Positions 1 to 64,000 of a DNA stretch of 64,000 bases are shown in pieces. Every line of letters begins with the position of its first letter. Positions within the stretch are counted from its first letter, which is position 1. Position numbers and translations under genes: made by a program. The stretch lies in contig JAGFBZ010000327.1 of assembly GCA_018398805.1 (NCBI GenBank), positions 277,001 through 341,000 of the forward strand. Reading direction: 5' to 3'. Source of the stretch: Hirundichthys speculiger. Its lineage: Eukaryota; Chordata; Actinopteri; Beloniformes; Exocoetidae. A model generated the notes under the pieces. It searched no databases, was not told the origin of the DNA, and saw nothing but the letters and a program-made list of their open reading frames with translations.

Positions 1-1095
1 ATGAAATAAACTCACTCCACAAACCTTAAAGGGGAACATATTTGTGTCCACGTCTTTGCTTAAAATGAAAATGTAGCTACCACATAAGCTTCCTGAAGCT
101 GAGTACTGTGACATCACAGTCCCAGAATGCAGTGCAGCATCCAGCCTCCCCGTCCTCCTCTGATTCTTCCATGAAGGCTGGTAACCGTCCTTCACAGCTC
201 TTCATGTCAATCAAACTTCAGGTGTAGAGGAGGCGTGGTGACGGCTCGAGCACGAGCATTAGAGCTGGGCGTGTCTGAGGCTTTCATCACTAGAACAAAC
301 AGCCAATCAGGTGAGGTTTGACCCGGTCATTGACTGTTTTCCTCCGACCTGCCTGGTGACGTTAAACGTTTCAACGGTTCAGTTGGTGACACGACTGCAG
401 CTGGTTGGTTTCACGGCTGATTGGTGACGTGGTGTCGTAAAGCGGCGAGCAGTCGCCCCGCGAGACGCCCGGGACGAGAGTCCTGAGTTGGTGGAGGTTC
501 CAGGATAACGATAACGACGTTAGCAGAGCCAAGCAACGAATAAAGAATATTGTGAAGACATTAGAGAACCAGAAGCATCACGATGGACGACTGGACAACA
601 GTCGGGAAGCTTTGATTGGACGTTGCTAATCGCTCACAAGCTTTAAATCAGCGGTTTGTTCCTGTTTGGTATTTTGTTGGTCAGCGGTAGAGAAGTTTGG
701 AGCTTTTGTTCAGCTGCTAGTCGTTCCAGTTGGCGTCCGTCCTGCTCCAGTAACTTCCAGTAACTTCCAGTCCTGCAGCCTCGAGGGCTTTAATTCTGAA
801 ATGAACGGATCCAAACGCTGCTGGATCTGTTGCAGACGCTCGCTGCTGCAGAGACGTGGAGCGAAGCGGCGAAGCAGCGAAGCGGCGAAGCAGCGAGGCG
901 CCACAACTAGAAACACAAAGAGGCTGGAAGCAGCATGTTGGCAAAATAATAACGGGAGGGCACGATGACATGAAAGGTTTTCTATAAATACACGTCTGAA
1001 GATGAGACGCTGAAGCTCCTCAGGCATGTTGCTGCTGCTTTGATACAGGTACAGGTAATAACACCCTCCTGTCTTTGTCTCCTCCTCCCGTCCAG
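1..1095. other. Leading non-coding segment, probably acvr2a intron
   Basis: No conserved coding exon was recognised on either strand. The segment lies directly before the acvr2a kinase exons, and the receptor's signal peptide, activin-binding ectodomain and membrane span are not found here, so it is probably intron. A short imperfect tandem stretch of GCGAAGCGGCGAAGCA type sits near 860-900. The last 20 bases before 1096 are pyrimidine-rich and end in CCAG, a good 3' splice site. Confidence 0.5.
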
Positions 1096-1239
1096 GACCC
1101 CGGACCCTCACCGCCGTCCCCCGTCCTGGGACACAAACCGCTGCAGCTCATCGAGGTGAAAGCCAGGGGGCGCTTCGGCTGCGTGTGGAAGGCGCAGCTG
1201 CTGAGCGAATACGTGGCCGTGAAGATCTTCCCCATCCAG
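1096..1239 (+). CDS. acvr2a: acvr2a exon: juxtamembrane and kinase N-lobe start
   Basis: 48 codons, in phase at both ends. It begins with the juxtamembrane DPGPSPPSP stretch, then the glycine-rich loop [11 protein letters not shown] and the ATP-binding lysine in [11 protein letters not shown]. The donor is CAG|GTACGT. The intron that follows (1240-1800) shows nothing recognisable. Confidence 0.95.
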
Positions 1240-4200
1240 GTACGTGTGGGCGGAGCCACCGTTTAGAAACGGAGCCAATCAGGAAGGAATCAGACAAGAC
1301 ACAGGAAGTGATTCCTGATGTTCAAACATTAGAAACCCGAGATCCGACAGATGATTCATGTTTTCTCTGTTAACATGGCGTCATACGTCCATCTGCAACA
1401 CGCCATGCCGATGACGTGTCAGGTGTTTTGGTTCCAGATGTTCCTGATGTGTCCAACAGTGTGACTGGTTTTTCAAACTTCTCCAGCATGTTCTTGCTGC
1501 TGGTCAGGCTGGTTTGAGATGTCTCATCATCTGTGGAGACGAGGAGCTCCACAGCAGAGGACAAGGACACCACAGGTGCTCCTCTGACTCCTCTGGTCTC
1601 TGGTCCTGAACACCTGGAACACCTGGTGTCCATTTCTAGACCCGTCCACTGACTAGAACAGGACACGTTTCATGTGTGTGATGATCCCGCCTCTGTAGAG
1701 GCTGCTGTCGGTCATCTGTAATGTCCTGCCGTCATAAACGGGTCGGGTCGGGTTGGTGGTGTCCACAGCTGAGTGGTGGTTGTCCTCTCGTCCTCTGCAG
1801 GACAAGCTGTCCTGGCAGAACGAGTACGAGATCTACAGCGTGAGCGGCATGAAGCACGACAACATCCTCCACTTCATCGGCGTGGAGAAGCGCAACAACA
1901 ACCTGGACCTGGAGCTGTGGCTCATCACCGCCTACCACGAGAAGGTACGCTGGAGACGCACAAACGCTCCTCTTCCTGTTTTATATATGTGAATATATTT
2001 AGTTTTCTGTAAATGTGTGGACCTCAGGCCCGTTCTGGGGCGTCTCACTCCTTCCAGAAATAGATAAATAAAAACGTGAACGTCTCTACTGAAGCATCCA
2101 TCAACGTCAGGGTCCACATGTTCTCTGCATCTGGTTAGAAATAAACAGAACTGATGAGTAAGCAGGTAACCCTTCAAAATAAAAGGTTCAGTACATAAAA
2201 TAAATACATAAAAAATAATAATAAATGATTAAATAATGCTATTTATTTAACTAAAGTATGAGACAAGATGCAGGACAATAGGGACGTCCCCTCTGAGTTC
2301 TGGAGTCAGTTTAACTTTGTACCACGGACCTAAAGGTTCTGGAGTAGTTCTGGAGGAGGTTCTGCTGGAGGTTCTGCAGGAGGTTCTGCAGGCTCTATGA
2401 GGTGTCTGATGTCCTGTGTATGTGACAGACAGGAATTAGTGAGATGGATCATTTCTTGCTCTGTCCAGCTGGTTTGAGTCAACGTCATCACCTCATGAGG
2501 TTGGTCTCTCTGGACCTCATGATGTGGTCTCTCTGGACCTCATGAGGTGGTCTCTCTGGACCTCATGATGTGGTCTCTCTGGACCTCATGAGGTGGTCTC
2601 TCTGGACCTCATGAGGTTGGTCTCTGGACCTCATGAGGTTGGTCTCTCTGGACCTCATGAGGGTGGTCTCTCTGGACCTCATGAGGTGGTCTCTGTACCT
2701 CATGACCTCTGGTCTCCTCATGAGGTTGGTCTCTGACCTCATGAGTCTCTCTGGACCTCATGAGTTGGTGTCTCTGGACCTCATGAGGTTGGTGGTCATG
2801 AGGTGGTCTCTCTGGACCTCATGAGGTGGTCTCTGAACCTAATGAGGTGGTCTCTCTGGACCTCATGAGGTGGTCTCTGTACCTCATGAGGTGGTCTCTC
2901 TGGACCTCATGAGGGTGGTCTCTCTGGACCTCATGAGGTGGTCTCTGTACCTCATGAGGTGGTCTCTCTGACCTCATTGGTCTCTCTGGTCTCTGACCAT
3001 GAGGTGGTCTCTCTGGACCTCATGATGGACTCATGAGGTGGTCTCTCTGGACCTCATGAGGTGGTCTCTCTGGACCTCATGAGGGTGGTCTCTCTGGACC
3101 TCATGAGGTGGTCTCTGTACCTCATGAGGTGGTCTCTCTGGACCTCATGAGGTGGTCTCTCTGGACCTCATGAGGTGGTCTCTGGACCTCATGAGGTGGT
3201 CTCTGGACCTCATGAGGTGGTCTCTCTGGACCTCATGAGGTTGGTGTCTCTGGACCTCATGAGGTTGGTGTCTCTGGACCTCATGAGGTGGCCTCTCTGG
3301 ACCTCATGAGGTTGGTGTCTCTGGACCTAATGAGGTGGTCTCTCTGGACCTCATGAGGTGGTCTCTGTACCTCATGAGGTGGTCTCTCTGGACCTCATGA
3401 GGTGGTCTCTGTACCTCATGAGGTGGTCTCTGTCTGAGGTGGTCTCTCTGGACCTCATGAGGTGGTCTCTCTGGACCTCATGAGGTGGTCTCTCTGGACC
3501 TCATGAGGTGGTCTCTCTGGACCTCATGAGGTGGTCTCTCTGGACCTCATGAGGTGGTCTCTGACCTCATGAGGTGGTCTCTCTGGACCTCATGAGGTGG
3601 TCTCTCTGGACCTCATGAGGGTGGTCTCTCTGGACCTCATGAGGTGGTCTCTGTACCTCATGAGGTGGTCTCTCTGGACCTCATGAGGTTGGTCTCTGGA
3701 CCTCATGAGGTGGTCTCTGGACCTCATGAGGTGGTCTCTCTGGACCTCATGAGGGTGGTCTCTGGACCTCATGAGGTGGTCTCTGTACCTCATGAGGTGG
3801 TCTCTCTGGACCTCATGAGGTTGGTGTCTCTGGACCTCATGAGTGTCTCTGAGGTGGTCTCTGACCTCATGAGGTTGGTGTCTCTGGACCTCATGAGGTC
3901 TCATGAGGTGGTCTCTCTGGACCTCATGAGGTTGGTGTCTCTGGACCTCATGAGGTGGTCTCTCTGGACCTCATGAGGTGGTCTCTGTACCTCATGAGGT
4001 GGTCTCTCTGGACCTCATGAGGGTGGTCTCTCTGGACCTCATGAGGTGGTCTCTGTACCTCATGAGGTGGTCTCTCTGGACCTCATGAGGTGGTCTCTCT
4101 GGACCTCATGAGGTGGTCTCTGAACCTAATGAGGTGGTCTCTCTGGACCTCATGAGGGTGGTCTCTCTGGACCTCATGAGGTGGTCTCTGTACCTCATGA

Positions 4201-7200
4201 GGTGGTCTCTCTGGACCTCATGAGGGTGGTGGTCTCTCTGGACCTCATGAGGTGGTCTCTCTGGACCTCATGAGGTTGGTGTCTCTGGACCTCATGAGGT
4301 GGTCTCTCTCATGAGGTGGTCTCTCTGACCTCATGAGGTGGTGTCTCTGGACCTCATGAGTTGGTGTCTCTGGACCTCATGAGGTGGTCTCTCTGGACCT
4401 CATGAGGTGGTCTCTCTGTCTCTCTGACCTCATGAGGAGGTTGGTGTCTCTGGACCTAATGAGGTGGTCTCTCTGGACCTCATGAGGTCTCTGTACCTCA
4501 TGAGGTGTCTCTGGACCTCATGAGGTGGTCTCTGACCTCATGAGGTGGGTCTCTGACCTGGTGGTCTCTCTGGACCTCATGAGGTGTCTCTCTGGACCTC
4601 ATGAGGTGGTCTCTCTGGACCTCATGAGGTTGGTGTCTCTGGACCTCATGAGGTGGTCTCTGTCTCTCTGGACCTCATGAGGGTCTCATGAGGTGGTCTC
4701 TCTGGACCTCATGGGTGGTCTCTCTGGACCTCATGAGGTGGTCTCTCTGGACCTCATGAGTGGTCTCTGTACCTCATGAGTGGTCTCTCTGGACCTCATG
4801 AGGGTGGTCTCTCTGATCATGACCTCATGAGGTGGTCTCTCTGACCTCATGAGGTGGTCTCTGGACCTCTGGACCTCATGAGGTTGGTGTCTCTGGACCT
4901 CATGAGGTGGCCTCTCTGGACCTCATGAGGTTGGTGTCTCTGGACCTAATGAGGTGGTCTCTCTGGACCTCATGAGGTGGTCTCTGTACCTCATGAGGTG
5001 GTCTCTCTGGACCTCATGAGGTGGTCTCTCTGGACCTCATGAGGTTGGTCTCTCTGGACCTCATGAGGTTGGTCTCTCTGGACCTCATGAGGTGGTCTCT
5101 GTACCTCATGAGGTGGTCTCTCTGGACCTCATGAGGGTGGGTCTCTCTGGACCTCATGAGGTGGTCATGAGGTGGTCTCTCTGGACCTCATGAGTGGTCT
5201 CTGAGGACCTCATGAGGGTCTCTCTGGACCTCATGAGGTGGTCTCTGGACCTCATGAGGTGGTCTCTCCTCATTGGTCTCTGGACCTCATGAGGTAGTCT
5301 CTCTGGACCTCATGAGGTTGGTCTCTCTGGACCTCATGAGGTAGTCTCTCTGGACCTCATGAGGTTGGTCTCTCTGGACCTTATGATGTGGTCTCTCTGG
5401 ACCTCATGAGGTTGGTCTCTGGACCTCATGATGTGGTCTCTCTGGACCTCATGAGGTGGTCTCTCTGGACCTCATGAGGTTGGTCTCTCTGGACATCATG
5501 AGGTTGGTCTCTCTGAACCTAATGAGGTGGTCTCTCTGGACCTCATGAGGTTGGTCTTTGGACCTCATGAAGGTCTGGAGCAGACGGTGAACACAGCGGT
5601 AAACAGGGAAGAGAAGGGAAACCTTGACGCCCTCAGAGGTGGTTTTTCCTCCTTTGAGTCCTCCACATGCAGAAGAACCGGTTCTGGTCCCGACCCGACT
5701 CTCCTCTCAGCCTCTCAGCTGCATTCAGGGCTTTAAGTGCTTCTGTGTTTTGAGGGTCATTACAGAGAAAGTGGAGAGTCGTTCTTCTACGTCTCGCTTG
5801 CCTGAATTTCCCGCCAGACGGAAGAACTGAGTCTGCTGCTTAAAGAGCTTTTCTTGGGTGAATAACAGATGAAAAATTGAAGGTTGCGGGTTCAGCGGCG
5901 AGTCACTAACGCAACAATCCCGCTCTGGAAAAGCCACTCAGGCTACGAGTGGGACCGATTCCCACAATGTAGAAACCAAAATATATCACAAACTCAGTCA
6001 AGTGCTGTAATTATTGTGTCTTTAAGCTTCAACTTTGGCCTGCAAAGAGCTTTTCCCTCCAGAGGAGGTGTGAAAATGCAGCCCGGGCTTTTGTAACGCA
6101 GCTGATTTATACGTTTGACGCGTCGAAGCAGCTTTATGCTCTAAGATTTGTTGCAGCGGCGAGCAGAGGCTCACTTCCTAAACTCTGTTTCAATCTGTAC
6201 CGTGTGGATGTTAAAGACTCGGGTTAGGGTTAACCCCTCTCTGAAGGCTCCAGGGTTAGCATTAACCCCTCTCTGAAGGCTCCAGGGTTAGCATTAATGC
6301 TAACTCTGGAGAGATTAGGGTTAACCCCCCTCTGAAGGCTCCAGGGTTAGGGTTAACCCCTCTCTGAAGGCTCCAGGGTTAGCATTAATGCTAACTCTGG
6401 AGAGGTTAGGGTTAACCCCTCTCTGAAGGCTCCAGGGTTAGAGTTAACCCCCCCTCTGAAGGCTCCAAGGTTAGCATTAACGCTAACCCTGGAGAGGTTA
6501 GAGTTAACCCCTCTCTGAAGGCTCCAGGGTTAGAGTTAACCCCCCTCTGAAGGCTCCAGGGTTAGCGTTAGCGCTAACCCTGGAGAGGTTAGGGTTAACC
6601 TGGTCGGAGAGGACGAGCAGGAACAGAATGTGCAGATGTGAAAACAAACACTGAAGGTATTTATCCTGAAGCTGAGCAACTGAACCGCTGACTCTCCTGC
6701 ATCTGCTGGACCTCCCTGCCCTCTGGTGGCCGCTCCCGTCCACTGCATCTGTCTTTGGCCTCTGCAGACGTGACCTTGCATCACGCTGACATACGTCACG
6801 TATGAGTGGAGATGGAGCGAGGAGGAGATAAGAGGCGCAGCGTGAACGTTAACGTGGAAATATCCGCCTCATCTTTACGTTTCCTGCAGCTCTCAGTGAA
6901 AACTGTACATCTGTAATTATTTATTTCACAGTCGGATCCTCATCTGGATGAACCAGGACCTGGAGGAAAATGGCATTTATATTCAGCTGATCAAACCTGA
7001 GATTAGAGATTATTGATCGAGCGCCACAAACAGATCGATGAGTGTAGTTGATCAGTTCTTCGCAGGAAGTTGGTGACAGACGTGACTCAGGCCCGACAGG
7101 AGGTTCAGGTTCATCTCAGATCTTCTACGTGTTCATGTTGTGAAGTCTCCTTCGAGCTCATCTCCGTTCATTATGGATATCGCTGTTACCATGGAAACAT

Positions 7201-10200
7201 TTCATGCTCAGGGGGCCGTCCTACCTCAGTTAGATGAGTTCAGGTGGATGCTGAAGTACACCTGTGTAGTGATGCTGGTCCTCTAACTCAGCCTTTCTCA
7301 ACCTTTTTTCAGTCAGAACACCTTTCAAAAGTGAATAAAATCTCACAACACTCCAGAGTAAAATATAATCCAAAGCTCCGACTGTAAATGCATCCGTCCC
7401 GTTTATTTAGTTTAAATAACCTGAACAGGATAACTGCACCAGAGTAGCTTCTCTTCATCCGTGATGTGCTAGCTTCCATCCATCATCCTTGTATTGCCTC
7501 TTTTTAGCCTTATCGCTAGCAGCTAGCTTTGGTAGCTATGGAGCAGATTCAGAGCTGGTGGATGAAGGCTTGATGAAGAAGTCGGCTCCTCTGTGATCTT
7601 TTCTTTTTAGAAAACCATCCATGATGCTGCTTAAAAGTTCTCTTTGCTATCTGTGAAATAAAATTCCAGCGGTTAAATGATATTACGACGTAAGCTAACT
7701 GGGCAGTCACGTTGACCTTACGCTGACCCCGTACTGACGTTGTTAACATTGGGAAATGGGCATGTGAGACATATTTTTATTATTCGTTTCATGTCCAATT
7801 ATGTATCTTATTTATTAATTTATTCATTCATTCATAGGCAAAAAGTATGTATTTATGTTTGCATTCATATATTTATACAGCGCTACCTCTACTTATGAAA
7901 TTAATTGGTTCTGGAAGTAGTTTTAAAACCTAAAAAATTTCTTAAGTAGAGACGTGTTTTCCATGAAAATGCTCTAATCTGTTCCAAACCCCCCAAAATT
8001 TGAACATTATTTTTTTTATAAATTATAAATAATACATGAAATGACATAAAAACCTGTCACAAATACATGTTAGAACTAGAAAAGCTCTCAGAGAGTGCAG
8101 ACCTCCGCTAAACGCAACAATTATCGAAAATTTGAAAGTGATCCAGAATCCAGGATTTCTTCTGGATCAGAACCAAAATGAAATCAGTTCTTCCTTTTCA
8201 CATTTCTGACAACTCCTGAAAATTTAATCAGAATCCATCCAGAACTTTTAGAGTTATCTTGAACAAAGACAGACAGATAAAACCATAACCTCCTTGGTGG
8301 AGGTATAAATTGTTTGTTTACCTGGTTGCTGGGTTACGCTCATACAGACAAGGGGCCCTCCTAGCCAATGGGATGCCAGGAAGATGCTAAGCGATAGCCA
8401 ATGGGATGCCAGGAAGATGCTAAGCAATAGCCAATGGGATGCCAGGAAGATGCTAAGTGATAGCCAATGGCAGAGCAGCTACAGCTATGTTTACGTTCAG
8501 TAAACTCTGGGAGCTGCGAGTAGCAGCGCTACTGGATTTATGACTTTACTATCCTGAAATTTCTTTCGTAACTAGAGGCAATATTTTCACGTTGAGGCGT
8601 TTCGTAACCTGAAAATGTCGTATGTAGAAACGTTCGTAAGTAGAGGTACCACTGTAGATGAAATGTCAGAATAGGTCATTTTTTTGACGACACCCCGGTT
8701 CAGAACCGCTGCTGTAGGTGATGGTTGGTGTTTATGGACCGGCAGAATCTTTTCCAGAACCCTAAAGTTCCTCTAAAGACCCGATCCTCTTCCTCAGGGC
8801 TCGCTGACGGACTACCTGAAAGCCAACGTGGTTTCCTGGAACGAGCTGTGCCACATCGCTCAGACGGCGGCCCGCGGGCTGGCCTACCTGCACGAGGACA
8901 TCCCAGGACACAAGGACGGGCACAAGCCGTCCATCGCTCACAGGTACGCTGCTGACAGGTGAGGTGGTGGCGCCGTGACGGCCGCTGCAGGTGACGCGTC
9001 TGACCGCAGCTCTGTTTCTGTCTCAGGGACATCAAGAGCAAGAACGTCCTCCTGAAGAGCAACCTGACGGCCTGCGTCGCCGACTTCGGCCTCGCTCCCT
9101 GAAGTTTGAGGCGGGAAAATCAGCAGGCGACACCCACGGACAGGTGGAGCATCCTCGTTTACCTGTAGTCCTCCACCACTTGCTCCTGCCGGAGCCGATG
9201 CTCACCTCTGCCCTCCTTGGCTCCTACAGGTGGGAACGCGGCGCTACATGGCCCCCGAGGTCCTGGAGGGCGCCATCAACTTCCAGCGGGACTCCTTCCT
9301 GCGCATCGACATGTACGCCTTCGGCCTGGTCCTCTGGGAGCTGGCGGCCCGCTGCACCGCCGCCGACGGTGAGGAAACCTGCTCAGGTGTTTGTTCAGGT
9401 TCAGCAGCTGCTCCTCATTCACGTAGACCCGGTCCAGAACACCTGCTGGACCTCAAACCAGCACCAGAGTCCTGGTTTCAGGTCCAGACCACCTGCTGGA
9501 CCTCAAACCAGCACCAGAGTCCTGGTTTGAGGTCCAGACCACCTGCTGGACCTCAAACCAGCACCAGAGTCCTGGTTTAAAGTCCAGAACACCTGCTGGA
9601 CCTCAAACCACCACCAGAGTCCTGGTTTGAGGTCCAGAACACCTGCTGGACCTCAAACCAGCACCAGAGTCCTGGTTTAAGGTCCAGACCACCTGCTGGA
9701 CCTCAAACCAGCACCAGAGTCCTGGTTTAAGGTCCAGAACACCTGCTGGACCTCAAACCAGCACCAGAGTCCTGGTTTGAGGTCCAGAACACCTGCTGGA
9801 CCTCAAACCAGCACCAGAGTCCTGGTTTAAGGTCCAGACCACCTGCTGGACCTCAAACCAGCACCAGAGTCCTGGTTTAAAGTCCAGAACACCTGCTGGA
9901 CCTCAAACCACCACCAGAGTCCTGGTTTGAGGTCCAGAACACCTGCTGGACCTCAAACCAGCACCAGAGTCCTGGTTTAAGGTCCAGACCACCTGCTGGA
10001 CCTCAAACCAGCACCAGAGTCCTGGTTTCAGGTCCAGACCACCTGCTGGACCTCAAACCAGCACCAGAGTCCTGGTTTCAGGTCCAGACCACCTGCTGGA
10101 CCTCAAACCAGGACCAGAGTCCTGGTTTGAGGTCCAGACCACCTGCTGGACCTCAAACCAGCACCAGAGTCCTGGTTTGAGGTCCAGACCACCTGCTGGA

Positions 10201-10835
10201 CCTCAAACCAGCACCAGAGTCCTGGTTTAAGGTCCAGAACACCTGCTGGACCTCAAACCAGCACCAGAGTCCTGGTTGTTGGTCTGAGTGGTCCAGAAGC
10301 TGCTGGTCTGCTGGGACATTCTCCAGAACCATCTCCAGGGTTCCAGATGACGGTCCAGATAGAGAAGATGTCCAGACACCAGGAACTGGACCAGAACTGG
10401 ACCACAGAAGACTGGAAGAACGTTGTCTGGTCTGATGAGTCTGGATTTCAGCTGGTGATGCTGTCAGGACAACATGGACCAGAACCTCTGAGGAACGCTG
10501 GTTGGATCTCTGACACCAGGAATGAAGGTGGTTCTGGAGGTCCAACCTTCTACTGGAGGTGTTGGACGTCAGTGTCTTCTCTGGTCTGAGACCATCGAGG
10601 ATCTGAAGTCTCTGTGTCTTCACACAACGGTCCCAGCGCTCCAGTGGACCCATCTGGACATCTGGGCCTCCAGAACCAGCACCTGCAGCTCCAGTGTGGT
10701 CTGTAGTGGAGAGAGATGTTCTTCTGTCTCAGCCTGGTGGACTTGTGTCTCCTTCTGTGGACTGACAGGAACTTTGTTTTGTCTTCGTGAGGCTATTCAG
10801 GTTGTGAGGTGGACGCTAATTAACGCTGATTAACG

Positions 10836-10889
<54 letters not shown>

Positions 10890-11319
10890 ACAGGTCCCGT
10901 GGACGAGTACATGCTCCCCTTTGAGGAGGAGGTGGGACAGCACCCGTCTCTGGAGGACATGCAGGAGGTGGTGGTCCATAAGAAGCTGCGGCCGTGTCTG
11001 CGCGACTGCTGGCAGAAGCACCTGGTGAGTGGGTCACGTGACCCGAGCAGGACACCTGTGGAGGTCCAGCTGGACCGGCTCTGACTGCTCCGTCTCCGTC
11101 CCTGTCCCTGTCCCTGTCCCTCAGGGTCTGGCCATGCTCTGCGAGACCATCGAGGACTGCTGGGACCACGAGGCCGAGGCCCGCCTGTCCGCCGGCTGCG
11201 TGGAGGAGCGCATCGGCCAAATGCAGCGCCAGGCGCCCGTCATCGGCCCCGAGGAGATCGTCACCGTGGTCACCATGGTGACGAACGTGGACCTCCCTCC
11301 CAAGGAGTCCAGCTTATGA
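1096..11319 (+). CDS. acvr2a: Activin receptor type-2A, kinase half of gene (7 exons, 5' part outside window)
   Basis: Type II serine/threonine kinase receptor of the TGF-beta superfamily. It sits in the plasma membrane, binds activins and related ligands and phosphorylates type I receptors, which activate SMADs. Exons read 1096-1239, 1801-1944, 8798-8943, 9027-9143, 9230-9368, 10894-11024 and 11125-11319, all with GT donors and AG acceptors. The spliced frame gives the P-loop [11 protein letters not shown], the VAVKIF lysine, HRDIKSKN catalytic loop, [15 protein letters not shown] and a C-terminus ending in PPKESSL. The tail with [26 protein letters not shown] composition and the phrase [12 protein letters not shown] fit ACVR2A better than ACVR2B. 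Odd: the exon at 9027-9143 carries two extra bases straight after ADFGLA, so the frame as given stops in the activation segment. Which fish duplicate this is cannot be told. Confidence 0.95.
1801..1944 (+). CDS. acvr2a: acvr2a exon: kinase helix C and hinge
   Basis: 48 codons, in phase at both ends. It contains WQNEYEIYS (helix C with the conserved glutamate), [11 protein letters not shown] and the hinge segment [10 protein letters not shown]. The acceptor is TCCTCTGCAG and the donor GAAG|GTACGC. Confidence 0.95.
2490..5575. repeat. 23-base minisatellite, about 3.1 kb
   Basis: Tandem copies with core GGTCTCTCTGGACCTCATGA, roughly 130 units with many one- to three-base indels and truncated variants such as GGTCTCTGTACCTCATGA. 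Each unit carries the palindrome TCATGA. Indels break the frame often, so only short open frames occur on either strand and none looks like a gene. Confidence 0.97.
6222..6600. repeat. Tandem repeat of palindromic GGTTAAC/GCTAAC units
   Basis: About ten units of the type GGGTTAACCCCTCTCTGAAG followed by GCTCCAGGGTTAGC. Inside are short palindromes, for example GTTAGCATTAATGCTAAC near 6284-6305, so single strands could fold. Confidence 0.9.
7876..8656. mobile_element. Nested MITE, mariner-like, TA-flanked
   Basis: The left end TACAGCGCTACCTCTACTTA and the right end, whose reverse complement starts TACAGTGGTACCTCTACTTA, form about 24-base inverted repeats with three or so mismatches, flanked by TA at both ends. 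Length about 780 bases, no coding capacity. It includes a 33-base repeat at 8363-8470. Confidence 0.75.
8363..8470. repeat. 33-base tandem repeat, three copies
   Basis: Three near-identical copies of a unit with core AGCCAATGGGATGCCAGGAA inside the nested MITE. The copy of the MITE at 61911 is truncated before this point. Confidence 0.9.
8798..8943 (+). CDS. acvr2a: acvr2a exon: kinase helices D and E
   Basis: Encodes [20 protein letters not shown] through [11 protein letters not shown] to SIAH and the first two bases of the arginine of HRD. The donor CAG|GTACGC splits that codon, and the next exon starts with the missing G. Confidence 0.95.
9027..9143 (+). CDS. acvr2a: acvr2a exon: catalytic loop and DFG, with 2-base frameshift
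   Basis: Reads [20 protein letters not shown] then GLA in one frame and [14 protein letters not shown] in another. The expected LALKFEAG needs CTCGCTCTGAAG, but the sequence has CTCGCTCCCTGAAG at 9091-9104, two bases longer. The exon is 117 bases where 115 would keep phase with both neighbours. As written it terminates at once after DFGLAP. The donor CAG|GTGGAG is weaker than the others in this gene. Confidence 0.9.
9230..9368 (+). CDS. acvr2a: acvr2a exon: activation segment end and helix F
   Basis: Begins [20 protein letters not shown] and continues [23 protein letters not shown], with the APE motif and the helix F aspartate. 46 codons plus one base of the split glycine codon completed at 10894. 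Introns before it are 83 and 86 bases, very short. Confidence 0.95.
9430..10276. repeat. 50-base minisatellite with 300-base higher-order period
   Basis: About 17 copies of a 50-base unit with core CCACCTGCTGGACCTCAAAC. A variant unit with CCACCACCAG recurs exactly 300 bases apart (near 9580 and 9880), so six-unit blocks were duplicated. It fills most of the 9369-10893 acvr2a intron and ends against a Tc1 fragment. Confidence 0.95.
10375..10470 (+). mobile_element. Tc1/mariner transposase fragment
   Basis: Translates to [20 protein letters not shown], close to the DE(W)KNVxWSDES region around the second catalytic aspartate of Tc1-type transposases. Sequence on both sides has decayed beyond recognition, and there are no inverted repeats visible. 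It begins about 100 bases after the 50-base array ends. The rest of the intron up to 10830 shows nothing else. Confidence 0.75.
10833..10887. repeat. (TG)n microsatellite at a 3' splice site
   Basis: An uninterrupted run of about 27 TG dinucleotides that ends in TCCACAG|GTCCCGTG, so the repeat stops about six bases before the acceptor of the acvr2a exon at 10894. It takes the place of a normal polypyrimidine tract. Confidence 0.97.
10894..11024 (+). CDS. acvr2a: acvr2a exon: kinase C-lobe
   Basis: Encodes [20 protein letters not shown] then [20 protein letters not shown] and KHL. 43 codons after two bases that complete a split glycine. Donor CTG|GTGAGT. The DMQ and CWQKH residues favour the 2A over the 2B paralogue. 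Confidence 0.95.
11125..11319 (+). CDS. acvr2a: acvr2a terminal coding exon
   Basis: Starts [20 protein letters not shown], continues [10 protein letters not shown] and ends [11 protein letters not shown] with a TGA at 11317-11319. The C-terminal ESSL is a PDZ-binding-type end known for ACVR2A. Confidence 0.96.
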
Positions 11320-11649
11320 TCGGCCAATCAGGCGACAGATGAGCTCCAGAAACCAACCTGAGTGGACGAAGGTCCGGCCCTGGATGGTCGGCGTCCCGTC
11401 TGACTTCCTGTTTCCTTTTTTCTTTGAGTCTTTTCTGTCCTCGGACCGCTGCTGGAACCTCCCGCCTCCACCCCCCCGTCGCCCCGCCTCCACCCCCCCA
11501 TGGCCCCGCCTCCACCTCATTGTGACGTGTGGACATTGTCCCGGTGGAGACGCCGTCGTCCTGAGCGACGGTTCAGGGTCGGATGGCGGCGCCGCGCTCA
11601 GAAAACACTTTGATCATGTATCGTTTTTATAAACACACACACTCACACA

Positions 11650-11915
11650 CACACACACTCGCAGGAGGGCGACCCGGATACTGACCCGGAACCACGGTCC
11701 TGCAGGACACTCGCAGCAGGGCGACCCGGATACTGACCCGGAAACACGGTCCTGCAGGACACTCGCAGCAGGGCGACCCGGATACTGACCCGGAAACACG
11801 GTCCTGCAGGACACTCGCAGCAGGGCGACCCGGATACTGACCCGGAAACACGGTCCTGCAGGACACTCGCAGCAGGGCGACCCGGATACTGACCCGGAAA
11901 CACGGTCCTGCAGGG
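11650..11915. repeat. 52-base tandem repeat in acvr2a 3' region
   Basis: Five copies, core GGGCGACCCGGATACTGACC, preceded by a short CA tract (11633-11660). It lies about 330 bases after the acvr2a stop, so it is probably in the 3' UTR. Confidence 0.93.
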
Positions 11916-12191
11916 AAACCTCACTGACCCGACAGAAAAGCTGACGAGCCGTCGACACGTTTGCTGTTTTCATGACTATCGTTCTGCCAACAAGCATCTG
12001 AATGTTCTGGTGAAATGCTGCTGTAAATAGTTCTGGACCCAGAACCACCTGCTAATCAAGCTTATTTTAACGAGGGGGGCGGGGCCGAGCGTTACGACGA
12101 TTTAAAACCATAAACCTCCTTCAACCTGGTATACCTCAGTTCACACAGACAGTTTCATTTGGCCCCTCCCCTGTTCAGACCCTGAGTGACA

Positions 12192-13065
12192 GTGCTCATG
12201 GGTAACGTAGTCCCACACCAGGTGCTCATGGGTAACGTAGTCCCACACCAGGTGTTCATGGGTAACGTAGTCCCACACCAGGTGTCATGGGTAACGTAGT
12301 CCCACACCAGGTGTTCATGGGTAACGTAGTCCCACACCAGGTGCTCATGGGTAACGTAGTCCCCCACCAGGTGTTCATGGGTAACGTAGTCCCCCACCAG
12401 GTGCTCATGGGTAACGTAGTCCCACACCAGGTGTTCATGGGTAACGTAGTCCCACACCAGGGGGTCATGGGTAACGTAGTCCCCCACCAGGTGCTCATGG
12501 GTAACGTAGTCCCACACCAGGTGTTCATGGGTAACGTAGTCCCACACCAGGTGCTCATGGGTAACGTAGTCCCACACCAGTTGCTCATGGGTAACGTATT
12601 CCCACACCAGGTGTTCATGGGTAACGTAGTCCCACACCAGTTGCTCATGGGTAACGTAGTCCCACACCAGGTGTTCATGGGTAACGTAGTCCCCCACCAG
12701 GTGTTCATGGGTAACGTAGTCCCACACCAGGTGTTCATGGGTAACGTAGTCCCACACCAGGTGCTCATGGGTAACGTAGTCCCCCACCAGGTGCTCATGG
12801 GTAACGTAGTCCCCCACCAGGTGTTCATGGGTAACGTAGTCCCCCACCAGGTGTTCATGGGTAACGTAGTCCCACACCAGGTGTTCATGGGTAACGTAGT
12901 CCCCCACCAGGTGCTCATGGGTAACGTAGTCCCACACCAGGTGCTCATGGGTAACGTAGTCCCCCACCAGGTGCTCATGGGTAACGTAGTCCAACACCAG
13001 GTGCTCATGGGTAACGTAGTCCCCCACCAGGTGTTCATGGGTAACGTAGTCCCACACCAGGTGTT
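12192..13065. repeat. 30-base minisatellite, stop-free in three frames
   Basis: About 29 copies with core CATGGGTAACGTAGTCCCAC, very regular. Because 30 is a multiple of three, open frames of 270-300 codons arise on both strands with ten-residue periods (for example WDYVTHEHLV on the minus strand). No promoter, splice context or homologue supports translation. Confidence 0.97.
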
Positions 13066-13844
13066 CCTGAACCTTCTCACGTCGTTTCTGCTCCTCTTTG
13101 ATTTGAACTGTTGTTACTTTTGTTTGGGATGAAAACGATGAAGTTTGTCATTGAAAGTGATTTTATTCTTTAATTATTTTAGGTTTGCTGTGTCAACTTG
13201 CCAACGAGCTTCGTTTAAATCATGACGGTTAATCACGTGTTGGAAGCCTGATCTCAGACTGGTGGGTTTCTGGGCTCAGCTGGGTGGGTTGGGCTGAAGC
13301 GGGTCGTCTGGACGGATCCGTCTGTCCTCAGCTGAGCCAGCTTTTCTTCTTCTCCTGTTTTTGACGCACCTCAGGAAGCTTCTGTCCACCTCATCACCCT
13401 CGCCTGTCTCCAACTGGATTACCTCCGCTCGCGCCAACCGTTTCTACCCACCGAAGGTGAGAAGGTGGAGTGAACCTGCTCAGATCACGTTCACGCTGCT
13501 TCTCAGCTCATCCAGCTGGACTCCTGGTTCCGCCCGGAGAACTAACAGCTCCCGGGTTTACTTCTGCCGGTCTTTGTCACGTTGACACGAACCAAACACG
13601 GCAGTCCAACACGAGGAATCTGTCTCATCCTGGTGCCATTTCTACGTCTCCAGACTCAGAGGTCGTGTAGATGTCAGGCCAAACGGATGTATCTGTCACC
13701 GCCGTGACGCTTTCCAGTCTTTATTTGCTCTGAGCGGCGCCGGGTCGCTGGTGCCGCCAGACCCGCGGTCCCTCCTGGAGCTCTGGGGCGCTTTCAGTGG
13801 ACGCAGTTTAAAATCACCGTCCAGCACGCTGGGAGACGCAGCCG

Positions 13845-13930
13845 CGCTGTCCTCGCTGTCCCTGCTGTCCCTGCTGTCCCCGCTGTCCCTGCTGTCCCTG
13901 CTGTCCTCACTGTCCCCGCTGTCCTCGCTG
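13845..13930. repeat. Short GCTGTCC-type tandem repeat
   Basis: Nine-base units, GCTGTCCCT with variants, about nine copies. Confidence 0.85.
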
Positions 13931-14354
13931 CACCGTCTCAGTGGGCGGGAAAACAGCAGAAAACACTACAGATGTGCAGGAGTTTCACCTGCACCAATCC
14001 TGATGAACTAAAGCAGATTTTCCACGGAAACATGAACAAGTTAAAGCACTAAAGGGTCAAAGGTCGTGAGGATTATTTCCAGGTTTATTTCCAGGTTTAT
14101 TTCCAGCTCACTAGAACGTCTAAGCCATCAATCACCTTCATACCGTAGCACGAGATCAAACATCTGCTGCTTACTTTTGCTGCTGTTTTTCTCCAAATCA
14201 ATCAGCCATTAAGATGAAGAGGGGGGGGGGGGGGGGTCTGACCCCAGCAGCCCCCCAGTAACACCTACCTCACAGGTTACCTGGGGACGACGTGGCCCAG
14301 CAGCCAACAGAACCGGTTCCTGCAGCAGGACCGGGTCTGAAGTGGGTTTCCTGG

Positions 14355-14835
14355 GTGCTCCTGGACTGGAGGGGGGCGGAGCTCCTTCAGAGGAGGAGGA
14401 GCAGGGCGAGGCAGCGTTGCAGCAGCTCCGAGGGTTAGCGTTAGCGGTTGCTAACGCTAACGTTGCAGCGTTAGCGGTAGCGCCCTTTGAGCTGCTCCTG
14501 GACTGGAGAGGTCGAAGCTCCTTCAGAGGAGGAAGAGCAGGAGGAAGAGCAGGGCGAGGCAGCATTGCAGCAGCTCCGAGGGTTAGCGTTAGCGGTAGCG
14601 GTAGCGCCCTCTGAGGTGCTCCTGGACTGGAGGGGGGCGGAGCTCCTTCAGAGGAGGAAGAGCAGGGCGAGGCAGCGTTGCAGCAGCTCAGAGGGTTAGC
14701 GTTAGCGGTAGCGTTAGCGCCCTCTGAGCTGCTCCTGGACTGGAGGAGGGCGGAGCTCCTTCAGAGGAGGAAGAGCAGGGCGAGGCAGCGTTGCAGCAGC
14801 TCCGAGGGTTAGCATTAGCGTTAGCATTAGCGCCC
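14355..14835. repeat. Four-copy tandem repeat of about 115 bases
   Basis: Units contain CTCCTGGACTGGAGGGGGGC, a GAGGAGGAAGAGCAGGGCGA stretch and a GTTAGCGTTAGCG tail whose number of GTTAGCG copies varies. A 16-base G run precedes the array at about 14221-14237. Confidence 0.9.
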
Positions 14836-14982
14836 CCTGGAGGCCACATCAGAGCTCCAGCGTGCGACTGCGTGACTTTAAACTGCCTCCAGAAAGCGTC
14901 CCGGCCGTCAGACACCATTCAGGGATTCAGTACTATGCTTTTCTAAGTTCTAGCCAGTTATATGCAACCAACCTGCAGGAGT

Positions 14983-14983
<1 letters not shown>

Positions 14984-15026
<43 letters not shown>
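14984..15026. repeat. (CA)n microsatellite
   Basis: About 21 uninterrupted CA dinucleotides. Confidence 0.97.
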
Positions 15027-15028
<2 letters not shown>

Positions 15029-15173
15029 TAACTTGTAGCATTTTAATTTTTTTAATCTGTGATATTGATGCATATTGATATGTTGTATTTATTTTTTAAT
15101 TTCCTGGCCTGAGGTTTGGGGGATCAGAGCTCAGGTGCGACTCTAAAGTTGGCACGACTTCTGCTTGTTGTTG

Positions 15174-15213
15174 TGGGGGGGAGGGGGGAGGGGGGGGGGG
15201 AGGGGGGGGGGGG
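15174..15213. repeat. G-run tract, quadruplex-prone
   Basis: Runs of 6 to 12 guanines separated by single adenines over 40 bases, enough for several G-quadruplexes on the plus strand. Confidence 0.9.
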
Positions 15214-15542
15214 TTGTGATTCAGGAATTACTTTAATTAATTGAAAAGAAAAAGATATAAAGTGTACCAAGCTTCTTTCTATTTAGTCTATGGACAAACA
15301 ACCGAGATTGAATGTTCTCCAGACTGCTGGTTGGAGCTACCCGGACCTCCAGCAGCTCCCTGGACTCCAGAGGGTTTCTGGGCCGCTGTCTGTGACGGCG
15401 CCACCTGCTGGAGAAAACCGTAAAAGCCTCCCGTTCCAGCAGCCGCAAACACAAACTCCCGTCTCCCAGCGTCCTCAAACGCCTCGTCACCCCCCCCCCC
15501 CAGGTCCTGCTGGCTGGACGGGTCCTTCTACAGTTTTCTACG

Positions 15543-15610
15543 GCGGCGCCCTGCAGCCCGGCGCCCTGCAGCCCGGCGCCCTGCAGCCCGGCGCCCTGCA
15601 GCCCGGCGCC
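15543..15610. repeat. 15-base tandem repeat GGCGCCCTGCAGCCC
   Basis: Almost five identical copies, each with the palindromes GGCGCC and CTGCAG. A CCCCCCCCCC run lies just before at about 15490-15500. Confidence 0.93.
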
Positions 15611-15764
15611 CCCCTTTGCTGTGCATCTAAACTACCAGTGAACATTGTGTCTTGTTGCCCCCCCACTTTAAGAAGTCTAGGATGTACAGACATAAATACC
15701 TGTATCGACTATTTACTCTGAGCTCAATCTTTATAAGTGCGTGTTGAACTACATTCATCCGCTG

Positions 15765-15930
15765 GGCGTGGCCTGGCTGTGGGCGTGGCCTGGCTGTGGC
15801 CCCTCCCCCTGACTGTGAAATATGACTCCAGCTGAGCTGAAAAAGACGCATCCAGAAAAGCACTTAAAGTTCTGACGGACTGACGGGGAGGAGCCTGTTC
15901 AGAGGGGAGGAGCCTGTTCAGAGGGGAGGA
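15765..15930. repeat. Two short duplications
   Basis: GGGCGTGGCCTGGCTGT is duplicated at about 15765-15800, and GGGGAGGAGCCTGTTCAGA is repeated three times at about 15880-15930. Confidence 0.8.
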
Positions 15931-16167
15931 GCCTAACCCATCATCCACTACGGCTCATCCATTCCAGCGTCTGTCCTCCTCTCTGCGTCTCCTGGACAGA
16001 TGTGGGAGGAGTCATGGACCTGCAGTCTGATTGGTCCAGTCGCCGGGCCTCAGACCCGCCAGCGGTCCGGCGCCGCCCAGCAGGTGTTTAAAGCGTCGGT
16101 CTGGTCACCTTCTGAACTTCATCAGAAAAACCTCCGAAGGTGAAACGTGACACCTGAAACATGTGAC

Positions 16168-16425
16168 TCTAATAATAATAATAATAATAATGTGAACACG
16201 GAAGCTGCGGTGCTGACACCTGGACCGGACCCACACCTGGACTGGACCACACCTGGACCGGACCCACACCTGGACTGGACCCACACCTGGACCAGACCCA
16301 CACCTGGACTGGACCCACACCTGGACCGGACCCACACCTGGACCAGACCCACACCTGGACCGGAATCACACCTGGACTCACACCTGGACTCACACCTGGA
16401 CCGGACCCACACCTGGCTGCTGCTC
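16168..16425. repeat. (AAT)n followed by 17-base CACCTGGACCGGACCCA repeat
   Basis: A short AAT run at 16168-16190, then about 12 copies of a 17-base unit with variants of ACCGGACCCACACCTGG. Confidence 0.92.
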
Positions 16426-16479
16426 TGAAGCAGCTGCAGAGGACGAGGACTCAGCACCATCACAGCCGGCCCCGGGTCA

Positions 16480-17690
16480 GCTGGTCCCAGGTCTGGTCCC
16501 AGGTCTAGTCCCAGGTCTGGTCCCGGTTCTGGTCCCAGGTCTGGTCCTGGTTCTGGTCCCAGGTCTGGTCCCAGGTCTGGTCCTGGATCTAGTCCCAGGT
16601 CTGGTCCCGGTTCTGGTCCCGGGTCTAGTCCTGAGTCTGGTCCTGGGTCCGGTCCCAGGTCTAGTCCCGGGTCTGGTCCCAGGTCTGGTCCCAGGTCTGG
16701 TCCCAGGTCTGGTCCTGGTTCTGGTCCCAGGTCTGGTCCTGGATCTAGTCCCAGGTCTGGTCCCGGTTCTGGTCCCAGGTCTGGTCCCAGGTCTAGTCCC
16801 GGGTCTGGTCCCAGGTCTGCTCCCGGGTCTGGTCCCAGGTCTAGTTCCCGGGTCTGCTCCCGGGTCTGTTCCCAGGTCTAGTTCCCGGGTCTGCTCCCAG
16901 GTCTGCTCCCAGGTCTGGTCCCGGGTTTGGTCCCGGGTCTGTTCCCAGGTCTAGTTCCCAGGTCTAGTCCAGGGTCTAGTCCCAGGTCTGGTCCCGGGTC
17001 TGGTCATGAGTCTGTTCCCAGGTCCGGTCCCGGGTCTAGTCCCAGGTCTGGTCTTGGGTCAGCTGGTCCCAGGTCTGGTCCTGGTTCTGTTCCCAGGTCT
17101 AGTCCCAGGTCTGGTCCCAGGTCTGCTCCCGGGTCTGTTCCCAGGTCTAGTTCCCGGGTCTGCTCCCAGGTCTGGTCCCAGGTCCGGTCCCAGGTCTAGT
17201 CCCGGGTCTGTTCCCGGGTCTGGTCCCGGGTCTAGTCCTTGGTTTGGTCCCGGGTCTGGTCCCGGGTCTAGTACCAGGTCTGGTCCCGGGTCTGGTCCCA
17301 GGTCTGGTCCTGGGTCTAGTTCCCGGTCTGGTCCCAGGTCTGGTCACAGGTCTGGTCCCGGGTCTAGTCCTTGGTTTGGTCCCGGGTCTGGTCCCGGGTC
17401 TGGTCCCAGGTCTGGTCCTGAGTCTGTTCCCAGGTCTGGTCCCGGGTCTAGTACCAGGTCTGGTCCCGGGTCTGGTCCTGGGTCTAGTTCCCGGTCTAGT
17501 CCCGGGTCTAGTCCCGGGTCTGGTCCCAGGTCTGGTCCTGAGTCTGTTCCCAGGTCTAGTCCCAGGTCTGGTCCCAGGTCCGGGTCCAGGTCCGGTCCCA
17601 GGTCCGGTCCTGGTTCTGGTCCTGGTTCTGGTCCCAGGTCCGGTCCTGGTTCTGGTCCCAGGTCCGGTCCCGGGTCTGGATCAGCGCCGC
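16480..17690. repeat. 12-base minisatellite AGGTCTGGTCCC, 1.2 kb
   Basis: About 100 copies of the 12-base unit with C/T and A/G variants (GGGTCTGGTCCC, AGGTCTAGTCCC). It gives open frames of up to 236 codons of PGSGPRSGPG type and PGLVPGLV type, which are repeat artefacts. A related GGTTCTGGTTCTGTTTCT run follows at 17757-17815. Confidence 0.95.
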
Positions 17691-18344
17691 AGCTCTCCGT
17701 CAGTTTTCTCAGCTGAACTCATCCGTGATGTAAATAAATGTTTCTAGATTGTGAAGCTTCTGGTTCTGGTTCTGTTTCTGGTTCTGGTTCTGTTTCTGGT
17801 TCTGTTTCTTTGATTTCTGTCAACTGAAGTTAGAAACCTGCACATCTGACACACCTGCACTGAAAACAGGTTCTGGTTCTGGTTCCACATCGGTCCATCT
17901 GGGTCACCAGGTGGCGCCGACGTCCCTGGATGCAGGTGAGCTTTGATCAGGTGTCAGAGGATTCTGATCACCTGGAGGAGGAGCCATCAGAACCACCTGC
18001 TGAGTGACTCACCTGGATCAGCGGGCAGCAGCGGTCCTGCAGCCGTCACAGGTTTGATTCCCAGCCGGAGACCCGTCACTGTCTTCAGTTCATAAAGACC
18101 ACCGGACCGGACCGGACCGGACCCTGAAAGGACGGATTCAGTTCTAGAAGGTTGAACCTTCTACGTTTGTTTTAAATCAAGTTTAAATCAGTTCAGGTTC
18201 TGGTTCTGGTTCTGGTGAGTCTGGTTCAAGTTAATTTTGATGAACTGCTGATTTAATTAGATTAAAACGAGAACGTTTACAGGTTCGAACCAAAATGATC
18301 AAAGAGGAAACATGTTTAACGATGACATGAAAGCTGGAGGGTTC

Positions 18345-18555
18345 AGGGACCAAAACCAGCTCCAGGTCCAAAACCAGCTCCAGGTCCAAAACCAGGTCCA
18401 GGTCCAAAACCAGGTCCGGGTCCAAAACCAGGTCCGGGTCCAAAACCAGCTCCGGGTCCAAAACCAGGTCCGGGTCCAAAACCTGGTCCAGGTCCAAAAC
18501 CTGGTCCAGGTCCAAAACCAGCTCCAGGTCCAAAACCAGCTCCAGGTCCAGGGTT
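18345..18555. repeat. 18-base tandem repeat AAAACCAGCTCCAGGTCC
   Basis: About 11 to 12 copies with A/G variation in CCAGGTCC versus CCGGGTCC. Confidence 0.93.
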
Positions 18556-18777
18556 CGGTTTCAGGCTTCTGTGTGGAAGTTAAAATGATCAGCGCCGAGG
18601 TTTTCTGTAGTCATGGAAACAGCGTGTCCTCTGTTTATGAATTAATTTCTATATTTGAGGTCAAACGTCTCCAACGAGCTTCAGGGTGATTAAACAGATT
18701 TAATTAATTAATGATGTCATTGATCCATTTAAACTCACAAGAGCAGCTGCAGAAAATAAAACTGCAGCACAGACCGA

Positions 18778-19695
18778 CCCTGCTAACAGCGCTAAAACCC
18801 GCAGGAGCCGCTAACGGCGCTAAAACCCGCAGGAGCTGCTAACGCCGCTAAAACCCGCAGGAGCCGCTAACAGCGCTAAAACCCGCAGGAGCCGCTAATG
18901 GCGCTAAAACCCACAGGAGCCGCTAACGGTGCTAAAACCCACAGGAGCCGCTAATGGTGCTAAAACCCAAAGGAGCTGCTAACAGCGCTAAAACCTGCAG
19001 GAGCTGCTAAAGTCGCTAAAACCCGCCGTAGCCACTAATGGTGCTAAAAGCCGCAGGAGCTGATAACGGTGCTAACACCTGCAGGAGCCGCTTACGGCGC
19101 TAAAACCTGCAGGAGCTGCTAACGGCGCTAAAACAGGCAGTAGCCGCTAATGGCGCAAAAAAACCGCAGGAGCTGCTAACGGCGCTAAAACCTGCAGGAG
19201 CCGCTAAAGGTGCTAAAACCTGCAGGAGCTGCTAACAGCGCTAAAATCTGCAGGAGCCGCTAATGGTGCTAAAAGCCGCAGGAGCTGATAACGGTGCTAA
19301 CACCTGCAGGAGCCGCTAACGGCGCTAAAACCTGCAGGAGCTGCTAACGGCGCTAAAACAGGCAGTAGCCGCTAATGGCGCAAAAAAACCGCAGGAGCTG
19401 CTAACGGCGCTAAAACCTGCAGGAGCCGCTAAAGGTGCTAAAACCTGCAGGAGCTGCTAACAGCGCTAAAATCTGCAGGAGCCGCTAAAGGCGCTAAAAC
19501 CTGCAGGAGCTGCTAAAGTCGCTAAAACCCGGCGTAGCCGCTAATGGCGCTAAAAACCGCAGGAGCTGATAACGGTGCTAAAACCCGCAGGAGCCGCCAA
19601 CGGCGCTACAACCCACAGGAGCCGCCAACGGCGCTAAAACCCGCAGGAGCCGCTAACGGCGCTAAAACCCACAGGAGCCGCTAACGGTGCTAAGA
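18778..19695. repeat. 28-base minisatellite with 8-unit higher-order copy
   Basis: About 32 units with core GGCGCTAAAACCCGCAGGAG. A distinctive variant containing AAACAGGCAGTAGCC recurs about 225 bases apart (near 19131 and 19356), showing an eight-unit block was duplicated. Confidence 0.95.
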
Positions 19696-20095
19696 CGGGG
19701 GGGGGACTAACCCTAACCCTGGTGAGTGGTTTTAATATCAACTCACCTTCTGAATCACTCGTTCCCTCCATTTCTGAACCAGTAAATCTGAAGGACGGGA
19801 CGTCCCGGACCAGTTCATTCATGTCTCCTGCAGCAGGAAAGGTCAAAGGTCGGGGGGACATCTGTAGGACGTCTTCTTATTTGTTCCTGTCCCTGAAACT
19901 GCAGATATCAACTCAGAATACTTTGATCCTTTAACACCAGATGTTGAGTGTTTTCTGTCTCCTCCAACATCTGGGTCCAGGCTGCACCGGGGGACGAAGA
20001 CGGACGGACGAGGACTTGGACAGAAACCCTGTTCAGGGTCACCAGCTCTGAACTCAGCAGAGAAAACCTGCTGTTGGCTGATTGGACGGACTGAA

Positions 20096-20432
20096 GTGGA
20101 GCTGCAGTACTGAACTCCTCCAGCAGGAGGCAGCAGAGCTGCAGTACTGAACTCCTCCAGCAGGAGGCAGCAGAGCTGCAGTACTGAACTCCTCCAGCAG
20201 GAGGCAGCACAGCTGCAGTACTGAACTCCTCCAGCAGGAGGTAGCAGAGCTGCAGTACTGAACTCCTCCAGCAGGAGGCAGCAGAGCTGCAGTACTGAAC
20301 TCCTCCAGCAGGAGGCAGCAGAGCTGCAGTACTGAACTCCTCCAGCAGGAGGCAGCAGAGCTGCAGTACTGAACTCCTCCAGCAGGAGGCAGCAGAGCTG
20401 CAGTACTGAACTCCTCCAGCAGGAGGCAGCAG
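20096..20432. repeat. 37-base tandem repeat with internal hairpin
   Basis: Nine nearly identical copies with core AACTCCTCCAGCAGGAGGCA. Each unit contains the inverted repeat CCTCCAGCAGGAGG, so transcripts of either strand would fold. Confidence 0.95.
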
Positions 20433-20652
20433 AGACTTGAAACTAAAACTGAAGGCAACAACCAGAAATCTTCAGTTTCTTCTCATTTGTGCTTTAATAT
20501 TTTATTTTTTTATTAATGTAGGAAATCTGCAACAGATGATGAACATGTAGGTTTATTTTGTTTTTAATAAAACAGCAGAAAAACCTAAAGCCAAGTTAAA
20601 TTTATGATTAAAAAAAAAAAAGATCCCAGTCATGAAAAACTCAACATTGACT

Positions 20653-20658
20653 TTTATT
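20653..20658 (-). terminator. orc4: orc4 poly(A) signal AATAAA
   Basis: On the minus strand AATAAA lies 77 bases past the orc4 stop codon, the usual spacing for a short 3' UTR. Its reality as the used signal is inferred. Confidence 0.6.
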
Positions 20659-20734
20659 TCCTAACGCAGCTTTTCCAGATCATTTCTTCAAACATCACAT
20701 GACTCCAGAACCAGAAGGACCAGAACCGGCCCGG

Positions 20735-20917
20735 CTAGGCGAACGCTGACGCGGCCCACTGCTTGACGTCAGTGGGGCATTGTGGGTATTTCTGCAGCGC
20801 CTCCATGATCTGACTGTGGTCCAGCAGCAGCCTCATCAGCTGGAACTCCCTCTGGGTTCTGGAGGACGGCCCGTCCACGGGTCGGATCAGCTCCAGCTGC
20901 TGCAGGTGCTCGAAGGC
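20735..20917 (-). CDS. orc4: orc4 terminal coding exon
   Basis: 60 codons from [20 protein letters not shown], through [20 protein letters not shown], to [19 protein letters not shown] and a TAG. This is the C-terminal winged-helix end. The acceptor reads CCCGCAG. Confidence 0.95.
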
Positions 20918-23900
20918 CTGCGGGCAGAGAGACGGACGGGTTGAGACGTGGACGGACCCGCTGCTGCAGGAGGACGAGGACGAGGACGTCTCACCTTCAT
21001 GACGACGGGCTGCTCGAAGCTGAACATGGAGCTGGACTTCCTGCGCTGGAACTTCTTAAACTCTGAAGGAAGAAGGTCATTTATTTATTTAACAGCATTT
21101 TTAACTCCTTTGATCCTTTTAGTGTCAAAACATCAAAGTCATGTGATCAAAGTGGGTCTGAACCTGATCCTGATCCTGATAGTGACCCCTGACCCCAGCA
21201 AATACAAGTTCATCTGATAGGTTTCCATGGAGATGGGACTGAGGTTCACTGAACAAACCAGACCAGGACCAGAACCAGGACCACGTCCGGAGAAAACCAG
21301 GACCACGTCCGAAGGGAACCAGGACCACGTCCTGAAGGAACCAGGACTACATTTGGAGAAAACCAGGACCATGTCCGGAGGGAACCAGGACTACGTCCGG
21401 AGAAAACCAGGACCACGTCCGGAGGGAACCAGGACCACGTCCTGAAGGAACCAGGACTACATTTAGAGGAGACAAGGACTACGTCCGTAGGGAACCAGGA
21501 CTACATTTGGAGAAAACCAGGACCATGTCCTGAAGGAACCAGGACCATGTCCGGAGGGAACCAGGACCACGTCCGGAGGGAACCAGGACCACGTCCTGAA
21601 GGAACCAGGACTACATTTAGAGGAGACCAGGACTACGTCCGTAGGGAACCAGGACTACATTTGGATAAAACCAGGACCATGTCCGGAGGGAACCAGGACT
21701 ACGTCCGGAGAAAACCAGGACCACGTCCGGAGGGAACCAGGACCACGTCCTGAAGGAACCAGGACTACATTTAGAGGAGACCAGGACTACGTCCGTAGGG
21801 AACCAGGACTACATTTGGAGAAAACCAGGACCATGTCCTGAAGGAACCAGGACCATGTCCGGAGGGAACCAGGACCACGTCCGGAGGGAACCAGGACCAC
21901 GTCCTGAAGGAACCAGGACTACATTTAGAGGAGACCAGGACTACGTCCGTAGGGAACCAGGGAACCAGGACTACATTTGGAGAAAACCAGGACCACGTCC
22001 GGAGGGAACCAGGACTACGTCCGGAGAAAACCAGGACCACGTCCGGAGGGAACCAGGACCACGTCCGGAGGGAACCAGGACTACATTTAGAGGAGACCAG
22101 GACTACGTCCGTAGGGAACCAGGACTACATTTGTAGAAAACCAGGACCAGGTCCGGAGGGAACCAGGACCACGTCCGGAGAAAACCAGGGACCACGTCCG
22201 GAGGAACCAGGACCACGTCCGGAGGGAACCAGGACCACGTCCGGAGGGAACCAGGACCACGTCCGGAAGGAACCAGGACTACATTTAGAGGAGACCAGGA
22301 CTACGTCCGTAGGGAACCAGGACTACATTTGGAGAAAACCAGGACCATGTCCGGAGGGAACCAGGACTACGTCCGGAGAGAAAACCAGGACCACGTCCGG
22401 AGGGAACCAGGACCACGTCCTGAAGGAACCAGGACTACATTTAGAGGAGACCAGGACTACGTCCGTAGGGAACCAGGACTACATTTGGATAAAACCAGGA
22501 CCATGTCCGGAGGTACCCAGGACTACGTCCGGAGAAAACCAGGACCACGTCCGGAGGGAACCAGGACCACGTCCTGAAGGAACCAGGACTACATTTAGAG
22601 GAGACCAGGACTACGTCCGTAGGGAACCAGGACTACATTTGGATAAAACCAGGACCATGTCCGGAGGTACCCAGGACTACGTCCGGAGAAAACCAGGACC
22701 ACGTCCGAAGGGAACCAGGACCACGTCCTGAAGGAACCAGGACTACATTTAGAGGAGACAAGGACTACGTCCGTAGGGAACCAGGACTACATTTGGAGAA
22801 AACCAGGACCATGTCCGGAGGGAACCAGGACTACGTCCGGAGAAAACCAGGACCACGTCCGGAGGGAACCAGGACCACGTCCTGAAGGAACCAGGACTAC
22901 ATTTAGAGGAGACAAGGACTACGTCCGTAGGGAACCAGGACTACATTTGGAGAAAACCAGGACCATGTCCGGAGGGAACCAGGACTACGTCCGGAGGAAA
23001 GGAGGAAAACCAGGACCACGTCCGGAGGGAACCAGGACCACGTCCTGAAGGAACCAGGACTACATTTAGAGGAGACCAGGACTACGTCCGTAGGGAACCA
23101 GGACTACATTTGGAGAAAAAAACCAGGACCATGTCCTGAAGGAAACCAGGACCATGTCCGGAGGGAACCAGGACCACGTCCGGAGGGAACCAGGACCACG
23201 TCCTGAAGGAACCAGGACTACATTTAGAGGAGACCAGGACTACGTCCGTAGGGAACCAGGACTACATTTGGATAAAACCAGGACCATGTCCGGAGGGAAC
23301 CAGGACTACGTCCGGAGAAAACCAGGACCACGTCCGGAGGGAACCAGGACCACGTCCTGAAGGAACCAGGACTACATTTAGAGGAGACCAGGACTACGTC
23401 CGTAGGGAACCAGGACTACATTTGGAGAAAACCAGGACCATGTCCTGAAGGAACCAGGACCATGTCCGGAGGGAACCAGGACCACGTCCGGAGGGAACCA
23501 GGACCACGTCCTGAAGGAACCAGGACTACATTTAGAGGAGACCAGGACTACGTCCGTAGGGAACCAGGACTACATTTGGAGAAAACCAGGACCATGTCCG
23601 GAGGGAACCAGGACTACGTCCGGAGGAAAACCAGGACCACGTCCGGAGGGAACCAGGACCACGTCCTGAAGGAACCAGGACTACATTTAGAGGAGACCAG
23701 GACTACGTCCGTAGGGAACCAGGACTACATTTGTAGAAAACCAGGACCATGTCCGGAGGGAACCAGGACTACGTCCGTAGAAAACCAGGACCACGTCCGG
23801 AGGGAACCAGGACCACGTCCGGAGAAGAACCAGGACCACGTCCGGAGGGAACCAGGACCACGTCCTAAAGGAACCAGGACTACATTTAGAGGAGACCAGG

Positions 23901-26900
23901 ACTACGTCCGTAGGGAACCAGGACTACATTTGGAGAAAACCAGGACCATGTCCGGAGGGAACCAGGACTACGTCCGGAGAAAACCAGGACCACGTCCGGA
24001 GGGAACCAGGACCACGTCCTGAAGGAACCAGGACTACATTTAGAGGAGACCAGGACTACGTCCGTAGGGAACCAGGACTACATTTGGATAAAACCAGGAC
24101 CATGTCCGGAGGTACCCAGGACTACGTCCGGAGAAAACCAGGACCACGTCCGGAGGGAACCAGGACCACGTCCTGAAGGAACCAGGACTACATTTAGAGG
24201 AGACCAGGACTACGTCCGTAGGGAACCAGGACTACATTTGGATAAAACCAGGACCATGTCCGGAGGTACCCAGGACTACGTCCGGAGAAAACCAGGACCA
24301 CGTCCGGAGGGAACCAGGACCACGTCCTGAAGGAACCAGGACTACATTTAGAGGAGACCAGGACTACGTCCGTAGGGAACCAGGACTACATTTGGATAAA
24401 ACCAGGACCATGTCCGGAGGTACCCAGGACTACGTCCGGAGAAAACCAGGGACCACGTCCGGGGGAACCAGGACCACGTCCTGAAGGAACCAGGACTACA
24501 TTTAGAGGGAGACTAGGACTACGTCCGTAGGGAACCAGGACTACATTTGGAGAAAACCAGGACCATGTCCGGAGGGAACCAGGACTACGTCCGGAGAAAA
24601 CCAGGACCACGTCCGGAGGGAACCAGGACCACGTCCTGAAGGAACCAGGACTACATTTAGAGGAGACCAGGACTACGTCCGTAGGGAACCAGGACTACAT
24701 TTGGAGAAAACCAGGACCATGTCCGGAGGTACCCAGGACTACGTCCGGAGAAAACCAGGACCACGTCCGGAGGGAACCAGGACCACGTCCTGAAGGAACC
24801 AGGACTACATTTAGAGGAGACCAGGACTACGTCCGTAGGGAACCAGGACTACATTTGGAGAAAACCAGGACCATGTCCGGAGGTACCCAGGACTACGTCC
24901 GGAGAAAACCAGGACCACGTCCGGAGGGAACCAGGACCACGTCCTGAAGGAACCAGGACTACATTTAGAGGAGACCAGGACTACGTCCGTAGGGAACCAG
25001 GACCAGGTCACCTCACACCCACTGTCCAGCACGGTGGTGGAGGGATGATGGTTTGGCTGTTTTGAAGTCCAGACCAGAGCCGTTCTTGCTGCTGCAGGTG
25101 GATCTAGAAGGTTCCCATCATGATGGTACTTAGTTTCACCCACGTGACTTTAGTCTCTTTTTGGTTTATTTTTAACTAAATGACGGTTCAGTGATTGTAG
25201 TTGTCGGACCCACGATCATCAGATGGGTTTTCTGGTTCTGCACGTCGTACCGTTGTGGACCATCTGGAGGTTGAACGGTTCTCCCTCGTAGACGTCGTTC
25301 AGGTGTTTCATGGCGATGACCAGGCACAGCTCCAGGATGGACAGACCTGTGGAGACCAAGGACAACCTCAGACACCCGTCCTCCTTCAGGTCCTCCAGGT
25401 CCTTCAGGTCCTCCAGGCTGCAGGCCGGCGGCCGTTACCGTGCGGCATGCTAGCGGCTCTTACCATGCAGCGTGCTAGCGGCTCCTACCGTGCAGCGTGC
25501 TAGCGGCTCTTACCGTGTAGCGTGCTAGCGGCTCTAACCGTGCAGCGTGCTAGCGGCTCTTACCGTGCGGTGCGCCGGCGGCTCTTACCGTGCAGCATGC
25601 TAGCGGCTCTTACCGTGCAGCGTGCTAGCGGCTCTTACCGTGCGGTGCGCCGGCGGCTCTTACTGTGCAGCATGCTAGCGGCTCTTACCGTGCAGCGTGC
25701 TAGCGGCTCTTACCGTGCGGTGCGCGGCGGCTCTTACTGTGCAGCGTGCTAGCGGCTCTTACCGTGCAGCGTGCTAGCGGCTCCTACCGTGCAGCGTGCT
25801 AGCGGCTCTTACCGTGTAGCGTGCTAGCGGCTCTAACCGTGCAGCGTGCTAGCGGCTCTTACCATGCGGTGCGCCGGCGGCTCTTACCATGCAGCATGCT
25901 AGCGGCTCTTACCGTGCAGCGTGCTAGCGGCTCTTACCGTGCGGTGCGCCGGCGGCTCTTACTGTGCAGCATGCTAACGGCTCTTACCGTGCAGCGTGCT
26001 AGCGGCTCTTACCGTGCGGTGCGCCGGTGGCTCTTACTGTGCAGCGTGCTAGCGGCTCTTACCGTGCAGCGTGCTAGCGGCTCCTACCGTGCAGCGTGCT
26101 AGCGGCTCTTACCGTGTAGCGTGCTAGCGGCTCTAACCGTGCAGTGTGCTAGCCGCTCCTACCGTGCAGCGTGCTAGCGGCTCTTACCGTGCATCGTGCT
26201 AGCGGCTCTTACCGTGCAGCGTGCTAGCGGCTCTTACAGTGCAGCGTGCTAGCGGCTCTTACCATGTAGCATGCTAGCGGCTCTTACCATGCAGTGTGCT
26301 AGCCGCTCCTACCGTGCAGCGTGCTAGCGGCTCTTACCGTGCAGCATGCTAGCGGCTCTTACAGTGCAGCGTGCTAGCGGCTCTTACCGTGCAGCGTGCT
26401 AGAGGCTCTTACCGTGCGGCATGCTAGCGGCTCCTACCGTGCAGCGTGCTAGCGGCTCTTACCGTGCAGCATGCTGGCGCTGGCGTCGGCGGTACACAGG
26501 CGGCTGGCCTCCAGCAGGTCGGCTGGTCTGATGGCGGGTTTGGCGGCGGTGACGCGGCTGAGACTCAGCATCTGCAGGTTCATTCAGGACGGTTTCAGTC
26601 ACGGCGGCGGTGACGCCGCTACAGAGATCAGAGCGACTAAAACTCACCAGCAGCGCGTTCAACGAGCCGAAGTCTTGTTGGAGTTAAAGTGTCTCTGCAG
26701 AACCTCCTGAACGGATCCGTCCTCAACGAGAGACTGAAGACAAGAAGACATTTAAACACAAGAGAGAGAGAAAAAAATGTTTCACCTCGTTGGTTTTTAC
26801 ATAAAAACGGGTCCAAACGGGCCTGAAACAGACGTGAAACCAACACCTGAACACCGGCGTTCCCACTCGTCAGCGAACTTCCTGTCGGGGAAACCGTCCG

Positions 26901-28508
26901 GCAGGCGGAGCTGCGCCGCGACCCGGTCCAGGTACTGGGGGAACGTCAGGCTGCTCAGCAGGTGGATCTGACGGTGGGAGAACCGAGACTTGACCCGCTT
27001 CTCCAGCAGCTCCAGAACGTCCTGGAGGGAACCGACGCAGCATTCAGCTCTGACCCCTGACCCATGACCTTTGACCTGACCTCTGACCCCTGACCTCTGA
27101 CCCCTGTTCCCTGTTAACGGAGCAGGAAGAGGCTTTACCAGTCTGCAGGTGAGGCCGACCACGGCGACGGGCGTCTGGGCCGACTGGGACACGTCCAGCA
27201 GGTTGTAGAGCAGCGTCTGGTTCCGGTGGTGGGCGAACAGGTCCAACTCGTCCAGGACGAACAGAACCGGGCGGCTGCTGCTGCGGTCGCCTTGACGGGA
27301 GCAGAAACACCAGTCAGCCACTGAAGCACCTGCTCAGAACCACAGCCACCTCTGACCCGGTTCTGACCCGGTTCGGACCCGGTTCGGACCCGGTTCTGAC
27401 CTTTCTTTAGGGCCTCCAGCAGAAACGCCAGGTTCTCAGCGAAGCTTCCCTGAAACAGACGTGAGCAGGTTTTAATTGCAGTTTCATCACAGAAACTTTC
27501 ATCTAAACTTCTTCTACTTACAAACACTTTATCACCAACAACGTTCTCCAGGTGCAGCTGCCTGGTTATTTCCTTTAAGGCCACTTTGTCGTCCGTCTGC
27601 AGGAGTCCTGCAGCCAGCAGAGCACAGGTGCAGGTGAATACAGGTGCAGGTAAATACAGGTGCAGGTGAATACAGGTGCAGGTGAATACAGGTGCAGGTG
27701 AATACAGGTGCAGGTGAATACAGGTGCAGGTGAATACCTGAACCTGAACCCGACCAGCTCAGAACCGAGGGAGCGTTCAGAGATTACCGTTGAGATGGAC
27801 CTGCAGCAGAGTTTTCTGGACGTCTGCGTCCTCCAGCAGCTCCCTCAGAACACACCTGAGCAGCTGCAACACAGCAGACGCCATCAAGGCTTCGTCCCGT
27901 CAACCCTCCGGCCCGGTTTAAGCCCTCAGAACCTCACCGTGGTCTTCCCCGCTCCTCTCGGGCCGACGATCAGGACCGAGTTGCTCTCCCCGTGGACGGC
28001 CGTTCGCCTCAGCAGCTCCAGCAGATGTCTGGAGAAACGAGCACGAATCAGACTGGGACGGTTCTGTCAGCCAGCTGGGACGGTTCTGTCAGCCAGCTGG
28101 GCCTGAACCGGGTCAGTGGGTTCCGGTTAATACTGCTTCTCTTATCTGGAGCTTCAGGCTGCTTCAGGACAGCAGCATCATTTGAAGACATTTTGTTCCA
28201 TCTTTGTCCTTTTTTTTCCCATTTCAATCATTTTTGGATCAAATTTAAGTCTTCAGTCAAATAAAACTCTTAACTCTAAATTCCTCCACACACCTGTGTT
28301 GAGCTTCGACCCCGTCGGGTTGTCAGGAAGTCTCTGATGGCAAAACCGCTCCCGTAAAATCTGCTGAACCTGCAAATAAACTTCAAATATAACTTCAAAT
28401 GGAAAGAAAATCACCTGGCCAGGTAAGAGAGAGGCTGTTTTTGGAACAAACCTGAGTGATGCAGTCTGGGACAGACAGGTGAACGTCCTTCACCTTCCTG
28501 TGACTCAT
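20735..28508 (-). CDS. orc4: Origin recognition complex subunit 4 (13 coding exons)
   Basis: AAA+ family subunit of the nuclear origin recognition complex, which marks replication origins and helps load MCM2-7. Coding exons on the minus strand: 28508-28452, 28369-28294, 28028-27938, 27863-27788, 27607-27522, 27449-27401, 27290-27139, 27021-about 26847, 26733-26648, 26571-26463, 25346-25251, 21062-20995, 20917-20735. Together they give about 434 residues, against 436 in human ORC4. Walker A GPRGAGKT falls at residues 67-74 and the Walker B stretch [10 protein letters not shown] at about 155-164, followed by the phrases GLTCRL and [13 protein letters not shown] and a winged-helix C-terminal part. 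The start ATG gives [10 protein letters not shown]. Odd: a one-base deletion in the 26733-26648 exon, and phase mismatches of one base at two other junctions, break the literal frame. Two introns are almost entirely minisatellite. Confidence 0.95.
20995..21062 (-). CDS. orc4: orc4 exon 12
   Basis: Encodes [20 protein letters not shown] then MK, matching the human NEFQKFVQRK...FEKPVVMK segment. Two leading bases complete a glutamate codon split with the exon at 25251. Donor AAG|GTGAGA. Confidence 0.93.
21285..25012. repeat. 22-base minisatellite with higher-order blocks, 3.7 kb
   Basis: Roughly 170 copies of 22-base units with core GGACCACGTCCGGAGGGAAC and several fixed variants (ACTACATTTAGAGGAGACC, ACCATGTCCGGAGG). 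The variants recur in the same order every seven or so units (about 154 bases), so whole blocks have been copied repeatedly. It fills nearly all of the 4.2 kb intron between the last-but-two and last-but-one orc4 coding exons. Open frames of 60-190 codons are artefacts. Confidence 0.96.
25016..25066 (+). mobile_element. Tc1-type transposase scrap
   Basis: Contains CAGCACGGTGGTGGAGGGAT directly followed by GATGGTTTGG, the nucleotide version of the KHGGGxxMVW motif of Tc1 transposases. It abuts the end of the 22-base array. Too short to place in a subfamily. The next 180 bases show nothing. Confidence 0.6.
25251..25346 (-). CDS. orc4: orc4 exon 11
   Basis: Encodes [20 protein letters not shown] then [11 protein letters not shown], very close to human [20 protein letters not shown]. 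It starts with GT completing a glycine begun at 26463 and ends with G of the next glutamate. Confidence 0.96.
25431..26462 (-). repeat. 25-base minisatellite made of orc4 5' splice-site copies
   Basis: About 41 tandem copies of a 25-base unit. Read on the minus strand the unit is GCTGCACGGTAAGAGCCGCT plus AGCAC/AGCAT, which repeats the last bases of the orc4 exon at 26463 (...AGCATGCTGCACG) and the start of its intron (GTAAGAGC). The array starts without a gap at the genuine donor and runs to within about 85 bases of the next exon. Most units keep GTAAG; others have GTAGG or GTTAG. Confidence 0.95.
26463..26571 (-). CDS. orc4: orc4 exon 10
   Basis: Encodes [36 protein letters not shown] and the first base of a glycine codon. 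Matches human MLALNRVTAS...[20 protein letters not shown]. Its donor CACG|GTAAGAG is the template of the neighbouring 25-base array. Confidence 0.95.
26648..26733 (-). CDS. orc4: orc4 exon 9, one-base deletion
   Basis: Reads [20 protein letters not shown] in one frame and DFGSLNALL in another. The sequence AACAAGACTTCGG (about 26667-26680 on the minus strand) lacks one base relative to AACAAGGACTTCGG. With the base the exon is 87 bases and in phase at both ends; as written it hits a TGA. Confidence 0.9.
26847..27021 (-). CDS. orc4: orc4 exon 8 (3' edge uncertain)
   Basis: Encodes [20 protein letters not shown] then [35 protein letters not shown]. Two donors are possible, at 26854 (CCG|GTGTTC) or 26846 (CAG|GTGTTG); the second gives the family's length, but neither gives phase 0, which the next exon needs, so another one-base indel is suspected. 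Confidence 0.88.
27139..27290 (-). CDS. orc4: orc4 exon 7: Walker B
   Basis: Encodes [40 protein letters not shown] and [16 protein letters not shown] is the Walker B motif of the AAA+ fold. Two leading bases complete a glycine codon from exon 6. Confidence 0.96.
27401..27449 (-). CDS. orc4: orc4 exon 6 (49 bases)
   Basis: A very short exon encoding [16 protein letters not shown] plus one base. Acceptor TTTCAG, donor AAAG|GTCAGA. Confidence 0.93.
27522..27607 (-). CDS. orc4: orc4 exon 5
   Basis: Encodes [20 protein letters not shown] then NVVGDKVF, nearly identical to human [20 protein letters not shown]. Donor TTT|GTAAGT. Confidence 0.95.
27630..27738. repeat. 16-base tandem repeat CAGGTGCAGGTGAATA
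   Basis: Seven copies in a short orc4 intron, one variant with GTAAATA. Confidence 0.95.
27788..27863 (-). CDS. orc4: orc4 exon 4
   Basis: Encodes [20 protein letters not shown] then QVHLN plus one base, corresponding to human [20 protein letters not shown]...QVHLNG. Confidence 0.92.
27938..28028 (-). CDS. orc4: orc4 exon 3: Walker A
   Basis: Encodes [20 protein letters not shown] then [18 protein letters not shown] is the ATP-binding Walker A motif. The exon starts with the last base of a split codon, while the preceding exon ends one base short of the phase needed. Confidence 0.95.
28294..28369 (-). CDS. orc4: orc4 exon 2
   Basis: Encodes [20 protein letters not shown] then SKLNT, matching human VQRILRERFCRQ. 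It ends at ACAG|GTGTGT in phase 1, while the next exon expects phase 2, so a single base seems to be missing at or near this end. Confidence 0.88.
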
Positions 28509-28520
28509 GGCGCCGTCGCT
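28452..28520 (-). CDS. orc4: orc4 first coding exon with start codon
   Basis: Coding part 28508-28452: [19 protein letters not shown], aligned with human MSSRKSKSNSLIHTECLSQ. Twelve bases of 5' UTR (28520-28509) precede the ATG, after the acceptor GTTCCAG. Donor CAG|GTTTGT. Confidence 0.93.
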
Positions 28521-29527
28521 CTGGAACGACAAACACGTTCAGCGCTTCAGTCCATCAAATAAAGACAGATAATTGTTCCTTTCTGATATCAAATTGAGAC
28601 TTAATTTTGCTAAATTTTGAATTTCGTATAACTGCAACTTTATGTCACGACAGTTTGTTGCAAAATCCAAATTTCAGAAAACTATAACTTTAAAATTTGA
28701 TATTACATTTGTAAAATCTGCTGTGTTGGTGGAGCTGGACGAACAGGGGGGAGGGGCTGGACGAACAGGGGGAGGGGCTATATGAACAGGGGGAGGGAGC
28801 TGGAGCCCTCTTCCGGTGCAGCTGTCATTTCTGGAAGGCTCCGCCCCGTCAGTACATTAAAGGGTCAATTCATCAACTGAACTGATCAAAGAGGATCACA
28901 AACTGATCGCGATTGATTAATCTGTACCCAGACATCTAGAAACGGTCCTGCATTGATCCACTTCAACAGCAACACATACACTTTGATGTTATTGAACAAA
29001 AGTAAATTTAAATGACATCCTGATAAATAGTTTGCTTAGAATTACAGTAAATATCATTGACAGTGTCGACCCCTGATCTGAACATAGAAGCAGTTGTTAA
29101 AATAACTAATATAGCTTTAAACACATCAATTCACCTTCAAAGTCCGCATGAAGCTGATACATCAAGGTGAACAAAGACTGGCGGAAATTATCGCTGGAAA
29201 CTACAACTTGATGTTGGTCTGAAAATGTAAAATATCTTTTAATGATGTTAAAATAAACATGATCTACATGCCGAATTATACATCAGCTCCCAATAGATAA
29301 GATTTGACCCTCAGACTACATTTCAGATGTTGTGATTGTCTGTTAAAAGTTAAAAATCAGAGAAATCTGAATAAACTTAAATGGAGTTCGGCGTCACGTT
29401 CTTTCCACACGACCACGCCAGTCAGCGTCGAGAAGCCACCAAACCCTGCTCACCTGCGGACAGACGGACCGGAACGAAGCCGGTAAAGAAACCTGGTTCT
29501 GACAACTGCGAACGAAAAAAAACTCAC
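28521..29527 (-). other. orc4: orc4 first intron
   Basis: Inferred intron between the non-coding first exon and the start-codon exon. It is AT-rich, with a three-copy GAACAGGGGGAGGGGCTGGA repeat at about 28738-28800, and no further gene. Confidence 0.6.
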
Positions 29528-29595
29528 CTGAAGAAAACACACGAAACTGAGAGAAACGAAGGAGCGCAGCTGAAGCTTCGCGGGAAAACCACTCT
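29528..29595 (-). other. orc4: orc4 non-coding first exon (inferred)
   Basis: On the minus strand the segment ends in TTCAG|GTGAGTTTT, a strong 5' splice site, and lies directly downstream of a cluster of promoter motifs. It contains no in-frame start. The 5' edge is a guess; only the donor is seen. Confidence 0.55.
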
Positions 29596-29645
29596 GTAAG
29601 CGATGACGACTTCCTGCTTCAGTTACGTCACTCATCTCGGATTGG
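29580..29645 (-). promoter_or_regulatory. orc4: orc4 proximal promoter: CCAAT, CRE, ETS and E2F motifs
   Basis: Read on the minus strand: CCAAT at 29645-29641, TGACGTAA at 29630-29623, GCAGGAAGT at 29617-29609 and TTTTCCCGC at 29588-29580, all within 66 bases and just upstream of the inferred first exon. The E2F-type site would suit a replication gene expressed at the G1/S boundary. No TATA box is seen. Motifs are observed; their use is inferred. Confidence 0.6.
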
Positions 29646-29694
29646 CTGAGACGCTAAGTTAAGTAAATAAAATACAAAGAAAATACAGTCGAAT

Positions 29695-31165
29695 ATTGGT
29701 ACCTAAATGTAGCGTATTAACAGTAACATATTAATACTCCGTCAGCAACAGTTACATATTACTAATCCATCTATATATTAATACTCTGTCAGTACCAGTT
29801 AAATTTTAATACTCCGTCATCAGCAGTTACATATTAATACTCCATCAGTGGCAGTTACATTTTAATACTCCGTCATCAGCAGTAACATATTAATACTCCA
29901 TCAGCAACAGTTACATTTTAATACCCCATCATCAATACTAACATATTAATACTCCATCATCAACAGTAACATATTAATACTCCATCATCAACAGTTACAT
30001 TTTAATACTCCGTCATCAATACTAACATATTAATACTCCATCATCAACAGTTACATTTTAATACTCCGTCATCAATACTAACATATTAATACTCTATCAT
30101 CAACAGTAACATATTAATACTCAATCATCAACGGTAACATATTAATACTCCATAATCAACAGTAACATTTTAATACTCCATCATCAACAGTAACATTTTA
30201 ATTCTCCATCATCAACAGTAACATTTTAATACTCCATCATCAACAGTAACATTTTAATACTCCATCATCAGCAGTAACATATTAATACTCCATCATCAGC
30301 AGTAACATATTAATACTCCATCATCAATGGTATTATTTTAATACTCCATCATCAACAGTTACATATTAATACTCCATTATCAACAGTAACATATTAATAC
30401 TCCATCATCAGCAGTAACATTTTAATACTCCATCATCAGCAGTAACATAATAATACTCCATCATCAACAGTAACATATTATTACTCCGTCAGCAACAGTA
30501 ACATATTAATACTCTGTCAGCAACAGTAACATTTTAGTACTCCAGTAACATATTAATACTCTGTCAGCAACAGTAATGTATTAATACTTCATCATCAGCA
30601 GTAACATATTAATACTCTCTCAGCAACAGTAACATTTTAGTACTCCAGTAACATATTAATACTCTGTCAGCAACAGTAACATATTAATACTCCATCATCG
30701 GCAGTAACATATTAATACTCCGTCAGCAACAGTAACATATTAATACTCCATGATCAGCAGTTACATATTAATACTCTATCATCAGCAGTAACATATCAAT
30801 ACTCCATCATCAGCGATAACATATTAATACTCCATCATCAGCAGTAACATATTAATACTCCATCATCAGCAGTAACATATTAATACTCCATTATCAATGG
30901 TAACATTTTAATACTCCATTATCAACAGTAACATATTAATACTCCATCATCAGCAGTAACATATCAATACTCCATCATCAACAGTTACATATAAATACTC
31001 CATCATCAGCAGTAACATATTAATACTCCATCATCAGCAATAACATATTAATACTCCATCATCAGCAATAACATATTAATACTCCATTATCAAGAGTAAC
31101 ATATTAATACTCCATCAGCAACAGTTACATTTTACATCAACAGTTACATTTTAATGCTCTGTCAG
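29695..31165. repeat. AT-rich 28-base minisatellite, 1.45 kb
   Basis: About 50 copies with core AACATATTAATACTCCATCA between orc4 and mbd5. Variation is mostly point change with some half units. It is the only large AT-rich array in the window. Confidence 0.96.
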
Positions 31166-31744
31166 CTACAGTAACACATATGATCTCTGTGTAAAACTGA
31201 TTTTATTCTTTAAGTTTCAGTGTTTTCCCTGAATATTGCCAATGTCAGAAAGTGCAAATGTATTATTATTATATTATTAATCTATTTGTTATGTCTCTTG
31301 TATTTTAGTTTTGTTTAGTTTCCAGTCCTTGAAATGGACTTGATGCCTCTGAAGTAAGCCAAAAAAAATCTTAATCTAATATTCATTTTGGAGTTACATC
31401 GAATCAAATTTTAATCACGTTAAGCATTTAGCTTTGTTGATGTCATATTACCTGTTTGAAATTGCAGTAAAAACTCCTCTGTGTCTCATGGATTTTTTTA
31501 TTTTTATTTATCTTTTACTGTTATTTTCATGTGAAGACCTTTATGGCCTTTGACTCTGATAAAGCAGGTGTAGGTTTCCTGCATAACAACATCTTTTACT
31601 CTTTTATAGTGAACAAAAAGCATCTTGCTATGCTTCAAACTCTTCCTTCAGCTTTGACCTGACTGATGACAAAAGCACAGTAAAGTACCAGACGTCTCCC
31701 AGTCGTCTCCCAGTTCGTCTCCCAGTTCGTCTCCCAGTCTGCGC
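31166..31744. other. Spacer without a recognised gene
   Basis: AT-rich, with a triplicated GTCTCCCAGTTC-like stretch near 31696-31740. Nothing else seen. Confidence 0.6.
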
Positions 31745-32575
31745 TCACTGCACTGGAGTGCTTGAAGCTGTAACGGATCAACGGGACACTGACTGTCTCC
31801 GTCCAGAGCTCAGTGACACTGTGAAAGACAACTCTGGAGGTCAGATGGAAGCCAGTGGCACAGGTGAGCATCAAATGTGGAGTATACCAAGGAGATGCTC
31901 TGTCCCACCTGCTGTTCTGCAAGAAGAGTGGCTGCTGATACCAACTTCTTAATGTGGCGACCATCAGTTACCTCCTCTACATGGACAACATCGAGCTGTA
32001 CGCCAAGAACGAATGTGACATGGACTCCCTGTTTCACCTCACCAGGATAAACATCAACAGCATCAGGACTAGACAAGTGTGGACGGATGGGATCTTGGAG
32101 AAGAAAGATGGTCCAAACTGAGGAGGTTGATCTACCGACAGGCAACATAGCAGATGTTTTGGACATCTACAAACACCTGGAGATCCCCCGGGCAAACAGC
32201 AATCATGAGGAGACAGCACGAAGGTAAACCACAGTAACTACCAGTAACCAGATAGCCTGCTGGCACATTAACCTGGCCGTTTGAGGAGATGGAAGCTACC
32301 TGAGATTGTAGCCTCAGTGGAGGGAGGCTGAGGACTAGTGAGCATCAGAGCCACTATCCAGGAGGAAACAGCAGGAATATATCAAGACATGGCCCCAACT
32401 GATGACCTGCTAAGTGAATGCCTGAGGCAACTAAAACCATCCAGCATGGAGGAGGAACCAGATGAAGGCAGGACAAGCACCTGCATGGGATGAACCACCA
32501 ACAAAGAAGATGGCTGACATCAGAAAAACCTGCTTCTGGCTGAAAAAGGCTGAACTAAGGCACTGATCATTGCAA
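31745..32575 (+). mobile_element. Decayed non-LTR retrotransposon reverse transcriptase
   Basis: Scattered over three frames are segments matching a non-LTR retrotransposon reverse transcriptase of the R2/R4-like kind seen in fish: GVYQGDALSHLLFC-like at about 31878-31920, SYLLYMDNIELYAKNE at about 31968-32015, LPTGNIADVL near 32130 and MAPTDDLLSECLRQLKP near 32388-32440. The catalytic box reads YMDN where YMDD or similar is expected. Stops and frameshifts are many, and no 5' or 3' end is visible. It is a dead remnant. Confidence 0.75.
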
Positions 32576-32611
32576 AGTACAAAAACAGACACTAAGCACT
32601 ATATATGTGTA

Positions 32612-32613
32612 GT

Positions 32614-32664
<51 letters not shown>

Positions 32665-32829
32665 TATATATATAGAGGTATATAGATATATATATAGATA
32701 GAGGGATGTATTCAGAAGGAGAGATATATAGAGATATAGATAGATAGATAGAGATATATATAGATAGAGATAGTATAGATATAGTAACACACCCAGATAG
32801 ATATAATAGTATAAACATATATATAGTAT

Positions 32830-32911
<82 letters not shown>

Positions 32912-32929
32912 TATCTATCTATCTAAGAT

Positions 32930-33010
<81 letters not shown>
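32612..33010. repeat. (TA)n and (GATA)n microsatellite cluster
   Basis: Two TA runs (about 32612-32661 and 32860-32906) flank degenerate TAGATA sequence and a short CA run. A clean GATA array follows at about 32929-33009, 18 or so units. It directly follows the retrotransposon remnant. Confidence 0.95.
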
Positions 33011-33099
33011 TAGTTTGTCAGAAGGTGTGTTTTGTTGAACGTGTCGCATCCATGTTTTATGACATAGTTTAGTTGAGTGTTGATCAGGACAGGTGAGCG

Positions 33100-33860
33100 C
33101 TGATCAGGTGAGCGCTCCACCTGACTGCGGCTCTGCGTGACTCATGCCGCCCACGTATCCAGCTGTTGTCGCTCATGTAACGGTTCTCTCCCCAACTTTT
33201 CTCCACGCACAGCTCATGCATGCGCGCTGTGGAGAAAACGTGCATCACCTCCTCGCATCTGGTGGCTGCCCCGGTCACGCATGCGCGCAGCAGCTCTCCA
33301 TCATTTCCAATATTCCAGTGTAGAAGCAGCGGAGGCTCGGCGCTAACGGTAGGTTTGCTGGTCCTTATTACCCCACAGACGCTCCCTGGTTCCTCTTTTT
33401 CACCGTTTCTGCACCGGTGCGCTCTCCCCGGGGTGTCCGGACAGGAACGGACCGATTAGGGTTGGATTAGTCGTAGACATAAACGTTAGAGCTCGAGAAG
33501 CGTCCCCCTGTTCTTCTGCAGCGGCTGTAGTTAGCATGCTGAGCTAACCTGCTAACTCGGCCCCGGCCTGCTGCCCCGCTGGCCCCGCGGGCCCCGCGGC
33601 TCCGAACCGTACGCGGGGCCTCGGAGCCTTCGGCTTCGACCGTTTGAAGGTAGAATCTGAGCAGCGACTCGTCGGTGGCCACCGGCCCGGTCGCGGTTGT
33701 TCGTTCAAACGGCTGAAGCTTCACGGCGATACCTCCGATTCATTATCGGTACAACAAGCTAGCAGGCTAGCGGAGACAGCTGACGCTCGACGTGCTAACG
33801 GCAGCTAGTCCAGAGGCTCCGAGGAGCCAGGACCGAGGGGCCGGAACCGAGGGGGCCAGG
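33100..33860 (+). promoter_or_regulatory. mbd5: CpG-rich block, possible mbd5 promoter and first exon
   Basis: GC- and CpG-rich DNA between the head-to-head orc4 and mbd5 genes, in contrast to AT-rich DNA upstream. A candidate 5' splice site GCTAACG|GTAGGT sits at 33348/33349. There is no coding support; position and composition are the only arguments. It might equally belong to an unrelated non-coding transcript. Confidence 0.35.
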
Positions 33861-33984
33861 ACCGAGGGGTCAGCACCGGAGCGACTGGTTGACTCGGTGT
33901 CTGTTTTCAGTGAGCAGGCCGTTGGCTCGTCCTGCCAGAATCTGGACCACCAACGTCCAGCGGCGAGACTGCTGCTGGACTGAC

Positions 33985-36130
33985 TGTTGTTGAAGTGTCC
34001 AGCAGCTGCTGGTGGGGGACTGGAGGGTCCAGCAGCTGCTGGTGGGGGACTGGAGGGTCCAGCAGCTGCTGGACTGACTGTTGTTGAAGTGTCCAGCAGC
34101 TGGTGGTGGGGGACTGGAGGGTCCAGCAGCTGCTGGTGGGGGACTGGAGGGTCCAGCAGCTGCTGGACTGACTGTTGTTGAAGAGTCCAGCAGCTGCTGG
34201 TGGGGGACTGGAGGGTCCAGCAGCTGCTGGTGGGGGACTGGAGGGTCCAGCAGCTGCTGGTGGGAGACTAGAGGGTCCAGCAGCTGCTGGACTGACTGTT
34301 GTTGAAGGGTCCAGCAGCTGCTGGTGTTGGACTGGAGGGTCCAGCAGCTGCTGGTGGGAGGCTGGAGGGTCCAGCAGCTGCTGGTGGGAGGCTGGAGGGT
34401 CCAGCAGCTGCTGATGGGGGACTGGAGGGTCCAGCAGCTGCTGGTGGGAGACTGGAGGGTCCAGCAGCTGCTGGTGGTGGACTGGAGGGTCCAGCAGCTG
34501 CTGGTGGGGGACTGGAGGGTCCAGCAGTTGCTGGTGGGGGACTGGAGGGTCCATCAGCTGCTGATGGGGGACTGGAGGGTCCAGCAGCTGCTGGTGGGGG
34601 ACTGGAGGGTCCAGCAGCTGGTGGTGGTGGACTGGAGGGTCCAGCAGCTGCTGCTGCTGGTGGACTGGAGGGTCCAGCAGCTGCTGGTGGTGGACTGGAG
34701 GGTCCAGCAGCTGCTGGTGGTGGACTGGAGCGTCCAGCAGCTGCTGGTGGGGGACTGGAGGGTCCAGCAGCTGCTGGTGGTGGACTGGAGGGTCAAGCAG
34801 CTGCTGGTGGTGGTGGACTGGAGGGTCCAGCAGCTGCTGGTGGTGGACTGGAGCGTCCAGCAGCTGCTGGTGGGGGACTGGAGGGTCCAGCAGCTGCTGG
34901 TGGGGGACTGGAGGGTCCAGCAGCTGCTGGTGGGGGACTGGAGGGTCCAGCAACTGCTGCTGGTGGACTGGAGGGTCCAGCAGCTGCTGGTGGGGGACTG
35001 GAAGGTCCAGCAACTGCTGCTGATGGGGGACTGGAGGGTCCAGCAGCTGCTGGTGGGGGACTGGAGGGTCCAGCAGCTGCTGGTGGGGGACTGGAGGGTC
35101 CAGCAGCTGCTGGTGGGGGACTGGAGGGTCCAGCAACTGCTGCTGATGGGGGACTGGAGGGTCCAGCAGCTGCTGCTGGTGGACTGGAGGGTCCAGCAGC
35201 TGCTGGTGGGGGACTGGAAGGTCCAGCAACTGCTGCTGATGGGGGACTGGAGGGTCCAGCAGCTGCTGCTGGTGGACTGGAGGGTCCAGCAGCTGCTGGT
35301 GGGGGACTGGAAGGTCCAGCAACTGCTGCTGATGGGGGACTGGAGGGTCCAGCAGCTGCTGGTGGGGGACTGGAGGGTCCAGCAGCTGCTGGTGTTGTAC
35401 TGGAGGGTCCAGCAGTTGCTGGTGGGGGACTGGAGGGTCCAGCAGCTGCTGGTGTTGTACTGGAGGGTCCAGCAGCTGCTGATGGGGGACTGGAGGGTCC
35501 AGCAGCTGCTGCTGGTGGACTGGAGGGTCCAGCAGCTGCTGGTGGGGGACTGGAGGGTCAACTGCTGCTGCTGGGGGCTGGAGGGTCCAGCAGCTGCTGG
35601 TGGGGGACTGGAGGGTCCAGCAGCTGCTGGGGGGGGACTGGAGGGTCCAGCAGCTGCTGGTGTTGTACTGGAGGGTCCAGCAGCTGCTGGTGGGGGACTG
35701 GAGGGTCCAGCAGTGCTGTTTGACTGGAGGGTCCAGCAGCTGCTGGTGGGGGACTGGAGGGTCCAGCAGCTGCTGGTGGGGGACTGGAGGGTCCAGCAGC
35801 TGCTGGTGGGGGACTGGAGGGTCCAGCAGCTGCTGGTGGGGGACTGGAGGGTCCAGCAGCTGCTGGTGGGGGACTGGAGGGTCCAGCAGCTGCTGGTGGG
35901 GGACTGGAGGGTCCAGCAGCTGCTGGTGTTGGACTGGAGGGTCCAGCAGCTGCTGGTGGGGGACTGGAGGGTCCAGCAGCTGCTGCTGGTGGGGGACTGG
36001 AGGGTCCAGCAGCTGCTGCTGGTGGGGGACTGGAGGGTCCAGCTGCTGCTGGTGGGGGACTGGAAGGTCCAGCAGCTGCTGGAGGGGGGCTGGAGGGTCC
36101 AGCAGCTGGTGGTGGTGGACTAAGGGGTCC
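33985..36130. repeat. 30-base minisatellite, 2.1 kb, long open frames on both strands
   Basis: About 70 copies with core GGACTGGAGGGTCCAGCAGC followed by a variable CTGCTGGTG tract. Many length variants are CTG triplet gains or losses, so the three-frame openness persists, giving frames of 599 and 474 codons on the plus strand and 471 on the minus (periods [30 protein letters not shown]). The unit contains the inverted pair CTGGAC/GTCCAG. Placed in the presumed first mbd5 intron. Confidence 0.96.
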
Positions 36131-36424
36131 TCCAGCAGCTGCTGGTATTGACGTCCTCCCAGTTCATGGACAGTCTAGTTGATGCTCATCAAGCTAAATA
36201 TCTTATTCTGGTGACACCAGCACCTGCCTGTCATGTTGTGGAGCTTTTGGAGGAACATGTCTGGTCCTCCAGTCCAGGACAGTTTTGGACTACAGGACTA
36301 CACCAGCAGTTGGGGTGACATCCAGATGTTGAGGTTTTAATCTGGTCCTTTAATAACAGAGGACCAGAACAGATCTGAACACGTCTGAGCAGGATTACAT
36401 AAACTACACATTATTTTCTGCTGC
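36131..36424. other. Unique spacer between two arrays
   Basis: No gene or repeat recognised. Confidence 0.6.
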
Positions 36425-39400
36425 TTTGGGTTAGGGGTTAGGTTAGGGTTAGGGGCTGGTCCAGGATGGGGTTAGGGTTAGGGTTAGGGGATGCTGGTCC
36501 AGGATGGGGTTAGGGTTAGGTGCTGGTCCAGGATGGGGTTATGTGCTGGTCCAGGTTAGGGTTAGGTCCTGGTCCAGAATGGTGTTAGGGTTGGGGTTAG
36601 GGGCTGGTCTAGGATGGGGTTAGGGTTAGATGCTGGTCCAGGATGGGGTTAGGGTTGGGGTTAGGTGCTGGTCCACGATGGGGTTAGGGTTAGGTCCTGG
36701 TCCAGGATGGGGTTAGGTTAGGCTGGTCCAGATGGGTTGGGTTAGGTGCTGGTCCAGGATGGGGTTAGGGTTAGGTGCTGGTCCAGGATGGGGTTAGGGT
36801 TAGGTGCTGGTCCAGGATGGGGGTTAGGGTTAGGATGGGGTTGGGGTTAGGGTTAGGTGCTGGTCCAGGATGGGGTTAGGGTTAGGTGCTGGTCCAGGAT
36901 GGGGTTAGGGTTAGGTGCTGGTCCAGGATGGGGTTAGGGTTAGGTCCTGGTCCAGAATGGGGTTAGGGTTGGGGTTAGGTGCTGGTCCAGGATAGGGTTA
37001 GGAATAGGTGCTGGTCCAGGATGGGGTTAGGGTTAGGTCCTGGTCCAGGATGGGGTTAGGGTTAGGTCCTGGTCCAGGATGGGGTTAGGGTTAGGTCTGG
37101 TCCAGGATGGGGTTAGGGTTAGGTCCTGGTCCAGGATGGGGTTAGGGTTTGGGTTAGGTGCTGGTCCAGGATGGGGTTAGGGTTAGGTCCTGGTCCAGGA
37201 TGGGGTTAGGGTTAGGTCCTGGTCCAGGATGGGGTTAGGGTTAGGTGCTGGTCCAGATGGGGTTAGGGTTTGGGTTAGGTGCTGGTCCAGGATGGGGTTA
37301 GGGTTTGGTCCTGGTCCAGGATGGGGTTAGGGTTAGGTGCTGGTCCAGGTAGGGTTAGGGTTAGGGTTAGGTTGCTGGTCCAGGATTGGGTTAGGGTTAG
37401 GTTCCTGGTCCTGGTCCAGGATGGGGTTAGGGTTAGGTGCTGGTCCAGGATGGGGTTAGGGTTTGGGTTAGGTGCTGGTCCAGGATGGGGTTAGGGTTAG
37501 GTCCTGGTCCAGGATGGGGTTAGGGTTAGGTGCTGGTCCAGGAGGGGGGTTAGGGTGGTGGGGTTAGGGTTAGGTCCTGGTCCAGGATGGGGTTAGGGTT
37601 AGGTCCTGGTCCAGGATGGGGTTAGGGTTAGGGTTGGTCCTGGTCCAGGAATGGGGTTAGGGTTTGGGTTAGGTGCTGGTCCAGGATGGGGTTAGGGTTA
37701 GGTGCTGGTCCAGGAATGGGGTTAGGGTTTGGGTTAGGTGCTGGTCCAGGATGGGGTTAGGGTTAGGGTCCTGGTCCAGGATGGGGTTAGGGTTAGGTGC
37801 TGGTCCAGGATGGGGTTAGGGGGTTAGGTGCTGGTCCAGGATGGGGTTAGGGTTAGGTGCTGGTCCAGGATGGGGTTAGGGTTAGGTCCTGGTCCAGGAT
37901 GGGGTTAGGGTTAGGTGCTGGTCCAGGATGGGGTTAGGGTTAGGTGGGTTAGGATGGGGTTAGGGCTGGTCCTGGTCCAGGATGGGGTTAGGGTTAGGGT
38001 CCTGGTCCAGGATGGGGTTAGGGTTAGGTGCTGGTCCAGGGCTGGTCCAGGATGGGGTTAGGTTAGGTCCTGGTCCATGGGGTTAGGGTTTGGGTTAGGC
38101 TGGTCCAGGATGGGGTTAGGGTTAGGTCCTGGTCCAGGATGGGGTTAGGGTTAGGTCCTGGTCCAGGATGGGGTAAGGGTTAGGTGCTGGTCCAGAATGG
38201 GGTTAGGGTTTGGGTTAGGTGCTGGTCCAGGATGGGGTTAGGGTTTGGTCTGGTCCAGGATGGGGTTAGGGTTAGGTGCTGGTCCAGGATAGGGTTAGGG
38301 TTAGGTGCTGGTCCAGGATTGGGTTAGGTGCTGGTCCTGGTCCAGGATGGGGTTAGGGTTAGGTCCTGGTCCAGGATGGGGTTAGGGTTTGGGTTAGGTC
38401 CTGGTCCAGGATGGGGGTTAGGGGGCTGGTCCAGGATGGGGTTAGGGTTAGGTGCTGGGGATGGGGTAGGGTTAGGTTGGGGGCTGGTCCAGGATGGGGT
38501 TAGGGTTAGGTCCTGGTCAGGATGGGGTTTAGGGTTTGGGTTAGGTGCTTGGTCCAGGATGGGGTTAGGGTTAGGGTTAGGTGCTGGTCCAGGAGGATGG
38601 GGTTAGGGTTAGCTGGTCCAGGGGTTAGGGTTGTTGGGGTTAGGTTAGGGTTTAGGTTCCTGGTCCAGGATGGGGTTAGGGGGTTAGGTCCTGGTCCAGG
38701 AATGGGGTTAGGGTTGGGTTAGGTGCTGGTCCAGGATGGGGTTAGGGTTAGGTGCTGGTCCAGGATGGGGTTAGGGTTAGGTGCTGGTCCAGGATGGGGT
38801 TAGGGGTTAGGTGGGGGATTAGGGTTAGGTCCTGGTCCAGAAATGGGGTTAGGTTTGGGTTAGGTGCTGGTCCAGGATGGGGTTAGGTTAGGGTTGGGTT
38901 CCTGGTGCTGGGTCCAGGATGGGGTTAGGGTTAGGTGCTGGTCCGGGATGGGTTAGGGGGGTTGGTGCTGGTCCAGGATGGGGTTAGGGTTAGGTTAGGT
39001 CTGGTCCAGGATAGGGTTGGGGTTAGGGTTAGGCTGGTCCAGGATGGGTTAGGGTTAGGGTTAGGTCTGGTCCAGGATGGGGTTAGGGTTAGGGTTAGGT
39101 GCTGGTCCAGGATGGGGTTAGGATTAGGTGCTGGTCCAGGATGGGGTTAGGGTTAGGTGCTGGTCCAGGATGGGGTTAGGGTTAGGTGCTGGTCCAGGAT
39201 GGGGTTAGGGTTAGGTGCTGGTCCAGGATGGGGTTAGGGTTAGGTGCTGGTCCAGGATAGGGTTAGGGTTAGGGTTAGGTGCTGGTCCAGGATAGGGTTG
39301 GGGTTTAGGGTTAGGTCCTGGTCCAGGATGGGGTTAGGGTTAGGTCCAGGTCCAGGATGGGGTTAGGATTAGGTGCTGGTCCAGGATGGGGTTAGGGTTA

Positions 39401-40065
39401 GGTCCTGGTCCAGGATGGGGTTAGGGTTAGGTGCTGGTCCAGGATAGGGTTGGGTTTAGGGTTAGGTGCTGGTCCAGGATGGGGTTAGGTTAGGGGTTAG
39501 GTTGGCTGGTCCAGGATGGGGTTAGGGTTAGGTCCTGGTCCTGGTCCAGGATGGGGTTAGGTTAGGTCTGGTCCAGGATGGGGTTAGGGTTAGGTGTCCT
39601 GGTCCTGGTCCTGGTCCAGGATGGGGTTAGGGTTAGGTGCTGGTCCTGGTCCAGGATGGGGTTAGGGTTAGGTGGTCCTGGTCCTGGTCCAGGATGGGGT
39701 TAGGGTTAGGTCCTGGTCCAGGATGGGGTTATGGGGTTAGGTCTGGTCCAGGATGGGGTTAGGTGCTGGTCCTGGTCCTGGTCCAAGGATGGGGTTAGGG
39801 TTAGGTGCTGGTCCAGGATGGGGTTAGGTGCTGGTCCTGGTCCTGGTCCAGGATGGGGTTAGGGTTAGGTGCTGGTCCAGGATGGGGTTAGGTGCTGGTC
39901 CTGGTCCTGGTCCAGGATGGGGTTAGGGTTAGGTCCTGGTCCAGGATGGGGTTAGGGTTAGGTCCTGGTCCCGGTCCTGGTCCAGGATGGGGTTAGGTTC
40001 TGGTCCTGGTCCTGGTCCAGGATGGGGTTAGGTCCTGGTACTGGTCCAGGATGGGATTAGGGTTG
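36425..40065. repeat. 29-base telomere-like G-rich minisatellite, 3.6 kb
   Basis: About 125 units with core GGGGTTAGGGTTAGGTGCTG plus GTCCAGGAT. Each unit has one to three TTAGGG-type hexamers on the plus strand next to the constant GTCCAGGAT. Toward the 3' end the units lengthen with extra CCTGGT copies. It is not a true telomere repeat since the hexamers are interrupted every unit. Indels are frequent. Confidence 0.96.
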
Positions 40066-40950
40066 AAATGGCAGATATCAGGCTGTAATGATCACTGCGA
40101 TCATTTAAAAGCTGTTCGGATGCGTTTGTCGTCCCATAAGATGGTTAAACATCCCAAATATCACAATATGAACCTCTTTAATGACGCTGAGACTCAAAAC
40201 TGTACCATGAATTACAGCAAAGCTGCTTTGTCTGATTAGATTCTTTAAAATGTGGACGTTTAGACGGAGCGTCTCATTTGCATAAACTGCTGTTCTTAAT
40301 GGACCACAAATGTGGTCACTGAGGCGTCTTTGCTCGTGCTTCTGCTTTGTCATTTTGATCTGATTTAAAATCTAAAACACTTCCTTTATTTCCATTATGA
40401 AGCTCCGTCAGCTGCTCTGAGTCCAGTCTGAGGACAGGACTGACACAACCTGTCCTCTACGTCCAACACATGCTCCTGACGTCACCACCTGGGGTCATAT
40501 TTACCTTCTCAGACGGCCTTGAATATCTGCTGCTCACTATTTCTGTAGCTTCACCTGCCGTCGCAGACATCGGTGACTCTGCAGTGATGCTGTCAGGCGT
40601 CACATTACTCTCCTTGTCGTTTATTAAGGGCATTTCTCTCCAACATGGTTTCTTGGTGACAGTAACGACGGCAGCGGCGCAAACAGAGGACAGACTGGAT
40701 TCAGCTTTCAGGATCCTTTTCTACGTTTACGTCTGAGCCGAGTTCACAGCAGAGTATTTATTCCTGATGTGATCCAGCGTCACCTTTTACTCTTTTCACA
40801 CACAGATCAGACTAAAGCCTCACAGGAAAGGGCTCACCTTCGCTCGTTCACATGGGCCCAGTGGGGGCGGGGCCAGTGTGGTCCCAGTCAGGCTCACCTT
40901 GGAGGAGTGTGTTGAGTTGAGCACTGGTTTGGCTGGGTGATGACCTCTGC
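40066..40950. other. Unique segment in mbd5 intron
   Basis: Ordinary-looking sequence, short open frames only, no recognised exon or repeat. Confidence 0.55.
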
Positions 40951-40951
40951 A

Positions 40952-41072
40952 GTAACCTGGCTGGACTGGGCCAGGTTACCGCCCAGTAACCTGGCCCAGT
41001 CCAGCCAGGTTACCGCCCAGTAACCTGGCCCAGTCCAGCCTGGTTACCGCCCAGTAACCTGGCCCAGTCCAG
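40952..41072. repeat. Perfect hairpin and two partial copies
   Basis: Bases 40959-40979 are exactly the reverse complement of 40986-41006, with a six-base spacer CGCCCA. The right arm is then repeated twice more in the same orientation at about 41014-41041 and 41052-41072, each beside GGTTACCGCCCA. Confidence 0.93.
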
Positions 41073-42698
41073 CTCTGCAGCTGACCCCCGTTGAACAGAT
41101 GCAGGATTCTGACCAAAATCATCTTTATCAGCTCTGCTCTCAGCTCATCTTGGGACAGATTTGATTGAAGTAATTCATGATGGGTCATTCCACCTCAATT
41201 CAACAGGACCTTCCCGCATGACCATCTCTGATATGCTTGATATTTTTTTCTTATGAACTTTGACTATAATCTATTAACTTTGTGCAATATTAGCCTGGTA
41301 CTAGCAATAACTTCGGATTTATAAATTTTTGAAAAAAAGTGCCCGTTACGGGCCATTTTCGTGACATTCCTAACGCTTTTTAAAATTATTACCATTTTTG
41401 AGGGGCTGTATCTTCGAAACCGTACAAGCTAGAGAGCTGATTTTTTTTATGCTGTTAGTCCTGTATGTGCACTCTGTATGGGGTCAGTTTCACATGTCTA
41501 TTCATTGCTGTTTGTTTTAAAATAAATTTCAAACATCCAAAATAAATTTCACTCGCTTTGTGCGGTTCACATTTCAAGTCCCCATTTGGACCCCTTGTAA
41601 TAGTAGCTGAGACTTACTTTTTTTGTTGAACAATCTCCTTCTCTTATAGAATAAAAATACATAAAGAATTTGCAGAAACAATTGTATTTTAGTTCTCATA
41701 AGACCCAGCAAAAAATGAATTTCGCATTTTATTGTCGATATTCAATTGGCAATTGACAAAATATGACAAGATGTACCAAAAAACTAAATATACTACCAGA
41801 AAGGTAATGACAATATCTGTTTATATACAAAGTTTCAAGTTGGTACTAAGTCTCTAAGTTATCTAGAAAAAATTCTTAATTTTTCTCACGTATCAAAGCT
41901 GTCTGATGACCTCACACGAGCAGTGAAGAATCCTTTACATTTAAAGTATTTGCTCCTCAAAAGGTAGAAAGTGACTTATTTCATGCAGTGTAACTAATCA
42001 GTGGGCGACTGCTCAGCACAGGTGATCACAGGTGTGACATCACCATTAATTGAAACAAGTTAGCTCAGATGATGAATGTAGTTTTAGTTGTTTTCTCTGG
42101 TCAGTGACGAGGCTTTCACAGCTAATATGCTCAACTGTTAAAACGAGGATGAAGGAGTGAATAGAAACACGCTGATTAATTATTCGCTGTTTCAAACGGT
42201 TGAAGTAACTGACGTGACCTGGATGGCATCAGCTGTATGTTCTGAATGTTGTTTTTTTATTAATTTTCCATCAGTTATCTGGCGTTAGCGTTAGCAGGTT
42301 TCACAACGTTGTCCCAAAACCTCCATTCTCATGTAGATCTGCACTGTCTGTCACATGACCCCGCTTGATTGATCTTCAGCTGTCACGTTGGGGTGAATCT
42401 GCCGGGACGTCCGTCCCTCAAAGGTTGTCTGTCCTCAATGGTTTCCTCGGGTTACAAATCTGTCTCGCTGCAGAACATTAAAGTCTAAACTGTTTGCAAC
42501 TGGTGTTTCCCTCTTTACAATAGCATCGCTAGGACCACTGCTGATGTCTTTCCCTCTTGGCATTGTATTTATACCAACCTGAGTGCTTGAAACAACAAAG
42601 TGCCAAAACATGTGCTTTTATAGATTTCTGGACTCGTGCTGATGATGAGTTCATTAAGAGCTGCTGATGAGCAGCACCTGGCTGAAACTGACCCAGGT
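41073..42698. other. AT-rich segment, possibly an old interspersed repeat
   Basis: 41170-41900 is AT-rich with frequent A/T runs and looks like old transposon sequence (it opens with TGGGTCATTCCACCTCAATT), but I could not find paired ends. 41900-42698 shows nothing recognisable. Confidence 0.4.
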
Positions 42699-42724
42699 GG
42701 GGGGGGGGGGGGGGGGGGGGGGGG
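42699..42724. repeat. Poly-G run of about 25 bases
   Basis: An uninterrupted guanine homopolymer; its length is unlikely to be exact in any assembly. Confidence 0.95.
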
Positions 42725-42889
42725 ATTTACTACGACCAACATAAACCGGGGAGTTTTTCCTTTTTTTAGAAAAAATGTAGATGATTTAGTTTGTTTTAGT
42801 TTGACTGCAGCATTTAGATGCTGTTGTTTTATTCTGTCATTATTCTAATCAGTGCAGTCGACCCCTTGGATGGTGGAGCTCTTCATCTT

Positions 42890-43435
42890 TTCGCAGCAGG
42901 GCGGGAAGGAGGCAGCGGAAGGCAGCAGAGCAGGCAGAGCAAGAGGAAGAGCAGTCCTCCTCTATCAGGCAGATCAGGATCAGCAAGAGACAGCGGAGCA
43001 GCAGAGGCAGCAGCGCAGAAGAGGCAGACGAAGCCAGCCGCACCCAGCAGCAGCAGCAAAGGCGCAGCATGCAGAAGCAGCGGCAGCCGCAGCAGGAAAG
43101 GCAGCCTCATCATATTAAGCCCCGTAATAGGCATTAAGCCCATCAGTATCAACAGAATCCGGAATCAAAAGCAATAATGCAGCCTCAGCCGCATCATCAT
43201 CATCATCATCATCACAGCTCAATTCATAATCATCTCATCCCCATCCAAATAGAAGACATCATTCTCTTCATCTATCATCATCAATAATCATCCATATTCA
43301 TCAATTCCATCCTCATTATCCTCAATCTTCATCCTCATCATCTTCATCCTCTTCATCCTCATCCTTATCATCCCCATCCTCCTCATTATCATCCTCATTA
43401 TCATCCTCATCATCATCTTCATCCTCCAGCCCTGA
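42890..43435. repeat. Purine-rich tract followed by (CAT)n-type repeat
   Basis: 42890-43110 is rich in AGCAG and GGCAG words without a regular period. From 43190 to 43435 CATCAT and TCATCCTCATC repeats dominate. Apparent glutamine/alanine-rich frames here have no splice or homology support. Confidence 0.8.
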
Positions 43436-43639
43436 TCTTTGGCTGTCCTCGTTTAATATTAACAGTTAGTAGAGTTGTCTCTCTGACACCTTGACGTTGT
43501 CCTCGTCCTCGCTGGTTTATTAGGTTGTTACAACTCCATAACACATATTACAGCATGCTGTTATTTTATTAATTAATCGATTAATTAATGAATTAAGAGG
43601 GTGGGACGCAGCAAGGTGCAGCTCATCAAATGTTCTTGA

Positions 43640-44095
43640 TGATCTGTAATTATCTGCACGTGTGGAAGTGTGCTGGTCTGGCACAGTCAGCTGTGTGTTA
43701 ACACAATGCCAAAGAGGAAGGACATCAGCTGTGGTCTTAGAGAAGCAGCTGGAAAGGCTTATGAGGACATTTCCAGACTGTTTGGACTCTAGATTCTTGA
43801 GGAGAGGAAAATCTTGTACCTGGTTCACACAGGTGTCTTGCAGCAGTGCACGAGGTGATGTTGATGTTTCTTCATCATATCAGAATCGACCAGTAAGATG
43901 CCTTCCTGCTCGTTACACACCTTTCATTGTAATTAAGGACAAACAGATCAGCTGTGAAGCACGGTGGTGGAGGGGTGATGGCCTGGGTTTGCTCCTCGCT
44001 GTCGTTGCGTTGACCCTGAACCCGTGTGCAGAGACGGATGTCCTCGTGTCAGTGTTGAGTTTTAGACTGACGTGAGGTCACCTGTCCGACAGGTG
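43640..44095 (+). mobile_element. Degenerate Tc1/mariner copy with internal loss
   Basis: ACACAATGCCAAAGAGGAAG followed by GACATCAGC near 43700-43730 matches the start of a Tc1 transposase gene common in fish, and AAGCACGGTGGTGGAGGGGT near 43959 matches its KHGGG motif. The distance between the two is far shorter than in a full gene, so the middle is deleted. Stops are frequent. Confidence 0.7.
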
Positions 44096-44108
44096 AAGAA
44101 GTCTGGAG

Positions 44109-45223
44109 TAGTGATCGACCGATATGGTTTTTTCAGAGCCGATACCGATACCGATTATTAGTAGTCAGGAAGGCCGATAGCCGATATTTTCGATATTATT
44201 TGCGGTAAAATAAATATTGGCATAAAAATTTTGAATAATACAAACTCCAACTCTTAACTTTGTTTATTTAAAAAAAACAATAAATAAAACCACCAAAAAA
44301 TAAATAGCTCCAATAACTGCATAACTTTACTGTCTGCCCATACGCGATATTCAGTACCCCACACCCGCCCACACACGCACATAGGCAGAGACATGCAAAC
44401 AAAATATGAATAAGTGTAACTGAAAAATTCCACTTCAAGAACTGATTGTTGTGCGGAAAACAATTACATCATATCTGGCGGTTGAGGAGACGGCTGCGAG
44501 CGTGGGTGCTATAAAGTCGCGGTCCGCCTTAAAAAAAACTATCAAAGACAACTCACCTACATTTTTGGGATCAATCAACACAAAGAAATAAAGTTAAATA
44601 ACGGTAGTTCAGCAGTTATTATTGTCGACTGTTTTTGTCAGACGGACGGTGCTTTTTGCTCTGCAGTTACTCCCGTGGGATCCTCTTACGCTTTCATGCA
44701 ATAAAACTAGACTGAATAGTTTGAGTTTTTTTCTCACACACATACGCTTCGACTATAACGGAGTTCTCATATCGATTTTTTTCAACAGCTTTGTCTCAAA
44801 TCATTCAGACGCGTCGGGAGCTAGTACGAGCAGCGAGCTGCCGCTGATGTTTATTAGTTTTTACGGTATTCTGCTCATAGTAACGTACTAGTAGTTGTGA
44901 CATGCAGAGGACTGGGATGTTTATTACAATTTCAGGAGTTCCAACGTACCTTTGACACATCGTCCACATGGAGCTTCTCCACACGAGAAGATTATCTCTC
45001 CGCCGTGTTTGAGGATTGCAACAGTTTCAGCTTCTGATTGGTTTGTGTTATGTGCTGGATTGGCAATTCAAGCGGGGCACTGTGAGCGGGGCAAGAGAAG
45101 CGCAGCGGCATCGAGCAAACAATTTAGTTTTAAATCGGCCTGGATTAAAAGAGGCCGATGCCGTATCGAAAAAATGCCAAAATATCGGCGCCGATAATCG
45201 GTCCGGCCGAACGGTGATCCCTA
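44109..45223. mobile_element. Non-autonomous hAT-like element with exact 8-base target duplication
   Basis: GTCTGGAG occurs at 44101-44108 and again at 45224-45231. The ends TAGTGATCGACCGATATGG and (reverse complement) TAGGGATCACCGTTCGGCC are imperfect inverted repeats. Both subterminal regions are dense in CCGATA/TATCGG words, as expected for transposase binding sites. No transposase frame is seen in 1115 bases. Confidence 0.85.
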
Positions 45224-46660
45224 GTCTGGAGTCGTAACAGGATACCTGTTCATCTGAGGCCAACGTTCTTCATTCAGCTTTGCTGCAACAGCTTTGCTGC
45301 GACCTGTTAGCGCACAACAAAAACAGTTGTAACTTGTCCGCCGTCATCACTGGGAAACTGTAAGGCAACCACACAAAAGCCTCTGATGAATGCCTTGGAA
45401 AAACCTAAATCCACTGTAAGCTTTTCTCTTCCTGTAGGGCTTGGGCCGGCTTTGCTTTTCAGGTAGTGTTTTTGTCCTGAGTCACCTCCCTGCCGTCGGC
45501 TCTGCCGGATCTCTGTCCCGCTGCCACGAACAATGAACCTGAAAAGGCCCAAAAACACCCGTCTGCTGTAAAAGGTTGGGGATTTGTTGTGTCATTCAGC
45601 GTGCGAGCGAGTCAGGATGGGCAGTGAAATGTTTGCAGCTCAGATTCAGATGTCAGCCTTTACAGAAGGGGGGGTAATTCTAATAAAGATATTTTGGTTG
45701 GAATACAGTCTGAGATGATGTGAGTGAAGAAAACTTGTTGTAGCAAACAGAGCTGAGGGAAATGAGATATTAATGTTGATTTCACTGATCGGACGCCGTC
45801 CCTCCTCCTGATCCTCCTCTCGCTGCTGAACCGCTACGTTTAGCTGTTGCAGTCTCCTGCGTAGCTCCTTTCCTCTGCTGGTGTCGCTGGTTTGCTCTGA
45901 GCCGCTCACGGAGCAGTTATGAGTCAGCGGCGGCGGCTGACGGCAGGGTTAGCATGGCGCTACATCACTCAGCTCCCAGCATCCTCCTCTGTTTGAACTG
46001 CTCTGGAAACTGCAAATATTGTCTTTCTGTTGTAGCTTTTTGATGCTCCAGTCCATGTTTGGAGTCCCGGTGATGTAAAAAGCTGCGTAATGACGGCAGA
46101 GGGAATAAATGACAGATTATCTTTGTTCTGAGGAACAGCAGCAGAGATCACATCTGGGCAGATGCTGCTGAGGGTCAGTTCTTTGACGTACCTGGCTGAC
46201 GACTTTAGAAAAACAAAAAATTAACTCTCCCAAATCCTGCAGGTATAAATTAAAAAAATTGGGTTGCACAATACGTCATACATTCATATGATGTACAATG
46301 TGAAAAAACATGATACAGAGCAGTTTTTAGATGTTTGTGTTTTTGGGCTCCGTGAAGGAAGAGGAGATGCTCTACATCTGCATCTTCCTTGTTTACTGGA
46401 GTTGTTCTGAATCTGATACCAAACTGGTGAAAATACGAGCGTTAACAACCATGAACCGTCTGATAATCGTCCTCAGCATCTTCGCGTCTCTGATGTAGGT
46501 CGTCTCTGCTGCCGGTTCATCGCTGGTTTCATGTTGGCAGTGTTTTACGCTGGACGGACGGATGTGAATGTTGGAAGATGAACAACTGAATAAATTTATT
46601 TTGAAGCAGCAGCAGACTGGACGTTGAAAGAGAAATAACAGGAAGAAAACCAGAGCAGCA
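45224..46660. other. Segment without recognised features
   Basis: Between two hAT-like elements in the presumed mbd5 intron. No conserved exon or repeat was recognised. Confidence 0.5.
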
Positions 46661-46668
46661 GTGGACAG

Positions 46669-47711
46669 TAGGGATGCACGATAACCGATACTGATAACCG
46701 ATAACACACACATATACCTAAGATCATTACATCAATACTAGGAACAAAATCTAAAACAGTTTTGACTTTTTAAATGAACAGATATTTATTTTTTCCAGTG
46801 AAAAACTATTGTCAAGCCTCTCAAACTATTTCTTAAAGCTATCAAACAAACCTATTTGATATCTCACATTAACTTGAATAAGGTTCATTACTGACTGATA
46901 TAAAAAATAAAGGCTCCTTGAACTGATGGAAATACATGCATCAGAATTACTAACTGAAAAAGATTAACATTTAAAGGATTTTGGACTTGTGGTTCCATTT
47001 AAATTAATACCTTTAATTAAAGTAAATGAGGTTCAGTAGTTTTTTTTTAATCTCATGGAAGCTTTAGATGAGGGGAGGGGGAGGGGAGCACGTTAGCATT
47101 AGCTCGCGTTAGCGTGATTTCAAAACTCCATGGAAGTGATTGTTATGTTGTAGGTGGCTGATCAGGTTTTACGTATTAAAGCTTGTGCTTCCCTCCTCGT
47201 AGAATTCACTTCGGAGGATTCGTCACAAATAACCACCAAACTATCTTCTTCTGAAACTTTAAACGAAGTTCCACGCCGCCATGTTTGTTGTGATCAGCGC
47301 TGTGCTGCAGGCTGCATTCAAGGTGTAACGTAAATTCCCACGTTCCCTCGTTTGCTAGTCGTTCTTTCAGCCTTTTCTATTTTTTCTTTTTTTTATGTGT
47401 AACATGAGGGAAAATACTCCGAATATCAATTAAAGTCAGCAACTACTAAAATTATGATCGAGTTAACGAGTTGTTTTCTGGCATGAGGGGGTATTCTTGA
47501 TTTTCCTGATTGAGTAATCGTTTTTTTCTGATTATGCCGACGTCACTTGAACATAACATTCACTGCCGGTCATTCAAGGCTCAGAGGGAGCGAGGCACTG
47601 CTGTGTTGACAGAAATATAAATGTTATCGGGGCTATTTCGTCGTGATATCGGAGTTATCGGGATGACGTCATAATTTCCTGTTATCGGCCCGATAGTTAC
47701 GTACACCCCTA
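46669..47711. mobile_element. Non-autonomous hAT-like element, family shared with 59643-60726
   Basis: Flanked by GTGGACAG at 46661-46668 and 47712-47719, an exact 8-base duplication. The left end is TAGGGATGCACGATAACC; the right end has drifted (CGTACACCCCTA). It is about 90 percent identical by eye to the copy at 59643. No transposase frame. Confidence 0.88.
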
Positions 47712-47719
47712 GTGGACAG

Positions 47720-48278
47720 ATGTGTTGGTCGTTGCAGCTGTGAGTGAAGGTCTGTCCCAGAGGAAGTGGGACTGATGTTCATGTTTTTATTGGAATCATA
47801 TCTTAAAGATAAGAACAGTATCAGGACATCTTTTCCAGCGTTCCTCTGATAACCAGAGGCCCCAGTACAACCCCAGTAGCAACCAGGGTTGAACCAGTAC
47901 GCTCCAGATGTTGTGGTCCAGGACTGTCGTAGCCACAAACAACCACTAATCACTTCAATCATTTCTTCTACTTTATTAGCTGATCATATATTTGAAAATC
48001 AACGTCCGTCCCTAATTTCTGAGTGACACTTCTTGTCATATCTCTTAATTTTGGAGATAGTGAGTGAGGGAACAGCAGCTTTGGACCGGAACCAGAAGGT
48101 ACCGGGTCGGAGCTTCTACAAGTCCCGTTTCCACCAGGGTTGCATGGTTCTGGTGTCTTCATATCTCCACCAAACAGCCGTGTTTTCTAAATCTGCTGTC
48201 ACTTCAGGTTGGTGTCAGATCTTGAGATGTTGGTACATGAACACCTTCAATAATCCTTGAGGTAATCTTGGTCAGAGT
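47720..48278. other. Segment without recognised features
   Basis: No gene or repeat seen. Confidence 0.5.
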
Positions 48279-49270
48279 TAGGGATGTTTCTGGCGACTAA
48301 TTTCCCTTGACTAACGAAAAATTTTAAATTATTAAGACTAGTCGACTAGTTAAAAAAAGGAAAACTCTGAAAACCAGTGAAAATTTAGACAGTTACGAAA
48401 CATCAAAACAGATTTGAAACATTGTCCCAAAAAAATTGTGTTGTACAAGAGCCTTTTAATCACAATGTTCAAAACCATGCGGGTTTAAATGCCGCTGAAA
48501 CGAGACACTTTGCACCGTGCAGTATGAAATGAATGTGAACATGAAGGCAACTCAATCAAACGTTAACCACCAAAATTTGCCTCTGACAATTGCAGATTAT
48601 CCGACAAAAATTTATTGCTTTAATTCACTTTCAAGTTAATAAAACATCTAAATTATAATACATTTCAACCGAAACGAAAGCTTTGAGCCGTGCAGTATAA
48701 ATAAACCTGCACTCCGACAAAACTCACTTAATAGTAAAAATAATGTAACATCTAAAAAGATAAATTATGCCTGAATTATTAAGCTTCATGCAGATAAATA
48801 AGGTTGAAAATTAAACAGACATCTAAATCTCTCAGAACCAACTGAGAACACGTCTCCGGGTAACAATGTTCGGCACTGAGTTGGCTAGCAAACTTAGCAT
48901 CAGACCGTTAGCATTCAGCAGCCGTCGTCGGTGCAGATTAAATCCAAATGCTTGAGTTGAATGTGGTGTCATGCTCCATCGATGATTGTATGCCAGTTGT
49001 TTCTGACACAGTCTAATACTACCTTGTTTTCTTTCTAGATTAAAGTTCCGCCAAACCACGTGGTTTTGAATATCTTCCACCGTGCCGTTTTAAAAACTCC
49101 AGTCTATCGAGTCCGCGAGAAGCTACTGTCTGACCTCTGTAGCTACTAGTTGGCGGGCACTAAAATGACAGTTTAACTTGACAGTTAAAAACTAAATGTC
49201 CTTTAAACAAATAAAGTTGTGCCAAAGTAAGTGGGCAATCGTTTAGAAATCGTTTAGTCAGTAACCCTAA
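48279..49270. mobile_element. Probable further hAT-like element
   Basis: Opens with TAGGGATGTTTCTGGCGACT followed by AATTTCCCTTGACTAACG and closes near CGTTTAGTCAGTAACCCTA, whose reverse complement begins TAGGGTTACTGACTAAACG. The ends are only loosely inverted and no 8-base duplication was found, so the right limit is approximate. Confidence 0.5.
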
Positions 49271-49838
49271 CCCCAACTTAACCCTACCAGGAAGATACTT
49301 GAAGGACTGAGAAGTTACGTCTGAGCATGTTGGTCTCTTTCTGAAACCTCACTGGAGATAAAATATGCTTCAACCACGTTTAGATAAATTGACCTAAAGG
49401 CCTCTTACGTTTAAGACTTGGTTTGTGGGTTTGAAGACTGTTCCAGGATGTAAAAGCCACCGAGGTAAAGCTAGAGGAACCCGTTCTGGAAACGCTGCAC
49501 AGTTAAAACAACTACTTCCCTGATTAACCTGGAAAACAGACAGACTGCTTGTAAATGATTGTGGTTTTAGTGATTCATTCCCAGAACAGATTCAGGAGCT
49601 TTTTCTTTTTTTTTTGCTCATGCCGTTGTCCTTCCTCTCGTTTCCGACAGGAACCATGGGAACACCTCCACCCAGCAGAGTCCAGGAACCAACATGCTGA
49701 ACAGACGCCACGTGGCCCACTGAGGCTCTGTTTTCTGGCTGCTGAAGGATAAATGTGGAAAAACTAATCAGAAAGGACTTTCCTCAGAAAGCACGGACCA
49801 CCCCCCCCCTCTCTGACCCCCCCTCCCCCCCCTCCCAG

Positions 49839-50126
49839 TCGGATGGCTGTGAATGAGCAGGTTCAGTGATGGAAGTCCAGGCGCCGTTCAGCAGCGTAGC
49901 CATGAAGCAGCTCAGAGGGTAGGGTCTGCCGTGAGCCCGCCTCACCTGCCCGCCCACCAGTCCCACGTCCAAGCGTGACCTCGCAGCCCCGCCCTCCTCC
50001 TGAACCCTCCCTCCACCACCCCCATCCCACGGCTTTGGAAGACGGAACATGACGCGCATCGCAAAGACGGCGGTTGATGTCTGATAAAAATACCTGTGAG
50101 GTGTTGAGCGTAAAACCCGTGGAGCA
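49839..50126 (+). other. mbd5: mbd5 5' leader with tandem upstream ORFs (inferred exon)
   Basis: A long C/T tract (49800-49836) ends in CCTCCCAG|TCGG, a convincing 3' splice site, and no intron is needed between there and the ATG at 50127. Within it are an upstream ORF of 8 codons (49843-49869) and one of 17 codons (49869-49922) overlapping it as TGATG, plus further ATGs. If this is the leader, it should restrain mbd5 translation. An alternative upstream exon may start after GTTTCCGACAG at 49651. Confidence 0.45.
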
Positions 50127-50239
50127 ATGAATGGCGGAAAGGACTGTGAGGCGGGAGATGAGAGGCAGGCCGTCCCTGTCCAGGTCCCCATTGGCTGGCA
50201 GCGCAAGGCGGAGCACGGCGGAGGAGTGGTGTACGTGAG
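50127..50239 (+). CDS. mbd5: mbd5 first coding exon
   Basis: 37 codons from [20 protein letters not shown] to [17 protein letters not shown], plus AG of a serine codon completed by T at 51848. Aligned with human MNGGKECDGGDKEGG...VGWQRKVDQNGVLYVS. The start is the family start. Donor GAG|GTAAGA. Confidence 0.93.
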
Positions 50240-53200
50240 GTAAGAAATTATCATGAAATCGCCTCACAGGCTGCAGTTACATGATGTTTTTTAATTCGGA
50301 ATTAATAATTCCGAATTAAACAATTTTCCTTCGAGTTTACATGGAAATAGTAAATCCGAATTGAGGTTTACGTGAAAAACACGTTTGTTCGGCTTTATCC
50401 AACTCCGCTTTAGGTCTGGGGGTTGGGAAGGGTTCTGATTGGATGGGGGGGGGGGGGACGTCTTTACATCTACCGGAAGAAAACAAACTTAGCTAACTCG
50501 GTTAGCACAACAACATTTCACTTATTTTTGACCTGGGTGGCGTCTCTATCTGTGAAACCTTCCTTCATTTAACCTGGCCGCTACAACTTTGAAAAGCTCA
50601 CAATTTTTATGTTTCCATCTGTTCTTTTAATTATTTCCAGTTCCTCCAAGCTATTTATTAAATAAATCGTCTCTGCTCTTGAACACCGTTTACTGCGTGC
50701 TGCCGTTTTGAAAACAAGCCCAGCGTGGAATATAAGCGTCATCGCGACAGACGGGCAAGAGAACTAGCATGCGCAGAAAGAAAGACGGGAATTAATTTAA
50801 ACAGGAATGAGTGTATACATGACCGGGAATTATTTAATTCGGAATTAAAATGGAATAAAAACCAGCCACTTACTTAGGAATTAAGTTTAATTCAGAATTG
50901 ACATTTTCATATGGAATTAGGTGTTTACATGGTAACCTTTTATTCGGATTTAACTTTAATTCTGAATTAAAGAGGAATTAAACTTCCCATGTAAACGCAC
51001 CGATAGTCTTTATTTAAAAAAAGAAAAAATGCAGTTCCTACAGGAAGGTGAATGGGAGTTTACGGTCTGTCACATGACCTGCATGTGTCAGAGTTGCTTT
51101 GTGAAAGGTATGTATCCAGAAATAAGTTGCCAGAGTGCCATTCCTGATGGGATCGTTTCTTCAGATCCTGATGCTCAAAAATAACAGAGCTTTTCTTTTC
51201 TATGAAATGGAGAATTTCTGGACACAGTGGTCGTGTATCAGGAACGATCATCAGGAGCAACAGGTCTGTTAGTGTGGTTTCTCTATTGGCTTAGCAGAAA
51301 TGGACGAGGACGCTGCGGTGAAGCTGCAGAAATCTCAGCTCGTACACCGGCATGTTGCTGTTGGAGAGTTTAACTGCTGCCCACATGTTCACACAAACAG
51401 CCAATCCAGGCTGCTGTAAGAAACCAGCCGTTCATGAAGAAAACGCTCCGCTGGTGCCGCAGGGACGAGCTAATGAGCTGCATCCTTTCAGCAGCGCCGG
51501 GTCATGTGGGCCGGACGTTGGCATCCTCCCTGGCACGTGTATTTACCAGCTACAGTGAAGTCAAGCAGTTGGCTTGTGCCGGGTTTATTTTTCTTCAGTA
51601 CCACGGCCGATCCCGTGGCAGCGCGCTGGTGTTAGCTGATGGTCCTTCAGGGTTTCTGGGTCGTGCAGCTGGAGATGATTCCAGCGATCAGGGTTAAAAC
51701 TGCTCCTGTTCAGTCCTCATGCTGACATGTTTTAGACTCATGAGCTGGGTAAATAAAGGGCTCTGGCTGCTCCCAGGGTTCGGGTTATTAGGGTTAGGGT
51801 TGAAATATAAAAAAACTACTGCTCACTCCTCTGTTTTCTGTGTGCAGTCCCAGCGGCTCGCTGCTGTCCAGCTTGGAGCAGGTGAAGACCTACCTGCTGA
51901 CGGATGGAACCTGCAAATGTGGCCTGGAGTGCCCACTCATCCTCCACAAGGTACTTTCATCGTCCTCATTCATTTAACACGCCGTCCTAGACAGATAAAG
52001 GTTTTTATATTCGCTCTGAAGTGAGCTCCAGAAGATGAGCCAATTAAAGATTAAAATGCCAGCCCTCAGAAGGAAATTAAAATGCTTAAGTGGAGAAATT
52101 ACAGCTAAACACAGCCTCTAGAAGATGGAAAAACGGTCACACCTGAACTAGCAGGATGTTTTTGTCCTGTTTTTTTTTTATATTGTTTATGTGATGGGCA
52201 ATTTGTTGCTTATATGAAGTAAATGTTTGTGTCTTCTGTTTCATTGTCTTAGTTTTTTTAAATGTCCACAGGGAGTGACCAGAATTTAAATTAAATTTGA
52301 AGCGGATGCTGTGAAACACTGTGAATAAACAGAGTGTAGACGTGGACAGTACTTCTGTGATGTCATCTTCTTCTGAAGCCTCTTCTTCCTCGTACCATGT
52401 GGCATGTTGTAAAACATCTTCATTTCAAGCCACTGAAACATCTGAAACGACTGCTGCTCAGCCTGATTTTGAGCGTGTATTGATCTTGTTGTGGCTGATT
52501 ATTAACCAGCTCTGGATTTCTGTCGCAAATGTTTCAGCCTTGTTTGGTCCAGTATGGAAAAGCCTGACAGGCTTATAATTAGGAAAATCTGGAGGAAGAT
52601 CTTTCTGTACATATTACAAGATGTCAAAATTCAAACACCTCATGAATGACCAAAAAATGACTGCCTGGAGCCAGTCCTGTTTATCTGGAGCCAGTCCTGT
52701 TTATCTGGAACCAGTCCTGTTTATCTGGAGCCAGTCCTGTTTATCTGGAGCCAGTCCTGTTTATCTGGAGCCAGTCCTGTTTATCTGGAGCCAGTCCTGT
52801 TTATCTGGAACCAGTCCTGTTTTATCTGGAACCAGTCCTGTTTTATCTGGAGCCAGTCCTGTTTTATCTGGAACCAGTCCTGTTTATCTGGAGCCAGTCC
52901 TGTTTATCTGGAGCCAGTCCTGTTTTATCTGGAACCAGTCCTGTTTTATCTGGAGCCAGTCCTGTTTGGAGCCAGTCCTGTTTATCTGGACCAGTCCCTG
53001 TTATCTGGAGCCAGTCCTGTTTATCTGGAACCAGTCCTGTTTTATCTGGAGCCAGTCTGTTTTATCTGGAGCCAGTCCTGTTTATCTGGAACCAGTCCTG
53101 TTTATCTGGAGCCAGTCCTGTTTATCTGGAGCCAGTCCTGTTTATCTGGAGATTGGTCTGTTTATCTGGAGCCAGTCCTGTTTATCTGGAGCCAGTCCTG

Positions 53201-56200
53201 TTTATCTGGAACCAGTCCTGTTTATCTGGAACCAGTCCTGTTTTATCTAGCCAGTCCTGTTATCTGGAACCAGTCCTGTTTATCTGGAGCCAGTCCTGTT
53301 TATCTGGAACCAGTCCTGTTTATCTGGAGCCAGTCCTGTTTATCTGGAGCCGGTTGTTATCTGGAGCCAGTCCTGTTTATCTGGAGCCGGTCCTGTTTAT
53401 CTGGAGCCGGTCCTGTTTATCTGGACCCGGTCCTGTTAATCTGGAGCTTGGTCTGTTTATCTGGAGCCGGTCCTGTTTATCTGGAGCCGGTCCTGTTTAT
53501 CTGGAACCAGTTCTGTTTATCTGGAACCAGTCCTGTTTATCTGGAGCCGGTCCTGTTTATCTGGAGCCGGTCCTGTTTATCTGGAGCCGGTCCTGTTTAT
53601 CTGGAACCAGTTCTGTTTATCTGGTCCGTTATCTGGAGCCAGTCCTGTTATTGGAGCCAGTCATGTTATCTGGAGCCCTGCCAGTCCTGTTTATCTGGAA
53701 CCAGTCATGTTTATCTGGAACCAGTCATGTTTATCTGGAGCCAGTCCTGTTTATCTGGAACCAGTCATGTTTATCTGGAGCCGGCCCTGTTTATCTGGAA
53801 CTGGTCCTGTTTATCTGGAGCCAGTCCTGTTTATCTGGAACCAGTCCTGTTTATTTGGAACCAGTCCTGTTTATCTGGAACCAGTTCTGTTTATCTGGAG
53901 CCAGTCCTGTTTATCTGGAGCTTGGTCTGTTTACCTGGAGCCAGTCCTGTTTATCTGGAGCTTGGTCTGTTTATCTGGAGCCAGTCCTGTTTATCTGGAG
54001 CCAGTCATGTTTATCTGGAGCCAGTCCTGTTTATCTGGAACCAGTCCTGTTTATCTGGAACCAGTCATGTTTATCTGGAACCAGTCATGTTTATCTGGAG
54101 CCAGTCCTGTTTATCTGGAGCCAGTCCTGATCTGGACCAGTCATGTTTATCTGGAGTCCTGTTTATCTGGAACTGGTCCTGTTTATCTGGAGCCAGTCCT
54201 GTTTATCTGGAACCAGTCCTGTTTATCTGGAACCAGTTCTGTTTATCTGGAGCCAGTCCTGTTTATCTGGAGCTTGGTCTGTTTATCTGGAGCCAGTCCT
54301 CTTTATCTGGAACCAGTCCTGTTTTATCTGGAGCCAGTCCTGTTTATCTGGAACCAGTCCTGTTTTATCTGGAGCCAGTCCTGTTTATCTGGAACCAGTC
54401 CCTGTTATCTGGAACCAGTCCTGTTTATCTGGAGCCAGTCCTGTTTATCTGGAACCAGTCCTGTAACAGTCTGTTTATCTGGAGCCAGTCCTGTTTATCT
54501 GGAACCAGTCCTGTTTTATCTGGAACCAGTCCTGTTTTATCTGGAGCCAGTCCTGTTTATCTGGAACCAGTCCTGTTTATCTGGGGAGCCAGTCTGGTTA
54601 TCTGGAGCCAGTCTGTTTATCTGGAACCAGTCCTGTTTTTTCTGGAGCCATCTGGAGCCAGTCCTGTTTATCTGGAACCAGTCCTGTTTATCTGGAACCA
54701 GTTCTGTTTATCTGGAGCCAGTCCTGTTTATCTCAGTTCTGTTTATCTGGAACCAGTTGTTTTCTGGAGCCAGTCCTGTTTATCTGGGTTCTGCAGTCCT
54801 GTTTAGTCTGTTTATCTGGAGCCAGTCCTGTTTATCTGGAACCAGTTCATGTTTATCTGGAGCCAGTCCTGTTTTATCTGGGGAACCAGTCCTGTTTATC
54901 TGGAACCAGTATTTTATCTGGAACCAGTCATGTTTATCTGGAGCCAGTCCTGTTTATCTGGAGCCAGTCCTGTTTATCTGGAGCCAGTCCTGTTTATCTG
55001 GAACCAGTCCTGTTTATCTGGGCCGGCCCTGTTTTATCTGGAACCAGTCCTGTTTATCTGGAAGCCAGTCCTGTTTATCTGGAACCAGTCCTGTTTATCT
55101 GGAACCAGTTCTGTTTATCTGGAGCCAGTCCTGTTTATCTGGAGCTTGGTCTGTTTATCTGGAGCCAGTCCTCTTTATCTGGAACCAGTCCTGTTTTATC
55201 TGGAGCCAGTCCTGTTTATCTGGAACCAGTCCTGTTTTATCTGGAGCCAGTCCTGTTTATCTGGAACCAGTCCTGTTTTATCTGGAACCAGTCCTGTTTT
55301 ATCTGGAGCCAGTCCTGTTTATCTGGAACCAGTCCTGTTTTATCTGGAACCAGTCCTGTTTTATCTGGGCCAGTCTGTTTATCTGGACCAGTCCTGTTTA
55401 TCTGGAAACCAGTTCTGTTTATCTGGAGCCAGTCCTGTTTATCTGGAACCAGTCCTGTTTATCTGGAGCCAGTTTATCTGGAGCCAGTCCTGTTTATCTG
55501 GAACCAGTCCTGTTTAGATCTGGTCTGTTTATCTGGAGCCAGTCCTGTTTATGGAGCCATCCTGTTATCTGGAACCAGTCCTGTTTTATCTGGAACCAGT
55601 CTGTTATTGGATCCGTTTATCTGGAGCCAGTCCTGTTTATCTGTTTTATCTGGAACCAGTCCTGTTTATCTGGAGCCAGTCCTGTTTATCTGGAGCCAGT
55701 CCTGTTTATCTGGCCAGGTCCTGTTTATCTGGAACCAGTCCTGTTTATCTGGAGCCGTCCTGTCCTGTTTATCTGGAACCAGTCCTGTTTATCTGGAGCC
55801 GGTCCTGTTTATCTGGACCAGTCCTGTTAATCTGGAGTGGTCTGTTTACTGGAGCCGGTCTGTTTATATGGAGCCGGTCCTGTCTGTTTATCTGGAACCA
55901 GTCCTTCTGTTTATCTGGAGGGTCCTGTTTATCTGGAGCCGGTCCTGTTTATCTGGAGCCGGTTCTGTTTATCTGGAGCCGGTCCTGTTTATCTGGAACC
56001 TGTTTATCTGGCCGGCCTGTTTATCTGGAGCCGGTCTGTTTATCTGGAATCCTGTTATCTCCATGTTTATCTGGAGCCAGTCCTGTTTATCTGGAACCAG
56101 TCCTGTTTATCTGGAACCAGTCATGTTTATCTGGAACCAGTCCTGTTTATCTGGAACCAGTTCTGTTTATCTGGAGCTTGGTCTGTTTACATGCTCTTAA

Positions 56201-59200
56201 TGAAAGCGAGCTGGTAGACCTGTCTATAAATGATGTCATCATCAAGCAGCCTGGTCTTCCTCATCCTCATCCTCGGCCCAGAACATCCTTGGCAGCTCCT
56301 TTGATTAGTTACATGCTGTGGTAATTATCTTATTAACATCGTATGTGTTTACGTTTGAACTGAGTGGATATATTCATAAAGTAGAGGAGAACTTCCTCCC
56401 TGGTGGTTTAGTAACAGTGCTGTCACCATGTAGGTGGTCCCAGGTTTGAATCCTGGTTGTGTCAGGTAGAGCATCCGGCGTAAAACGTCTAATTCGGGTC
56501 ACTCCGCCGTGACGACCCTGAAATGGAAGTAGGCGTTTCAGGGTTGAAACCAGAAGTGGACCGCAGTTCCTTTATTCTCAGCATTTTCTTGGCGTAACAG
56601 TTTCTTTCGGGCTATACAACATCCAAAAATACAACTTGAGATGTCACTTTCGCGCATTTACATCTGATGTTTTTCACCAGGTGTTCAACTTCGACCCGGG
56701 GGCGGCCGTCAAGCAGAGGACAGCAGATGACGTGAAAGCAGACGAAGACGTGACCAAACTGTGCATTCACAAGAGGAAGCTTCTGGCTGTGGCCACGCTG
56801 CACAAGAGCATGGAGACGCACCCCCCCTGACGCTGACCGGCCCGGCGGGAGGTGAGGGAGCATGAACGTAGAGCTTTCTTTGATCAGACCAGGTGAAGTA
56901 GCTGCTGCTGCTCCTGTTCAGCAGCCAGCGCCATTAAACGTTAGTGAAATTATCAGCCAGTTTGGTGGGAAGTTGAATTATTGAGTCTTAATTTTCAGAA
57001 TCCTCCAAAAGAGGGGTTGCTTTATCTTTTCTAAAAAACGATGTCGTTCATGCGTGCTTTGTTTGTCTTCAAGGTACGTCCTCTGTGGTTGCTGTGCATC
57101 CCGCGAGTCATCGAGCAATAAGGACTAAACCCCACGACGGCGTTGGTCCCGACTGCAAGAACCCGCTGAAGATGGCTGTCGGACCGCAGCAGCAGAGGCT
57201 GTACTCGCCCCAGGACGGAGGTGGACCGGTGCAACCTGAGCTCTACTCTGGATACTCCAGGACGCAGAGACTGGGCAGTGGGGATCATGGCCCAAAATCC
57301 CCTTACCGGGCCGGGTATGGTGGCATGTTGAGCCCACCTCCCTCTAGTGTTAAAATGTATGGAGACGGCTCTCAGTCTCCCAGCGTGGACACTTTGGGGA
57401 GTCCCGAGGGCTTCCCAAGGACCAACCCTTGTGGGTTTCCGGGAGCTGGTAGTCCCGGCTCGGTTTCAATCCTGGGGAACTCGAGGATACCGCTTTCCCC
57501 GCCCAGCGTAATGCTCCACGGCTCTCCGGCAGGCCAGCCGTCCTGTGCAATGACAGGAAGGACTAGCACACCCCTCTCCCCCACGGCCACTGCCAAAAGC
57601 CCGTCATGAACATGAACATGCCGCGGGGGAACTTCCCTCCCGGCATCGATATGCCTCGTGCAGCGTTTCACCATAAAACACAGCCCCCCGTACATCCTGT
57701 AACACACCCTCCCTCCATACCGCCGCCACCCTGCGCTCTTCAGAAAAGGCAGATGTCCTCTGAAAAGGACCCCTTAGGTATTCTTGACCCCATCCCCAAC
57801 AAGCCAGTCAGCCAACCCCCCACTAATGTCCCGAACCCTTCCAACTTCCAGCCTAACATCCACTCTCAGGTACCAGTGATGAATGTAAACATCCCCCCCT
57901 CCTGCCATCGTTCCTTTGCCAAGCAACTTACCTTTACCCACAGTGAAGCCTGGGCCTGTGGGGCACGGTGGCCATGTGCAAAGGACTCAACAGGGTGGTC
58001 CGGCGTCCTCTATGTCCCCCTCCCCCGTCACATCCCCCGTACACATGACCGGGCCGGCGCTGGGGAGGATGGAGGCCTCGCCGCACCGTTCACGTTCATC
58101 CTCCACCTCCTCTGACCACGGAAACTTTGCCGTGCCCTCTGGGCACCAGGGGCCCTGCGGCGCCATGAAGGTTCCCCCTCGCTCCCCCAGGTCAGCAATG
58201 GGGTCCCCGAGACCAGCCATGCCCTCAAGCCCTTCCACCAATAAAACGGACCCCCTCCACCCGTACAAAGACCCTCAGCTGCTGCCGGGGATGGGAAACT
58301 CAGTTAGCACCCATCAGCACAGCAACCCCATGTATTCTCCAACCTCCTCCACCTCATCTTCTTCTTCTCTGGCAACCCCCAGTGCTTCCCAGAAAGGCCA
58401 CCCCTGGTCTCCTTGGGATGCCCCTCAACCACATCCTGAACCAACAGAACGCAGCTTCCTTCCCCGCCAGCAGCCTCCTCTCAGCCGCAGCCAAAGCACA
58501 GCTAGCAAATCAAAACAAACTCAGCGCCGCCGGCAGCAGCACGGCTGGCATGGCCGGCAGCGCCGCTGGCATGTCGGGCATGGGTACGGGCGGCGGCGGG
58601 CACCCCGGCTCACTGAGCGGCCCTCAAAGCATGGAGGGACACAGCACTTTAAACCCCATGCTCCCCCCAAACTCCAGCATGCTGCTCAGCACTCCGGAGG
58701 GCCAGAGCGGTCGGGCCGCCCTCAGAGACAAGCTCATGGCCCAGCAGAGGGATCCCACCCGCAAACGGAAGCAGTCGTCCTGGCGGCGCCCTGAACCACG
58801 ACGGCGGCAACAACGTGGTCTACAGCATGCTGAACAAATCAGGCCTGGGGGGGCCCCACGTCGCCTGGGCCCAGCGCCACCGAGCAGCTGCGAAAAGTTG
58901 GCCGGATTGGAAACCTGCACCCCAACACGTCCATGGCTCAGCTTCTCCAGTCCATGAGCAGCCAAAGTTTGCACCACCTGTCTGGGAACGGCCATCGTCC
59001 AGGCCTCAGCCCAGGGTTCTGGGGGTCCGGGGGCCCCGGGGGCAGCACAGCTTCACTACAACAACAGCACAGGAATGGTTCCCGGTGGCCCCCAGCAGAA
59101 CCTCCTGGTGCAGCAGAGGCTGCGGGGTCCAGGAGATGCCATGCAGCACTGCCAGAACATGGACTCCTCTGGGGGCCGCCTGGTCCCTCGGCCCGGCCAG

Positions 59201-59438
59201 TTCCCCGACATGATGGCTCAGATGCAGGTGTCCTCCATGAGTAACTGTGGGCCCATGGGGCCCGGCGCTGGACCGGTGGGACCTGATGGCATGCCGCTGG
59301 TACGCCCCAAAACCAACCCCCCACCGCTGTCCCATCCTGGCCCTCACCCCTCACAGCTTCAAGGTCTGGGCCGGGCCGGCATGGTGGTGCCACACGGAGC
59401 GGGTGACGGAGGCTGCAACCCGACCATCACTGATGCAG
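50127..59438 (+). CDS. mbd5: Methyl-CpG-binding domain protein 5, N-terminal part (4 coding exons; 3' end outside)
   Basis: Nuclear, heterochromatin-associated MBD protein; human MBD5 dosage loss causes a neurodevelopmental syndrome. Exons: 50127-50239, 51848-51950, 56681-56851 and 57074-59438. They read [11 protein letters not shown]...VPIGWQRKA, then the core of the MBD with [20 protein letters not shown], then [20 protein letters not shown] and [19 protein letters not shown], then a proline/serine-rich region with [62 protein letters not shown] and [12 protein letters not shown], all in the order of human MBD5. The PWWP domain is not reached. Odd: one single-base loss in the third exon and at least six frame changes in the fourth. 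Sequence between them is well conserved, so this looks like indel error, though a damaged allele is not excluded. Confidence 0.95.
50269..51001. mobile_element. MITE with GTTTACATG inverted ends
   Basis: Left end GGCTGCAGTTACATGATG and right end whose reverse complement is GGTGCGTTTACATGGGAAG form imperfect inverted repeats of about 22 bases. The interior is full of AATTCGGAATTAA palindromes. It starts only 30 bases after the first mbd5 coding exon's donor. Family uncertain, PIF/Harbinger-like in look. Confidence 0.65.
51002..51847. other. mbd5: mbd5 intron, nothing recognised
   Basis: Unique sequence between the MITE and the second coding exon. The acceptor is TTTTCTGTGTGCAG. Confidence 0.6.
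51848..51950 (+). CDS. mbd5: mbd5 second coding exon: MBD core
   Basis: One base completing serine, then [34 protein letters not shown]. Near-identical to human MBD5, including the cysteine-rich turn. Donor AAG|GTACTT. Confidence 0.96.
51951..52664. other. mbd5: mbd5 intron start, nothing recognised
   Basis: Ordinary AT-rich intron sequence before the 20-base array. Confidence 0.6.
52665..56195. repeat. 20-base minisatellite, 3.5 kb
   Basis: About 170 copies of CTGGAGCCAGTCCTGTTTAT with A/G variants (GGAACCAG, GGAGCCGG) and a recurrent GAGCTTGGTCTG variant unit. Three units make 60 bases, so frames of up to 707 codons with period [20 protein letters not shown] arise in several plus frames. 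Units become shorter and more broken after 55350. It is intronic in mbd5. Confidence 0.97.
56405..56545 (+). mobile_element. tRNA-derived SINE remnant
   Basis: GGTTTGAATCC resembles the RNA polymerase III B box and is followed by GCATCCGGCGTAAAACGTC, a phrase typical of fish tRNA-derived SINEs. The A box part is poorly kept and no poly(A) tail is clear. Confidence 0.5.
56681..56851 (+). CDS. mbd5: mbd5 third coding exon, one-base deletion in C run
   Basis: Encodes [49 protein letters not shown], then meets TGA. The C run at 56820-56827 is one base short: with one more C the reading is LTLTGPAGG, the exon is 172 bases and its phase fits the next exon (G|GT). Confidence 0.94.
57074..59438 (+). 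CDS. mbd5: mbd5 large fourth coding exon with several frame changes
   Basis: Acceptor CTTCAAG at 57073, donor CAG|GTGAGA at 59439. The protein runs [20 protein letters not shown] and onwards in frame 2-of-exon, shifting at about 57601-57606, 57893-57899 (C run), 58391-58396 (A run), 58775-58790, 58855-58880 and 59030-59060 (G/C runs). Conserved blocks either side match human MBD5 in the first half; the last third is more divergent and the later shift points are less certain. Confidence 0.9.
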
Positions 59439-59642
59439 GTGAGAAACCTGTCCATTACACCTTTCTAACAAACTCCTCCATGTTGCTCAAGTTATTACCT
59501 CTTTTAACCTGACGGGTCAAAAAAATGCTCTGATCATGGTGGAAAAAGTGGAAAAATACATTTGTTTTTTCCCCCTCAGGGTGAAGTTTAGCTGCCAAGC
59601 AGAAAGACATCTGTGTCGTGCTCTGAATTCATGGTTTATATT

Positions 59643-60726
59643 TAGGGATGCACGATAACTGTTTTTTAAAACCAATACTGATAACCGATAACACACACAT
59701 ATACCTAAGATCATTACATCAATACTATGAACAAAATCAAAAATAGTTTTGACTTTTTAAATGAACAGATATTTATTTTTTCCAATGAAAAACTATTGTC
59801 AAGCCTCTCAAACATTTTCATAAATCTATCAAACAAACCTATTTGATATCTCACATTAACTTAAATAAGGTTCATTACTGACTGATATAAAAAAATAAAG
59901 GCTCCTTGAACTGATGGAAATACATGCATCAGAATTACTAACTGAAAAAGATTAACATTTAAAGGATTTTGGCTTTGTGGTTCCATTTAAATTAATACCT
60001 TTAATTAAAGTAAATGAGGTTCAGTAGTTTATATTTTTTAATCTCATGGAAGCTTTAGATGAGCGAATGAGGGAGAGGAGAGACTGCTGCTGGCTTGTGC
60101 ACGTTAGCATTAGCTTCCATTAGCTCACGTTAGCGCGATTTCAAAACTCCATGGAAGTGATTGTTATGTTGTAGGTGGCTGATCAGGTTTTACGTATTAA
60201 AGCTTGTGCTTCCCTCCTCGTAGAATTCACTCGGAGGATTCGTCACAAATAACCACCAAACTATCTTCTTCTGAAACTTTAACGAAGTTCCACGCCGCCA
60301 TATTTGTTGTGATCAGTGCTGTGCTACAGGCTGCATTCAAGGTGTGACGTAAATTCCGACATTTCCTCGTTTGCTAGTCGTTCTTTCAGCCTTTTCTATA
60401 TTTTTCTTTTTATGTGTAACATGAGGGAAAATACTGCGAATATCGATTCAAGTCAGCAACTACTAAAATTATGACCGAGTTAACGAGTTGTTTTCTGGCA
60501 TGAGGGGGTATTCTTGATTTTCCTGATTGAGTAATCGTTTTTCTGATTATGCCGACGTCACTTGAACACAACATTCACTGCCGGTTATTCAAGGCTCAGA
60601 GGGAGTGAGACACTGCTGTGTTGACAGAAATATAAATGTTATCGGGGCTATTCGTCGTGATATCAGACTTATCGGGATGACGTCATAATTTCCTGTTATC
60701 GGCCTGATAGTTATCGTGCATCCCTA
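59643..60726. mobile_element. Non-autonomous hAT-like element with perfect ends and target duplication
   Basis: The first 18 bases TAGGGATGCACGATAACT are exactly the reverse complement of the last 18. TTTATATT flanks it at 59635-59642 and 60727-60734. Length 1084 bases, no transposase. Same family and orientation as 46669-47711, and the better preserved of the two. Confidence 0.93.
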
Positions 60727-60739
60727 TTTATATTTGTTG

Positions 60740-61290
60740 CAGGTCTTATCATCATCATGTTTTCTGAATGTTGTGCAGCCGTAGTTATTTCCTCTGAGAC
60801 TTCATCAGACTGCTGCTTCAGTTCATGTTCAGTCGAGCTCCTGCAGCAGCAGTTCAGTCGTGTTGAAGCTGCTGAGCCTTCAGAGGACTTCATGGTTGAC
60901 TTCAGGACTGGAAGGCGTCCAGGTTGTCCAGCGTGCTTCTTGGTGGCTACGAGGCGTTTGTGCTGCAGTGCTTCATTTGGTTTTCTCCAAACCAGGTTCT
61001 GGTACTCCACCGTGGTCTCATCTGTCCATGGTTCTGTTCCAGAAGTCTGCTGGTTTGTTCAGATGCAGTTTTGTAGAGATGTATTGCTGCCTGAAGACCT
61101 GGAGATCTCCATCATCCAGGTTAGACCTTCATCCATGTCCCTGGAACACAGGGACTCCTGATGATATCATGGACCGGAGCTGGTGGATCTTCAGAACATT
61201 GTCATGAATTGTTGTCCAGTTTGTAGATGCAGATTGGTGAACCTCTGTCCACCTTTACAGCCTCTAACATGTGGACACAGCTGGATATTT
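60740..61290 (-). mobile_element. Tc1 transposase remnant, antisense to mbd5
   Basis: On the minus strand a segment around 61050-60950 reads like WTDETTVEYQNLVWRKPNEA then LQHKRL, the Tc1 WTDET...VWRKPN...H region; the plus strand shows the matching phrases TCTCATCTGTCCATGG and TGGTTTGTTCAGATGCA. The rest is degraded. It follows the hAT-like element directly. Confidence 0.65.
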
Positions 61291-61323
61291 GACAGCCAAC
61301 AGTTTTAATTTTGTTCTATGGAT

Positions 61324-62215
61324 CAGCCTTTCTCAACCTTTTTTCAGTTCCTACACCTTTTAAAAGTGAATAAAATCTCCAGACACCCCACAGTAAAATA
61401 TAATCCAAAGCTCCGACTGTAAATGCAAACATCCCGTTTATTTAGTTTAAATAACCTGAACAGGATAACTGCACCAGAGTAGCTTCTCTTCATCCGTGAT
61501 GTGCTAGCTTCCATCCATCATCCTTGTATTGCCTCTTTTTAGCCTTATCGCTAGCAGCTAGCTTTGGTAGCTGTGGAGCAGATTCAGAGCTGGTGGATGA
61601 AGGCTTGATGAAGAAGTCGGCTCCTCTGTGATCTTTTCTTTTTAGAAAACCATCCATGATGCTGCTAAAAAGTTCTCTTTGCTATCTGTGAAATAAAATT
61701 CCAGCGGTTAAATGATATTACGACGTAAGCTAACTGGGCAGTCACGCTGACCTTACGCTGACCCCGTACTGATGTTGTTAACATTGGGAAATGGTCATGT
61801 GAGACATATTTTTATTATTCATTTCATGTCCAATTATGTATTTTATTTATTTATTCATTTATTCATTCATAGGCAAAAAGTATGTATTTATGTTTGCATT
61901 CATATATTTATACAGCGCTACCTCTACTTATGAAATTAACTGGTTCTGGAAGTAGTTTCGTAACCTGAAAATTTCTTAAGTAGAGACGTGTTTTCCATGT
62001 AAATGCCCTAATCCGTTCCAAGACCCCCAAAATTTAAACATAATTTTTTTAAATAAATTATAAATAATACATGAAATGATATAAAAACCTGTAAGAAATA
62101 CATGTTAGAACTAGAAAAGCTCTCAGAGAGCTCAGACCTCCACTAAACGCAACAATTATGGAAAATCTGAAAGTGATCCAGAATCCAGGATTTCTTCCAG
62201 ATCAGACCCATCTTG
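61324..62215. mobile_element. Truncated second copy of the 7289-8712 element
   Basis: Matches 7289 to about 8180 almost base for base, including the left end of the nested MITE at 61911. Homology stops near 62215 and the right ends of both elements are missing. That the nested MITE is present in both copies means it inserted before the copies separated. Confidence 0.85.
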
Positions 62216-63201
62216 ACAGTCTGACGGTTGGTCTGCTAGGATGCTAACCGAGCACCAGCTAAACGCAGCGCTCATTTCTGACGCCTCCACAGAATCAACT
62301 GTTGAAACAGGAGGTCCGTCTGTGGACGTCCACCAGCAGCGAGGCCCGGCTGAAGGAGCTGGGAGCTGTGGAGGTCTGCTGGGACCAGCTGTCAATCATC
62401 TCATGACTCACGGGCTAGTGGGTGGTAGGCTAGCTGGCTGTCTCCACCAGTAGCAGACCGGTGGACCAGTGGGTCCCAGCAGAGCTCTGCCAGTTCTGCT
62501 TTCAGCTCTGGCTGCACTCGTTCCAGATGTTGTTTCAGTAGCAGCAGTTGAAATCAGGATGTTTGGACAGATGTGATAAGAGTTACCATCATAGATTAGC
62601 ATCAGCTAAATGAGCTAAGCTTGAAAAGGCTACCTGTGATTGACAGAAGGGGGGGGCGTGTTCCAGCTGGTTTCCAGTCAGATGTCTGTTGGTCTCGACT
62701 CCTGATTGGCTGGTGATATGTGGGCTGGAGATGATGTCATTCAGCCACCTAATGACCCCTAAACTGCCAAACGATACCGTGGAATTGAAACACACGGAAC
62801 CGGTTCTGGACTGGGACCGGTTCTCTACAGGAACCGGTTCTCTACAGGAACCAGTTGGACAGGTCGTCATGCCAGAATGGACCAAAGCTCTGATAAATGC
62901 TTCCATGACCTTATTGGGTTCTGGTTGTTGTAAACGTCCGTCTGGACCTGGTGGTAGCGAGATGAGGGGACTGGGTCTGTGGGTCCAGATTGAAGAGCAG
63001 CTGATCCAAACATCTGCACTGAATGATGAGATCACCGGCGCCGCCTCAGTAACTCCTCCTCCTCTGGTGGCTCTGGGGGGGGGGTCGGATAAATATTCAG
63101 TCAGTAACTGGAGACGATCTGCTGATGTTCAGCATCTTCAGGCAGAAAGTCTTTAAACTGGTCTTTGGAGTCTCTGTAGCCTCCGACCATCTGCTTCTGC
63201 A

Positions 63202-63202
63202 C

Positions 63203-63249
<47 letters not shown>

Positions 63250-63262
63250 ACACACACACACT
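63202..63262. repeat. Poly-C and (CA)n tract
   Basis: About 18 cytosines followed by CA repeats with two CT interruptions. A further C-run stretch lies at 63371-63395. Confidence 0.93.
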
Positions 63263-63509
63263 CTTGCATCAACAAAGTTCATTGTAAACCCCCACAGACC
63301 CTCTGCCACCCAGCTGACCACCGCCCCCCCCTCCCCCAGCAGTCTGAAATAACTCCACCGACCCTTGTAGCCCCCCCCCCACCCCCCACCCACCCACCGA
63401 CTCCCCCAACAAGCTTCCTGGCAGCGGACAGCACCACCAATCATCACTGGGTTCCCATGGTAACCTCCCCCGGCAACAGCCGTCACTATATCATAGCAGC
63501 GGTGGAGGA

Positions 63510-63640
63510 TGTGGGGAGGGGGAGGGGGCCGGCCAGGAGGAGTGGGGGGGAGGGGGGCCGGCCAGGAGGAGTGGGGGGGAGGGGGCCGGCCAGGAGGAGT
63601 GGGGGGGGGGGGGGGGAGGGGGGGGAGGGGGCACACAGCT
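63510..63640. repeat. G-rich tandem repeat with GGCCGGCC
   Basis: Four copies of a unit containing GGCCGGCCAGGAGGAGTGGG and a variable G run, ending in a long G/A tract. The FseI-type palindrome GGCCGGCC recurs in each unit. Confidence 0.92.
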
Positions 63641-64000
63641 GCCCCTCAGCTACGTTCATGGCAGCAGCTGCTGCAGCCGCCGCTCGTCCACGCACACACC
63701 AGCAGCGCCGTCTGTCTCAGAGACGCCGTCTGTCTCAGAGACGCGTCTCCGCTGGTCTTTGTCTGCTGGACGTGTCCTCATTCACCACGGCTGGGCCCGT
63801 TTGTTCTGTTCTGTTCTGTTGTGGACCGGGCCGCAGCTCCTCCATCTGCTGCTCTTGGCTGCAACAGATTGTTAATGTGCAACGTTTCCTTTCATCTTGG
63901 GTCTCAGCTGACGAGCGTTTAGTCAGCAGTTGATCTTCCTGGTGAAAGGGCTCATGGGAAAATGGAGGACATACGTGTTGGTGGCAGAAATACGGGCCTG

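What the first reader, a model, noticed from the sequence alone, without database searches (positions are those of the whole stretch)
25251..26571. orc4 minisatellite built from its own 5' splice site
The 25-base unit of the 25431-26462 array equals the last 12 or more exon bases and first 8 or more intron bases of the orc4 exon at 26463-26571, and the array begins exactly at that exon's donor. The intron therefore offers about 40 near-identical donor sites in a row. Use of any later donor would retain multiples of 25 bases, and the first unit already carries an in-frame TAG (CAC GGT AAG AGC CGC TAG), so mis-splicing gives a truncated ORC4 or decay of the message. Tandem copying of a functional splice site, with copy number likely to vary between individuals, is something I do not know as described. 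It might act as a length-dependent brake on orc4 or a sink for U1 snRNP.
Basis: partly seen in the sequence, partly recalled or inferred. Interest (0 to 1): 0.78.

Follow-up and report, generated by a model that had tools for sequence, protein, structure and literature searches.

The report
Splice donor copied into intron array
In a fish gene for the DNA-replication protein ORC4, the junction where an exon ends and an intron begins has been copied about 42 times in a row, giving the cell dozens of look-alike splice sites; similar arrays are known in lancelets and in one human gene, so this is a striking new example rather than a new kind of thing.

Summary
On the minus strand a 25-base minisatellite (25428-26479; 42 units, one of 24 bases) straddles the 5' splice site of orc4 exon 10 (26571-26463). 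The unit copies the last 17 exon bases (16 match) and the first 8 intron bases. All 42 units carry GT; 21 repeat the authentic donor 9-mer and 26 score at least as high. Splicing at any later donor adds the same in-frame TAG, leaving about 324 of 435 residues. The exon came first: L-H-G at the junction is near-invariant in 120 fish ORC4 proteins. Periods of 3 and 12 units show block-wise growth.

The kind is already described: tandem repeats of exon-intron boundaries are the 'mirages' of amphioxus Adh3 and globin genes, and human IFI6 (6-16) is reported to use minisatellite units as donors. So the claim that this is undescribed fails. A brake on orc4 or a U1 sink was not testable here. Donor-like motifs are not enriched in this genome's arrays.

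Most likely it is a mirage-type minisatellite, nearly neutral because whole-unit gains and losses leave an intact exon|GT junction. Its main value is as a natural 42-donor ladder for testing splice-site choice.

The parts
26463..26571 (-). orc4 exon 10 (109 nt, donor exon; ends ...AGC ATG CTG CAC G)
   Evidence: Matches solved ORC4 chains from residue 284 on, E 4.1e-25 with exon 11; flanked by AG and GT
26457..26465 (-). Authentic 5' splice site of exon 10, ACG|GTAAGA; GT at 26462-26461
   Evidence: 8.62 bits with a recalled matrix, fifth highest of the 12 orc4 donors
25428..26479 (-). 25-base minisatellite, 42 units, unit = 17 exon + 8 intron bases; overlaps the exon by 17 nt
   Evidence: TRF, unit table, 3-unit and 12-unit higher-order periods
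25347..26462 (-). orc4 intron 10 (1116 nt), all array but for the last 81 nt
   Evidence: from the last unit's donor (25438) to the acceptor would be 92 nt, within the 72-113 nt of the six array-free orc4 introns
25251..25346 (-). orc4 exon 11 ([31 protein letters not shown])
20735..28508 (-). orc4 gene, 13 coding exons from ATG to TAG
   Evidence: Exon table, exon ends picked by eye, AG/GT at all 12 introns; a search with exons 10-11 (68 aa) finds only this locus in the assembly; 120 best of 2036 homologues listed, the best 84% identical
27351..27401 (-). Second, smaller donor-anchored array in orc4 intron 6: 11-base unit, 4.6 copies, starting at the last exon base of AAAG|GTCAGA
   Evidence: five copies of GGTC[AC]GA

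Best explanation
This is a mirage-type minisatellite: a short tandem duplication that happened to span the exon 10 / intron 10 junction of orc4 and then expanded by slippage or unequal exchange, in steps that included 3-unit and 12-unit blocks, turning an intron of roughly 92 nt into 1116 nt. Because each unit carries the junction in register, any gain or loss of whole units leaves an intact exon|GT at the first position, so the array is nearly invisible to selection. The first donor is most likely used in most transcripts, through definition of the 109-nt exon. Occasional use of later donors would yield one and the same truncated frame (stop soon after the exon), expected to be removed by nonsense-mediated decay. 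Shown: anatomy, unit origin, donor scores, stop codon, higher-order periods. Inferred: expansion mechanism, original intron length, neutrality, which donor is used, decay.
For: Unit equals 17 exon (16 matching) + 8 intron bases. The junction residues are the commonest ones in the 120 listed fish ORC4 proteins (M 78, L 119, H 116, G 120 of 120), so the exon supplied the unit, not the reverse. Higher-order periods: lag 12 mean mismatch 1.93 with 11 of 30 pairs identical; lag 3 mean 2.28; lags not divisible by 3 give 3.1 to 3.7. The last unit is the most diverged, 6 of 25 against at most 4 elsewhere, as expected at an array edge. The six array-free orc4 introns are 72-113 nt. Amphioxus mirages have the same anatomy and are reported not to interfere with regular splicing (PMC3087553). 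Tandem repeats are dense: 38.9% of the window.
Against: No RNA data. A paper says that the intron-proximal of two comparable donors is favoured, for reasons unknown (PMC6002489 discussion passage), which predicts use of late donors, not the first; in human transcripts both kinds of preference occur (PMC2423196, passages). 26 of 42 sites score at least as high as the first (the first is one of the 26). No related species' DNA could be read, so age and copy-number change are unknown.
Confidence: 0.72

Rival explanations
1. Length-dependent brake: later donors compete for U1 and the spliceosome, so longer arrays yield less full-length orc4 mRNA.
For: 26 of 42 donors (the first included) score at least as high as the authentic one, and the window's minus strand has only 31 such GTs among 3616, the array's included. 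Use of any later donor adds an in-frame TAG. Intron-proximal preference is reported. A human minisatellite is reported to supply used donors.
Against: No expression data; amphioxus mirages are reported not to interfere with splicing. The U1 footprint quoted as 23 + 12 nt exceeds the 25-nt spacing, so at most about every second site (21) could be held at once. The donor is not clearly better kept than the rest of the unit: columns with one letter in at least 41 of 42 units are 5 of 9 inside the donor 9-mer and 7 of 16 outside it (counted).
Confidence: 0.08
2. Write-back: homogenisation of the array has reached into the coding exon and changed two ORC4 residues toward the array sequence (K315S, N317S). 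This is additional to the best explanation, not exclusive of it.
For: S at 315 is seen in 1 of 120 fish (K in 101), S at 317 in 2 of 120 (N in 117); both codons are AGC, the array's letters. 2 of the protein's 14 rare residues fall in the last 6 full codons of the exon, P = 0.014 taking all 432 residues as the pool, after the fact. With one gap the exon match to the unit extends to 19 exon bases.
Against: Post-hoc test; residues with fewer than 100 aligned sequences were not scored for rarity, so the pool may be under 432. Two listed fish (Austrofundulus, Nematolebias) also have S at 317, and nothing is known of an array there. The array could equally have been copied from an exon that already had these codons.
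Confidence: 0.2
3. orc4 at this locus is a decaying copy, so the array is of no consequence.
For: Three one-base frame breaks, in exons 2, 8 and 9.
Against: A search with exons 10-11 finds no second locus in the assembly. All 12 introns keep GT/AG and the other ten exons are open. The reading with X at the breaks aligns over 100% of its length to fish ORC4, best 84%. ORC4 is an essential replication protein (recalled). One-base slips in an assembly of 3002 contigs are more simply sequence errors; this was not tested.
Confidence: 0.06
4. The array, or its length, is an assembly artefact.
For: One-base errors seem to be present in this contig, and one unit is a base short.
Against: Ordered higher-order structure and 22 unit types among 42 units are not what a simple assembly stutter gives; tandem arrays occur in other contigs too.
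Confidence: 0.04
5. Chance: in a genome this full of minisatellites some array must touch a donor, and the likeness is incidental.
For: Donor-like motifs are not enriched in array units (4 of 138 array-strands, this array among them, against 4.5 expected from shuffled units; 1227 triple-GGTAAG hits against 4136 for the reversed control).
Against: 16 of 17 exon bases match the unit in register (0 of 200,000 shuffles). Chance can explain that a junction was hit, not that the unit equals it.
Confidence: 0.02

Closest known systems
Amphioxus 'mirage' minisatellites (Adh3; globins BflGb6 and BflGb9), PMC3087553 abstract and passages seen
   Same: [quoted passage not shown] Adh3 units are given as 10-72 bp, which includes 25; BflGb9 duplicates the 3' boundary of an exon, as here
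   Different: Here a fish, and 42 short near-identical units with GT in all; BflGb6 repeats the acceptor side with 3 and 6 units of 150-160 bp, BflGb9 a 157-bp unit. Length and somatic instability and normal splicing are reported there, untested here
Human IFI6 (6-16) minisatellite providing multiple splice donors (Turri, Cuin and Porter 1995; title seen in reference lists; paper not held; introduction passage of PMC4526556 seen)
   Same: Tandem units able to act as donors of one exon
   Different: In IFI6 two downstream units are reported to be used, giving three mRNAs; here any later donor brings a stop codon. Unit length and other details of IFI6 not checked
Polymorphic intronic repeats in gilthead sea bream (GH introns, MSTN-2 intron 1), PMC3045353 abstract and passages seen
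   Same: Fish introns lengthened by tandem copies; the MSTN-2 repeat lies at the 5' end of intron 1 and its alleles segregate
   Different: No passage seen there says that the repeat contains exon bases or the donor
Intron gain by tandem genomic duplication (PMC4974935, search listing and abstract start only)
   Same: A tandem duplication is said to underlie new splicing structure
   Different: Here an intron was lengthened; no new intron is seen

Membership tests
Mirage minisatellite | Tandem repeat units span an exon-intron boundary | tested here: met
   17 exon + 8 intron bases per unit; array overlaps exon 10 by 17 nt
Mirage minisatellite | Many units retain the splice signal | tested here: met
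   GT in 42 of 42 units, 26 of 42 scoring at least as high as the authentic donor
Mirage minisatellite | Minisatellite-scale unit (Adh3: 10-72 bp) | tested here: met
   25 bp, 42 units; range from PMC3087553
Mirage minisatellite | Length instability between haplotypes or cells | not testable with these tools
   One assembly only; higher-order periods point to past block duplication
Mirage minisatellite | Regular splicing not disturbed | not testable with these tools
   No RNA data; 0 of the 120 listed fish ORC4 proteins has an insertion at the junction, but they are other species and many are gene predictions
IFI6-type donor minisatellite | Several units are used as donors in mRNA | not testable with these tools
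   No RNA data
Intron gain by tandem duplication | A new intron absent from relatives | not tested
   Relatives' gene DNA not available; the array lies inside one GT-AG intron whose last 81 nt are not part of it

The most novel reading that the evidence does not exclude
A self-copying splice junction that acts both ways: the 42 donors compete, so array length sets the share of productive orc4 mRNA, and homogenisation of the array rewrites the coding end of the exon (K315S, N317S), so that a noncoding minisatellite drives protein change in an essential replication factor.
Probability: 0.06. Interest if true: 0.8.

Novelty: new member of a known kind. Interest (0 to 1): 0.4.

Why it matters
How one of two comparable donors comes to be favoured is called unknown in a paper whose passages I saw (PMC6002489). 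This locus offers 42 in-register donors, 21 of them identical over the 9 bases, behind one exon, in one transcript, spaced closer than the quoted U1 footprint. Counting which donor is used would directly set exon definition (first donor) against intron-proximal preference (last donors). It would also show how a gene full of minisatellites keeps splicing correct, and adds a fish case of arrays that the papers found here describe in lancelets.

Tried and rejected
Structured RNA element: exon 10 plus the first array units (26300-26571) fold less well than dinucleotide shuffles (z = +3.3; 200 of 200 shuffles fold at least as well), and no Rfam family reaches its gathering score in 24500-27500. Recursive splicing through AG|GT joints: the array has no AGGT. 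A genome-wide habit of donor-derived arrays: not supported in 69 arrays of 236 kb (units shuffled base by base) nor by pattern counts against the reversed control; base order differs between the two patterns, so that control is rough. Arrays near exons in 20 AAA-domain loci (period at least 7, at least 2.5 copies): none of those listed begins within 300 nt after the end of the matched stretch; the stretch is a domain match, not a mapped exon end, and the loci are too few to give a rate. Pfam scan of 10 of 126 window ORFs to find other genes: 0 of 10 matched (ORF list). CTNS minisatellite paper: intron 7 marker, nothing about a copied donor in the passages seen. C. elegans minisatellite paper: regulatory motifs, not copied donors, in the passages seen. 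Fish intron-insertion paper PMC3151243: no copied donor in the passages seen. Dog LHX3 intron repeat: a size effect on splicing, used only for minimum intron length. Turri 1995 and the amphioxus Adh instability paper are not held. Two searches for competing or repeated donors showed nothing closer among the listed papers.

Full report
What was claimed and what is there. The finding says that a 25-base minisatellite in an orc4 intron is built from that gene's own 5' splice site. It is. TRF places a 25-base, 42.1-copy array at 25428-26479. On the minus strand it divides into 42 units, 41 of 25 bases and one of 24, with consensus CACGCTGCACGGTAAGAGCCGCTAG. The translation of exons 10 and 11 matches solved ORC4 chains (E = 4.1e-25; human by recall). 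Exon 10 is 26571-26463, its donor GT lies at 26462-26461, and exon 11 begins at 25346. The array reaches 17 bases into the exon; 16 of those 17 match the unit in register, which 0 of 200,000 shuffled exon ends did. With one gap the likeness extends to 19 exon bases.

The gene. Thirteen coding exons from 28508 to 20735, with GT and AG at all 12 introns, give a full-length ORC4 (exon ends picked by eye). Of 2036 homologues the best 120 are listed; those with a species name are ray-finned fish, the best 84% identical. So the window comes from a ray-finned fish that is not close to any listed species. A search with exons 10-11 finds only this locus in the 1.04 Gb assembly. Three one-base frame breaks occur, in exons 2, 8 and 9; sequence error is the simplest reading, because no second copy was found and the gene is otherwise intact, but this was not tested.

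Direction of copying. The residues at the junction, M-L-H-G, are the commonest in the 120 listed fish ORC4 proteins (78, 119, 116 and 120 of 120), so the coding end is old and the array was copied from it. None of the 120 has an insertion at the junction.

Donors. All 42 units have GT. 21 of 42 repeat the authentic 9-mer ACGGTAAGA and 26 of 42 score at least its 8.62 bits with a recalled matrix, the first unit counted in both; the whole minus strand of the window has 31 such GTs among 3616, the array's included. The authentic donor ranks fifth of the gene's 12. Use of any later donor brings the same TAG (reading ...MLHGKSR*, computed for donors 2, 3, 4, 11 and 42; it follows for the others, since the TAG lies in the first unit). 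The exon's last whole codon is H320 of 435, so the predicted product has about 324 residues whichever later donor is used; array length would alter how often, not what. Nonsense-mediated decay is inferred. Even the last donor leaves a 92-nt intron (25438-25347), in the range of the gene's six array-free introns (72-113 nt). One paper gives 65-78 nt as the minimum intron size in higher eukaryotes, though it finds no universal threshold (PMC3223203, passages seen), so none of the 42 is excluded by size.

Growth of the array. Similarity peaks at lags of 3 and 12 units (mean mismatches 2.28 and 1.93, against 3.1 to 3.7 at lags not divisible by 3; 11 of 30 pairs identical at lag 12), and 22 unit types occur; the last unit is the most diverged, with 6 of 25. 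I read this as block-wise unequal exchange or slippage. Donor columns are not clearly better kept than the rest: one letter in at least 41 of 42 units holds for 5 of 9 columns inside the donor 9-mer and 7 of 16 outside (counted). Polymorphism between individuals is likely but was not tested.

Is it general? Six of orc4's 12 introns hold tandem repeats by TRF, and two (introns 6 and 10) have an array that starts at the donor; intron 6 has five copies of GGTC[AC]GA. In 236 kb (the window plus 18 stretches from other contigs) 69 arrays show no excess of donor-like units: 4 of 138 array-strands, this one among them, against 4.5 expected from shuffled units. Genome-wide, three GGTAAG in a row at short spacing occur 1227 times, the reversed control 4136 times. 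So arrays with donor motifs are common because arrays are common.

What it most likely does. I think it is a near-neutral by-product. Units in register with the junction mean that any whole-unit change leaves exon|GT intact; this would explain why such an array can persist at all. The first donor is probably chosen through exon definition. Against this stands the reported preference for the intron-proximal of two comparable donors, and the quoted U1 footprint of 23 + 12 nt (PMC6002489 discussion passages), which with 25-nt spacing would let U1 sit on at most about every second unit (21). In human alternative donors both preferences are seen (PMC2423196, passages). The locus is therefore a good natural test, and that is most of its interest.

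Known kind. [quoted passage not shown] The human IFI6 (6-16) minisatellite is reported to provide several splice donors (title of Turri 1995 in reference lists; introduction passage). Searches for ORC4 with minisatellite or splice site (80 papers, 12 listed) and for fish or junction-spanning cases (2 of 2 listed; 27 papers, 12 listed) showed no such report for this gene among the listed titles and abstract starts; the library holds open-licence papers only.

A side observation. Residues 315 and 317 are S, rare in the listed fish (1 and 2 of 120), and both codons are AGC as in the array; 2 of 14 rare residues fall in the last six full codons of exon 10 (P = 0.014 with a pool of 432 residues, after the fact). 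This fits write-back from array to exon, but equally a prior change in the exon.

On rereading the calls I mended the donor rank (fifth, not fourth), the column count against a special keeping of the donor, the range of off-period mismatches, the coordinates of the 9-base donor, the scope of the copy-number search and the description of the sampled stretches.

Noticed in passing
27351-27401 (-): A second donor-anchored array in orc4 intron 6: 11-base unit starting at the last exon base of the donor AAAG|GTCAGA; three of five copies keep GGTCAGA.
   Followed up: partly
28369-28294, 27021-26847, 26733-26648 (-): Three one-base frame breaks in orc4 exons 2, 8 and 9, probably sequence errors in the assembly.
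   Followed up: partly
21272-25009: 3.7-kb minisatellite fills most of orc4 intron 11, with 22, 44 and 154-base periods.
   Followed up: no
26463-26481 (-): ORC4 residues 315 and 317 (S, S) are rare in the listed fish and both use the array's AGC.
   Followed up: partly
window; L011-L028: Tandem repeats (period 7 or more, score 100 or more) make up 38.9% of the window, against 0 to 75% in 18 stretches from other contigs (0.0% in 9 of 18).
   Followed up: partly
G000:C28:1157483-1157641 (-): An array whose unit holds both a strong donor (CAGGTAAGT) and an acceptor-like pyrimidine-CACAG, a string of mini-intron look-alikes (listing); flanks could not be read.
   Followed up: no
G000:C66:70056-70661 (+): Another 25-base array with a donor-like GGTAAGTC in its units (listing); whether an exon precedes it is unknown.
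   Followed up: no
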